A DNA stretch of 64,000 bases from Ochromonas danica (taxonomy: Eukaryota > Sar > Chrysophyceae > Chromulinales > Chromulinaceae), in contig VKHL01000046.1 in the NCBI GenBank assembly GCA_015146655.1, forward strand, positions 1 through 64,000, in the 5' to 3' direction. Below the pieces are notes generated by a model that saw only the letters and a program-made list of their open reading frames with translations, was not told where the DNA came from and made no database searches. Position numbers and translations under genes: made by a program. Shown here piece after piece: positions 1 through 64,000 of this stretch (its first letter is position 1; each line of letters starts with the position of its first letter).

Positions 1-23
1 AGAGTGTTGAGTGTTAGCTATTG

Positions 24-305
24 TTATGGTGTGTGGTAAGCTAATATGTAATACAGCAGGAATAACTTCCTGCCACAAAGGGCTTCTTTGATTGGACTCT
101 CTTCCACTTCAAATGGTCTTTTACTCGTCAGTGATGGTGATGAGGACTCTGATGACGCTGACGGCGACTGACTCTTCATTCTCGTAGCATAGCCAAATAG
201 AGGCTCTGGTATGTTGTAGGAACTACCTGATGATCTAATTGATGTCAGAAACTGACCAAGATTCACTCTATTGAATCTATTCTCAATTAGCACCTTTCCT
301 TCCAT
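24..305 (-). CDS. Small hypothetical protein, 93 aa
   Basis: An uninterrupted 93-codon frame opens with ATG at 305, near the window edge. The middle is serine-rich and is followed by a short charged stretch (KRPFEVEESPIKEAL). The last residues are hydrophobic and may not be genuine coding sequence, because no splice donor was found that would replace them. I recognise no family. It lies head to head with the NTF2-like gene that starts at 761, which fits the divergent layout seen throughout this window. It could be a real small gene or a chance frame. Confidence 0.35.
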   Translation of the reverse strand: MEGKVLIENRFNRVNLGQFLTSIRSSGSSYNIPEPLFGYATRMKSQSPSASSESSSPSLTSKRPFEVEESPIKEALCGRKLFLLYYILAYHTP

Positions 306-760
306 TGAATGGACCAGCCCACAGATAGTGATTTGATTTATCGCTCATCTGCCAGAACTGAATTAAAATGTTAGAAATACACAAACCTTGTCAAACCCTC
401 TGTTGACTGAATGATCTCTTTAATTTTAATTCAATTCTGAATCAATCTACTTGTTTAACTGTGGTCAAATATAGATAGATTTCAACAAGAATATCTAACA
501 AAGGATAGGATTGAATATGCTACAGTAACATAACTGACGTATACATATTCTCATTGAATCATCGACTGACTGATGATTAAGAAATTATTATGTTGCGTGA
601 AAGTAAATGAGAATGGCATTCGTGATGGACCGCTGGCAGTCACAGTCAGCAATCACACCAGCACGGAACTGGCAGAGCGACCAGACTGCTTTCCATTCTT
701 TCCCCATCCCATTTTCAATCATTGTCCTTCTACTTTCCTCTTCTCTCTTTTTGTTCAACC
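306..760. promoter_or_regulatory. Divergent intergenic region
   Basis: This is 455 bases between two divergent starts. It is AT-rich with no convincing coding signal; short frames here overlap each other and lack splice context. A TGACGT hexamer lies at about 535-540. No TATA box was identified with confidence. Confidence 0.4.
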
Positions 761-1675
761 ATGATTCCCTGGGAAAGCTTTGCAGAGGATGAAGAATTTC
801 GTGAGCTGATGATGGATTTCAATTCTTCCACAAGTACGGACACAACCAACAATGCCTTTCCATTGGGGGGTTCTTCGTCAGATGATGGTGATCTTACCTC
901 TTTTGCTCTTTTAACAAGCTCCTCTGATTGTTCATTAGTGGAGAAAAAAGTCAATCGTCCCTCCAAGAAAGCAGGCAAAGTGAGCAAAAGGACAAAACAG
1001 ACTTTCCTCCGAGAAGAACATCTCAATGGAGAAGTTGTCCTCGTCTCTGCACGTCCCAAAGGATTCCCCACGTTTGATCGTAGTAATTTTCTAGTGCATC
1101 TTCCCATCTTCATTGCAAAATGCAAAAACACGGGTGACCTTCAGAAGTTGGAAAATGTACTGACCTCTCGTGCTGCCAAGGATTGTGTGGTGGTTACCCC
1201 GCGATATCCCCAAGGAATGTCAGGCATTCAGCGAATAGTGGATGTCTATAATACTCTGCAAGCGTACTTCCCGGACACAATAACATGTGTGACTTCGATT
1301 TCTTGTTGGGGGAATGAGATTCGTGCCGCCTATGCCTTCAAGAAGACAGACTCAGTCAGAATTACGAAGTTGGCGCAATTACAATTTCCTGATGAAATTT
1401 CTAAAATTCTTAACAACCGATTGAGGTATATACGAAGAATGGATTTGTCGAAGAAGACCCCAGCGGAGATAGAGAGGTTAAATGCTTTAGTCTCCTCTGA
1501 TCAACTGCTGACAGTGCATGGAGGAGGCACAATGAAGATTCGCTTCGATGATAACAAAAGAATTATTCGCTTTGAAACAACGATCCAATTTTTTGATATT
1601 CTTCCTTGTCCTTTCGATGAAGATGGTGTGGATGATGAAGATTTACCGTTTGTGAAGGGAGAGAAAGGTCTTTGA
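761..1675 (+). CDS. Putative NTF2-like family protein A, 304 aa, single exon
   Basis: The start is the ATG at 761; the same frame extends upstream only through a TTG. The first 60 residues are acidic and serine-rich, beginning MIPWESFAEDEEF. A basic stretch follows (RPSKKAGKVSKRTKQ, about residues 67-85) that could be a nuclear localisation signal. Residues about 95-215 form a compact alpha/beta domain whose spacing (helix, a DCVVVTP strand, then CVTSI) suggests an NTF2/SnoaL-like fold; this is inference from pattern only. It is clearly paralogous to the convergent gene at 2088-3190: both share FLREEHLNGEVV or FFREMRQGNGEVV, then KGFPTFDRSNFLVHLP or LGFPSFSKTNFLLYLP. The function is unknown. 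The acidic N-terminus plus basic patch would fit a nuclear regulator. Confidence 0.75.
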   Translation: MIPWESFAEDEEFRELMMDFNSSTSTDTTNNAFPLGGSSSDDGDLTSFALLTSSSDCSLVEKKVNRPSKKAGKVSKRTKQTFLREEHLNGEVVLVSARPKGFPTFDRSNFLVHLPIFIAKCKNTGDLQKLENVLTSRAAKDCVVVTPRYPQGMSGIQRIVDVYNTLQAYFPDTITCVTSISCWGNEIRAAYAFKKTDSVRITKLAQLQFPDEISKILNNRLRYIRRMDLSKKTPAEIERLNALVSSDQLLTVHGGGTMKIRFDDNKRIIRFETTIQFFDILPCPFDEDGVDDEDLPFVKGEKGL

Positions 1676-2087
1676 TATTGATCGCGCATTTCTGTTTGTT
1701 TTTTTTGTTTGTATTTTAGTATTAGAGCACACGCTGGCAAGTGCGTTAGAAAGAAAGTTTTGAAGTCACTACTGCGTGATTGTGCTGGGGCCAAGGTGCC
1801 CTGCGTATGCATTTCAAAGATGACAAACATAGCATTTTGTTACATTATTACTAGTATTAAGCGGACCATATCCTCTAACTTGCAGTGTCAATAATAGACA
1901 CACTGATGATGTAGAACTGTTCACATACAATTACCATATGACTTTGCGTGGTTAATTGTGTACTTTTAATTCTCGTTAATTCGATCCCTTTGAACTTGGC
2001 CACTAATGATGCGATCATAACACGCCTTCACTTGGCCTAAAACATAACCATGAGGATTGTTGGTCAGGACAGCTAGTCCTCAGATGA
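1676..2087. other. Convergent intergenic region
   Basis: These 412 bases separate the 3' ends of the two paralogues. No conserved coding signal, RNA gene or repeat was seen. A T-rich run just after the first stop is a plausible 3' UTR. Confidence 0.5.
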
Positions 2088-3190
2088 TCATTCCTCTTCC
2101 TCGATTACTGGTTCAGCCGATGTTAGCGTATAGGTGATTTCAAATCTTTCAATGGCTTTGTCACTATCCAGAATCAGTTTAATGCATCCATTCCCTGTCA
2201 GATTTAAGTTCGTGGTAGACATTATTAACTCTCGCATGGATTCGATCTCTTGAGGAGATTTGCCATTCTTCTCCATCATTTGGAAGATTCTCTCGCGGCT
2301 TGAGCGAAATTCAGGTTCTATTAGCTTTCCATCCTCGGTTATCTTGATATGTTCATGTAGATTAGAAATCATTGTTCCTTTGAACGCAAAGGCTGATTTA
2401 ATTTCAGCATTTGTAGCTGTAATAGACGTAACACAGCAGAGAGCATCAGGATGATAAGCTTGAATCGATTGATAGAAGCGTGTGATATAGTCAGCTCCTA
2501 GTAGACCAGCCTCTCTATATGGTACCATAACTACACAGTCTGGATGAGCGCGTTGCAGGAAGATATCTTTCATCTTCTTGAAATCTCCAGAATTCATGCA
2601 TTTTGATATGACCGTTGGTAGATAAAGAAGGAAATTGGTTTTACTAAAAGATGGGAAGCCTAAAGGTTTTGTGTTTATCATGACAACTTCACCATTGCCT
2701 TGCCGCATTTCACGAAAGAAAGGTTGCCGAGCTTTCCTGGTCGTCCTTGTCACACGTGATCGTTTAGAAGAGGAATGACCACCAGAAGAGCGATTGGTAG
2801 TGGAAGAGGAGGAGGAAACAAAAGAAGGGTGAGGTTGAGCAGTGTTGGCAAATGATTGATGGGGATTGTTATCAACAGTTGGATTGGATATGACAACTGC
2901 ATTGTCAGAGGAGACATAATATGGGTTATTTGGCGGTGTTGATTCTATTGTAGCTAGCAATTGTTCGGATGGCTTAGTTTGTCCTAACAAAACAGTGTCA
3001 GCGGTTTGTCAGACAACGTCAGCGGATTGTTGGAAAGATGTTGTCTGAAGTACTCACCGTCCAGACGATGATCATCCACGTCATCTACTGTGATCTCATC
3101 CCAATAAGACAAGGCTTCATCTAGATCCTTATCTAACAAGTCATCAGAAAAGACATCAAGAAAATCTTCTTCCAGAGCTAATGTCTCCAT
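2088..3190 (-). CDS. Putative NTF2-like family protein B, 342 aa, two exons
   Basis: Exons are 3190-3058 and 2983-2088. The 74-base intron starts GTGAGT and ends TTTTGTTAG, and joining the exons keeps phase (HRLDG|QTKPSE). The N-terminus is acidic (METLALEEDFLDVFSDDLLDKD). A Ser/Thr-rich linker and a basic patch (SKRSRVTRTTRKARQ) precede the same conserved domain as the gene at 761-1675. The two genes are tail-to-tail paralogues with well-diverged sequences, so the duplication is not recent. Paralogue A has no matching intron, so one copy gained or lost it. The domain fold (NTF2-like) and role are inferred only. Confidence 0.78.
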
Positions 3191-3499
3191 TCTTCTCGTT
3201 GTTGTCTTACAAGTCAGTCAATTGTCGACTATTGTCCATTGCGTGGGGTTGAACAATTTGGTGCAACTACAGAGAGTCGTTTGGAAGGGTATTAACTCGC
3301 ATTTTCAGTCTTTTGACAGTGTGTCAGTGAGATTTCCCCCTCTCTTTGTCAAAGCGGTGCTGTGCATCGTCAGCAGAGAGCAGCGGTGGGGGTGGAATGA
3401 CGACAGAGAGCCATCATGACATATGACATCTACTAGTCTATACTGTAACAAGACAATAAGGCAAATCCACACTTTCCACTCCAAGTGAACTAAGAAAGA
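3191..3499. promoter_or_regulatory. Divergent promoter region
   Basis: These 309 bases separate the starts of the NTF2-like gene B and the DUF4079 gene. Short frames inside it have no support. No shared promoter element of the kinds seen elsewhere in the window was found. Confidence 0.4.
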
Positions 3500-4644
3500 A
3501 TGGCAAGACAAGGTCTAGGGTGTTCATTCTTTCTGTTGTTATTACTGCTTGTACTTTGTATGGATTTCGTCTTTTCGTATCAATGGATGAGAACAAATTC
3601 TGCTTTGTTACCACGATGTCAAAGACATGTTAATATAGGTCATCCTTCATGTCATCAGATCTTTCTTTCTTCTGAGAATATGGTAGAGGAACCTTCTTTC
3701 TATCATCCTGTTAGTCAATCACCAGAACCAATACAACAACAATCAAATACGAAGGAGACGAAGTTGAACGTGTTATTGTCAGAGAAGGTCATCACCATGA
3801 CGACTGCGCTCTCTATCCTTTCCTCCTTTATCTTTTCCTCCTCTGCTTGGGCTGTGGATGGAGATCTGTCATCAGCATCAGCAGTCTACAATCCATTGGT
3901 TGGAAGAACCGCTTCACTTATCCATCCAGCTACCAATATCTTCCTCTTTGGTGTCTCGCTGTACTCTGCTTATCTAGGATATAAGACACGCCGTCTAAGA
4001 AGTTTAGGTGAAGAGATTAAAGAAGTAAGCAATCGCTTGCCTGTCTTAGCATCAACTCCTTCGCGCTTCCCTTTGGCAGATGTGAAGAATGCGATCTCTC
4101 AAGAGATTACCAAACTTACCGTCAAGAGTGAGAATGAAGAGAATCGGTCTAACAATGACCGTCAGATCAGAATCTTAGAGAATGATCTTCATTTATTGGA
4201 AAAGGCACAACCATTAGAGGAAAGGTATAAGCAACTATTGGCGGAGCGGAAAAGCTTGCAAGGGGCTAATTTGAAAGAGAAGCATTATAATGTAGGGTCT
4301 CTCTTACTGGGTGCTGGTGTCTCGATATCCTTCTTTGGTGCCTTGAATACGTATTGGAGTACTGGAGAGATCTTTCCTGATGTACATCTCTTCGTTGGTA
4401 TGGCGATCACAATTTTGTGGGCATGTGAGTGTCCTTTTCTTTCACTCGAAGTGCTTCTTTGTTTGATTGTTATGATTGGTGTCTCCTAGTGGCTGCTGCT
4501 TTAGTGCCTTACATGCAACGTGGCAATGGAGTTGCGCGCACTGCACACATTGGCCTGAATACATTGAATTTGGTTCTGTTCACCTGTCAGATTCCCACAG
4601 GATTTGACATTGTGCAAGAAGTTTGGAAGAACACAGCCTGGTAG
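3500..4644 (+). CDS. DUF4079-family plastid membrane protein, 359 aa, two exons
   Basis: Exons are 3500-4424 and 4490-4644, with a 65-base GTGAGT...CTCCTAG intron; the join reads ILWA-LAAALVPYMQRGN. The C-terminal third (about residues 265-355) matches the plant and cyanobacterial DUF4079 pattern: HYNVGSLLLGAG, a loop, HLFVGMAITILWALAAALVPYMQRGNG in two adjacent blocks, then ARTAHIGLNT. An earlier block has SLIHPATNIFLFG. The N-terminus is a strong signal peptide (SFFLLLLLLVLCMDFVFS) followed by a Ser/basic transit-like stretch, as expected for import across the four membranes of a complex plastid. A second hydrophobic run ending SSSAWAVDG looks like a thylakoid-type AxA cleavage site. A charged coiled-coil insert (about residues 165-260) separates the two membrane parts. 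The molecular role of the family is not known to me. Confidence 0.8.
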
Positions 4645-4987
4645 GTTTGATGACTTGTATTAATCAAGATGCCATTGTCCTCATCCACTCTTCTTTGGTT
4701 AGGCCTTGATAAAATAAGGGAAGGAGCGATTGAGTTTTGCAATTTATTATTGATAGTTTGAGAAAATCGTCATTGCTTTGCGTGAATAAAGAGAGAAAAG
4801 GATCTTTGTATGACAGTTTTGATCCATTGGTCATTTTGTTGACTCTCCGCATAGAGCTGCCATGCTTTGTCGAAGTCTCTTTGTTTTAAACTGATAAACA
4901 ATTCCCCCTCACGGGCTAATCATCTCGTCGCCTTGAAGGCAACTTTTTCTCTCGAACTATCTTACTTACAAGGTGGTGGAGGTATTT
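4645..4987. other. Convergent intergenic region
   Basis: These 343 bases lie between two convergent stops. An AATAAA motif near 4786 could serve as a polyadenylation signal. Nothing else recognisable was seen. Confidence 0.45.
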
Positions 4988-7900
4988 CTAAATAATGCTA
5001 TTCTGTGTTCGACTATTGGAGGAAAGCATATAGCAACGATAGCCTGCGCTGACCGCACCCACCAATCCGAGATAACGAACACAGTCGATGCTTCCACCAA
5101 TGATCGACGCCATACTCACAATGGCTAACACGAAAACCACTTCTTGTGTCACACCTTGCGATTTGGTCATGGATGCATAGATGGCAGGGAACGGCAATAT
5201 AGCCAATACAGCATTGAGGATGGAGAGATAAGGAGTGTTATTAACCCAAATGGAAACTTCCTCGTCCCATCCAAAGATGCTATAGGGCGCAACTCCCGCC
5301 ACGGTGATGCCATCGCCTAGGCCACGTAAGAAGATATTATAGACTGCCGAGCCATACCACCAAGCAGTACATACTATCGCCCAAACAGCCAAGGGGTGGA
5401 GACGATAAGGAAGGAATGAAGCATCTTCACAGAGCAAGAGAAGAGCGATGACAGGGAATAGAACGTCATTGTCAATGGAAGAGATCTGATACACAACAAC
5501 AAGAAGTGTCCACACCAGTGACAACAAAGCCAACAGAAGAATAAGAGAAATCTCTCCATATTTACTAGGCATGGCATGTGTACTGCGCTGCCCTCGAATC
5601 AAGGCTAAAACTTCCTGTGCTCGAAAGCTGCCACAAGTCATGGCGGAGTTAGCAATTGTAGACCAGATAATCCCATGATGTAATGCTGGTGGATATTTCA
5701 GAGCCATGCTCATCATTAACGCCAAAAACGGCCAAGTAACAGCTGCAGCCAGCACATAAGGGAAGAATGGATGACGGAAGCGATCATTTGATGAGCTCCA
5801 CATCACCGTAAAAGTATTCGTGGCTTTACCAAGATAGAGAGCAATAAAAGGAAAAGCACGAATATCATGACTAATGTGCAAGATACTAGAAACAGAATTG
5901 GAAGGGAGAGCCCATGATAGCATAGCCTTGGTTGATGCAAAGCTGTATAGTAAGGAGTAGACCAAGCAATTCATCGTGTCAACAACAGGAATGACCTTTG
6001 ACCAAGCAATCACTGTCATGGCTGAAGACAAAATCATGAAGACAAAGGAATGATCGTCATTTGTTGATGGTGTAGTAGAAGAGAATCTGGACAATGTCAA
6101 AGATCCAAAGCCTTCGAAGGAGGTGATCAACAGCGCCACCCCACTTGCAAAGAAGGCACTATCATAACAGTTGAGCATGAATCAAAATTACCACTTCACA
6201 GATAATGCATTTCGAATTCATTTTTCTTACCTTCTCCATAGCCGTGCACTCCGATAGAAGACCAGCAAGATCGAGCTCATGAAGATGCACCATAAAGCTG
6301 TGATACAACACATCACTTGGAACAGTGTGGCGGACTTATTTAAGGAAGCTTCTAAAATCATCTTTGCCACGGTTGGGCCAAAATAATAAATAGAGAGAGT
6401 ATTCAAGCACACCAGGAAGGCAATTTGTCCGGGCGACAAGGAAACGTGAGCTGCACTGGGCTTGACTCCTTCAACATTCCCTTGGAAAGAAAGCTTTTCA
6501 AATCCATCCAGTGCATCTCGTCCGAAATACTCCACAAGTTGCATGAGGAAGGGTAAGATTGTGGTGATAACAACAAATCCAAAGGAGGCAATATCCCATG
6601 AGGACCAATGCACATAATGTAGAAGTTTAAACAACTGCACCCCAATGACAAGAAGACTAACAACCATCGGAACCACTCGCTTTCGATACAATTTGTAGGC
6701 GACATAGGAGAGTATTGAAGATGTCGTAAAGAAGAAGAAATCAGGATAAATGTCCTGCTTTATCAATTCAAAAGTATCCCATCGCTATTGCAGGCATACA
6801 TTAAGCAAAAATCAAAACCATGAATGCTCACACCTTATAGACGGATTAACTCACCTGTTCCATGACCATCAGTTCAAATGAGGCGATGATTAAAGACAAG
6901 GCAATGAATGCCAAAGAGAAAAACTTCCTTCTGTCATCATAAGCCGTCATATTACTACCCAAGTCACTGCTGTCTACATTTCCTAACAAGCCAACCCTAT
7001 CATGCTGTAGACCTTTGCAAAAGTCAAGTGTGACTGGTAATAGAGTATAAAAGACCGTAATGATAATTAAAATATGACTAAAATCTTTCATGGTAAGGTC
7101 AATATGCCATGTCCAGGTAAAGGCAATGGTATATAAGGTACGCTTGAAAATCGACAGAAGGACTTTAAGCAAAGCGAGAGAAGAAAGAAGTGCCAAGATC
7201 AATTGATGGCTGAGAGACCACTTCTGGAAGTAGAGTTCACCTAACATAACCGCACCAAATAATGCAAAAGGAAAACTGTCGTCCGATAAACCAATCAATA
7301 ATCCTAACAAAGAAGCCACTAATCCCACAGAAATAGCCATTGCAACACGATTGACAGCAATCCAAAACCCTTCCACCTTCACTCCATCTTGTTCCTCTAA
7401 TGCTTGATATTGCTGAGCTTTACGAATAAAGAAGATAGACAAGTGAACTGCCAATACACAACCTCTTAGAACGTATTCAGACAGAGGGTCACCCAATCCT
7501 CCAAATTCGCGCAAGTCATCACATATAGGATGATCTAATATTGACAACGAATATAATACAATAGCTGCCAATAAGATATGATCCCAATAGGGACTAAGCT
7601 CAACAGACTGTGATGAAGTTTCTTTGCGACCTTCTTCTTTGACATGACTCTTATAACAGACAATCATTACAATACAAGGTAAGAGAATAGCTTGAGCAAA
7701 GCTTGAAGCTGATCTTCGTGTAATACCAAGGACATTATGATGTAATGCTATATGTACAAGAGGTGAGATGACAAGTGGTACAAAATATCCACTGACAACA
7801 GGTTGACGTGGTAATAGGACAGTCTCTGCAATAGATGGTTTCTTTCCTACTCTCATACTACTACCACTACTACTACCACCTGAAACAACTTCTCGTACAA

Positions 7901-8617
7901 AGAGTGTCCTTGGACGACATAGGAAATAATAATAAATTGCATAGACAATAGTGAAAGAAGTAGGTAAATCTAATTCTTCAATCTCTTGACATAGAAAGAT
8001 AGCAATAATAGTAGCAGCTAGAAGAGGTATAGTCATGAAGAAGATACGATTGAAGAAGAGAGTCATTGGACTGAAATCTTCCCAGGCCATGTTGAAGTGA
8101 GAGATCGTATGCCAAAATGTGAGGAAGACAAGTAGAGCATAGACAGGCAAAAAACTGAAATTCAACCAAGATTGACGTACTTCATTTAGAAGAGTTGACA
8201 TCATGATAATAGTGAAAATCAGTAATGTTAATCCTATGCAGATGATTGTTATCTAGTCCCATATATACATACAAACACATATCAAATCAAAATGATGATA
8301 ATTTGACTGACCAGACCAGTGAACAAGAAGAAAAGGGAAAGGATTACCTCAGGTAATTGAATAAGATCAAAAAGATAACAGACAATGCCTCCTAACGAAA
8401 GTGCTAATAATCCTATTCGACCACAGAGATAGATTAAGATTAGGAAAGGGAGAAGAAGTGCCCAAAATGCTGTCGAACGCAATTGTTGGATAGAAGCACG
8501 TGCTTTGTCTTGAAGGCCATCAGAAAGGGGCAGCTTCAAATCATTCTTGCTTTTAGAAGATGAAGAGATACTCTCTGATTGAGAGGTGGAAGAGGTCCCT
8601 CTCGCTACTCTTTTCAT
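4988..8617 (-). CDS. Large polytopic membrane protein of unknown family, 1142 aa, four exons
   Basis: Exons are 8617-8312, 8252-6855, 6784-6231 and 6158-4988; the introns are 59-76 bases, and each begins GT and ends AG. All joins keep phase (FTGL|ITIICIG, VMEQ|RWDTFEL, RLWR-S-AFFASG). The N-terminal 45 residues are polar and Ser/Lys-rich and probably cytosolic. The remainder is almost entirely hydrophobic segments with short loops, roughly two dozen potential membrane helices by eye. A Ser/Gly-rich loop (SGGSSSGSSMRVGKK) lies near residue 220. I recognise no transporter, glycosyltransferase or GPI-pathway signature. The very high helix count and lack of conserved charged motifs make any functional call unsafe. 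It is head to head (129 bases) with the secreted hydrolase-like gene. Confidence 0.75.
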
Positions 8618-8746
8618 TCTTTCTTATTTTTCTCTCACTTGCCAACTGTGGCAAAAGGAAGGGGAAAATAGCACAATTCCTTAATTTATCGATATAAGTA
8701 AATACATAAAGATTTCATCATAGTCTTATCATGATGTGGCGATAAA

Positions 8747-10108
8747 ATGATTCCACGGAAGATACTACTGGCTATTCTTATTGCTTTATTCTGTTGGAAG
8801 AGCTTAGGAGTATCTAATAATAGCGGGAAGAAGCCAAAGTCCAAACCTAAACCTGTTGATCGTGTATCTCCTCCCCAACCTGCATCCACATGTTCCCTCT
8901 CAAGCAAAGGAGATGGCAAGATGGTGCTGGAGGGATATGACATGGAGATCTATTGGAAATCACCTTATCGAGTGAATGGATGCCCTCGTGGTATAGTTGT
9001 GGCTCTACTTCCCTGTGGATACAATGGATTGGAGTGGTGGGGTCAACCAACATCGCGGACAGCAGGAGAAGGGCAGAACAAGAACAAACTTGATAGTGCT
9101 GTTGGGAGTAAGAGCAATGATGAATTGACAAAGCTTGCTTCTTCTTGGGCCTTGCCAGTGGAAAGTCGCATCGCTCGTCATCTGCTTCAAGCAGGTTACA
9201 CTGTCCTCTCTCTGGCCCCATACACGAATCGAAAGAAGAATAAATGCTGGCATGAGCAAGATCTACCCTACATCTCTCATGCAGTTCAACGAATAGTATC
9301 TCAGTATAGTATTGTCACACATCATCACCCCACCATTGGTCCTTCTGCTTCTACCACAGCATCAAGTATTTCTAAACTTCCTGTTTTCGCATTGGGTGTT
9401 TTCAAGGCAGGCTTCTTCCTAGGCATGCATGCTTCCACTCTCTCACAGAAACATAACCTTACTCTCACAGGAGTTATTATTATGAACAGTGGTATTTGGC
9501 ATAGTGACTACAGTAGTCATCCTTTCCCTCCTGTATGTTTTATTGATATGAATAGAAATAGTCAAGTGGCTTATCACAATGAGAAAGTGGTGGCGGATAT
9601 GGGAAAGCATGGACTACCTAGTGTTCACTATAGTAGCTGGCCATGGCCACTAAATGAGGAATACTTCGCTAATCAAGGGGTGTTAGATCGCAATGCTAGC
9701 AGAGTGTTGTATCAGACACTGCTTGCTGATGGACGCTATCTTTGGCCTGGTAGTGGCATCTTGATGGTAGATCCAACTTCCAATCTCTATGCTAAAGGAT
9801 TCAAGCAGGTGAGATGATCTCTCTTATAGCTTCCCTGGCCGTTGTTGTGCTGACACACGCACACGCACACTCTCTGTTGTAAGATGGTGAAATCACTGCT
9901 GCCAACCTATGTGGAAAAAGATGTGCTGAATGAGATGCATTCCCCTCTGTTACAAGTGATACGAATGGCTTATGGTCACCGAGAAACCAGTGATGAATTT
10001 ATTCGCGAGGTAAGGTCTGTAACCTGTTTCCCTCCTCTTGTCTGATCATAAAGCGTTTGTCACAATGTCCTCCAGATGACACAATGGTTGAGCAGTCTTT
10101 CCAAATAA
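8747..10108 (+). CDS. Secreted alpha/beta-hydrolase-like protein, 406 aa, three exons
   Basis: Exons are 8747-9808, 9884-10009 and 10076-10108, all in phase 0, the last encoding only 10 residues plus the stop. Residues 1-25 (MIPRKILLAILIALFCWKS) form a signal peptide and are followed by a Lys/Pro-rich linker. The body has features of an alpha/beta hydrolase: a strand plus oxyanion-type turn (GIVVALLPCGYNG), RHLLQAGYTVLSLAPYTN, and LPVFALGVFKAGFFLG where the nucleophile elbow would be expected. That elbow has no Ser, Cys or Asp in the usual position (GVFKAG), so the protein is either catalytically inactive or another fold. A late His sits in LPSVHYSSWPWP. Substrate is unknown. The stop overlaps an AATAAA. 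Confidence 0.7.
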
Positions 10109-10239
10109 AGCAATTTCTCAATACAATGTAAATACATTATTTTCTTAGTGAAATGCTTCCATCCAACAGATAGATAAGTTTCGTTGATTTTCTGTTATTT
10201 GTTTGGGAAGAAAAAGAAAATAGAAAATCGTGAATTGGG

Positions 10240-10970
10240 ATGTCTCGATGTCCTCACTGTCTTCAAGGAACTTGTAGAAAGCATCCATTACAAGATCATG
10301 GTGCACGAGCTGCTATGCTACAAAAGAAGGTAAATCTCTCCTAAACCACACAGTACTCCATAACCCTTCCACTAATAACTCTTCTTTCCACTCCCAGTTG
10401 AAAGAGTCATCCTTGAGCCCTTTCAATCCACAAAGTCTAATCGAAGCTGAAATTCAGCGATTGACAGCAAAGGCGAAAGGTACTCAAGAGTCAGAGAATG
10501 ATCTCTACCGCCGAGCTTTGGAAAAAGATCGAAAAGTTGTTCAGAATACTCTTCAATATAAAGACTCTTCCTCCTCCTCCACTAGAGATTCCTCATTATC
10601 TGGTCTGAATCCTGCTGTCTCTTCTCTCATGCAGCGTCACTTGGACAGTGAGGGGGAGGAAGAAGGTGAAGGAGGTCATAATAGGAAGAGTAAGAAGCGG
10701 AAGACTAGAAATAATAATAGTAGTGATGAAGAGAGTGAAGAAGATGACAGAAAGAAGAAGCATAAGAAAGAGAGTAAGAAGAAAAAGAAGAAATCAAGTA
10801 AGAAGGAGTCAAAGAAGAAAAAGAAGAAGAGCAGTGGTAGTAGTAGTAAACACAACAGTAGACGATACTCTGATGCCTCTTCCTCGTCATCCTGCTCCTC
10901 TGATAGTGAGAATGACAGTGATAATAATAGCAGTGGTAATGGGAAGAAGCAACAGGAGAAGGACCATTAA
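10240..10970 (+). CDS. Cys-motif and Lys/Ser-rich nuclear-type protein, 190 + 30 aa
   Basis: Exons are 10240-10329 and 10398-10970, giving 220 residues. The first exon encodes MSRCPHCLQGTCRKHPLQD, whose CxxC...C...H spacing could bind zinc. The second begins with a helical region (SLIEAEIQRLTAKAKG, then ENDLYRRALEKDRKVVQNTL). From about residue 105 the protein is low complexity: acidic runs, then alternating Lys and Ser clusters (KKHKKESKKKKKKSS), ending in an acidic Ser tail. This composition is typical of nuclear or RNA-associated proteins, but no named family is recognised. It is the second member of the only ++ tandem pair in the window, 131 bases after the previous stop. Confidence 0.7.
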
Positions 10971-11263
10971 TGGTCTGAAAGCATGTAAAGAAAAGCCAAT
11001 AATAAATAATAATAACAATAACAATGCTTGCACTGCAACATAGTAACAACTGAAAGTCATTACTGTAGACCTTTATAAACACATTCTTGCTATAACTTAA
11101 CGATGCCAGATCATCTGAACAAATCCAGACCAAATCGTCTCGATTTTCCTACTACCCCTAACTACACAAACCCCGCGCGACAAAGAAAAACACATCACAA
11201 ATGACAAACTACAAAAAAAATACAAAAGGTACACATTCTTCAGAAAAGAAGGGAGTGAACAGT

Positions 11264-12238
11264 TCAAGACGAAAGTCCGTAGATCTTCAAACGTGCTTCA
11301 AAAATATTCTTGGCTTCCATGTACAGTAGCGAGTCATACGGATCTTCAACGGCAAGATGGCGACGCAAAATCTCGGTGTAATCTTTACGGGATGTTCTGG
11401 CTGCATAGAGCTCAACCGGATAGGGTACCGTTCCTCTTTTCATCATGACATGAAATAACTCAACAGATTTCCCAAAATGCTCTGTTAATCCAATGAAATA
11501 AAATTCTTGCAATCGTTTTATTGCTACTTCCATAGCAGTATGATTGAAAGGTTGGTTCTTAAACAAAGGAGAAGAGCATTCATATCCATTGAGCATTTTG
11601 ACTTGACATCCAATAACATCCGGATGTGAAGCATATAATTGAGCTTTTGCAACTAAGCGTTTTAAGGAAGATTGATGACTATTACTGATATTATTCAATT
11701 GGTGTTGTAAAGCAATGAAATCTTCTGGTGGCATTCCTTCATGATGAACAGAATCAAGAAATGAAGAGATAACACGTCTTTGTGGATCACGAAAAAATCC
11801 GACATATTGACGATTTTGACTTGATTCACTCAATTGGAGAGGAGTATGTGGTCCTCCCACTTGACAGGTGGTCTCTTTACCACGATGAAATCTTGCACAA
11901 CCATAGGCTAATTCTACACCAAATGTGCGATGATTTGGTTCAATCAATTCGTTATCAATCAACATCTCCATAGTAATATCTTGTGTGAGATTTTCAAATT
12001 GTGTCTGACAACAAAGATGTTGTAATGTCAAACAAAAGGAAGATCCTGTCTTTGGAATATGAACCCATCGAAGTTGTTTACAATCAAAATGATCTTCATT
12101 TTGATTGTTATTAATATGATTATTAGCAAGATTATGATTTCCTTGGACAACAGATGTAGGCAAAACACAAGATAAAATAAAGAGAAACATGAAGATCATG
12201 GTAGTAGTGAAGAGGTCATTCCTTCTTGTTCTAGTCAT
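11264..12238 (-). CDS. Golgi-type carbohydrate sulfotransferase, 324 aa
   Basis: The start is the ATG at 12238; the frame continues upstream only through a GTG. A basic N-terminus and one hydrophobic anchor (TTTMIFMFLFILSCVLP) predict a type II Golgi protein. WVHIPKTGSSF (about residues 58-68) is the 5'-phosphosulfate-binding loop that contacts PAPS. QYVGFFRDPQRRVISSF (about residues 145-161) is the 3'-phosphate-binding motif with the expected Arg and Ser. Together they place it in the membrane sulfotransferase group related to Sulfotransfer_2 and galactose-3-O enzymes, which transfer sulfate from PAPS to glycans. Acceptor specificity cannot be told. N-glycosylation sequons are present (ENLTQ, NNISN, FNHTA). 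It is divergently paired with the proteasome-beta-like gene. Confidence 0.88.
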   Translation of the reverse strand: MTRTRRNDLFTTTMIFMFLFILSCVLPTSVVQGNHNLANNHINNNQNEDHFDCKQLRWVHIPKTGSSFCLTLQHLCCQTQFENLTQDITMEMLIDNELIEPNHRTFGVELAYGCARFHRGKETTCQVGGPHTPLQLSESSQNRQYVGFFRDPQRRVISSFLDSVHHEGMPPEDFIALQHQLNNISNSHQSSLKRLVAKAQLYASHPDVIGCQVKMLNGYECSSPLFKNQPFNHTAMEVAIKRLQEFYFIGLTEHFGKSVELFHVMMKRGTVPYPVELYAARTSRKDYTEILRRHLAVEDPYDSLLYMEAKNIFEARLKIYGLSS

Positions 12239-12547
12239 GATGGCTGATATTATGAAACAATAGTCTATCAACAACGACACGATCAGAAGGGAATAATAAT
12301 GTGGATCTGTTGTTGACCAGCCCAGCTAAGCTCTGAACTGCCGCTCATGTAAAGAGAGAAGACCCACCCAGACCTGTTGGTGGTGTTCGCCACCCAGCAG
12401 AGAGCAGAGCACGTCCAAAATTTGCACCAAAACAGGAACAGCCTCTGACACACAAACACCTCTCCTTTTGAGAAACGCGTTACTTCGCCAACCATGGTGG
12501 TGTTAACTTAAGAGGAATATTGTTTCATCTTTTGATGATGATCAAAG
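12239..12547. promoter_or_regulatory. Divergent promoter with AAACGCGTT and GTTAACTTAAG
   Basis: This region is shared by the sulfotransferase and the proteasome-beta-like gene. It contains AAACGCGTT at 12473-12481 and GTTAACTTAAG at 12502-12512, both also found together in two other divergent promoters of this window (14.6 kb and 37.5 kb). ACGCGT is the core of the yeast MCB cell-cycle element; a similar role here is inference. Confidence 0.5.
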
Positions 12548-13348
12548 ATGATGAGACGGTTATTCTTCATTGTACTTTTTCTTATTCATCTTCTACTCTT
12601 CTGTTATGGAGGAACCATTCTTGTAGCTAAGACTTTAGAAGGATTAGTTTTTGCATCAGATAGTTTACATACTATTAATACTAATCCTTTTATTAGTAGT
12701 CAGAAGATTAGACGATTCTATCTACTAACACCTCATATTGTCATTGGTAATATTAATGGTGATTGGCAATTTCATAAACTCTTTGAAGAGATGAAACAAA
12801 CTATACAAGTCTATAAAGAAGAATGTGGAGAAGATATGTCTATTCAAACTATTGCCTATTATTGCCGAAAATTGATAAATCAACATTATCATAAAGCACA
12901 TATTGTGATTGCTGGTTATCAACCCGACCTTCTAGGAAAGGAGAAGGTGGAAGGGTATCATCTGTTTGAAGTGTTACCTCAAGGCAGTCTTCTAGAAGAA
13001 GAAGAATTTGTTGTGGCAGGGTCTGGTGGACAGCATCTGACTTCCTTCTTCCATGACCTATACCATCCTCATCTCCTCTCCTCCCCTGAGAAAAATCGCC
13101 AGATAACAATTAGAGATGGATCAAAGAAAAAATCTTCCTCCAGCTATCCTTTCTCGCAAACAAGAAAAGCGTTTAACCAAGGTTCATCATCACTAGGTGA
13201 TGTGGTAGTAAAGTTAGAGGATGCGTTAGATGCTTGTAGGCGAGCCCTTCGAGCAACTATTCAATACGATCCACGTACAGGAGGAGAACAATGTTCTTTT
13301 TGGATAATGCGCAAGAAGTCAATCACAACAACTTTAGCTGTAGATTGA
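12548..13348 (+). CDS. Signal-peptide-bearing proteasome beta-like Ntn hydrolase, 266 aa
   Basis: Residues 1-22 (MMRRLFFIVLFLIHLLLFCYGG) form a hydrophobic leader ending in Gly-Gly directly before a Thr. The next stretch, TILVAKTLEGLVFASDSLHT, matches the N-terminal strands of active proteasome beta subunits, with Thr23 in the place of catalytic Thr1 and an Asp in the place of Asp17. Later markers also fit: HIVIAGYQPD (the strand before the core sheet), VVAGSGG (the SGS/GSG loop) and DPRTGG (the Asp-x-x-Ser-Gly-Gly loop). The site equivalent to Lys33 falls in SSQKIRRF, where the catalytic Lys may be replaced by Arg. An ER-directed proteasome-fold protein is unusual, because 20S subunits are cytosolic and nuclear. 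It may be a stand-alone lumenal threonine hydrolase. Alternatively the leader could be a short propeptide. Confidence 0.72.
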   Translation: MMRRLFFIVLFLIHLLLFCYGGTILVAKTLEGLVFASDSLHTINTNPFISSQKIRRFYLLTPHIVIGNINGDWQFHKLFEEMKQTIQVYKEECGEDMSIQTIAYYCRKLINQHYHKAHIVIAGYQPDLLGKEKVEGYHLFEVLPQGSLLEEEEFVVAGSGGQHLTSFFHDLYHPHLLSSPEKNRQITIRDGSKKKSSSSYPFSQTRKAFNQGSSSLGDVVVKLEDALDACRRALRATIQYDPRTGGEQCSFWIMRKKSITTTLAVD

Positions 13349-13611
13349 GTAATAGTTTGAACAAAACACTTTAATTACAATGGTAACGTATCCACAATTC
13401 GATTCTCACACGTATCAGAATTCATGGACGCAGGAACTACTAATGAAAACACAGACACACAGCAAAAAACGTTTACCAGGCTAAACATTTTTAACGCTAT
13501 TTAAGAAAAAACATAGAGTACATATAAAACGTAACAGAAAATGGAAAATGAGGAAGTCTTCACTTTTCTAACTGTCTACAGTCAAGATTGGCGGTAGAAA
13601 CACGTTATTTA
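13349..13611. other. Convergent intergenic region
   Basis: AT-rich spacer between convergent stops; no coding or RNA signal seen. Confidence 0.45.
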
Positions 13612-14364
13612 TTAGTGGGGCTCTCCTTTTGGTCGACGGAGAGCTGCCCACTGCAGAAGATTCTTCATCTGACGAGAACTTTTGTCAAAAACGACATTCC
13701 TTCTTGATTTTAATTGAACTTGTGCTATGGTCATATCTATTTTTTGATATTTAAAAAGATAAGCCGCAATAACACTAGCACTTCTTCCACGTCCAGACTT
13801 ACAATGCACATAGACACGATGTCCATTTGCAAGATAACGATCCAGAACTTCAGCTCCACGATCAAGTACATCATGCGAAGGAGGTAAAAAGTCTTGTGAA
13901 GAGAGTACAATATGATCAATCCCTAGAGCCTTCCATTCAGAAGGCAGGACAGGGCGACCCATTAAAGTCTCTGTTTCGATTTCGAAAGGTTCAACAACTG
14001 ACAAAATTAATTTCACTCCCAATTTGCTTAATTGTTCATCGTGACGGTCATCTTTTAACGGGATAGCACCAAGTAGCAGATTATCATCTACTACACTAAA
14101 CCATCGGAAAGTTCCCATTTGAGCTTCTATGACATGATCGACCACAAGTCCTTCAAACAACAAATATTTCCAAAATACAATAGCAAAAATGAGAGGCAAC
14201 AATAGAGTATACCAATTATTTTTGACAATGATAAGAGTGATAGCGAAGACACATAATAAAATAAAATGAACAAATCTGCTTCGTAGTGCAGATAGTAAAG
14301 CTTGTGTGAAATACGAATCTTTAACTGATGATGATGATAATAATGTTGATGATGATGTTGTCAT
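13612..14364 (-). CDS. PTPMT1-like dual-specificity phosphatase, 250 aa
   Basis: Two N-terminal hydrophobic segments (about residues 30-72) anchor the protein. The phosphatase domain contains the signature HCKSGRGRSASV (about residues 187-198), with catalytic Cys and Arg in the Cx5R loop, and a general-acid Asp candidate in SSQDFLPPS. HCK(A/S)GRGRS and the preceding layout (FRWFSVVDDNLLLGAIP) are typical of PTPMT1. That mitochondrial enzyme dephosphorylates phosphatidylglycerophosphate in cardiolipin synthesis; the plant and algal versions also make phosphatidylglycerol. The membrane anchors fit a lipid substrate. It is head to head with a light-harvesting gene, notable because phosphatidylglycerol is the only phospholipid of thylakoids, but the link is inferred. 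Confidence 0.82.
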   Translation of the reverse strand: MTTSSSTLLSSSSVKDSYFTQALLSALRSRFVHFILLCVFAITLIIVKNNWYTLLLPLIFAIVFWKYLLFEGLVVDHVIEAQMGTFRWFSVVDDNLLLGAIPLKDDRHDEQLSKLGVKLILSVVEPFEIETETLMGRPVLPSEWKALGIDHIVLSSQDFLPPSHDVLDRGAEVLDRYLANGHRVYVHCKSGRGRSASVIAAYLFKYQKIDMTIAQVQLKSRRNVVFDKSSRQMKNLLQWAALRRPKGEPH

Positions 14365-14856
14365 ACTCCCATGAATTATAGTAAAACGAAAAGATAAATG
14401 ACAGAAAGTGGAATTTATAATTCGTATCGTCTTCGAATAAGAAAGGAAAGGTCTTCAATTCTGATGGATCGATCCGTCCCCATCATGAGGCCAGGAGCAT
14501 CGCCCCCAACACTACAGAAGACACTCCTCCAACTTTCCTTATTAAGTTAACACCCCAGCTTCAACTCCATGCAGCCATCCATGGAATGCTTTTTTCCATG
14601 GATTTCAAAACCGCGCAAAAAAGTAGCTGTTTTCAAAATAGAAACGCGTTAGTAAGTGAGTTGAAGTAGTTAGATCCTGTTTCATTTGGTTAGTTTCCCT
14701 GAGAGTCTAAAACTAACAAGAACCTTATTACAAGACCATCTTTTAAGAGTTAAAAGTAATCTTTCTGAATAGACGGGTTGAATTCTCATGCAGTGTTGTT
14801 GATCTCATTAAATTAGTCCTTTGGTATCATCTATTTGACAAATTGAAACAAGAACA
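14365..14856. promoter_or_regulatory. Divergent promoter of phosphatase and light-harvesting gene
   Basis: It contains a reverse-oriented GTTAACTTAAT (14541-14551), an AAACGCGTT (14642-14650) and a 10-base inverted repeat, ATCCATGGAA at 14577-14586 with its complement at 14594-14603 (7-base loop). The first two recur in other divergent promoters of the window. No TATA box was assigned. Confidence 0.5.
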
Positions 14857-15559
14857 ATGTCTAGAATTCTCTTTGTTGCTCTTTCTTTACTTGCTAGTGT
14901 AGCAGCTTTCATGCCCACTGCTACTCGTATGATGAAATCATCATCTGCCCTTCAGATGGGTTATGAGAAGGTACAGTATACTATCACACACACCCTGTCA
15001 AGTCGACAAACTTCCTGTAACCCACACTTCACTTCCTCTTTCTTCTGGATAGGAAATTGGTGTTCAACCACCTCTTGGCTTCTGGGATCCTTTAGGATAC
15101 TTGAAAGATGCTGATCAAGCAGAATTTGATCGTCTTCGTTACTGTGAAGTCAAACATGGTCGTATTGCCATGTTAGCCATCTTGGGTCATATTGTCACTA
15201 CCAAAGGAGATCGTCTTCCTGGTGACATTGCCTTTGGCTTACCTTTCTCTTCTATTCGCACGGGTCTAGCAGCTTTCAAGGACATTCCACCTGCTGGCTT
15301 ACTTCAACTCTTCTTCTTCATTGGTCTCTTGGAACTCGGATTTTCTACTGTACAAGGCGATATTGAAGCATGGTGTAAGAAGGAAGAAGTTCGTTTGGGA
15401 TGGTCTGAAGCTGTTCAACGTAGAAAGGCTGCTATCGAGTTGAACAATGGACGTGCTGCACAAATGGGTATTCTTGCTCTTGTCGTACATGAGCTCTTGG
15501 ATAATAATCCCTATGTGATCAACTCTCTTCTGGGTCATCCTGTTCCATTCAACCAGTAA
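14857..15559 (+). CDS. Fucoxanthin-chlorophyll a/c-type light-harvesting protein, 206 aa, two exons
   Basis: Exons are 14857-14970 and 15053-15559 with an 82-base GTACAG...GGATAG intron, in phase 0. The leader MSRILFVALSLLASVAAFMP is a signal peptide ending in the AxAF-type motif that directs proteins into complex red-lineage plastids, followed by a short transit peptide. Helix 1 carries the chlorophyll-binding EVKHGRIAMLAILGHI and helix 3 the related IELNNGRAAQMGILALVVHE; a middle helix is LLQLFFFIGLLELGF. The length and arrangement are those of the FCP branch of the chlorophyll a/b-binding superfamily in the thylakoid membrane. I cannot place it among Lhcf, Lhcr or Lhcx with certainty. Confidence 0.95.
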
Positions 15560-15892
15560 ATATGATATAAGGAGGTTTTCTCCGCTATGCTGTGTGCTAT
15601 GCTGTGCTGCTTACCATGACATGACATGCTAGCTAGGCCAACATCTAACTTACTAATTCGCTATAATTAGTCTTCTCTAGCAATATTACATTCTAGCGAG
15701 GCTCAAGACAACATGTGATAGGGATAGCAATATTCAAAGTTACATCGTAGATAGTTCCATTACTACTACTACCACACCACTTCCTGGATATGCATACCTG
15801 ACCAAATCACCGGGCATCTTGCTACTAGAGACCAGCAGAATGCAAGCTATCAAAACCAAAAATTATAAGACAAGGTGCAAGTCATGCACTTT
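15560..15892. other. Convergent intergenic region
   Basis: These 333 bases hold no gene that I can support. Short repeats of GCTGTG and GACAT type occur just after the light-harvesting stop. Confidence 0.45.
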
Positions 15893-16857
<965 letters not shown>

Positions 16858-17253
16858 ACTAGAGAGAGAGAGAGAGAGAGAGTAAGAATAAGATACAATA
16901 ATAATAAGATATAAATGAAAGCTGTAGGAAGTATAGGATAACGTTAGCTTTTCAAGAGTGATGTGATGAGAAGAGGTGAAAGCATGCTTCATCATCGTCT
17001 ACTCAAATCCCAAAACCTGAAAACGAAATTCCCAATTCCCGGGAATTCGGAATTGCCTCAAACTCTGTCCATCCCTTCAGGAAGAGAGGTTATCGATGCT
17101 GTTAGAGGTTTGTTTAGCTTCGTACTCTTTCTACCAATTAAAGAATACTCATTTGATTACATTTGAAAGGTCCTTTAAGAATCTCTCGATAGAGTAGAGT
17201 TCCTATTCATTAGTGTACATACGAAACAGAGCCGAGACAACAACACTGCACAG
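16858..17253. promoter_or_regulatory. Divergent promoter of two pyrimidine nucleotide kinases
   Basis: It contains a 20-base (AG)n tract at 16861-16880 and a perfect 14-base palindrome AATTCCCGGGAATT at 17034-17047, roughly midway between the two start codons, followed by a further GGAATT. The palindrome is a candidate dimer-binding site. Confidence 0.45.
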
Positions 17254-18335
17254 ATGAATTCCAATGGATTCCATGGATTCCAACAATTTCAATATGTTTT
17301 GAATGTCGGAGAAATGTCTTCTTCTATTGGATTGCTGCTGATCTACTCGATTAGCATCCTTCTTCATCTACTTCCTTTTATGTCCATTTCTACAAGTTAT
17401 CCTTTGTCTACTTCTTCTCCTTCTCCTTCTATTGTAGAGTACGATAATACAATGATACGAAGAGGTTGTTTTTTTCTTTTTGAAGGTCTGGATCGATGTG
17501 GTAAATCCACACAATCCAAACTATTGGCTGACTATCTTGCCACCACCCCCACTACCACTGCCACTACCATCCCTACTACCACTACTACTACCGAACATAT
17601 TCGTTTCCCAGACCGTACCACTGCTATAGGTGGGTTAATCAATAACTACTTGCAAAGTAGTCAAGATTTGAGTGATCAAGCGATTCATCTTCTCTTCTCT
17701 GCTAATCGATGGGAAAGCTCCTTATCCATGGAAAAGAAACTTCTTGAAGGTGTTAATCTGGTAGGTAGTACCCCTCACTCCCAATCATACCAAACATGTT
17801 ACAATTAACACACCATAACAATAACATTAACATCTACGTTGTATGTTGTATGGTGTTGTGTGTTGTTGTTGTTATTATTGCTAGGTTTGTGATCGTTATG
17901 CCTATAGTGGTGTAGCATATTCTAATGCCAAGGGAATGGATTTAACATGGTGTAAGAATTGTGATCGTGGTCTACTTGCTCCAGATTGTGTCATTTATTT
18001 AGATATCTCAGTGGAGGATGCAACCAAGGTATCATAACAATCTGATTGATGATGATCCATATGATAATCTTATAACTAACTTGATTTGCTCATATCTACC
18101 ATAGAGAGGTCAATATGGTGAAGAGAGATATGAAAAAGCAGATTTTCAACGAAAAGTTCGAGATGCCTTTATGAAACTTCGTGAAATGGATGATTCCACA
18201 GAGGATATTCCATGGTTTGTCTTGGATGCTACTAAGTCAGTTGAAGAGCTACAAAGAGAAATTCAAGATATTGCTAAGATAGTACATACAAAGGCTTCTA
18301 ATAAACCTCTTGCACGTTTATGGACTAAAGCATAA
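17254..18335 (+). CDS. Thymidylate kinase, 293 aa, three exons
   Basis: Exons are 17254-17760, 17885-18028 and 18105-18335, all phase 0. P-loop [29 protein letters not shown] (dTMP site), [15 protein letters not shown] and the lid [10 protein letters not shown] identify thymidylate kinase, which converts dTMP to dTDP for DNA synthesis. The first about 65 residues precede the kinase domain and include a hydrophobic stretch ([18 protein letters not shown]) that may target an organelle; downstream Met codons (for example MIRRGCFF) could give a cytosolic form. A Thr-rich insert of about 20 residues, encoded by ACC/ACT repeats, sits between the P-loop helix and the RFPDR strand. Confidence 0.92.
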
Positions 18336-18829
18336 TGATATGACATTCCTTCTTGAATATCATGCTTTCCTTTCCGTGAATGACATCATCAATAACTATG
18401 TCACAACTTGGTGATGCTGTGGTCGCGTTGTACAAGGTTGCTTTTCAAAGGTGAAGTGTACTATAGATAGGTGGTGAAGATGTGAAGTGGTCGTCGAAGA
18501 TTTTACTATAGTAGACAGCTACCACTCATTTGGTAGCAGGGGTAGGGTTAGGGTAAGGTGTCTGATCTTCTTATAGCTAGCGAGACTAATGTTTTGTTTT
18601 CATAGACACATCTAACTTGTTAGCCAAGCAGTTGCCTAGGATATGCTCTATTCTAAAATAAAAGTTGTTAGGGCTGGACGAAGGTTTTTACAAATAGTTG
18701 TTACAAGCGTACACGTACTTCTACTATCATGCATCATCATTCTTTCCACTGTGACTAAGATGATATGATATGATATGATATACTGCATGGTAGTACATGA
18801 CGTAACGTAACGTGATAGCAACAACTTAA
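18336..18829. other. Convergent intergenic region with telomere-like and GATAT repeats
   Basis: It contains GGTAGGGTTAGGGTAAGG at 18541-18558, resembling two degenerate TTAGGG units, and a (GATAT)n-like microsatellite near 18752-18780. No coding signal was found. Confidence 0.45.
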
Positions 18830-21800
18830 CTAACACACATCAAACTTATCAAACTTACGATCTGTTTCAAGGCGCACTTCCTATTAGTCAGACAATGAAA
18901 CAATAACAATTAATAATGCTATCGACCAATAGAAACAATAACAACAAGAACCAACACAGCATAGATTACTTACCACACCCTCTGGGAAGATCTGTTCAGC
19001 AAGATGCGTTAGATAGGCATGAGTACCTATGATACTACGCAAAGATCCTTTATAATCAAAAATGATTATATTATCCTATTTTATCATATCATATGACAAC
19101 ACAATACAACCAATCAAACCCAATCCAATTAAATCAATTATAAAACATGTTAATATTAGTGTTATTGTATCTTACCTTGGTAGACTGTAACACAGCAGCA
19201 CCATTAAGATATTGAAAGAGAGGTGCAAGTTTGGGTAACTTCTCTTCTTCTATTACATGTTCTAAATCTTTACGTGGTGTCCAATCATATTGATCACGAA
19301 TAGTACCAATAAAGTTAATAACATAAGCATCTCTTCTTGGAGTGAAAGTATCATTTGCATAGGCAATAGCAGGATCTTCAACTTCAGGATGTAACATTAG
19401 TTTACCTTTCATTTCAATTAATTCATCTGAATATTTCACTCCACGATGTTTATCTGGTGTAAGGAAAGAAGGAATAGTTTCATTTATAGGATAGGTAATA
19501 TCTGTTGTTGTTGTTTTATTTAATAACAAATGATTTACATATCTTTCCCATGATTTCACTTCATCCACTCTTTCCATATCCTTATGATGATTACGTAAAT
19601 ATAGATCTAATACTTGTCTAAAATGACGTATAGATTGTGCATAATAGACATCATCATCCCATATTAAATCATTATTTCCAATAAACATATAAGGACTATA
19701 ATTTCCCCATACATCATATCCAACATGATATTGAAATTCAGGATTAGCTGCCATTTCTTCAATTTGATCATCAAGATTACTAGCATAATCTTCATCACCT
19801 TCTTCACCATCATCATCTTCTTCCATATCAACTCCTTTACGTAATTGCTTCTTACGTTCTTTAAACTTACGAACTCTTTCTTTAAAGTTTGCTTCATAAT
19901 CACCACCTACAGGTTCTTCATCCATATCAGTTGCTCTTGCTTGCATTTTCTCAAAGAATTTCTGAACATCATCATCAGCTTCTTGACCTGTTGAATTAAC
20001 ATCATCACCATCTTCTCGACCTACTAACTTTCTCTTTTTTGATTTTTTGTTTTTATTTTTAGATGAATCACCTTCACTATCATCATCATTCATAAATCCA
20101 GCAAAGAAATTCTCAACTTCTTCACTAATCTTGACTCTACTCTTCACTCTAATTCCAGAATCATCATCTTCATCATCATCTTCATCATCTACACCACTCA
20201 CTCTACCATGTATTGTCCCTTCAGGAAAGTCATCATCTCCACTAGGTAATGGAAGAAGTTGTTTTTCATTCTCTTCATGAGCATAGGGAAAGTCATCAAT
20301 ACCAGGTTCAAAATCTTTCAAGGGGATTAATCCTTGTGCACGAAGACTACCACGAAGTGTATCTTCTTCTTTAGTATAATCAGGTCCAATGGGTAAGTTC
20401 AAAGCTTCCCACATCTTATACTTGACATTAAAATCTGTTTGTGGTTGTCCAGGCCATGACATAGAGTTAGCAGTAACATATAAATCAGATTTCTCATCAG
20501 GTTCAGGATCAGCCCAATTGGCAGGAATACGTTGAGTAAGATAGGTATTACTCCACATAACATCTCCCATAAAGTCTTGTGTATCAACATCTGGTGAGAG
20601 ACTATGACGATCTTTCTTCCATGCACGACCACCTACTGTAGTATCATCTAACTCTTCGGTAATACGACGAATAGCTTCTTTTAAATCATCATTACCAAAT
20701 GTTGCTGCTTGATTCCATACAGCCTGAATAGACAATAACCATCATCATTATCATAAACCATGAGATGATTAATCAAATCAGCTAATGTTAACATGTATAA
20801 GGTTGACTTACTTGGCTTTCATCAAGGACATCATTCTCAGCAGCAGAGACATAATCAACATCTTCATCACCTTCTTCTTCAGGATCAATGATATCATCTA
20901 CTAATAGAAGAGCATCACGATCATTATACTCTTTGGCAGGCATACCCCAAGATATCATAGAACGTTCTTCCCATAATGCCTCTAACTCCTAATTTAACCC
21001 AAAACAACAACAACAACAACAGCAGCAACAAGATATAGCATATAGTTCATTAGACAGTTAGTAACACAATAGAAAGCATGGATGATAACAAAGAAGATGA
21101 AAAATATATATTATATTACCTGACGAGTAATATAGATCTCTTCTACATCATCTTCATCCTCTTCTTCATCATCATCATCGTCATCATGGAATAGATCTTC
21201 TTCAGGTTCTATAGATGGTGTTAAGGCAAGATCATCTTCATCTTCAACTAATAAGAATGAATCAATGAGATTAAATTCATTCCAATTACGACCAAAATAT
21301 CCTTTACTACCCGCTTCATTCCAGATATTCTTTAAATGAGATTCTGTTAATAAGATCTCTTCTTCTTCTTCCTTTGCCTCTTCTTTACCAGCTACTACTA
21401 ACTCTTTTCCTCCTCCTCCTTCTTGTTGTTGTTGTTTCTTATAGTCTATAATTTGCACAAATGTATTGTCTTTCATAGCTAAAGCAACTAACTCTGCTAA
21501 ACTTGGTGAAGAAGAAGAAGAACTTGTTGTACTAGATGTTGTCTTGGTTACCTTCTTATTCTTGCTATTGGAAGTAGTAGTAGCAGTAGAAGAAGGTTTG
21601 GTATTAGCAAGCTGTGTTTTCTTCCATAATTCATGCAAGTCATCCATAGAAAGACTCTCTACAGCAAGTTCTTCAGCATCAGTACCGTCAGGATCTGTAT
21701 GAATTGTGAAAGTATTACTTTCAGCATTATAGACAGGTTTACTTGCATAAAGCATATGATTGTTACTACTACTGGTACTTCTACTAGACTTCCTTATTGG

Positions 21801-21914
21801 CCAATGTAGAATATTATGACCAGAAGGAATACGATATGCATGCAATAATGAATAGCATAAGAAAATCACCAAGAAGAGTCTTAAGGGAAGACTCCGTATG
21901 GGAATAGGAAGCAT
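18830..21914 (-). CDS. Acidic plastid-type protein of unknown function, 890 aa, five exons
   Basis: Exons are 21914-21120, 20988-20812, 20723-19176, 19075-18974 and 18880-18830, all phase 0. The start is the ATG at 21914. The leader (PLRLFLVIFLCYSLLHAYRIPSG) is a signal peptide with an AY-type junction followed by a Ser/Arg-rich transit-like stretch, suggesting the plastid or secretory route. The rest is strongly acidic with Asp/Glu runs, one Lys-rich patch (KNKNKKSKKRK), and conserved-looking aromatic regions (FQYHVGYDVWGNYSPYMFI; WTPRKDLEHVIEEEKLPKL). The exons after 19.2 kb read DNIIIFDYKGSLRSIIG and THLAEQIFPEGV. No domain is recognised. The last exon has an internal GTAAGT, so the C-terminus could differ by splicing. 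Confidence 0.72.
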
Positions 21915-22483
21915 TTTGCAAGGAGGAGAATGGTCAAGATGATTACTGACCAAGACAATGAATGCAAGCAGTCAGTCAGTCAGTCAGTCAGTCAGTGCAG
22001 GACCATCGACTGCTTGTGCCCAACGCACACACAACCACGCGCACTTTAGCCATACAGCCGCGCCATTTTTGACCTATTTAGACATATTTTACCATTGCAC
22101 ACACTGCTATTCCAGTATTTGGTTAAACAAAAATTAGCTCAATGCCCAGTAAGCCATTAACTCCGTGTAGACTATTGCTGGTGTCAAAGGCTTGTTAGAG
22201 TCAGTCTGAATGAGTTGTGATCTATGAAGGGGCGGCAAACAACTAGACAAGTGAACAAACACCGCTCTTCTATAAACAATCCTACCGACCAAATGAATGT
22301 TTACATTATTCTTATCAAATTTGCTCGCATGAGATATTCGGATATGCTATTGTTATCAGTGCATACTACAGGTAAGCAACCATACAACGTCGCGCATAAT
22401 ATACTATTGGTAAAACTTGGTAACCAAAATACCACAAATTACATTATTATATAGATAATAGTCATTATTTCTCTATTTCTCAA
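21915..22483. other. Intergenic region with CAGT microsatellite
   Basis: A (CAGT)7 tract lies at 21969-21996, about 55 bases upstream of the preceding start codon. The remainder shows no supported gene; a 76-codon plus-strand frame (22224-22454) lacks any feature. Confidence 0.5.
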
Positions 22484-23513
22484 TTACACCTCTGGGTTAT
22501 AAGCTTTGGTTTGAGAACTCATGGGTACTGACTTCTTCTTGAGAACATAATAATACACAACACCAGCTACAAGAAGAAAACCAATGAATGAACACACCGT
22601 AACCACTGCTATCTCCCATGTACTCATAGTATCATCACCATTATCATTATCATTATCGTCGCCCACCACCATATAGGAAAAGGTATCATAAGCATGGTAA
22701 TCCACATAATCATTACCATTATCATCAGCATCAAATGAGCAGTCAGTGGTAGAAAGATCTTTTTCTTCACTGGGTCCTGTACAATTCTCTGAAGTTGTAT
22801 ATAATATTCTATATGGCCAGTTAAGCATGAAGGATTTCTTGTAAAAATCTGAAAAATAGCAGTATTTATTGATGTTGGCATTTGTCTGAAGAATCTCAGT
22901 GTTGCAAGTGCTAGATTGATAAACTCTAGTATAAGCATAATGGGAAGTGAGCATGCAGGAAGTGAGTGAAAGTAACGGATTCTTCCTTACGTGTTAACCA
23001 CATAGGCGTTGTTCGGATAGTCATAGGGATTGACAACATCGCATTTCAACATATAATAAGATCCATGATAAGCAAAACATTGGGTGGTATTGAGGATGAT
23101 TGGATCGTAGGAAGCATCGATGCAACTCAAATCACCATAAACTTGCTGATAGGCTTTACCATTCTCTGTACAAATAATAAAGTGAGTCAAAGATAGCAAG
23201 GATGAGAAAGAAGAAGGACTTTACCACATGAGAACTTAACCGACAGCCAGTCATCCGCCATGCAGACATTCATCAAGGTATTTGTAATTCTAGTTGTGTT
23301 CAGACAAGAGGAATCTGCAAATTCTTCAAATGAGATGTATAAAGGATTATCAGGGAAAGGATCGACAGCATTCAATGGAAGATAGGATCCAGAAGAGAAA
23401 AAGTGATTCTTTCTCGAAGTAGTTGATAGAACCGAGTTCTCATCGAACAAGGAAGATGAATAAACAGTTTCCAAGATAAGGATAGAGAAGAGAAAGAGTG
23501 CAATCATATTCAT
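22484..23513 (-). CDS. Type I membrane glycoprotein with Cys-rich ectodomain, 296 aa, three exons
   Basis: Exons are 23513-23225, 23165-22991 and 22910-22484. A second acceptor 15 bases upstream (exon from 22925) is also in frame and would add five residues. It has a signal peptide (MIALFLFSILILETVYS), an ectodomain with about ten Cys (SSCLNTT, LSCIDAS, TTQCFAY, LKCDVVN, ENCTGP) and several NxT/S sequons, an acidic juxtamembrane Asp/Asn-rich stretch, one transmembrane helix (IAVVTVCSFIGFLLVAGVVYYYV) and a 20-residue cytosolic tail. The disulfide-rich layout suggests a cell-surface or endomembrane receptor-like protein. No family was recognised. Confidence 0.75.
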
Positions 23514-24111
23514 GTGATGAGTGTATTTTGATTTGACATTGATTGGACAAATTCCTGCAATTGAGGATGCAACCCATTCCAGAATTTCCTCACTCCAACC
23601 TTAATATACGACTTATAAATCGTAATTTCTTGCTTCTGGCGGACTGTCAAATCCAGTATTGAATATTTGGTATTCACCAAACCCAATAGATTCGTTTGAA
23701 TCAAGTTGTCAAGAAACACCATCCAACATTGTTGTTATTATCGTTATTGTTGTTTTTGTGTGTTGATCTTGATAAAATTCGAGAAGGCAGGTGAATTTTC
23801 GCAATGATGTCTCGGTCACTAAAGGATTTAATGATCATATTTAATGATCTAATCTCCGTGAAATCATTAAACCGATCTAGAAATGCCTTTTAGACAAACT
23901 TCTCCTTGCCTGCTTTTTCATCATTTATACCTTTTCATCTCTCATCATTCATTCGTTGTGTGTGTGTGGTGCTAATTCTTACAATGATCCTAAAACACGA
24001 ACTCGTAACACTCATATTTACAGTACGCACATACAAATGTTCATTCCAGCACATTGATAACGAGGGCAGGTATCTTAATCTTTTCCTCCTGCCCAGTATG
24101 AACATAAACTA
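23514..24111. other. Intergenic region
   Basis: These 598 bases lie between two minus-strand genes. A 70-codon minus frame (23510-23722) overlaps the start of the membrane glycoprotein and has no supporting signal. A short (GT)n run lies near 23957. A CGAGAAGG / ATGATCATATTTAATGATC stretch near 23830 is AT-rich and partly palindromic. Confidence 0.4.
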
Positions 24112-25273
24112 TCACGATTCTTTGCTTCTTTCATACAGAATAGGTGGCCCATCGACTGATAGAATAGCCGAAGAGAGATTCTGATCTAATAGATCTAACT
24201 GCTGAACCAGTGAAGTAATGTTTCGCTCACATTCAAGCTCTTGTAATAACAGCTAATGACATAAAGATGAAGTACACAACTGAGTTACTTGACAGCACAT
24301 AATACTTACCTCTTGTTGTAGCCCAAGTGTCTTCTCATGGCTTGACATCACCGCCTCGTAATTAATACGAGAGAAATCAGTCTCAAGGTCCACCTTGTAA
24401 CCATTGTTTTGGGATGGTGAAGACGATGAGTCACAATTTCGTTTGAGAACTTCTATCGAATGTTGTAAAGCAGCAATGTCCGACTAAGAGCCAAATATGT
24501 CCACATATTATATACACAATAGGAAAGCAACACGTTGTATAGCATTGACAACTTACTACTGGTCTGTCAATAATAGGATTGTCGCGAAAGACGTCATGAA
24601 CCCTCTGAATGAGTCGATGAGTCTGACCGCTTGACTGGTCTGCTTCTTGTTCTGTTTCTTCTTGTTCTGCTTCTTGTTGTTCTTGTTCTTGCTCTGCTTC
24701 TTGTTCTGACTGCCCCATCTCACAGACTATCTCCCCTTCCGTCTCAGGAGAAATAGAGGAAGGCTGTTTTTCAAAACAATGATCTTCTTCCTTCTGATTA
24801 TATTGTTGTTGACGAATTCTCCATTGTCGTAGAGAATCAATGGTTCGATCAATATCAGATATTGCTTCAACTCCTTCCAAGATATTCTATAGAAACATGG
24901 AAATAGAGAGGGTCAAGGATCGGTAGTCATGCAGTGAGGAGATAGGAGAAGTTACCTTTTCTACAGTCTGGTCAAAGGTTCTCATAGTTAGATCATCACG
25001 ATCAGTAGACAACAGAGCATGACTGCCAGTCAACTGAGCTCTTAGTAGCTTCATACGGAATACTGAAATAGGAATATCTTCAGTTTGAGCTTCATTTCTA
25101 GTTATAGTTTCAGTTTCAGTTTCAGTTTGATGAGTTTCTTCATCTTCTTTAATAAGTGCTTCTAGAGTAATGGAAGAATATCCTTGTGAGACATCTTCTA
25201 CTTCTTCTTGTAGTTGTTCATTATCTTTCTTTTCTTCTACTACTACTAATATACTATTCTTTGAAGATGTCAT
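24112..25273 (-). CDS. Coiled-coil protein of unknown function, 320 aa, four exons
   Basis: Exons are 25273-24956, 24886-24557, 24483-24310 and 24252-24112, all phase 0. The protein is Glu/Gln-rich. An N-terminal acidic region includes a Thr-Glu run (TETETETITRNEAQTED). A central Gln/Glu repeat (EQEAEQEQEQQEAEQEETEQ) is preceded by SLRQWRIRQQQYNQKEED. C-terminal heptad-like helices (SDIAALQHSIEVLKRN; LLLQELECERNITSLVQQLDLL) suggest a dimeric coiled coil. The last exons, with regular Leu spacing, could be a small kinetochore, centrosomal or trafficking subunit, but nothing is diagnostic. It is divergently paired with the aureochrome gene. Confidence 0.72.
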
Positions 25274-25658
25274 TATTCAGTCATATTTTGATCATTGACT
25301 CATTCCCAATTTCGTCTTGTTGGGGGAAATAGGGTGAACTATTATTACAATGCGCGTGGAGAATGATCACTCAGTGGGTGAGGACCACAGTCATTCCCCA
25401 CTGACGTCAGCAAATAGCGTCTGCGTGGGTACGCACGCATAAAGTGAGTGAAGCGCTGACGTCAAGATGACACGATGACAAGGTTTTGGAAGACTTCGGA
25501 AACATCTCAAAACAAAGTGAAGAACTAAACCTGACCTGACCTTTCTCTGTCACTTGTTCGTTGCTATAAATACCTCTCTCTTGCTAGTAGACTTGATTGT
25601 TTGATTGTTGAATTGCTTGTGCTGTCTTTTTTTTATTATTGTTATTATTGTTGTTATT
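25274..25658. promoter_or_regulatory. Aureochrome promoter with two TGACGTCA palindromes
   Basis: TGACGTCA occurs at 25402-25409 and 25457-25464, 250 and 195 bases upstream of the aureochrome start and 130-190 bases from the divergent coiled-coil gene. Aureochromes are known to bind TGACGT. A TATAAAT at 25565-25571 is a plausible TATA box for the plus-strand gene. Confidence 0.6.
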
Positions 25659-27554
25659 ATGATGGAAGAGAATAGTGGAGGAGGTGGGAGTAGTAGTAGT
25701 AGTGGGAGTTCTTCCTTTCTACCATCTTCCAATTATTCCACCAATTATTACAAGAAATTAGATCGTGGCCTTCATCATCACCATAATCATCATCATCATC
25801 ATCCTTCATTGCATACCCTTCATGATCTTTATGGGCCATCCTCATCACACTTTGTAATGAGCAATCAACCACCACCACCGCCACCACCGCCACCAGACGA
25901 TCAATTGCCACCCACGATCGATCGCACTCTCATTGACTCCTTTGCAGATGGATATCAACATGAAGCTATGATCATTGCTCCTGATGGAAGTGTCAATACT
26001 GGTATGATACCTATTGATAATAGTGGTGGGGGAGCAGGAGGATATGGTAGTACTCATCCACCCCCACCTGTGAGTTTCTTTTTCCCTCGCTTCCCTATCA
26101 TGCATCCTTATGCTAATAGCGGAGGCGGTGGTGGTGGTAGTGATGGTGGCGTGGCAATCAGTGCTATGGAACCCTGGGAGTGGAAGGGATACGTTCAGCC
26201 GGAAGCAGCGTTACCTTTGCCTCTTGGCTTGCCCCTAGGTCCGCACCTCCAATTTCCTGCCAATCCAACGGCTGTTCTTCCCAGCCATCTTAGTCATCAT
26301 CACCATCATCTCAGCCCTCTTGTTGCGGCAGCTGCAGCTGTTGGCATTACACCAGCGATGGCTTTTCCAACAAGCAATGTAACACTAGCCTCTGGAGATA
26401 TGAAGGATATACCACCACTACCAGCTGCTCCTTCTACAGCTGCAAAAGAACGAAGAAGGTATGATAAGCTAGTAGTGTACATCAAACAGCTCTGATCCAC
26501 CATTTGATCATTTAATTGTTGTTTTTGCTTTATTAGAGAACGTAATAAGCTATTGGCAAGAAAGACACGAATGAAGAAGAAAGCAGAGTTGGAGACTTTG
26601 CGTGATACGATGATTGCCTTAATGGTAGAGAATGAGAAGTTGAGACAGATTGTACAAACCAATATCTCAACATCTGCTGTGATAGGAGCATTACCAGCCA
26701 ACCAGCTAATTCATGGTGACTTGGATTTACCAGATAATATCCTTGCCATGATACAACAAATGATTCATAATCATGGTAAAGCACATCAGAATGAACTAAG
26801 TCAAAAGCAACAATCCTATTGTATAGCAAATCCACATGCACATGATTGTCCAATTGTTTATGCTTCACCTGGATTTCAGAAGCTAACAGGGTATAGTCGT
26901 GAAGAAGTTGTTGGAAGAAATTGTCGTTTCTTACAAGGTCCAGAAACGGATAAAGTAGAAGTGGAAGTAATGCGTCAAGCATTACAAGAAGAGAAAGATA
27001 TTACGGTGGTATTGTTAAACTATCAAAAGAATGGAACACCATTTTGGAATAAAATTGAACTAGCACATTTACGAGATGGAGATGGCAAAGTTTCCTTTAT
27101 TGTTGCTCTGCAAAACTCTGTAAGTGAGTTATGATTTAGTAGTTTACATTGTACTAACAGTTCTACTGTCATTTTTAAAAAATAGTGCGGTCCTCATTGT
27201 CTGCATGCTCGATTGGTGCGACGTAAAGCTATGCTGGCATGTATGGAAAAACGAAGTGCAGGTGCTTTACCACAGGTTGATGAAGATGGAGAAGATGAAG
27301 AGGATGAGGAACATATTAAATACTCCACAAATTGTGAAACAGATACACAAGGAAGTACAGATGGTGGAAGTGAACGTGTGAACACTGTAACCACTGTATC
27401 ATCCCCTTCACCATCATCTTCATCGGTTCCAATCATTGACTGTGTCGATGAAGAAGAGTCTCTCTCTAAAGTACCTCGTGGTAATCCTGCATTAACTCCG
27501 GAAGGGAATGAAACAATGACTGATCCTTCTGAAAGTGGTGATAGTAAATGCTAA
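25659..27554 (+). CDS. Aureochrome (bZIP-LOV blue-light transcription factor), 583 aa, three exons
   Basis: Exons are 25659-26458, 26537-27119 and 27186-27554; joins keep phase (KERR-R-ERNKLL, LQNS|CGPHCLHARLV). The N-terminal about 260 residues are low complexity (Ser, Gly, His and Pro runs). The bZIP basic region ERNKLLARKTRMKKKAEL is followed by a leucine zipper (LETLRDTMIALMVENEKLR). The LOV domain (about residues 365-470) carries GRNCRFLQG, whose Cys forms the flavin adduct in blue light, and NYQKNGTPFWN. A basic-acidic C-terminal extension follows. Aureochromes dimerise on TGACGT sites in response to blue light. The order bZIP then LOV is the hallmark of photosynthetic stramenopiles. 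Its own promoter has two TGACGTCA sites, so autoregulation is possible. Confidence 0.96.
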
Positions 27555-28191
27555 TTTGAAGACCTATTGGTGGTGTTTGGAAGGTCGGTCGGTGTGTTGA
27601 TGCATAATAGCCGTGTGTGATTGAGTTTTGCCTATCTTTCTCATTTACTTGTCATCTAATAACTAGTGGTCTATCATGCATACTGTTGCAAGAACAAACA
27701 CTAGTTATACAGCCTTTATTGTGAATATATTGACTCTTTCTATTTCCCCCGAAAGTATCGTTGTTCATAATGTACATCGTTTAGTAAGAGCCGCGCAATA
27801 TGTTTATATTCAATGAATATAGAGATTACCCTATATATATGCAATATCATTACTTGGATGATAGTTATGCTCAAAGCCTTACAACTTTGACTAACTGACT
27901 CCCCGAGAAATCCTCTTTGACTCTTCAGTATGCTCTTCTTCTCTATCTCCTTTGCCTGTTCTTTATGTTTACCGATAAGTATTTGCACCTGGCCTGATGC
28001 CCAAATGTTGTAGACCCCATTGTGTTTTCGTCACTTTGAATACTTATCCATAATGTTCTATAACTGTCCAGTAATCTGGCAATTACTTCAAATCATTTTC
28101 AAATAGAGAACTAGTAATAACTTTACAGCATGCACCAAACAGCCTGACTGACAACTACGCGCTGAGTCTGACAAGAGAGAAATTTGATATT
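27555..28191. other. Convergent intergenic region
   Basis: These 637 bases lie between aureochrome and CCT gamma. An 82-codon minus-strand frame (27740-27988) has no motif and is not supported. Mostly AT-rich; no RNA gene recognised. Confidence 0.45.
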
Positions 28192-30298
28192 TTAATGCTC
28201 AGCCTTCTTCTTACGAGACCCTGAAACAACATCATCAATTCTGAGGATGAGACAAGCACTCTCAATAGAAGTCTTCAATGTTTGTGTCTTCACACAGTAT
28301 GGTTCCCAAATGCCTAATTCCTTCATATCCGCAGCAGCACCAGTAACACCATTGACACCCCAAGTATGTCCACCAGGTTGGTTGTGCTTTGTGCGAAGCT
28401 CCGTGAGCAAACGGATGACATTGGCACCACAGTTCTGAGCCAAAGTGCGAGGAATGACTTCCAGAGCATTTCCAACCGCAGAGTATGCGTATTTGCTTTT
28501 GCCATCAATATTATCTGCCGATTTAGCAATAGCGGCAGAAACTGCCAGCTCAGTTGCACCACCTCCAGGCAACATACGAGGATCAAAGACAACGTTGCGA
28601 ACAACAGACATAGCGTCCTGCAGATTGCGTTCAATCTCATTTAAGACATCCTTGGAACCGCCACGGAGCAATACTGTGCAAGCCTTGGCATCCTTGCACT
28701 GCTCCAAGAAAGAAAAGTATCTATTTCACATCAAACAACAATGTTAAGGTATGATGAAAGGAACAGCTGAAGGACAAAAAAGAATAAATGCATTGATGGA
28801 AGGTCAGCCATAAAAATGATATCTACATTATGTTGTTCGGAAGAACGAAAGTTATCGCACAAGGCGAATGGTTGCCATCACTCCTTCATCATGTCAAGAT
28901 AGTTTCATATAAATTACGGTCATCAAGGACTTACTCATCACCAATCTTTCGCACTTCGAATAGACCACAGCCAGTACCAATATCAGACTCCTGGATCTCA
29001 TCTGGACGATTAACAACAGTTGCACCAACAGCTCTCGCTATTCTGTTTTGATCAGTCTTGCGCAATCTGCGGAAAGCGGTGATACCAGCCTTGAGGAAGT
29101 AATGTTGGGCCAGATCTGAGACACCTTTCTCAGTAATCACAATATCAGGCTTGAAGGCCACGATCTAAAAGAAGACAAGTTATCTCTATGAGAAAAAGGA
29201 CAAACAAAAAGTGCACAAACTTACATTTGCACAAATCTGCTCGATATATTCCTCTTCTTGACGTAATAAGGAGGTGAAATCTTCTTCGTTCATGATCTCC
29301 ACATTTGCTTGTGATTCAGACTTCTTATATTCTAAAGGACAATCAAGAAGAAGGATACGAGGATTCTCAATGCGTCTACGCATCTTGCTGTGGGTAACAT
29401 CCTTATTGAACATCACACCATCCAAAACTGTACAATCTGCCAATTCTCCACCTGGAATCTTCTCGATACGCACAAATCGCTTAACATCCACTTCAGTATA
29501 ATCTCCGCGTTGGACAACAATCTTCTTAACAGCAGTAATAGCCATATCTACCATCATACCACCCCAGCGAGAGGAGAACTTGGTACCGATGGTTGCATGA
29601 ACAATTTCACGCATCTCATTAACGTTGTTGATATCCACAGTACGACAGATTTGCTTGCATGTCTCCAAAGCAGTACTCAATGCCTTTACATAGCCTGCCA
29701 CTAAGACAGTTGGATGGAAGTTTCTCTCCAGTAAAGGCTCCGCAACAGATAACATCTCTCCACCTAATAATACCACAGTCATCAAATACATCAACCTAAT
29801 GCTTATAACCTGTCAATAGTAAAAGAAAACACTTACTCAGAATAATAACAGAGGTGGTTCCATCACCAACTTCTTCATCCTGAGCACGAGATAATTCAAT
29901 CATACTCTTCGCAGCAGGATGACTGACATCAACTTCACGTAAGATGCAGTTACCATCATTGGTCATGACAATGCCACCCATAGGATCCAATAACATCTTC
30001 AACATGGAACGTGGACCTAAGGTAGTTCGGATAATATCCGCCACTGCCTAAGAAGGACATGACATGTATATTATATAATTGATGGTCATGCCATACCATA
30101 TTAACAACTACTTAGTCGACGAATCACTCACCTTGGCAGCTTGAATATTACCTAATTGCGCAGTCTTACCAGACGTCCGCTTAGTATTTGTATCTATAAT
30201 GAGAAGACAACCACATAATAAGAAAAGTAATTCAAAAAAGAACAACAGAGAAAGAAAACAAGAATAAACTTACTTAAAACCATCACAGGAGCTTGCAT
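28192..30298 (-). CDS. CCT3: T-complex protein 1 subunit gamma, 531 aa, six exons
   Basis: Exons are 30298-30274, 30193-30132, 30047-29837, 29763-29225, 29164-28935 and 28720-28192; all joins keep phase and give a continuous chaperonin. The first exon encodes only MQAPVMVL plus one base. Diagnostic parts are ADIIRTTLGPRSMLKMLLDP, the ATP-site motifs MTNDGNCILRE and EEVGDGTTSVIIL, SGEMLSVAEPLLE, the apical region VITEKGVSDLAQHYF, RMLPGGGATELAVS and KELGIWEPYCVKTQT. Subunit gamma is indicated by overall pattern and by the SRWGGMMVDMAI region. CCT folds actin, tubulin and other cytosolic proteins. The length agrees with the family (about 545). Confidence 0.95.
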
Positions 30299-30647
30299 TT
30301 CTTATCTTATTTAATAGATAGATAGATAGAGATAGAGAGAGCTTGATGGTGGTAGAGAAATAAATGATGAGAGATATGAACAAGTAGTCTCTCTCTTCCA
30401 AGCTATTCTATTCGATCAATCGATCGGCCAGCGCCCGGCCCATCCACAGAGTTTCATACAGCAGCATCCCGGAAACGGTCTCTCTCTAGATTAACTTAAG
30501 ACGGTATGTTAACTTAATAAGATTTGCTCTTGTTGTTGTTTCGTCTGCTGCTGGTTTTTCAATTTTCAAATTACAACAACAAGTCTAACAAGTAGACCAG
30601 CTAGAATAAATAATCAAACTATCATTCAACGAAATCATTATTAAATT
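30299..30647. promoter_or_regulatory. Divergent promoter with two TTAACTTAA elements
   Basis: ATTAACTTAAG (30490-30500) and GTTAACTTAAT (30508-30518) lie 18 bases apart in the same orientation. A (GATA)n-type leader tract lies next to the CCT3 start (about 30311-30340). No AAACGCGTT was found here. Confidence 0.5.
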
Positions 30648-33600
30648 ATGCCACGATATTTTGGTGTCTTAGAAATTCAAGATCAGTTGAAAAATCAAGC
30701 AAAACAAGCAAGATTACAACGTATTCAAGAAGTTCGTCAAGAAGAAAAACGAATTGCTCAATCTCGTAGTCAAACATTTCGTTCAACAATTTTACAATGT
30801 AAAGAAGAGAAAAAACAAAAGAAGAAAAATGAAGAATTAAAGAAATTACAATGTAATCATAGTGAAATATTAATAAAATGGGAAAATGCATTAGTTTCAA
30901 TTGGTGAAGCACATCGTACTGCACAAGAAGAATATGATGAAATACAACCACAAAAACAAGAAATATGGAAAGAAAAAGAAGATAGATATCATCAAAATGA
31001 AATAGAACGATATCAAATAGCAAGGAAAGAATTACAAAAGAAGAAAGAACGATATTATCAACAAGAAGAAGAAAGACGACATCGACAAGAAGAACGATTA
31101 AATGCACAAGCTGAAGCACGTGAAGAAGCTCAAGTCTATCGAGAAACATTACGTATTCGACAAGAAGCACGACCACCTTATGTCATAGTTTCTACAGAAC
31201 AAGAACGACAAGAACAACGACAAAAGATGAAAATCACACGATCTGCTGAATCTGTTCATGAACGATTTCCTACTGCGATACCAACTTTCTCTGTCTATCA
31301 TCATATTCAATCGGATATTAAAAATGAAGCACGTATACAAGAAGAAGTTGTTTTGAAAAGTAAATGGAAACGTATTTTAGAAGAAATGACACAAAAGCAG
31401 TTAGCACGTCGTCGTGCTAAACAAGCCTTACAAACAGCATGGAAACAGAAAGCTGCTACTGCTGTAGAAAATGAACTATTACTATTGGAACGTATTGATA
31501 AAGCAGGAGATCGTATTCATCGTGTGAAAGAAAGACGACAGATGGAAGACATCTGGCAACATGAAGAAGAAGAAGATCGTAAAGTTTTATCAGCTTTTGA
31601 ACAGCAGTTTATGGTCTCTCTCAATATGCCTCGATCTCAAGCATCACAACACGCGAATGCACCAAAGCCAAGAGTAATGCCATCATCATCCTTTGGCTCT
31701 TCTTCCAAGTTATTCCCTGTGGGCACACCCTATTATCCTCCACCTCCTCCACCACAAGCGCTTGCTTCTTCTAGTTCTGACTCTTCCTCTTATTCTGATT
31801 TAATATCTCTAGATGCTGCGTTGAATGATATGACTGCTCCAAAGATTATTAATCGTGCACCAAGCTGGACACAGCAATCAGTCAATCAACAACAATCAGA
31901 TGAAGGATCAAGAATGATAGCGAAGAAGAAGGGAAGTAGCACCACTCATTCTGCTCCACAAGATATCAATGTTACCTCAAAGATGACCCACTCCTCACAA
32001 TCCAAAGACATTTTGTCTTATTCTACCTCATCTTCAATCCCTGCTTCCACGTTGCCAACACAAAGAACAACAACCTCAGCTCAGACAGCAGCAGCAGCAG
32101 CAACTTTGTTGTCATCATCTGCCACAACAGTGCCTCAACCAACAACTGTGCGTTTACCAGTTCATCGCCCAGACTCTTCCACAGGCGTGTCAAACGTGGT
32201 AAGAAGAGTTCTCATTCCCTACCCTGTTAGTTTACTTAGTAATGACAAGTATGATTTGATTTGTATTTTGTTTTTGTTTTGAATAGATGTCTCCAATGCG
32301 TGAGCAGGACAGTTCCTTATCTCTCCTTTCTTCTCAAGATATCTCACATAACATGAGCTTTGACGTGAGGAAGGAACAAGAAGAGCAGAAGATCAGCGAT
32401 AGGGTCATAGTAGAAGAAGAGGAAGAGGAAGAAGAGGCTCGTTCTTTGCAAAGCTTGCTGGGATCAGTCGCCTCTTATGCTTCCTCGTTGTCAACCTCGA
32501 GTGCTTCCTCCTCCTATGCTTCCTCAGTATCATCATCTTCTCATGGAAAGGAGGAAACAAGTTCTCACTTATTGACATCCACTACTTCAATGGTGTCATC
32601 ATCATCACCGTCATCTAGTCCACAGCCTGTTACAGTGTCATTGCCTACTACCCGTCCGTCTGATTCCTCTCATGATGATGTAGCGATGAATGCGGTAAGA
32701 TCTCATCTTCTCTTAGATACCATCCTATTTGCTTCTTCTTATTGATGAATACTGTACTGTACATACTGTACATACATTGTTTTGCTATGTAGATGTTTGA
32801 AGTGCATGATGAGCAACAAGAAGGAAGTTTGTTAATATCCATGTCATCGTATTCTTCCTCTGCTTCTCATTCCTCTTCTTCACATGAAAGAGGAACACGA
32901 GGCTACTACCTGCCTCCTTCTTCTAATTATACCTCAAAATACACTACATCCTCCTTGACTCAGAGTCAGAGTCAGAGTCAAAGTCAGACAACAATGATTC
33001 ATCGCAATGCTATGGAAGAACAGGATGAAGAAGAAGAAGAAAAGATGATAACAAGAGAGCAAAATGATAGAATCGCTAGTAAGATTTCCTTCGCAGACTC
33101 TTTAGCTGATCACATTTTACAACAGATTGAAGCTATAGACCTAGACGATGATGAAGTAGAAGAAGGTAGTGCTGGTGCTGGTGAGAGTGGAGAGCAGGAT
33201 GACAGTAGACTGAGTAGTGTGATGATACAAGGAAGGGAGAGTATCCCCACTCCTTCTCCGTCTCCTTCTCCTTCTCCTTCTCCTTCCTCTTCAACAAGTT
33301 TCTCTGCATCTAATAGAAGAAGTCCTTGGCATGATTATGGATTACCTTCCACTTTATCATCATCCACTTCATCTGATTCCAGCCAATCTATTGCTGTTGC
33401 ATCATCATCACCACGAGAGGTTATCACACGAGAGACTGCTATGACACAGTCGTCTCGCACAGTGGATGCTATTGCTAACATTAGAGTCACCACGACTACT
33501 TCCTCACCTCCAACTTCACCATCTAATAATGACTCTTCCTATCTCAACAACAAACCATCACAACCATATGCTTCTGCTGTCTCTGCTTCGTCACCTGTTG

Positions 33601-34718
33601 GTGATAACTCAACTCTCCTTGATCTATCTCATACTAGTGCATCTTCCTCTTCTTCTTCCTCTTCCTCATTCGTGTTGGCGTCATCTTCACGGCAACAAGT
33701 AGTATCCACGACTACTACTAGTAACCTTTCTGTTTCTCGTGTCACTACTACCATGAAAGCAGAGGAAGAGGAAGTGTCAATTGGCAGTTCTTCACAGTCA
33801 GCATTAGGAGATATTCAAGAAGAGATTCGAGCTATGCGATCTAGATTACTTCAAGCAATAGCTCATACTACAGCACAGATGACATCTCCTTCATCATCTT
33901 CTTCTTCGCCTTCCTCTCTTTCCAAAGTGGAGAGCAGTCCATCATCATCACCATCAAGTGCTCTACTGGGTGGTGATGCTACTGCTGGTGCTACTACTGG
34001 TGGAGGAAAGATTGGGGCAAGCATTAGTGTGCGTGTGGGAGTACGTCAAGTAGATCTTAACAGTCTCAGTACTGGAAGTCTTCATAGCCAGTCGACATCT
34101 TGGAGTACTTCTTCAAGTCTAAATGATCCTACAGAGGTGGTTGTGGTGGGTGGTGTCACACGCTCTATCCTCAGCCCCATACAGCGACAACAACAACAGC
34201 AGCAGCAGCACAATCTGCCCAGCAGTAGTAGTGGTAGTGGTGGTGGTTATACTGCAAGTAGCACATATCGCAGTGCTCGGTCGTTTGATCTCCTAGGTAT
34301 TGAGGAAGAGCAAGACGAAGAAAACGATGATGATAATGATGATGACCATCACAGTGATAATGATGATGATGAAGGTGAGAGAAGAGTACGACTGGAAGAA
34401 GATGGTCAATATAGATATCATATTGATTCTGATAGTAGTAGTCGAAGCAGTCTTAATGCTTCGCTGAAAGAAGATGCTAATAACAGTACATTGAGTTCAA
34501 CAGGTGACATCTTCCATCATCGTTACCAGCAACCAGCAACAGCAGCAGGAGGAGGTGGTGGTGATAGACCTGCCACAGGGACTGCTAGAACGACAAGGTC
34601 ACTAGACAGCTTCTCGTCATCGTCTTCTTCTTCTGTGCGACTTCCTGATTCTCGTCCTGATTCTGATTCTGCACTGGATAACTCTACAACATCTGACCTT
34701 TCCTTCTCTTTCCATTAA
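30648..34718 (+). CDS. CEP295-like centriolar protein, 1294 aa, three exons
   Basis: Exons are 30648-32198, 32287-32694 and 32793-34718, all phase 0. The first about 330 residues are charged coiled coil and follow the N-terminus of human CEP295: a basic helix then LVSIGEAHRTAQEE (CEP295 has a near-identical SLRSMGEGHRQAKE), SVYHHIQSD (STYHHLH), LARRRAKQALQ, and EDIWQHEEEEDRKVLSAFEQQF. CEP295 (Drosophila Ana1) builds the centriole wall and allows centriole-to-centrosome conversion. The remaining 950 residues are low-complexity Ser/Thr, Gln and Asp/Glu runs. The ALMS motif of animal CEP295 was not recognised. The call rests on remembered similarity, not on a search. Confidence 0.68.
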
Positions 34719-35225
34719 CAAACATAACATAACCTAACATTACATTACATTACATAACCTAACCTACACTAATGTAACATAGCATAACATACCATAACTT
34801 AACTTAACCTACACTAACGCAACCTAAAACAACCAAATCATTTACAGAAAATGATTATCTTAAATTGAAAATTGTTATAGTCTACAGTTGTAAATCATAG
34901 TAAGTACTAACAAGATTGACATGTTGTTGTTATTGCTCTGTAAGTTAGTCAATAAAATAGATCAATATTACGTGGTACTAGTATCTGTTAGTAATTGACT
35001 AGTTTACTACATTGTTAGTAGTAGTATCTGTTAGTACTAGTATCTGTTAGTAATTGACTAGTTTACTATACTGTTAGTAGTAATTTAGTGTCTGTATAGT
35101 TAAGTTAGTAAAGTTAGTCACTAGTAGGCTACTAGTTCTAATTCTAATAGTAGTTCTAGTGGTAGTGGTAGTGGTAGTGGTAGTGGTAGTGGTAGTGGTA
35201 GTAGTAGTTGACTGTTACAGTTGTC
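34719..35225. repeat. Convergent intergenic repeat cluster
   Basis: Three repeat types stack here. A degenerate AACAT/AACCT pentamer tract runs from about 34725 to 34825. A 59-base tandem duplication (34975-35033 and 35034-35092, a few mismatches) is rich in TTAGTA/CTAGTA. A (GGTAGT)n tract runs 35161-35207. No gene was seen. Confidence 0.7.
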
Positions 35226-36370
35226 TCATCTCAAAGGTGATGCTAACAGGACATTCTCTTCTTGGTCTTCTTCTTCTTCATCATCATTATCTGCTACCTG
35301 CTGGGATAGTGTCTTCATTGCCATCATGTTTGTCATCATCCAAGGTTGATTTAGTAGATCAGTGACTGTCATACGATCTTTAGCATTAGTTCGAATTAAT
35401 GCTCGCATAATATCTTTCGCCTCACAAGAGATGTCTTTCCCTTCTTCTCCTTCTCCTTCTCCTTCTTCTTGATGACTACTAATTGTTGTTGGGAAGGTGA
35501 GGTTATCTCGATAACTTAATATCTTCTCATACATACGTTGACGATGTAATGCTTCTTCTTGTTTCTCATCTATTATCATCATCCCACCACTACTAGTAGT
35601 AGTACTAGCAGTAGTACTAGTAGTGGAGGTGGTCTTGGGGGTAACAAAAGGTGTTCTATCATCATCATATCAATCATAACCATTCATTACATTAACAACA
35701 ACAACCACAACAGCACTACATCAGAGGTGTACACAGCAGCAGTAGTAGTAGTAGTAGACTTACCTTCCATAGAGTAACTCATACATTAGAATACCTAATG
35801 TCCACATATCTAATGAATAATCATGTCCAAGTCCTAACATCATCTCTGGTGCAAGATATTCAGGTGTACCACAAATTGTATATCGTTTTACATCATCACC
35901 ATTTGTTATTGTTATTGGTTGTAATTGTATAGCAGAACCAAAATCACCTAAGACTAATGTACCATCCTGATGTATTAAGATATTTTCTGGTTTAATATCA
36001 CGATGTATGATATGATGACTATGTAGATATTCTATACCTTGTACTATTTGTTTCATATAGTTTTGACATGTTAACTCATCCACTTTACGATAATAACATG
36101 ATGATGATGTTGATGATGTAGTATAACGATGACGATGTTGTTGTTGTTGTTGTTTAATATGATGATATAAAGTACCTAATAAAGCATATTCTGTTACTAA
36201 ATAGATATATTTCTTATCTTGGAAATAACCATATAATGTTAATAAATGTTTATGTTGACATTGATATTGTATTTCAATCTCTCTTTGTAACATTTTCATT
36301 GCTTGTTCATCTTGTAAAGATGATTTAAATAACACTTTTAAAGCATATCTATTACTACTATTACTGCTGC

Positions 36371-36416
<46 letters not shown>

Positions 36417-37484
36417 ATCTCTCTTCTTACTACTAACAGTGTTAGCAGTGGTAGTGGTAGTAGTGTTAGTAGTGGTAGTAGTGTTAGTAATGTTGTTGTA
36501 GTTGTTAATCTGTTGTGCTGTATAAACATTTCCAAACTTTCCCTTTCCAATTGGTTTGCCTAAGATAAAGTCACTAACACGCCAAGTCTTCTCAGCCTCT
36601 GGAATACTAACAACTACTGCAGTAGTGTTAGAAGAAGAAGTAGACGTTGCACTACTACCGCGTAGACGACTGGTATTGGTCATACTACCCTGTGAGGTAG
36701 TGGTAGAGGTAGTGGCAAGGGTGGTACCACGTCTCATAGGAGTGAGATTTCTACGTGCTGGTGTGACTGCTGTACGACTTGTTGGGGTACGACTTGGTGT
36801 ACCTAGTCGACGACTACCCTCTTTACTAGGAGTGGTTAGCAGAGAAGATGTAGTGGATGTGGATGGTAGAGAGACTGCAGGAGAGGTAGAGGTAGAGACA
36901 CAGCGAGAAGGTGTAGTAGATCGCAATGGCTTGGCAGGGGATAGGAAGCGACTGCTAACACTAACACTACCACTAGCACTACTAGCACTACCTCTACCAC
37001 TACCTCTATCACCACCACCTACCACCTTGCGAGTACTACCTGGTAGTGGTGGAGGAGGAGGAGGAGGAGGAGGAGAGGAGAGTTGATTGACAGTGTTTTC
37101 TTCATTTCTCCCTCTTGTTGACCCAAAACTCACTGCCCCTGTACCCACACTACCACTACCACTACCACTACCACTACCTCTAACACTACCTATACCACTA
37201 CCTCTAACACTACCTATACCACTGCTACCTTTCTTAGCTGATGGTGTCAATACTCGTACTGCCTCTCCTAATAGACTAGATGACTTTCTCTTTTGACTTC
37301 TTAAAGAAGAGAAAGAAGGAGAAAGAGCCTGTAAGACTTCATCAGAACTCTCTATTTGAACTACTTCTACACTGTCTGTAGAGACTTTGGATCGTTTTTG
37401 AGGAGTTAAAAACATAGACATACTGTAATGATTAGATCTACTCACAGTAGTAGATGATGTTGTGGTCATGCTCATCATGCTCAT
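35226..37484 (-). CDS. Aurora-type serine/threonine kinase, 716 aa, two exons
   Basis: Exons are 37484-35764 and 35655-35226 (108-base GTAAGT intron; join LLYG-R-TPFVTPK). The N-terminal about 320 residues are Ser/Thr/Gly/Arg-rich and probably disordered. The kinase begins WRVSDFILGKPIGKGKFGNVY; the catalytic Lys is in YALKVLFK, the catalytic loop is HRDIKPENIL, then GDFGSA and the activation loop RYTICGTPEYLAPEM with the Thr that Aurora kinases autophosphorylate. Subdomain XI is KDRMTVTDLLNQPWM. The WxxxDFxxGKPxGKGKFGNVY start is Aurora-like. Low-complexity inserts interrupt the domain: about 50 residues of Asn/Thr between the Gly-rich loop and the catalytic Lys, and a Gln/His/Ser insert after HHIK. 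Aurora kinases drive spindle assembly and chromosome segregation. Polo or other AGC-like kinases are less likely. Confidence 0.85.
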
Positions 37485-37703
37485 CACCACCAACGGTCAA
37501 GTGTTAACTTAATCGATTCCATTAACTTCACATATAGAAACGCGTTTTTTCGAAGTAGTAGTTAACTTAAGAAGAGTCGTTCTCTCCAAATGCTCATCAT
37601 TCTAGAGACTTCTCTAACTAACTATCCTATCACAAAGAAAGAGCAAAGAGACAGAGTGAATAAGAGAGAGAGAGAGAGATAGAGAGAGAGAGAGCAATTG
37701 ACT
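37485..37703. promoter_or_regulatory. Divergent promoter with ACGCGT and two GTTAACTTAA elements
   Basis: GTTAACTTAAT (37503-37513), AAACGCGTT (37538-37546) and GTTAACTTAAG (37561-37571) flank each other between the Aurora and TLC-domain genes. A GA-rich tract (about 37662-37694) forms the leader of the plus-strand gene. ACGCGT is the core of the yeast MCB cell-cycle box, which would suit an Aurora gene. Confidence 0.55.
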
Positions 37704-38537
37704 ATGACAGTTCTTCCAGCTTGGTCTTATTTCCTAATGAGTTCTCTTCTATGGATTTTCATTCTTCTTCTTCCTCCTGGTCCTAAGACAGTGACAAGTT
37801 CCTATCGACTGAATTTCACACAAGGTATCATATCTTCACTTTTCACAATATTATCCTTATTACAATATCTACCTGAGACTATAACAACTATGACATGTGC
37901 AAGCTATTTTACTATTGATTTATTTAATAAAATCATTAATGATTATTATTATCAATTACCATCTAAACAACGTGGTTTAATACGTGGTATTGATTATTTC
38001 CATCATTTCTTAAGTTTATTAGTAATCTTTTATGCTCATTTCTATTATGAAGAAATCTGTCTGTCAGAACAAGAAGGTCATCATGGTCATCATCATAATG
38101 ATCATCTCATACTAGTTAAACAAACAGTAAATCCAGTATTAAAGATTACATTAGCTGAATTATCAACACCTTTCTTAGTAGCTTGGAGACAGACAGGAGA
38201 TGATATTTTAGCAATTCTCTTTGTTATTATCTTCTTTCTGGTAAGAATTGTCTATCAAGGATTCTTTCTAATGCCAGATATTATGAGAAAATGTTCAAGT
38301 CAATGGGTAATAGGCTTTAGTCTTCTCTATATGATATTAAATGCTTGTTTCTTCTTTATGATAATAAAGAAGGTTTGGCGAGCTTATCAGAAGTCGACAA
38401 TACTAGCTGCTAGTAGTAGTAGTGGTAGACCATCAGAAGGAGGAGAAGGAAAGGATGAGATCCAGTCAGTTCCATCACCTACTGTTGTTGTTGTCAGAGG
38501 GAGTGGTGTAGAGATGGAGAAGGTCAAGACTACCTGA
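37704..38537 (+). CDS. TLC-domain membrane protein (TLCD4/TMEM56-like), 277 aa
   Basis: The start is the ATG at 37704 (the frame opens slightly earlier at a TTG). About six hydrophobic helices are seen. TLC-domain marks are YFTIDLF, FHHFLSLLVIFYAH (the HH pair), AELSTPFLVAWRQTG and IIFFLVRIVYQGFF, close to the TMEM56/TLCD4 pattern. TLC proteins include ceramide synthases and regulators of membrane lipid composition, but the extra motif of ceramide synthases was not seen, so a lipid-homeostasis role in ER or plasma membrane is more likely. A His-rich loop (GHHGHHHNDH) and a polar C-terminal tail of about 50 residues are additional. Confidence 0.83.
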   Translation: MTVLPAWSYFLMSSLLWIFILLLPPGPKTVTSSYRLNFTQGIISSLFTILSLLQYLPETITTMTCASYFTIDLFNKIINDYYYQLPSKQRGLIRGIDYFHHFLSLLVIFYAHFYYEEICLSEQEGHHGHHHNDHLILVKQTVNPVLKITLAELSTPFLVAWRQTGDDILAILFVIIFFLVRIVYQGFFLMPDIMRKCSSQWVIGFSLLYMILNACFFFMIIKKVWRAYQKSTILAASSSSGRPSEGGEGKDEIQSVPSPTVVVVRGSGVEMEKVKTT

Positions 38538-38934
38538 GAGAAGCTGTGCGGAGAAGTGGTTGTGTTGGTATGTGTTGGTAGAGATGAAGGAGGTAATGCT
38601 GAGGTAGTGGTAGTGGTACTAGTAGTGGTAATGGTTATGGTGTGTTCAAGTGTTCAGCTGTTAGGAGTGCTTCTGTTGTGTTCCGAGGGGTTGGTTAGCT
38701 ATCTCAAGACCAAGACCAACAACTAGACCTAGTGAAACCCTTTCATTTCCTCCTGTACTAGATGAGTGTGAACTATATGAGACATTGTTATTCAAACTGA
38801 AATACAACCTAAAATAGAAAACCCATTTTCTGGTCTGGTTGACAACTTGAGATATGAATTGTATGTACAGAACATGAGCAAGGCATAACAAAACGACTAT
38901 GATAACCACCACTATCCTGGACTACGTGGAAAGA
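38538..38934. other. Convergent intergenic region
   Basis: These 397 bases begin with GGTAGT/TGGTAG-rich sequence after the TLC stop; no gene is supported. Confidence 0.4.
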
Positions 38935-41900
38935 CTAACGATCCACGAACTCAAAGAAGAGAATGTAAGGAGTTTCCCGTTCCTCCAGCACTTTCTCCTA
39001 CAATACAACACATCACATACACAATACCGATCAGACATAAGAGAATGATCTAGTTAAGCTATGAATGACTCACCTCAGAAACCTGCATCACTAATGCATC
39101 ATTGCATCTCAGCCACTGACCATTGGCTTCATCAACGACATCACAGATATAATGTCCTTGATCAAGAGCATTGCCCATGTGTCGAACCACTGCTCGCAAT
39201 GCATAATGACCACCACCATCTAACATGCCAGAGGTCTGGTCAACAAGAGATTGCATTTGATCGATCAACTTGTCTGCTCTTTCAGTTTCTTTCTCTTGCC
39301 AAAGACCAGAATATCTTCCATTAACAACTTGATCACACTTCTTCCTAAAGAAAGACGCCTCCTTCTTATTAGTTGGATGGATACCACAATCCTTGAGGTC
39401 TAGTTTGGAAGTAAATGATATGGGATGACGAAGTTTTGTGTACCCACCCGTTTGCATGTCATAGTGGAAGCGCTTCAAATGCAACACTAAACAAGGTGCC
39501 ATCTGAAGCATTCGCTTCGAGAGAATGACTTGACTACCTTCTCGGCAATGTGGACAATGAAGTTCACGTGTTTCTTCTTGTAAGAAAGATCTGACAAGAC
39601 TCTCAACAGATAATGGACTATCCTCCACTGCTCGTCCTTCATGGCCAAGATGAAGAGAGAAGTCTCGATAGACCTCAGCACGAGGGGGATGACGATAGGA
39701 ACAACTACTACATTCCAATGACATCTCCATTGAGCTTTCAAATAGAAAGGCTGTAGGTATCATCTTCTGCACAAGATGGCGAAGGTTATCATTCCATTTC
39801 AGTTTGTTGCTTTCCTTCGAGTTGGACTTGTCCACACCTTTTGACATGGCAGTAATTGCACTGTAAGCTGATGAGGCAGAATCAGAATCAGAGACAACGG
39901 ATGGAAGAAGACCAGCGGAATCTCTCTTTCTGGTAGTAACGCAAACATCCCGTAAAGACAGCACCTCGTCTTCATCGTCTAACATCTCGCCTCCTCTCTT
40001 CTCCTTTGTACCTTCATTCTGACCTCGGATTGTACACAATGGATCCAATACATCAACTTCTCCTGCTGCTGCTTCAGCTTCTTGTTCTTTTCGACCACGA
40101 GAAGGATTCTTAAGGACAGTCTTAGGAATATCAGTGATAGCAGTGGGTGAGAATACATCTGGTGAGGAGGACGATGACCTTCTCCAATTCTCTTGTGGAT
40201 GACTATTCTTTACGCTGTGCAGGTCATTCATTCCTTGCGCAAACTCCTTGACCATCTCTACCATATCTTCATCAAGAATACTCAAGATGGTAGTAAGATA
40301 TTCGTGTGCATCCTGCTGGAGATAACCTGAGAAGATAGATGCTCGCTTGCCCATCATCTTCTTGAATGTAGCAAGATCTAGAGTATCTTCCAAACTACGT
40401 AGTGCATTAATCGAAGGTAGTTGTAGAGCATTAAATAATGCCCGCCTCTGTAGCATTTGTTCCTCTAGACTATCCAACCGCTTCCCCTGAACAGTCCCGT
40501 GTTGTCTATTGAATAAATCAGAATAATCACAAGAGAATCACATGGTAAATCAGATCTACGACACCATCATCATATCAACATATTGATCTTACCTCAGGAG
40601 TCGAAGAAACTCATTCAAACAGGTCTGATGAAGAGGTTCTGAGGGAGCTGGGATATGGTGAGGAGGAGGTGGTGGTGGTGGTGTAGACGGTGAGAAATCT
40701 TCCAAAGATATAGCAGCGGGAAGTGTTTCTACACTCTTCACTTGTCGATTGCTCCAAAAGACAGCATCGATGTTCTTTTTAAATGCTGGCAAAGCGAAAA
40801 GAGCTTGTAAGATGGAGGACATGTAACAGGAATTGCCAAGATTTCGAATTCCACCTTTAAACATTTTCATGGAAAGTTGAATTCGTTGCTGCTGTTGTTG
40901 TTGATCTGAAGGTCTCTCTATCCTGTACTTATCTCCTGTATCGTCAAAGTCCAGCTTATTGGAGAAGTAGGAAGTTATTGCAACAGAATTTGGTTGATGT
41001 GGTGGTAGGTAAGATGATGATTTCAATAGATGATCAGGAGGTGTTCGCAAAGGAGAGTGAAAGGTATCATCATTCTCTTCATCATTTCGCCATAAGTTAT
41101 CTCTCCAGTCTGAATTGTTGTTAACTTCAGAAGTAGTAATCTTGTTCTGTGACAAATATTCTCGTGTATTTGAGAAAAACTTGTTAGCATCTGCTTTTGT
41201 TGCTTTTTGGGTAGTGGCCAGCATAGCATCACGTTGTTGTTGTTGCTTCTCCTTCTCCTTCAGAGAGAAAACAATCTGACCTTGTTTAGACTGACTTCCA
41301 TCAAGGAAAACGTCTAGACCAGTCTTGTTACCTTTCTCGTGATACTTAACAGAAGACTGATACATATAGGGAGAAGATCGGATAGATTTGTATGTAATAG
41401 AAGAGTCTATCTCCTCAATATCTTCCTCTACCTGTTTCTCTCCACCATTCTCTTTCTCATTATCATGAGTTATGTAGCTCTCATTCATAGAAGGAGATAT
41501 ATGCAGATAAGGCTTATTATCAGTAATATTAGTAGAACTTAAAGAGTAGGTAACAGAAGAAGATTTCCTAGCAAATGTCTTTGGTTTTGGAGCGAATAGA
41601 TTAGCAATCACTGAGGAGGAGGAAGAAGAAGAAGAGGAAGGTTGGGAAGGAGATTGAATCATCTTGTTAGGCAGAGATGAAGGGGTATGACTAGTAATTC
41701 CAATGGAATCAGTGAGAGGGGACCTTGGTAAAGGTTGTTGTTTACGTAAAGCCGGGGATGAAGTATATCGACCAATATTGCCTCCATTCATGGTATCAAC
41801 TACCTCTTTCATCTCTTCCTTCCTCCCTACTCCCACTAAAGAAGAGGAAGAAGAAGAAAACTGCTGAGGTGAACTATCACGACGAACAGGACCAGAAGAC

Positions 41901-42415
41901 TTACTATAGGAAGTCATTGGAGCTAATGTCTTATTCTCTATTCTAGGCTCTATTCGCTGTTTTTTGTTATTGGATAACAAGGCAGCAGTAGAAGAAGATG
42001 ATGAAGCAGACGAAGATGGAGCTACTACTAGAACTGATGATGTTGACATGCCTGCTTTCCTCTTATCCTTATTCTTATTATTCTTGAGGTCAGTATAATG
42101 CTGTATAGACTTTTCAAGGGCAAGTAAAGTAGGTTGATTAATAGCATTGGACTGTGCTACAAGACAAAGTCCATCAGATTGGATAGTGTGGTCTACACCT
42201 TGTTGACTGAGTTTCAGATTTACAAACTTATACTTCTCTGTTTTGCCACTATAGGAGACAAGAAGTTTATCTTGTTGCCAAGTAAGTTGAATAGGAAAGC
42301 TTTGTCCTGTCAACTTCTTACCATGGAGAGAGGAGATAAAGATAACTTTACACACTAATTTATAGTCATGATGATTATTATTGTAATTATTGTAATTCAG
42401 ACTTGATTCTGACAT
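38935..42415 (-). CDS. USP-family deubiquitinase, USP37/26/29-like, 1105 aa, three exons
   Basis: Exons are 42415-40593, 40505-39074 and 38997-38935; joins keep phase (RLL-R-QHGTVQG, VSE|EKVLEE). The Cys box GIRNLGNSCYMSSILQAL lies near residue 520 and QQDAHEYLTTIL follows in the second exon. A CxxC zinc pair is present in CSSCSYRH and CPHC. The His box GHYALRAVVRHMGNALDQGHY is followed by WLRCNDALVMQVSE and the terminal strand PYILFFEFVDR. The end of the domain resembles USP37, whose N-terminus also carries a PH-like domain; residues about 15-110 here (KLVCKVIFISSLHGKKL...YKFVNLKLSQ) could be its counterpart (inference). A Ser-rich linker of about 350 residues lies between. USP37 acts in cell-cycle control by deubiquitinating cyclin A. 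Confidence 0.86.
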
Positions 42416-42885
42416 GATCAAGAAAAGATTTAGGAGGGAAAAGCAAAATAGAGAGGATAAAAAGATAGTGAAATATTTGATAGGTTTGTTTGTGTGGGTC
42501 TGTTTCTTTCACTGTCTTCTTCTTGTCTGTCACTCACTTCTGCTTCTATTTCAATCAACTTGTGCCAGTCTGAGAGGAACAGCTGAGTGTGGCTTGTGTG
42601 CAGTCATTCAATTTCAAAATATACGCGGGGAAGACAATAATATTGCTCACAGAGAGCAGAAAGGCAGACTAGCTGGAATCCATGGAAGATGGAGGAGGAT
42701 ATTAACATGTCGTCAGATTATTTGGAAATTTGGACCTGATCCAATGGGAAGTCATTGTCTGTGAATGAGAAGAGACAAACAAGATCATTCTCAACAAACA
42801 ATAACAACAAGGTCAACAACAAAAATATATATTAAAGAACAATTGATTCCTTATTCCATCCCATCTCATCATCATCATCATCATC
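42416..42885. promoter_or_regulatory. Divergent promoter of deubiquitinase and DCP2
   Basis: These 470 bases contain no convincing coding exon although plus-strand frames exist (42414-42764). No TTAACTTAA or ACGCGT element was found. A CAT-rich microsatellite precedes the DCP2 start. Confidence 0.4.
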
Positions 42886-44448
42886 ATGTCCCTTTCAACA
42901 ACAACAACAACCCTTCTTCCAACTACCACCACCACGACCAACATGAATAATAACAATAATAATACTATTAATAACAATATTAACAATAATAATAATAATA
43001 CTAGTCTTCCTACATTAGAAGAAACTTTACAAGAGATTGAAGCACGTTTTCTCTATAATCTCCCATCTTCTGAATTAGATACTTCTGATCGTCTCTTCTT
43101 TCAAATTGAAGCAGCCTATTGGTTCTATGAAGACTATAAAGCTGATAAATATAATCATCTTCCACATTTCAAAAATTTACGTAAATTTGCTGAAAAATTA
43201 TTTTTACATTGTGATTTACTCAAAGGATTACAACATCGTTTTCAAAAATTATTTTCAGATTTTAGTGCTTATAAATCACAAATACCCGTTTGTGGATGTA
43301 TTCTCTTAAATCCTGAAATGAATAAATTCTTACTTGTACAAGATGCGAATACATTAGGATGGACTTTTCCACGTGGTAAATTAAATGAAAATGAAGATTT
43401 ATATGAATGTGCATTACGTGAAGTACAAGAAGAAATTGGATTTCAACCAGGTAGTCATTGTCGTAAAGAAGATCATTTAATCTCTTTTCATGATGGGAAA
43501 CCTATTATCTTATTTATTGCTACGAATGTAGCTGAAGATACAGACTTCTCTATTCAATGTAAGAAAGAAATTGCTAAAATTCAATTCTTTCCTATTGGAG
43601 GGAAATCAATGCTACCGGATAATGCTTTCCATGTTGAACCTTTCTTGGATAAGATTAAACGATGGATTAAGAATAAAAGGAAAGAATTAGGACAACCACA
43701 GCAGCAGCAGGTGCCATCAGCTTCGAATGTCATGCTCTCACCGGGACGGATAAAGATCAAGCAACGAGCTCATTCTGATGGTGGTGGAGGTGACAAAGGA
43801 GGAGCGAAGAGCATTGCTGGTACTACTACAGGCATTAATGCTCCCATGACTACTGGGAAATCATCTTTCCAATCTGTTGCTTTGGAAGAGACACAATTTC
43901 GTTTTCCACCACCCAGTAGCGGTAAAGGTAATAGTACTAACAATAATGGACGTGGTGGTAATGGAAATAGCAGCAGTGGTGGAGGAGGAGGTATTCGTAA
44001 TGACTTTGATCAGCGCAATGCTGACACTTTTGAAGACGAGGAGAAGAAGAGATGGACAGTGAAGGCCATGTTTCAAGCTAATGCTGCTTTAACAGGCAAA
44101 GAATATCGTTATGATGGTAATCCTCATGACTTTGGATCCTCTCATCCTCGTTATATCAATTACTCTGAAGCTCATAAGATACCAACAGGGGAAGGAGGAG
44201 GAGGAAGTGATACTAGAAGACATATCTGGAATGCAAGCCCTGAAGCTGATTTGGCCTTCTCACTATTGAGTCAACAGAGCTTTCAACAAGGAGAGGCTTT
44301 ATTGAGAGGACGTACAGGTGGCCTATCATCTGATGGTATTGGTAGAAGTGGTAACAAGATGTCTATCTTTCCTTCTATTACCATCAATACAGAAGATGTG
44401 ATGGCAGCAGTTGATCGTGTGTTACGTGATAAGAAGAATGCATGGTAA
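42886..44448 (+). CDS. DCP2: mRNA-decapping enzyme DCP2, 520 aa, single exon
   Basis: After an N-terminal Thr/Asn run (about 40 residues) the DCP2 regulatory domain begins at LPTLEETLQEIEARFLYNLP, with WFYEDY as its conserved aromatic motif. The Nudix domain follows: IPVCGCILLN, WTFPRGKLNENED and the Nudix box ending ECALREVQEEIG (catalytic Glu residues present), then box B-like KIQFFPIG...NAFHVEPFLDKIKRWIKNK. DCP2 removes the m7G cap and commits mRNA to 5'-3' decay in P bodies. The C-terminal 230 residues are Gly/Ser-rich and disordered, as in other DCP2 proteins. No intron interrupts this gene. Confidence 0.95.
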   Translation: MSLSTTTTTLLPTTTTTTNMNNNNNNTINNNINNNNNNTSLPTLEETLQEIEARFLYNLPSSELDTSDRLFFQIEAAYWFYEDYKADKYNHLPHFKNLRKFAEKLFLHCDLLKGLQHRFQKLFSDFSAYKSQIPVCGCILLNPEMNKFLLVQDANTLGWTFPRGKLNENEDLYECALREVQEEIGFQPGSHCRKEDHLISFHDGKPIILFIATNVAEDTDFSIQCKKEIAKIQFFPIGGKSMLPDNAFHVEPFLDKIKRWIKNKRKELGQPQQQQVPSASNVMLSPGRIKIKQRAHSDGGGGDKGGAKSIAGTTTGINAPMTTGKSSFQSVALEETQFRFPPPSSGKGNSTNNNGRGGNGNSSSGGGGGIRNDFDQRNADTFEDEEKKRWTVKAMFQANAALTGKEYRYDGNPHDFGSSHPRYINYSEAHKIPTGEGGGGSDTRRHIWNASPEADLAFSLLSQQSFQQGEALLRGRTGGLSSDGIGRSGNKMSIFPSITINTEDVMAAVDRVLRDKKNAW

Positions 44449-44662
44449 TAAGAGAAAAGGGAAAGAAAGAGACATCGAATGAAATGTAACATAACTACAT
44501 AAAAGAAGTCGTTCTTTACCATTATACATCATCAGAGATGAAGAGCAAATAATGTCATACGATACGCTAGAGTAACAGAGAGGTTGTCTGCTGAGAGAGA
44601 GTGAGATGGTGGCTGTGGCTGTGGTTCTTATTTGAGCTTGTCTATTCTACCACTATCACTTC

Positions 44663-45514
44663 TTATTCTTGTTGTTGCTGTGTTTGTTCCCAAAGTGCAT
44701 CAGGTACATGTAAATTCTTGAGTTGGTCTAATGGTAGCTTGAAAACATCTCTTAACAGACTCTCAAATTCTTCTTTCTTCTCTATCACACGCTTTTCTAC
44801 TACACCAGATGCATTACGACGAAGAAATTCTGTATTGGTTAATGATACACGTTCATACTCTTTCGAATAGATAGCAAGAACAATCTTGAAAGAGAAGAAT
44901 GATTCAGGATGACAAGCTGTATAAAATGATCCCATTACCCAGTCAGCCACATTACTCTGCCAGGTAGTATTAAATTGATAACATGGTCTCCAAAGATCTT
45001 GTTGTTTATCATAGATTTCTTGTTGGTATTCATGTTGATTTAATGGGACAATACGATGATCACTATAAGGAGTTGGGATGACATCGTAATTGTGAATATC
45101 CAGAGGGACAGGACATCCAATACCTCCCGATCCAACATCTACTAACCAGGTTTTGCCTTCTAACTGAACAAGAAGCATCATATGAGTAAGTCCAGTATGA
45201 TCACCTTCCTCTCTTAACCATCGCACACGAGCAACATGAGTAGTCACCTGATACCCCAAACTAAGTAAGAGATGATAGAAGAGTTGATTAAGCTCAAAGC
45301 AATAACCACCTCGCTTTTCATCAAAGACTTTCCGTTTGATGACCTCCAAATCATGCACAATGATAGGTCGAGAGATGTGGATATTAAGATTCTCGAATGG
45401 AATGTTCTGAATATGTGAAAGTTGCAAATGACGAAGAGCTTCTAAGGTTGGTTGGGGTCTATCTTCTACACCAATACATGCTAAATATCTCTCAATATCA
45501 CCAGGGGATAGCAT
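44663..45514 (-). CDS. Arylamine N-acetyltransferase, 283 aa
   Basis: The frame is intact and close to the family length (about 280). The catalytic triad is visible: Cys in RGGYCFELN (about residue 71), His in LTHMMLLV (about residue 110) and Asp in WLVDVGSGG (about residue 125). NIPFENLNIH near the N-terminus is the conserved substrate-side motif. The enzyme transfers acetyl from acetyl-CoA to arylamines and hydrazines. The family is common in bacteria, fungi and animals, absent from land plants, and patchy in protists. No signal peptide or intron is seen. A 287-base inverted-repeat unit lies just upstream. Confidence 0.92.
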   Translation of the reverse strand: MLSPGDIERYLACIGVEDRPQPTLEALRHLQLSHIQNIPFENLNIHISRPIIVHDLEVIKRKVFDEKRGGYCFELNQLFYHLLLSLGYQVTTHVARVRWLREEGDHTGLTHMMLLVQLEGKTWLVDVGSGGIGCPVPLDIHNYDVIPTPYSDHRIVPLNQHEYQQEIYDKQQDLWRPCYQFNTTWQSNVADWVMGSFYTACHPESFFSFKIVLAIYSKEYERVSLTNTEFLRRNASGVVEKRVIEKKEEFESLLRDVFKLPLDQLKNLHVPDALWEQTQQQQE

Positions 45515-46230
45515 GACTCTTTAGTGAGTGCAAGTCTTCACTTGTTTGATTGGATACTAGGATAGGTGATTGATTGTGATGATGGTTGTGATGAGTGAGT
45601 TGATGTGGTGGTGTCCACTGGTGTTGTGCAGTGCTGGGAGAAGGAATATTTAAGATTTAACTCTGTCTAAGACCTTCCCGAAGGTCGAGGGCTAAGGTTT
45701 AGAAAACCCTGATTTTCGCGCGTTTTCAAAGAAGAGTTTTATCTACGAAAATCAGGGTTTCCTAAATTAAGGAAATTCTTAATCTATGTATTTCCTTAAC
45801 GCGATTGAGGTATTTCCTCACTAGATTTATGTATTTCCTCACTAGATTTATGTATTTGCTCTGTATTTATGTAAATGGTCAGAAAAACTCGACTTCTGAA
45901 AAAGGCTGCGAATCGCCTAAGGTCCCACGGGAAGGTCTAAGACAAAGTGTCTGAGTTTATGAGTTTTGTGACAAAAAGTTGTGCTGTATTATTGTTTGAT
46001 ACGTTTGATTAATTGCAATATGAGTAATAAATTGTTGTAAGAAATCAATACAATAGACTACACAAGAAGCCCAGGAAGTAATGGTTATTAGCGATAGCCA
46101 ACACAGCAGCTTCCATAACAATGCGAATCTCTCAAATAACAACGACCCACACAAACAATGTGAGGTAGTATTACAAGTTAAAGTGGTATTTCATCAGAGC
46201 AATGTGAACCTATCGTTAGCCTAGCTCTAT
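45515..46230. other. Intergenic region carrying an inverted-repeat element
   Basis: Apart from the inverted-repeat unit at 45661-45947, there is only a 65-codon hydrophobic minus frame (45957-46154) that lacks any support. The region spans the NAT promoter and the 3' end of the LRR gene. Confidence 0.5.
45661..45947. mobile_element. MITE-like inverted-repeat element, 287 bases (candidate)
   Basis: The ends form a 20-base imperfect terminal inverted repeat, consensus CTYTGTCTWAGACCTTCCCG (45661-45680 and the complement at 45928-45947, two mismatches). An inner inverted repeat of 21 bases with one mismatch (45698-45718 and 45746-45766) encloses a 27-base loop. Between them are direct repeats of a TTTATGTATTTCCTCACTAGA unit. 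No coding capacity was seen. I did not find a clear target-site duplication, so it could instead be a structured regulatory hairpin. Confidence 0.5.
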
Positions 46231-48237
46231 TTAACACCACTGAGACAACTGTGAATCATAGGAGTATGTGCTATATGTACAACGGATCAATCCACTTGTC
46301 AAAGTGGGAGACCAGGCCTTCTTCGCTTCCTCACCAAGTAGAAGTGCTGACAAGGCAGACTCTTCCACACTCTCCATACATGTAAACACTACCTCTCGCA
46401 GCCCTGGATGACGCTTTAAAGCTAACACACTCTCACATCCAGCAATGGGTATCTTCAAAAACTCTAGTGTCTTACAACTATCTATCATCTTGCTCACTAC
46501 TTCATCACTAGCAGTAAATTGTCGTTCGACATTATCGAAGCGGTCAATAGACAAGCTTCTCAACTCATGCGCCGATTCTGCCATAGCAATGAAACTTGCA
46601 TCACTTATCTCAAGAAACGTAACATGCACACCTAAGCTCCGTAAAGCAGGAAGTTCCTTCACTGCATCTATTAGAATAGCTTCTGATATGATACCTTTCA
46701 TATGTACGAGGAAAGGAGCTAAAGTAGACTTGAGAGCAGTCCATTCACGATATCCAATCTCTGCATTCCAACAGTAAAAGTTATATGATACCTCCAATAA
46801 GTATTGTGTTCGATCTATCACACAACGCAAGCTTTCCACCCAATCTTCTATAACAGAAGATAAATTAGTAATAAATAATACTTTACGGTTTTCATCGTTT
46901 ACATTAATGCACAAGAAGTATACACTACTTGTTACTTCGAACGTTGAGAGATTAGGACATAGTCGAAATAGCTGACAAGGGTTTTTTCTTGCTTGAGGAT
47001 CATTGACAGGGATATGAACCTTTAACCGTAAAGTCATCAACTTCGGACATGCTTTTCCAATAGATATTAATAACTCATCAGTGAGAACAATATTACCATT
47101 TGCTTTGAATTGACTTCTAATTTCTAATGTTTCTAACCTCATTCCACAAGAAACAAGACAATTTAATCAGATATCCATGTTGAGAGATTCCATGGATAAT
47201 GTCAAACTTCTCAATGATAATGTTCTATTCTGTAGTATAATATGAATAGGTATTACAGTGTGTTTGGAAAATGCACTAAATGAGATATTTGTTAAAGATA
47301 ATGCATGTTTGTTGATAAGCTGTGTAAGGTGATGGAAGATCGTATAGTCTTTATAAAAGGAAAGGTCTAACTTTCTCAATTGATTGTCTGGTAAGACTTG
47401 GTTTAAGATGGAGAAGATAACTGTCTCTATGACTTCATTCATGGGATTTTGTTCTGGAAGAAGTCCAAAGATGGTCAATCCTTGTAGATGTTGACAGTGA
47501 GATAGCAAGTTGCTAAAGTGTTCTTGCCATGATGACTGCTGGACAGACAACACCAACATGTCATTGTTTAGCAGCAGGGACTGCTGTGTCTGTGCCAACA
47601 CGTGCTGCTGGTAGTGGTGCTGCTGGGTGCTGTTGTCATTCACCATACCATCCAGTCCTCGCTCTATCTCAATAGAGCGTATGAAAGGACCAAAGGTAGT
47701 GAAATCGAATCCTTCATGATGAAGCTGTAGCTGTTGCTGTTGTTTTGATAAGACAGTTAATCTTACAGGAAAGTTATTAACAAGATAGACGTGACGACTT
47801 GTTAACCAATGATAGAATGCTATTAGATTATTATCTGATAGTCTTCTTCTTCTATTAAGAAGTATTCTTTGTGTCATCTTTATGTCATTAAGAGATGATA
47901 ACCAAGCAAGACGATCTCCACCACTATCACTGTCACTATCACAGACACTGTCACTGCCACTGCTACCACCATTACCATTACCATTGCCATTACCAATAAC
48001 ACTGTCACTGTCACTATCAATGACACTGACACTCCCATTACTACGACCATTACCCGTACCTCTACTACCTCTGCTACCTCTACTACCTCTACTAAGACAA
48101 GCAAGATCTAATCTGATAATATCTTTCCATTGTAACCATTCAGAATAAAGATAATGACAAATATCTCGATCTAAACTCCATAATAAAGATCTCCTTGATA
48201 GATTCTTCTCCTTCTTCTCCTTCTTCTCCTTCTCCAT
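46231..48237 (-). pseudogene. Leucine-rich-repeat (F-box-like) gene with one in-frame TGA
   Basis: One frame runs from ATG at 48237 to the stop at 46231 (668 codons) except for a single TGA at 47169-47167, after SLNMDI. Without it the LRR pattern would continue smoothly (SLRSLTLSMESLNMD before; MRLETLEIRSQF and CPKLMTLRLKVH after). No GT-AG intron that removes the TGA was found nearby. The N-terminus (SLLWSLDRDICHYLYSEWLQWKDIIRLDLAC) resembles an F-box. A Gly/Ser/Asp low-complexity insert lies at about residues 50-105. The gene may be a recent pseudogene, a readthrough case or two adjacent reading frames (356 and 303 residues), or may reflect a base-call error. The sequence is otherwise intact. 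Confidence 0.62.
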
Positions 48238-48587
48238 GATGTGATCAACACCAGCAGCAAAGTCATCCCCTATTAAGTTGATGCTGACCGAAAAGTCAGT
48301 TGAGTGAAGTTAAACCCGAAAAGTCAGTTTCTGAAATTTATGTGAAGTTAAACCCTCCTGAAACAGGTTTCCTTTTAATATTCGCGTTTCTCTAACTTAA
48401 GAAGGACAGCTCCTGCTCTGTGTGCACAGCAGGGTGCACAGGATGATTCTTGGCTCTCTCTGTGAGTGAGCGCTGCAGTGCCAGGCCAGAGAGAGTGAGA
48501 GTGAGTGAATCAATCAAACACAGAGAGATCAATTAGATTAGATTAGACCTAGTCTAGGAAGAAATAGTGACCAGAGAAAGGAAGGAG
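48238..48587. promoter_or_regulatory. Divergent promoter with paired direct repeats
   Basis: CGAAAAGTCAGTT occurs at 48289-48301 and 48317-48329, and GTGAAGTTAAACCC at 48304-48317 and 48342-48355, interleaved. CGCGTTT (48383-48389) and CTAACTTAAG (48392-48401) resemble the paired elements of three other divergent promoters here. Confidence 0.5.
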
Positions 48588-51500
48588 ATGACACGTAAAC
48601 ATCGCTCTCTCCGACGAAGATCTTCATATAATCATGAGGATCAATTACCTGAGCATCTAATTGATTTAATTCATGCATTTCTTAATAATCCCAAAGGAAA
48701 ACTAGTTGATATTCATTATGCCATTAGTGAAGAATATCTCTATTATTCTCAATGGTCAACAATACAATGGAAAGAAGAAGAAGAGTTACAAGGATTAATA
48801 GATCTCTTAAGAAGATATGAATTAAATGGTTTACAACTTCATGGTAAACCAATCTATTTAATTTATCATCTTCTTAAATACAGTCCCCCCACTACCTCTA
48901 CTCCTCTACCAGGAGGAGGAGGAGGAGGTAGAGGTAGAAGAGGAAAAGTGTCAGTGGGTCTATTAGATGATCTGATTGAACTGTTACTTCGTATTCTATT
49001 AGAATATCCTGCCTATTTGAAATGTTTTCAATTATTAGACTTATTAGTTAGTCAATATGATGTCTCACCTCGGAAGATCTTCGATATTGGTAAGTCAACT
49101 AGTCAGTTAGCAGTTAGCCTATAGCTAATCGCTCTAACAATAACAGATCATCACTAATTAACTAATGGGTGTGTGTGTGTGTGTGTGTCTGTGTGTGTCT
49201 GTCTCTGCACTATACTTTACTATGCTATGCTATACTATAATAGGGTGTTCATTGAAGGAGCATCTGCCTGTCATCGTTGATGATGAGAATTTCATTGCTT
49301 TATTACATTTTACAAGCAAGCATTGTATCTCTTCTCCCTCAACAGCTACTACTACTACCACTACTGCAGTAGAAGAAGAGGGAGAGGATGACAACAACAA
49401 GCTCTATCTCACTGCCATGCAGTTCTTAGCACATGTCTCTGGACATATTGTGGGTGAGTTTAAGTCCGTCTTCTTCATGGAGAAATGCTATCCTCTCTTT
49501 GAACGTACACTGTGTGTGGGTCAATTACCACCAACACCACTACCACCACAGCTAGCAAAAGTAATTGACAGTGATGATGACCACCAGGCAGTAGTAGTCC
49601 CTACCACTACCCCTACCGCCACTACTGCAGTAGTGTTCAATGAGTTAAAGCAGGAGTTGTTATGGTATTCCATGAGATTGTTAAGAATCATCGCATCAGT
49701 TCATCCAAAGAGTAATGAAGAACTTGCTCATTCTCCTATAGTACTACCTCTCTTAATGAATCTTATCCAACATGATGAATTACCTGAACCTTGTCTACGA
49801 GAAGCATTGATTTTATTAAATACACTCATTGGAGGACATGTTAATGTTAAAAATAGATGGAAAAGAGAAACGTTAACATTACCTTTCTTTATGAAGATAT
49901 CAAAGAGAAGACTATTGTCAGTCTATGATAGTCTCTTAGAGATTCTCTTAACATGTTATGAAAGTGATTTACCTTATGATGATAGTCGTCATATCTATCG
50001 TATTGAAGGGATAGAAGAAGGTCATCATAATGAACTTGTTACCGTCTTTGATACTCTCTTAACTGACTTAATTGATGCAGTCTATTGTCATCGTGGTGAA
50101 GATATTATACCTTATCCTTATGAATTAGGAATAACAGAAGGAGGAGCAGGAGGAGGAGGAGGAAGAATGCCAGCGATTACCTTCTTAGCTCGTTCTCTAG
50201 ACAAAGTTGAACGATCATTACAAATCATCTCTAATCCACGTGTCTTCTTATCCATCAAACATCGTCTATTAAAGCTCTTAAAGACTATCTTCGCACTACC
50301 TCAATCTCTACCTTTCCATGACATCGCAGCTATTGATATTCTACTACTACTCTACCGAGGTAGTGCTCGCTGTTGGTCAGCTTATGCTATGGATCCATTA
50401 GATCATGAATTTCTACATCTTTCTCAACGTCTAGTAGAAGATTTTCTGAATGTTACAAGTCAGAAGAAGATCTTTGATGAACGAGATCATAACACGTTAT
50501 ACTATCTAGCAGGTAGTGATGATCAATCAAGTATACCAGAGATTATTGAAGCTTCTAGTTTACATGCTTTACAAGGAAGTAGTAGTCATTGTCAACAATG
50601 GTATTGTAATAATAGTCGTGGTAGTAGTGGACGAAATGAACACACTACCTCGAACACTACCTCGAACACTACCTCTGCCTCTGCATCCTCACCTTTACTA
50701 AATAAGAAGAATCTTAGTGGTCTATTGGATAACTTGAATCTTCTTGGTCCTAATACCAGTAACAAGAAAGTATTAACAGGTACTATAGGAGGAGGAGGAG
50801 AGGAAGAAGGAGGAGGAGGAGGAGGAAGTGTAGAAGATATTCTAGAAGAACTCTATCACTTATTAAATCATCTTCTATTAGGATCACGTAGTCTACATAC
50901 AATAGTAATAGAATGGGAACATCATTCTAATGAGACCAATTGTCATAAACTAGTTTATCTTCATTTAATCTCTTCTCTAATAGGATGGGATAAGATGCAA
51001 TATACAATAGCACAAGCAGATCAATTACCAACACATATTTTAAACTTATTAGCAGAAGATCGATTTTTCATTAAATCTATACCAGGATTAGAGAAGTTAT
51101 GTATTGAAGTATTAGGAAATGCTATTGAAGCAATGGGTTCATTTGAACAAGCAACAGAATTCTCAGTCTATCTCATTAAGTTAATCACTTCTAAACCTGA
51201 TGGTCTAGCTACAGATGCTAGTAATATTAGTGCTCGTTCTAATCGACGAGGTAGAGAAGAGGAAGAGGTAGAACTACATGGTCATCATGGTAGTGATCAT
51301 CGTGAAGAGTTTTGTGAAGAGAATCCTAATGATATTGCAATCTTAATGAGATCATCTTCAATGGGATCACCACGTTTATCCTTAACAAGTGAACTATTAG
51401 ATCATTTTGATTTACATTATACAGCCTTAACAACATTAATTATCTTAAGTAGACAAGATCGTAATGTTAGAAGAAAATTAGTATCAACATGTACAGAAAT

Positions 51501-53451
51501 TTTACAATCATTATATTATTTTGCACCCGTGGATCCTATTAACTATCGTCCTGTATTACATTTAATTAAAACAATGGTAGAATTTATGCCAAAAGTTGAA
51601 TTAAATGCTGAAGAAGCAATTGTTAGTAGTTTAATACGTGCATTAAAAAATGATTTATATTATAATAAAGCACAAGCATGTGATCTAATTTATCGTATTG
51701 GATTAGAAAGTGCAGGATTTATTTTTCGTGGATTAAGTCGATGTGAAGTAGAAGATGAATTAACAAAACTATTAATACATGAAATACAAGATTTAAATCA
51801 TAATAGTTATCCACAATTATTATTAGCTACATTAAAAGCTTATAATACATTAGCACATAATCCTAATGTTAAACCAATATGGTTACCATTACCATGGTTA
51901 TATCATTGGTCTATTTATAAACCAACAATAGCACATCGACAATTATTAACAATTGATGGATTAACATTAATTATACATGTATTAAAAAATGTACAAATTT
52001 CATATCGTTTACCTATTTTTACATATACATTATCCATAGCATCATCATTAATGTATGCATGTGTTGATGATGTATTAAGACCAGGATGTAAAGAAGATGA
52101 AAGTTTAGTGAAAGATTTAAAAGAAATGTTAATTGCCAATATTTTACCATGGTTACCTATTGCAATGGATTTTATTACATTAGGTAAGAAGAGAAAGAAA
52201 GTACGTGATGGTGATAATAGTGATTCTATTCATTATAATACTTCTGTAGCATTATCAGGAGTAGGAGGAGGAGGTGGTGGTGGAGGAGGAGGAGGGATAG
52301 GGATGGGTAATGGATTTATGACAGCAAGTAGTCGATCAGATGGCGGTAGTACATCACCTACTATTATACGTAAGAAAGTACATGATGATTATTATAATAT
52401 TAAAGTAACATCTGAATATTTCTTAATGGATGCTGGTAGTAATGATAATGGATATTCAGCTAAAGTTATATTACAATTACCACAAGCTATGATTGATATC
52501 TTTACATCATCATCATCAGATTGTTCACTTTATACTTCACAAGCTATTGAAGCATTAACAGAAAAAACAGTTGAAGCATTATATGCTTTTTTATGTACTG
52601 ATGATTTAATACCATTATCAACTTATCTAACGTATATTAGATTATTTGATCAATCACCTTTAATTGCTTCAGTTTGTTATTTTATGACAGAAAATAAAAC
52701 AAATTTGAAAATTTTAAGACGTGGTATTGATTTTATACGTTATTTTTCAGAAAATGGAATGTCATTAACAATTGTTGCAATGCATGCACCACCTGCTTTA
52801 ATGTGTGCTGTACATATGTTAAAAGATACATATGAAGTTCAATTATCCTTTTGTAAAGTGACATTAGCAATATTGAAAATGAATGATGAATTTGCAAGAG
52901 AAAATTTAATACGATTTAAAATACATCATGTATTAATTGAATTATTATCTAGTCGACATACTACTTTAACATTATTATCATTACAAAGTATTTATCTTAT
53001 GACATTACAACAAAATAATATATTACAATTAACATATCGTAATGGTCATAATGGTAATAGTAATAGTAGTAATAGTGGATTAATTGAGATATTATTATAT
53101 ATTTTAGATAATATGACAAAAGAAATTGTGATTCTTATTGAAGCATTAGCTATTTTAATTCAAATTGATCGCTATCAACCTGATTTAGTATCCAATTCAA
53201 ACAAGAAAAATGTTATTTTTGCTACGATGCGTCGTGCAAGAAGAATTGTTGTAGCAGCAGTACGAAAATCAAATGGACCTACAACAACATCAACAACAAC
53301 AACTGGTGGTGGTGCTGGTGGATCATCATCATCATCATCATCGTTAATCATAGTGGATGGCCATGGACATACTACAGAAATTGATCAACAAAGATTACAA
53401 ACTTTACTTGATGAAGTAATATGGAAGTCAGTAGGATGTATTATTAGTTAG
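48588..53451 (+). CDS. Giant helical-repeat (ARM/HEAT-like) protein, 1569 aa, two exons
   Basis: Exons are 48588-49089 and 49244-53451; the 154-base intron has a (GT)n tract (about 49166-49200), and the join reads FDI-G-CSLKEHLPV. The second exon is a single uninterrupted 4.2-kb frame. The sequence is built of amphipathic helices typical of ARM/HEAT repeats (for example LRIIASVHPKSNEELAHSP, LREALILLNTLIGGHV, YTALTTLIILSRQDRNVRR). It is interrupted by Gly, Ser and Thr runs. No catalytic motif or membrane segment is visible. It would fit a scaffold protein. I recognise no orthologue; it may be a stramenopile-specific family. From 51.4 kb the codon usage becomes more A/T-rich. Confidence 0.8.
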
Positions 53452-53516
53452 ATAGAGCTAATAGGTGAGGTGAGTTATCTATTATCATTAGCTGTCATCA
53501 TGACTAGTAACTGATA

Positions 53517-53577
<61 letters not shown>

Positions 53578-54263
53578 GCTGTTGTTGTTGTTGTTGTTGT
53601 TGTTGTTGGTTTACAGTAGTGATAGTGATAATGTAGCTGTTGTTGTTAGATCGGATCTCTTGCTGAAACAACTTTCTCTTCTTTGTAATAGTTGATTGTA
53701 AGGTTTAGATTGATCATGTTATATTTACGAACCTTGCAACTCATTACTATAGACTACTACACTACACTACAGTAGTAGTTGGTGATATTTGGTGACATGA
53801 CATCATCAGGTCATGGTCATCATGGTCATGGCAACACATCTTGTTGGAATAAGAGAAGCAAGAGAGAAAGAGAGGAGGTGTACAGGTTAGTTATTAAAGG
53901 GAAAAGTGCGCAAAGAAGTGATGATCAAACATCATCAATACTACCTTGTTGTTATTGCTATTGTTGTTGTTGTTGTTGTTGTTGTTTTTGTGGCTATTGT
54001 TGTCAGTCATTAGTGTTATTGTGTGGATAGCTGCTATTGTATGATCTAGTAGGTTAACCAGTTGGCAGTCAGTAGTTAAGAGAGTTGTCTTAATCTACAG
54101 TAGACTACAACAATAACTACTTTACTGCCTCCTCCTCTTGTTGTCCATGAGATCTAATCTAGTAGTAATAATAGTAACCACCAGTCTTGTTACTTGTTAC
54201 TTGGAGACTACTACCTGCTGGTAATAAGATCAAACAGACATTTCTTCTTCTTCTTGTTCTATC
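53452..54263. repeat. Convergent intergenic region with long GTT microsatellite
   Basis: A (GTT)n array of about 90 bases runs 53518-53607 with one interruption; a shorter TTG array lies near 53955-53985. A short plus frame (53779-54030) consists largely of repeat-encoded Cys and Gly and is not supported. No gene was recognised. Confidence 0.7.
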
Positions 54264-55847
54264 TTATCCCCATACTTCCATTCGATCATAATTATGATAG
54301 AAACTATCTCGTTCAACTTGTAGACTACTACTAGTAGTACTATTACTTCCTCCTCGTCTTTCTTGAATGATCTTCATCACTTGAGACCATAACTTGGATT
54401 GATAGAACATCTCAGGTGTAAGATCTTCTTCTTGAGAGAGATGTTCATTATCAACTGACCCCCAAATTCTTCCAATCAATGCACCTTGACATTCATACAA
54501 TAACACTGTATCTCGACTACGATCACCAAGTCCTGGACTTGTCCCTTGACGATGTAAATCACATACATAGGTCACTACTCTCACTTGCTTACTACCATCA
54601 TTATTACTACCTTTATTGACATCATCATCATCTTCTTCCTTCACTAACCAATGAACAAGATTATCATAATCTTTATCATTACGATGAGGTTGGAAATGAA
54701 TGAAAACTCGTTTCGAAACGGTCACTTTACAGTTTTTCGTCTTTTGGAATGATTCACGAATTGCATTTTGACCATTTAATAGTACAGCTTGACTCTTAAG
54801 ACTGTGAATTGAAGCATGAGGAAGGAAGAGATTAGCAATCTCATCTAATCGTTGACTTGTAGAAGATGCAAAGACTTCATGGAAATGATTTACTACTTGA
54901 ATAGCAGTAATCTCCAAAACCTCATCATTTCCATTATCATCATCATCACCATCATCACCTGCTTCTTCTCTAATAGAAGAAGAAGGAAGAGGTTGGTCTT
55001 CCACACACCTTTGCTTGTCATCGTTAGTGTTGCTTCCCGTGGTTAGATCATCTTTAGTGTGATGAACACCACGTGAAGAAGATCTTCTATGATCACTGTG
55101 ATCAACATCGCTGTAGTGCTTGCGATGACGATGACGATCTTCACTTCGACTCCGACTCCTGCTTCGACTCCGACGAGAATGATGACGATCATCATCATCA
55201 TCATGGTGGTGACGAGATGATGTCTTTCTTCTTGTTCTTGTTCTGCTATTGTCTCGAGAGTCACTACGAGAACGATGTCTTCGACTACGACTAGATGACC
55301 TTCTCTTAGACGATCGATGATAGTGACCATCATCATCATGATCACGAGATCGACTACCACTTCGTCGTCGTCTTGACTCACTATGACTGTGACGGTCATG
55401 ATAATTGTTGTGATGGTCTTGTGGGTCATCAAAGCGACTTCTCACCTCCTCCTCCTCAACCTCCTTTCCTCCTTCTCTTTGTTGAATAGACATGGAAAGA
55501 TGATCCATCATAGACAGTCCTCGACCACCTCTTCCTCTTCCTGTGCCACTACCACTAGCCTGTGTATCTTCTTCCTCTTGCTGAGACTTGACCTTCACCC
55601 ACAGACCTTTCTCGTTCTTCATCATTTTACCCCCTTGATCACTATTCTTCTTCACAACTTGTGCTCCTAAATCTTTCTCGGATCCAAAAACTTTCTTCAC
55701 TCCCCAGCCCATTTCTCCTTGTCCCCATCCTCGTTTATTTAAAGAATGAGGATCATCAAATTGCCGATGTTTCCTCAAGCTTTCATCATATAAAGATTGT
55801 TCATTACGTGGTTTCTCATTATCTTGAACAGGAACAAACTTGGGCAT
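54264..55847 (-). CDS. Arg/Ser-rich protein with C-terminal NTF2-like domain, 527 aa
   Basis: The start is the ATG at 55847. The frame's upstream extension begins exactly at GTGAGT (55907) and ends AACAAATAG before the start, so it is read as a 5'-UTR intron (55849-55907). The N-terminus MPKFVPVQDNEKPRN is followed by a Trp/Gly motif (RGWGQGEMGWGVKKVFG). A long Arg/Ser/Asp/His region (SRRRRSGSRSRDHDD, RSRSRSRSE) is typical of SR-type splicing or mRNA-export factors. The C-terminal about 200 residues (AIQVVNHFHEVFASSTSQRLDEIANLFLPHASIHS, in two parts) have NTF2/SnoaL-like spacing and include an inserted acidic loop. A nuclear RNA-related role is inferred. Confidence 0.7.
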   Translation of the reverse strand: MPKFVPVQDNEKPRNEQSLYDESLRKHRQFDDPHSLNKRGWGQGEMGWGVKKVFGSEKDLGAQVVKKNSDQGGKMMKNEKGLWVKVKSQQEEEDTQASGSGTGRGRGGRGLSMMDHLSMSIQQREGGKEVEEEEVRSRFDDPQDHHNNYHDRHSHSESRRRRSGSRSRDHDDDGHYHRSSKRRSSSRSRRHRSRSDSRDNSRTRTRRKTSSRHHHDDDDDRHHSRRSRSRSRSRSEDRHRHRKHYSDVDHSDHRRSSSRGVHHTKDDLTTGSNTNDDKQRCVEDQPLPSSSIREEAGDDGDDDDNGNDEVLEITAIQVVNHFHEVFASSTSQRLDEIANLFLPHASIHSLKSQAVLLNGQNAIRESFQKTKNCKVTVSKRVFIHFQPHRNDKDYDNLVHWLVKEEDDDDVNKGSNNDGSKQVRVVTYVCDLHRQGTSPGLGDRSRDTVLLYECQGALIGRIWGSVDNEHLSQEEDLTPEMFYQSKLWSQVMKIIQERRGGSNSTTSSSLQVERDSFYHNYDRMEVWG

Positions 55848-56348
55848 TCTATTTGTTTTGTTTCTGTTTTTGATTTTCACCACCAACCGAGCAATATTAT
55901 TACTCACCGCGCAGTATACTATGAGTTTGGAGTCAGAAAATCGATGTTTGATTGCAGGAACAGTCGACTTTCCGTCTGTGAGTGATATTTTCGGGTTTCG
56001 TGGTTTCGTCGATCAAAAGTGCAGATCTGCATGCAAACGATGCCAAACCATTGGAGTTACATTAAACATTCTAACTAAGAACCAATAATTTCTAACTCAT
56101 TATTATGGGTAATCTTATTCAGAATCATGTTGTCAATCAAAAGGATTAGGCAATATTTTTCTTCCCTAATTTTAGCAATCATATCAACACTTGAATATAT
56201 TGGAATACCAGTGTGTGCCAACCCAATCAACTCAAGGGAGTTGCTATGATATCCAAAGCACACATCTTCTTATCGATGGGTAAATAACTTGATCCATCCA
56301 GTTACCACAATATATAACAACACTAGCTAGCCTAGCGTATCTTGTGGC
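55848..56348. other. Intergenic region including a 5'-UTR intron
   Basis: It includes a likely 5'-UTR intron of the Arg/Ser-rich gene (55849-55907) and its upstream leader. A small plus-strand frame from 55920 and a 62-codon minus frame (56075-56263) are not supported as genes. Confidence 0.45.
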
Positions 56349-58849
56349 TTAATTGATGAGACCATTCTCCGTGGGCAATAAAGGCTCCACGGCACGATGG
56401 ATAGAAGAATCCACACTGGGATTAAACGTGAAATCATCATTACGAGGTGCTGAAGGTGACTCAATAAAATCTCTCCATCTCTCTTTGGAGGGACTATTCT
56501 CTTCTTTTGATTGATAATACATTTGAATTAACAGGGCGACTAGCGTCAAGAAACATCCCCCTGCGACTACCAATGACCAAAAGCGAACTCCCTCAGCAAC
56601 ATCATCCAAGACAAAGAGAGAATTCTGTAAATCATCTGCATCACTATCAGGCAGAACCATGTCTTCACTGACCCAGCCATAGGGCATATAAAGATCATTG
56701 GGTAGATTCCATTTTGAAGGCTGAGCAAGGCAAGTGAACAATGGGGTAATGATTGTCAAATTGCATGAAATATCGGGTAAGGTGGTATTCGCGGGTGCTA
56801 ATGGCGCCAACTCATTCACAACGTTTTGTAAATCCGCACAAAGTGTTTCCGCCATTTGAACAGAATACTGAGATATCTCCGGCAAACTGTAAGGCTCCAT
56901 ATAGTAATTCACTTGCAATCGTTTATGAGCCTGAACCAATAATCCAGTCTGTGGTTCAATAGAGAGATAAGTACTATGTAGATCTTCATTGGGATGTAAC
57001 CCTTTGATTGCTTCTTGCAACTGCACATCGGCATATAAGAAATGAGGGAAGGAAATGAAAACGGGGATATTGCTGGCTTTTGTTCCATTTTCTACTCCAT
57101 TATGACCAAATGCATAATACTGTGCATTCTCAGGATTCATTGTAGAATTTTGTAAGTCCTTGTTTTGAAGTCCGTATTTCTTTAAGGTGATACCATGCCA
57201 ATCAACTTCTTCTTCTTCAGCCAGATATACAGACCGATAGATATCAGAGATGAAAACTTGTAACTTCTTGGATCGCACAGGACGGGCGAACATGTTTCCA
57301 TCAGTACCTTGGACACGATTTGCATAATCAGTAGCAAAAGGTTTGGTGTAGCCTTTAGCTGTAGCAGTCGCTTCATCCCACTCATATTGAAAATGTTCAC
57401 ATGCAGCAAACTCACTTCCCTCTACATATGGTGCAGCAGAATTGGCTGGGGCTATGCATGTCCAATATTCAGTCATGTTCTGATAGCGTACATACTGGCT
57501 AATTTGATTCAAATTCTTCTTGCCCGTTTTCAAAACATCCACATTACGTCTTCTTCGAGTATCATCAATAGAGGTGTAGTTATTAGTAGCACCCGGCACG
57601 CCAGAGGTCCATGGAATTACTTTTCCTGTCTTAGCGGAAATCACATTAATCAAATTTTGTACCTCAAGCAATACGGGATCGTTTAGCCAACCAAACCAGG
57701 CAGGAGAAGGATTGGTGACAAAGAATGGTGAGATACCACTGGGAACATTGCAAAGGAGGCTTTTCAAAAGCAAATCACCAGTATCAGTAGTTTCCGTGAG
57801 ATTTGTCAAATCAGCAAAAATGACTTGAACACTCTGATTGGCAGTGGCTAACTGAGCCAGTAATTGTTTTCGCTTGCTTGGCAACATAGGAAACGTCAGA
57901 ACATCTCCAGTGAGAGTTGCGGTGAGACTCAGTATTTCCGATTCTTTTCCAAGCAAACGACCCTAATAAATAAAAATCATACGATTAATAGTGAAGCGCA
58001 ATCTTCATCACATTCAACTCACCTCAATAATTTCATCCAATGCTTGATCCACTCCAGGGGGTAACTGATCAAGAAGATATTCGAAGCCAAGAACAGTAGG
58101 GTAAGGCAAAGTGATATTATCAAATTCAGTTAAACCAGCACCAGTCTCTTGTTGATTATAGACATAGTAACGCAGCGTGTTATAAGTGACCGTGTCGCCT
58201 CCATCCGACCAAACAATATCAAATTTGCGGAAATATTCATCATAAACATATGGTCCTGTTTCAACCACGACTGGTTTTGCACCATTAAGTACATCTGCAG
58301 CATTTTGAAGATCGAAGAGATAGAGATTGTAGGTTATTTTGGTATCCTGTGAAACAAAAGATCAATCAACCATCAGAAACCCCACATGCCTATAAAAAGC
58401 GATGAAGACTTACATCATAACCAGAGCCTTCAATATTTGTGGACCATGCCTCGTAACTCGAGGCATGAGTCGAATCAATGACAACTTCAGAGTCGATTCC
58501 CGCATCAACAAGACGGTAAATGATCTAATCAACCATGTGAGCATTAAGATGTTAGAGAAGAAGAGCTAAGGGGAGGCGGGGAGCAGAGGGATTGCAAGAG
58601 GAAAGCAAAAGAACAGAAACTCACCACAGGGACAATAACAGCGACCAACAAGGCAAAGGTCATCAAACCACAAATCGAGCAAAACAATGCATGGCCACGA
58701 TGTTTGAATTTCCCGCAATATAACTTGCCCCAACAAAAGACTTGTTTATCACATAAATCATAGAAGCAACTTTCTTTCACAAGAATTGTAGTTTCTGCTC
58801 TATATTGCATAGCTTTAGTATTCTCAAGATCTTCATCTGTTGTGATCAT
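56349..58849 (-). CDS. CD36/scavenger receptor class B family protein, 757 aa, four exons
   Basis: Exons are 58849-58625, 58524-58414, 58346-58023 and 57962-56349, all phase 0. The topology is that of the family: an N-terminal membrane helix (ALFCSICGLMTFALLVAVIVP), a large ectodomain and a C-terminal helix (RFWSLVVAGGCFLTLVALLIQ). Family marks are NLYLFDLQNAADVLNGAKP, VVETGPYVYDEY, FISFPHFLYADVQLQEAI, GLHPNEDLHSTYLSIEP and KRLQVNYYM. The protein is longer than animal CD36 (about 470) because of inserts in the ectodomain. CD36 proteins bind and transport lipids or act in uptake and lysosomes. Several NxT/S sequons are present. The Cys residues of the ectodomain are compatible with disulfides. 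Confidence 0.9.
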
Positions 58850-59197
58850 TTTCTAGGAATACTCTTGAGAGATATCAAATAACCACCCCACAATATAGCT
58901 AGAAATGTGACTCTTATCCCTTAGTTAAGAGTTATTGGTCTATAGGTAGAATCGTTTGGATTGGTGTGGATAAGATTGCTTGTTGGGATTGATGATGATT
59001 GATCGACAAGACAGTCTTGGGTGAGTGATGATGTCTATGGCATGCATGCATTGGCACGCACAGCACACACAAAGCCAAGACTGTCAGCTTCAACATACCC
59101 CTCTCGGAGACCATTTCAAACTAAAAAAACTCTACTAAAAATCTCATCTTTTGGGAGATATTGTTGGAAAATTGGAAAATGATGAAATTCTGAAATT
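58850..59197. promoter_or_regulatory. Divergent promoter of CD36-like and OTU genes
   Basis: These 348 bases contain no supported coding exon; the minus frame at 58932-59114 has a signal-peptide-like start but no neighbours. No TTAACTTAA or ACGCGT element was found. Confidence 0.35.
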
Positions 59198-62023
59198 ATG
59201 AGCAGAACAAACACGTCAAGGTAAAACGACTTTTCAGTTCTTGACCTTCTTCCCCCCTTAGCGAACTTTCTTCACTCACTGCTCTGCTGCAAGTAATTTG
59301 GAAAATCACGTTTCCAGGGTGTCGATCTTTCAGTTTTCCATCTCTTCTCTTCCTCTCTTTCCTTCTCTTGATAAGAAGTTAAAAAAGCTTCCTTTTCATT
59401 CTTAGTGTATATCTTCAAGAGTCATCATTATCTATCCTGGAGAGTCGTGAGCATTGTGTAGTCGGTGACTGTGACTGTCTCACTTGTCCTCCTCTTGAGG
59501 TGTCATTATCTATCAACAGTAGAAATCAACAATTAGAAAAAGAAGCAAGCATAATAACAGAAGAAGAGGAAAGCAGTGATCGCCCTACCGCCTCTCCTCG
59601 CCTACCTGCTTCTCCCAATCTTCCCCTCCTAACAAGTCCTCTTGAATCATCATCGTCATCATCATCGTCATCATCATCATCTTCTTCCCCAACCAAACGA
59701 CAAAGAATAATGACTGAGTCTTCCGTGGAAGAGCGAAAATTTCAAGATTCTAGTGAGTCATTTGGTAGTCAATCTTACGCGAGTAATGCCAATCGTACGG
59801 CAGCTCATCACGAGGAAAGCAAACATCCTGCAGTGGATGACACAGCCTCGGAGTCAGATGGAGAGAGCATCCCAGAGGAGAATCCTTCTCTTCCTACTCA
59901 ACACGTTGACACTAGTGAGAACGCTAATAATAATAACAAGGAGAATATTCTGGATGAGACACGTTCAGCTTCTTCTTCCGTTATCAATGTTGATAATGTA
60001 GAGATTGGTGGTCATTATGATGTGTTAGACTCAAATAATCGATGGTGTGAAGGAGAGGTGAGAGAGGCATAATCGATATTATTTGACTGATAACTAATGA
60101 TTCGTGACTTGTTTTTATACTATGTAGGTTTTGAAGATTAATTTCCTTCAAAAAACTGTCTTTGTAAGTTATCTGTATTGGGAAAGTCGTTTTGACGAAT
60201 GGATTTCCAATATTCCTGAAAGACTTGCTCCTCTTCATGCACACACCTACTATCCTGGTGGTGAATTGAAGGTTGGTCAACGTGTTGAAGTACTTGATGA
60301 GCAAAATAAATGGTTAGAAGCATTCGTTATTGAAGCCAATGCTACGCAGGTATGTACACTATGTGATCAATATTATATAGATTGCTGATATTTTCCTTTC
60401 GCTGTTTCATATCTTAAGGTGAAAATCCATTATAAGGGATTTCATCAAAAGTTTGATGAATGGATTGATCGAAATCGCACAGATCGATTCCTTCCATTTG
60501 GAAGAAATAAACTTGCTAACTTATCTCGTCAAAAGCTTGTTCTTTGGGCCACAAGAGATTATCAAGGATCTTCATCTGTACCTCTCCCTGGTAGTCATTC
60601 TATGCGTGAACAAACAAATTCCTTAAACCGAGTACGTTATGTTGAGACCGACGGTCGCGTGCCAAAGATTGGCAAGTTATCAGCTCAATTCAGCAAATAC
60701 CAAGAAGTTCTTCGCTCTCAACAACTGGTTATTTTCCCGATCGTCGGTGATGGAAATTGTCTTTTCCGTTCGGTTGCTCATCAAGTTTATGGGGATGAAA
60801 ACTTGCATTTACTCGTCCGACAAAAGTGTATGGATTATATGGAGTCAGAGGCAACGTTCTTCAGTCAGTTCATTGTTGGTGGCTTGGAGGCTTTCCCACA
60901 GTATATCAGGGCCAAGCGAGCGGATGGATGTTGGGGTGATGACCCCGAAATTGGAGCTATGTGTGAATTGTACAATCGCCCGGCAGAGATTTGGGCATAT
61001 GATCCAACTCAAGGTGCTCGAAAGCTGCGCACTTTTCACGAGCGTACCCCATCAATAATATGTGGACGATATCAAAATAATCTGAGCCTTGACCGAGAAA
61101 TTCAAGTTCAATCTTCCTCCACTGCGGCTGGCCTTGAAGTCTCACCCATGCGCTTGAGTTACTATGGCGGTGGTCATTACGACAGTATTATTGATGCCCA
61201 ACATTCTAGTACTCGTTTGCTTCGTTTGAAGCCGGGCGAAATTGAAGACATGCGCATTTCCTCCTCGCGCAATCGCTGGGCCCTAGCCAATAGGGAGCAT
61301 AGTGAGGAGCAAGTGTTGCAGGCAGTTCATCAATTGAGCGATTTGGAGGCCACTGAAGCCATGACAATTGATGCTGCCTTGCAAGAAAGCAGAGCACTCT
61401 ATCGTGATCTCGAGAAAGTAGACTTGGAAACTTGTTTGTTGTTATCTTTGGATGGTATGGATGGAAGCACTGCGAACAGCATCAATACTCATGGTAGTAG
61501 TTGTGACGGAAAGGAAAACGACAACCTTCTGAAGCTTGTTGAAAAAGAAAGCGAACAAGAATTTATCGATCAAGCTATCCTTTCTTCCTTGCAACAAGAG
61601 TCTGTGCTGCAAGATCATGCTCTAGTTGAAGATACTATACGCAGATCTGAAGTGGAGGTCGTAAATGCCCAGAATGAAGCAACGCTTGCTGAACAATCCG
61701 ATGTGGAGCTAGCTATCAAATTATCCACCCTGAGCGAAGAAGAGGCTCTGGAGTTGGCACTGCAGCAATCATTGCGGTCAAGTACGAGTGAAGCAGCAGC
61801 ACCAGCTACAATACAATCTGCTACTGCGCAACTCCCCACAATGAGTAATTCCTCAATGGCTCAATTTAATGTTGCCGAGGATGAAGATGAGCAGCTACGT
61901 AGAGCGATCCAAGCGTCGTTAGAAACACCGTTGGCCAATCCAGATTTCCTTTATGATGCTGTTATGGACGAGGATATGGATGAGGAGCTAATGTTGGCAA
62001 TCCAGGAATCGCTTCGCAAGTAG
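59198..62023 (+). CDS. OTUD5-like deubiquitinase with twin Tudor-knot-like domains, 833 aa
   Basis: Exons are 59198-59220, 59406-60057, 60128-60349 and 60419-62023. The small first exon (MSRTNTS, donor GTAAAA) is inferred: the second exon has no ATG before 59709 but is open upstream to a good acceptor (CATTCTTAG). If wrong, translation starts at 59709. Two adjacent repeats (GGHYDVLDSNNRWCEGEV...FDEWI and GQRVEVLDEQNKWLEAFV...FDEWI) look like Tudor-knot or chromo-barrel domains. The OTU domain has DGNCLFRSVAHQVYGDENLH (catalytic Cys), ELYNRPAEIWAYDP and GGGHYDSII (catalytic His), matching OTUD5/DUBA. The C-terminus carries several UIM-like helices (EEEALELALQQSLRSS; DEELMLAIQESLR). It removes ubiquitin chains; the Tudor-like modules suggest chromatin or histone-tail binding. 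Confidence 0.85.
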
Positions 62024-62405
62024 AGTCGATCTAATTTTCCTTTTGTAAGTAGTCTTTAACATGCATTGTAAGTAGAATGCTATTGTTAGTTAGCAGGGAT
62101 GAAAGCGTGCATTGTTGTTAAATAAGCTTGTTTTATAATACCGGAAATACCCTTCTGATAGTGTTACTTGATTGTCGTGTAAAACATCAATTAGATTATT
62201 AGTGAGGGATTCTATGGCGACGATGCAAAAAAAACAAGAAGCATTGAATGTGCCAAAATTAGCTGATACAATATAAGAATAATTCGATGTCAGGATGTTG
62301 GAATACAGCAAAAACAGATAATCTTGCATGAGGATAATAGTTATGATGCAAACATCTCACACCTCTTTTGGCTCGAATAGTGCGGGAGAGAAAATTGCGC
62401 TTTGT
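62024..62405. other. Convergent intergenic region
   Basis: These 382 bases separate the OTU and SH2 genes; no gene, RNA or repeat recognised. Confidence 0.45.
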
Positions 62406-63938
62406 TCAAACTTTGTTGACAATGCTTAAAATTTGATTCGCCTGGTATTCGTCGAGAAACCCCTTGGTAAGCAACAATTTAACTCCGTGCTTGACCATGT
62501 ATTTACCCCCAATCAATTCTTCATCATCGGATACAAGGCGATTGGCTGGGAGTTTGGTTGATTCCTGCACCTGGTGGAGAGACTTCCCATTCTCATTCTC
62601 TAGAGGTGGAAAGTTGTCCCACGCGCCAGCGAGAGTCTTACTACTCCCATTCTCCAGAGGCAAAAAGTTGTCCCACCCACCAGCAAGAGTAGTGAATCCA
62701 TAGGACACAGAAGATAAGCTCTCTACTCCGAAAAGAGCTTCATCCGAGCATTTCTCTAGCGCCTTCCTATCACCATAGTGATTGGCCGGAAGGGGCATTG
62801 TGGAGCATGAAATAATAGTTTCCCACTGGTCCAACGAATCTCGGGGAAACTCATAACCTGTTGCCTGTACGGCAGCATATAAGGTGTTCACAACAGTATT
62901 TTGAATACATTCAACAAGATTAGGATAGCAATGTTGTTCATCACGAGCAATATAATATCCATCCACTCCATTGCAAACAGCATAATGATCGACATTGCCA
63001 GAGTTTAAATGTTTGCAAGTGATAACGAAATGGTTTTTGGGATCACTACTATATCTCAATATGATGAGCTGATGAGGCATAGCTCTCCCGTTAGTGCATT
63101 GAAGCTTCTTTTCAATCAAAGCAACTGCTTGCTCTCTATTTGCATCGCTGCGAAACCATTGCACAGGAAGATCTGTTGATGGGATGGTCAAAGCAGAGGC
63201 CTTCGTCAAGGTTTGACGAAGAGGGCCAAATCGTGTAAGCCATTGACCAAACATGTTCACGGTGACTGGCTTTAATGCAAGGTCATTCCCCACAAGTCTA
63301 GAAGATGCCTCATCCATTAAAGTAGAGCTGAGAAGCGTTTGAAGATGTTCCAGAGGCAGCCTTCTACAGAATAACACCTTGGACAAGTAATCTTGATAAG
63401 CTGAAAGAAATACTTTAAACGTTGTATTCTTTGCTTGTCCAAAATTACTATGCCAAAAGACACATCCATCAACATCTCCAATCATTTGCATTGTGGCTTC
63501 ATCAAAACCTTGAGAGCTCTATTAGATAACAACAAGTCATTTTGTAATTTCTATATTTAAATCTAGCATTAAAACTACTTACTTGATATACATCTTTCAT
63601 CATAATGGCAGTAATGATCTGAAACCGATTCATTAGTTCACCTTCTAATTTATGTATGGTATGGATTCTACCCGTCCATTGAGAGATGATCACATTCTGA
63701 AGAAATCCTTTCGTAGCCTTTGTTTTACTGATACCATCAACTTCTTCTTTAATCTTTTGAAGTAGATTGATATCTTTGCCAATCAAATCACGAACCTTAT
63801 CTAAAGAAGCTTTTATTTTGGGAGAGGTATTGATGAGTGGTTGATTGCTGCAGACTTTTTGCAATGAGGAAAGACATTCTGAATAAAGGGATGTGGCATG
63901 AAGAAGAGCTCTACAGGTGACCACCAACTTCGTCTCTC
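62406..63938 (-). CDS. SH2-domain protein, STAT-like layout (5' partial)
   Basis: Exons are a partial one ending 63583 (beginning about 63938, possibly 63910) and 63518-62406; its start lies beyond the window. The upstream exon is helical coiled coil (KIKASLDKVRDLIGKDINLLQKIKEEVDGISK). A linker-like block (MFGQWLTRFGPLRQTL) precedes a likely SH2 domain: QWFRSDANREQAVALIEKK, then QLIILRYSS with the Arg that binds phosphotyrosine, HFVITCKHL, DHYAVCNGVDGYYIARDEQ and CYPNLVECI. This is the usual SH2 strand order. The tail holds a tandem repeat TLAGxWDNFxPLEN twice. A coiled coil plus linker plus SH2 resembles STAT proteins, but no DNA-binding domain is visible within the window. Confidence 0.72.
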
Positions 63939-64000
63939 CTGTACAAAACTGTTGTCAGAAGACTCTAATATATTCATATGATGGATAAAATAAGATTTCT

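Follow-up and report, generated by a model that had tools for sequence, protein, structure and literature searches.

What does a protein of the proteasome family do behind a hydrophobic leader, and is it still a protease? Both questions are raised by a reading frame in the window, by which I mean the whole 64,000-nucleotide stretch of Ochromonas danica contig VKHL01000046.1 that was analysed (Table 1). The frame is unbroken and runs for 266 codons from the first ATG that follows a stop, encoding 266 residues. The earlier note had described an intact frame with a hydrophobic leader, a proteasome-type fold, and GSG and DxxTGG loops, and this description was confirmed: the protein matched PF00227 (proteasome, 20S/HslV family) over residues 21-176 with 53.2 bits and an E-value of 3.9e-14 (curated cut-off 22.4), and all 39 distinct sequences retrieved by a PDB sequence search at E ≤ 1 were proteasome subunits. 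Along the protein, a leader is followed by a beta domain (GSGG at residues 158-161), an additional ~40-residue segment and a final stretch that contains DPRTGG (residues 241-246) and aligned with the canonical C-terminal part. A search of its own genome at E ≤ 10 returned only the protein itself, and no relatives were found in viral contigs, phage records or GTDB contigs. An origin from HslV, a member of the same Pfam family, was rejected, as the genome has a separate HslV gene (L029).

Table 1. Positions of features in and around the window gene, and genes of the divergent proteasome set (window coordinates)
Feature	Position	Strand	Basis or remark
Leader-bearing 20S proteasome beta-type subunit, putatively at a beta1-like position	12548..13348	+	Single intact frame, PF00227, PDB matches
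Putative ER signal peptide (hydrophobic leader, residues 1-21)	12548..12610	+	Hydropathy 3.1
Gly22, at the Thr1 (nucleophile) column	12611..12613	+	8/8 alignments; PDB and TIGR03634 registers
Thr23, previously proposed catalytic Thr, at the Thr2 column	12614..12616	+	Alignments, PDB, TIGR03634
Asp38, Asp17 column, kept	12659..12661	+	8/8 alignments
Arg56, Lys33 column, Lys replaced	12713..12715	+	8/8 alignments
GSGG loop, with Ser159 conserved at the Ser129/130 column	13019..13030	+	8/8 alignments
DPRTGG, with Asp241 conserved at the Asp166/167 column and Thr244 occupying the Ser169/170 column	13268..13285	+	Alignment
beta' genes			beta2' L015; beta3' L034 + L023 (two pieces); beta4' L030; beta5' L026; beta6' L019; window gene
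alpha' genes			L024 (near-identical copy L025), L028, L032, L033, L035

The structure prediction that had been proposed as a check gave poor models, with a mean pLDDT of 46.5 when the mature part was modelled by single-sequence AlphaFold and of 54.9 for the full-length protein, in which the leader continues into one long helix. Nevertheless, the best 50 of 1229 Foldseek rows (E ≤ 10) for the mature model were all proteasome chains, as were 50 of 50 among the matches listed by VIA-align, where rows cover model residues 35-123 only; this points to an Ntn-type fold. Given the low confidence of the models, the register of Thr1 was settled by alignment instead of structure.

The leader, MMRRLFFIVLFLIHLLLFCYGG, directly precedes Thr23 and reaches a best 12-residue hydropathy of 3.1. 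Signal-peptide cleavage follows the -3,-1 rule, and a possible site lies before Gly22, with Cys19 at -3 and Gly21 at -1. The neighbouring sulfotransferase-like gene (11264-12238, minus strand) is transcribed divergently from the window gene across a gap of 309 bp (12239-12547) and scored 15.9 bits against the Pfam sulfotransferase profile, under the cut-off of 22; its product carries a leader of secretory type and contains PKTGSSF. Also in the window, at 13612-14364 (minus strand), hydrophobic stretches are followed by a dual-specificity phosphatase domain (PF00782, 52.8 bits).

The register was tested with four MAFFT methods, each applied with and without the leader, resulting in eight alignments. 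Active beta subunits begin their mature form with T-T-I or T-T-T and have an Asp at position 17, whereas the window protein reads G22-T23-I24; this run is gap-free to Asp38, and Gly22 is therefore position 1 and Thr23 position 2. The match to the canonical-beta HMM likewise begins at Gly22. Three of the five printed PDB alignments extend to the leader end, and Thr23 is second in all three. Thr1 of the beta1 chain 6qm7_H pairs with Gly22, residue 2 of 6td5_H (the aligned part of which reads as 6qm7_H) pairs with Thr23, and the Gly-Gly-Ser of a beta3 chain pairs with the Gly-Gly-Thr of the window protein. In the curated profile TIGR03634, the beta2 and beta5' genes have the Gly ahead of Thr1 at position 1; the match of the window protein begins two places later, at position 3, with Thr23 (codon 12614).

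Compared with the catalytic (T1) beta subunits, the window protein lacked Thr1 and Lys33 and retained Asp17, Ser129 and Asp166 in all eight alignments. The earlier note had taken the Thr after Gly-Gly as putatively catalytic and the protein as a threonine hydrolase that may activate itself, and neither proposal was supported, with Gly22 in place of Thr1, Thr23 at Thr2 and Arg56 in place of Lys33 each time. The Gly-Gly-Thr does not look like a processing site ahead of a nucleophile and resembles the GG start of non-catalytic subunits. Judged from these columns, the window subunit is probably non-catalytic and has apparently lost its own active-site threonine.

A PF00227 profile search of the 31-Mb genome returned 34 exon-level matches at E ≤ 0.001, which were typed against human yardstick sequences. 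All 14 canonical subunit types were found, plus HslV, and alongside them a second set of at least 11 divergent genes, five of alpha and six of beta type, with leader-like N-terminal stretches. The PF00227 cut-off was passed by all ten further divergent sequences scanned, the window gene and L023 being outside that scan. Signal-peptide calls on the second-set subunits used hydropathy only, which was at least 2.34 in 10 of 11 genes and weakest in beta6' (1.41). Canonical N-termini stayed at or below 1.43 in ten of the eleven scored (all types but beta1, beta4 and beta5), the exception being beta6 with 2.28, inside mature strands. The secretory-type leader and the separate canonical set uphold the earlier view that this is not a normal cytosolic 20S subunit; the lumenal or extracellular protease acting on its own, which that view had come with, gives way to a leader-bearing second set of at least 11 genes.

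Within this set, beta2' and beta5' retain Thr1 and the other six catalytic columns examined, including D17, K33 and Ser-Asp-Ser, and in beta2' the Thr1 (residue 55) lines up with residue 1 in solved structures of mature beta2. Searches with PF00227 at E ≤ 10 and with two archaeal-type families gave no new gene for a beta7' or two alpha' subunits; these may have been lost, have diverged too far, lie outside the assembly or be shared. By their best PDB rows, L024 is alpha2-like, L032 alpha6-like and L028 mixed; the alpha tree had long branches and no resolution. The near-identical copies L024 and L025 lie ~4 kb apart on contig C30, where L025 runs into an N stretch. The beta3' gene is split across an exact inverted duplication on contig C43 (L036/L037; 100% identity over 2141 and 105 bp), which reflects either a recent rearrangement or an error of assembly. 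An orphan alpha-type N-terminal signature, TTFSPSGRVFQ (L038, C33:134551-134583, minus strand), lies ~3 kb from an alpha' gene, and no alpha gene was seen around it. The possibility that the second set stems from a mixed assembly was considered; an FCP gene sits on the window contig, the one contig checked. The best PDB match of this FCP gene was chain 6ly5_T (FCPI-12, 187 bits), presumably from a diatom.

Assigning the window gene to a beta position was less straightforward. In a first beta tree its row joined HslV by a long branch, and the tree was rebuilt without HslV. The other divergent genes joined their own canonical types (beta2' and beta5' 99/99, beta3' 97/93, beta6' 100/96, beta4' 94/86), while the window row, on a long branch of 2.44, joined the beta1/beta2/beta5 group at 88/87. 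AU tests rejected none of its placements at beta1 (p 0.25), beta2 (0.27), beta5 (0.21), beta6 (0.084) or beta7 (0.054), and among the type-HMM scores beta1 was best with 15.7 versus 13.0 and 11.8. The beta2 and beta5 places are taken by beta2' and beta5', so the window gene is left with beta1. On these comparisons, the beta1 position is the likeliest, mainly by elimination, and the assignment is a weak one.

The protein shares with canonical 20S beta1 (PSMB6/Pre3) the best type score, the family and the D17, S129 and D166 columns, but differs in having Gly at Thr1, Arg at Lys33, Thr at Ser169, a secretory leader and the extra segment before the last conserved stretch. Its Gly at the Thr1 column and GG start are those of the non-catalytic beta6 and beta3, for which the divergent set already has separate genes. 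The gene might instead occupy the beta7 or another non-catalytic position of the same second proteasome, in which case no beta1 active site would have been lost. This is unlikely, although a divergent member is missing for beta7 too, neither the beta7 nor the beta6 placement was rejected, and the catalytic-column pattern equals that of beta6 except for the Arg at 33, which beta7 has too. Against it stand the type score, the grouping with beta1/2/5 in the tree, and the TGG, which suits beta1 and not beta7. The top eight PDB rows also count against it, with three named beta1 (6qm7_H, 5fmg_H and 9y0l_H, the last as type-6) alongside a beta3 chain, a pair of archaeal beta subunits and two chains of unstated type.

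In the canonical beta7 gene (L013, contig C18, locus bases 1383-1452), an upstream ATG lies in frame at a distance of 23 codons and opens the reading MLCLVFLALLLQ, with a hydropathy of 2.71. Among the 14 canonical loci a leader-like upstream start was seen here alone, other upstream starts (five loci) reaching 1.77 at most. Rich in pyrimidines and with CAG at its end, this stretch may be a splice acceptor instead of a leader. It offers one hint that canonical beta7 is shared with the second proteasome via an alternative start; if that start is used, one beta7 gene could serve both particles.

As to where the second proteasome works, PMC5070193 and PMC5756292 describe signal-peptide 20S subunits of plastid-bearing heterokonts in the periplastidal compartment (PPC), without a 19S cap there, and one of these papers reports that two such proteins were localised to the PPC. 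The secretory-type leader (hydropathy 3.1) proposed for the window protein stands; the statement that proteasome beta subunits are not secreted does not agree with these accounts. I consider it most likely, with a probability of about two in three, that the window gene encodes a beta subunit, most likely at the beta1 position, of a leader-bearing second 20S proteasome, most likely of the PPC. The resemblance to the heterokont PPC proteasome, as described in the two papers, includes nuclear genes, signal peptides (here by hydropathy), 20S subunits, a separate canonical set, no second Rpt set among the Rpt-family matches found, and leader-bearing SELMA-like proteins alongside. In contrast to it, several subunits here are without a transit-like stretch, and the beta1-like member appears catalytically dead.

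The candidate partners were two leader-bearing SELMA-like derlins (L046 and L047, out of four derlin matches), one Cdc48 (L043/L048, one of two CDC48_N matches) and one Ufd1 (L058); for L043 and L047, the link from leader to domain was inferred from neighbouring open frames. The leader-bearing Cdc48 ends in DDLYN, which fits an HbYX docking motif, and the other Cdc48 ends in EDLYS. PMC5070193 suggests that a Cdc48 which can deliver substrate to the 20S core might be of importance in the PPC. Five matches to the Rpt family were found in the genome, fewer than one full set (with a minority of N-termini resolved), and no second set of cap ATPases was seen among them. A single Ump1 gene was found in the genome, and no second one was seen. 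In three ORFs, [LI]RGGA lies close to where the transit-like part ends: L043 (~residue 45), L046 (~80) and L047 (~188). The motif is reminiscent of the LRGG with which ubiquitin ends.

It is rather improbable that the particle is instead a 20S proteasome of the secretory pathway or of the lumen of the ER or chloroplast ER, with plain signal peptides, assembling and working on the lumenal side without ubiquitin or ATP. Such a site would account for at least 5 of the 11 subunits (window gene, beta3', beta4', L024 and L028), in which the leader runs straight into the mature fold with nothing that resembles a transit peptide in between, unlike the long leaders of the derlin and Cdc48 candidates in the same genome. 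It would likewise suit a scan for [LI]RGGA that matched 3 of 599 ORFs (duplicate loci counted), all three SELMA-like, and no proteasome ORF. However, the Ufd1 leader is also short and without RGGA, and a KDEL-like end is absent from the second-set sequences examined (the end of L025 being masked). PPC signals are also described as loosely defined, with positive net charge unnecessary, in PMC12136025, and the heterokont subunits with signal peptides were placed in the PPC in PMC5756292 and PMC5070193, one of which reports the localisation of two of them there. The specific case of a complete 20S particle on the lumenal side (ER or chloroplast ER), with a dead beta1, live beta2- and beta5-type sites and possibly a borrowed canonical beta7, is doubtful to a greater degree. 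Very improbable is a lone secreted hydrolase that activates itself with Thr23 as nucleophile: the leader does end in Gly-Gly before a Thr and the D17, S129 and D166 columns are kept, but every alignment places Thr23 one residue past Thr1, Lys33 is Arg, and ten more leader-bearing subunit genes make an obvious complex.

Under the preferred reading of a PPC proteasome, the leader would carry the window protein into the ER lumen, from where, going by the published heterokont work, it would most likely go on to the PPC of the complex plastid and join a 19S-less 20S core. With Gly at Thr1 and Arg at Lys33, its role in the ring would be structural, and neither self-processing nor caspase-like cleavage would be expected of it. 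Peptide cleavage would come from the partners beta2' and beta5', which keep their catalytic columns, and the leader-bearing Cdc48 may feed unfolded substrates by way of its HbYX-like end.

By analogy, the second proteasome would be of a kind already reported for the PPC of related algae, and the loss at the beta1-like site and the missing transit stretch may be new details. To my knowledge, no protease of the proteasome kind has been described in the ER lumen, and a particle located there would put one in such a place. Should the second particle prove to be the PPC proteasome, the genes described here provide a list of at least 11 subunits, with two predicted catalytic types instead of three and a candidate feeder Cdc48 with an HbYX motif, and would make it testable how ubiquitin-driven SELMA import stays separate from degradation.
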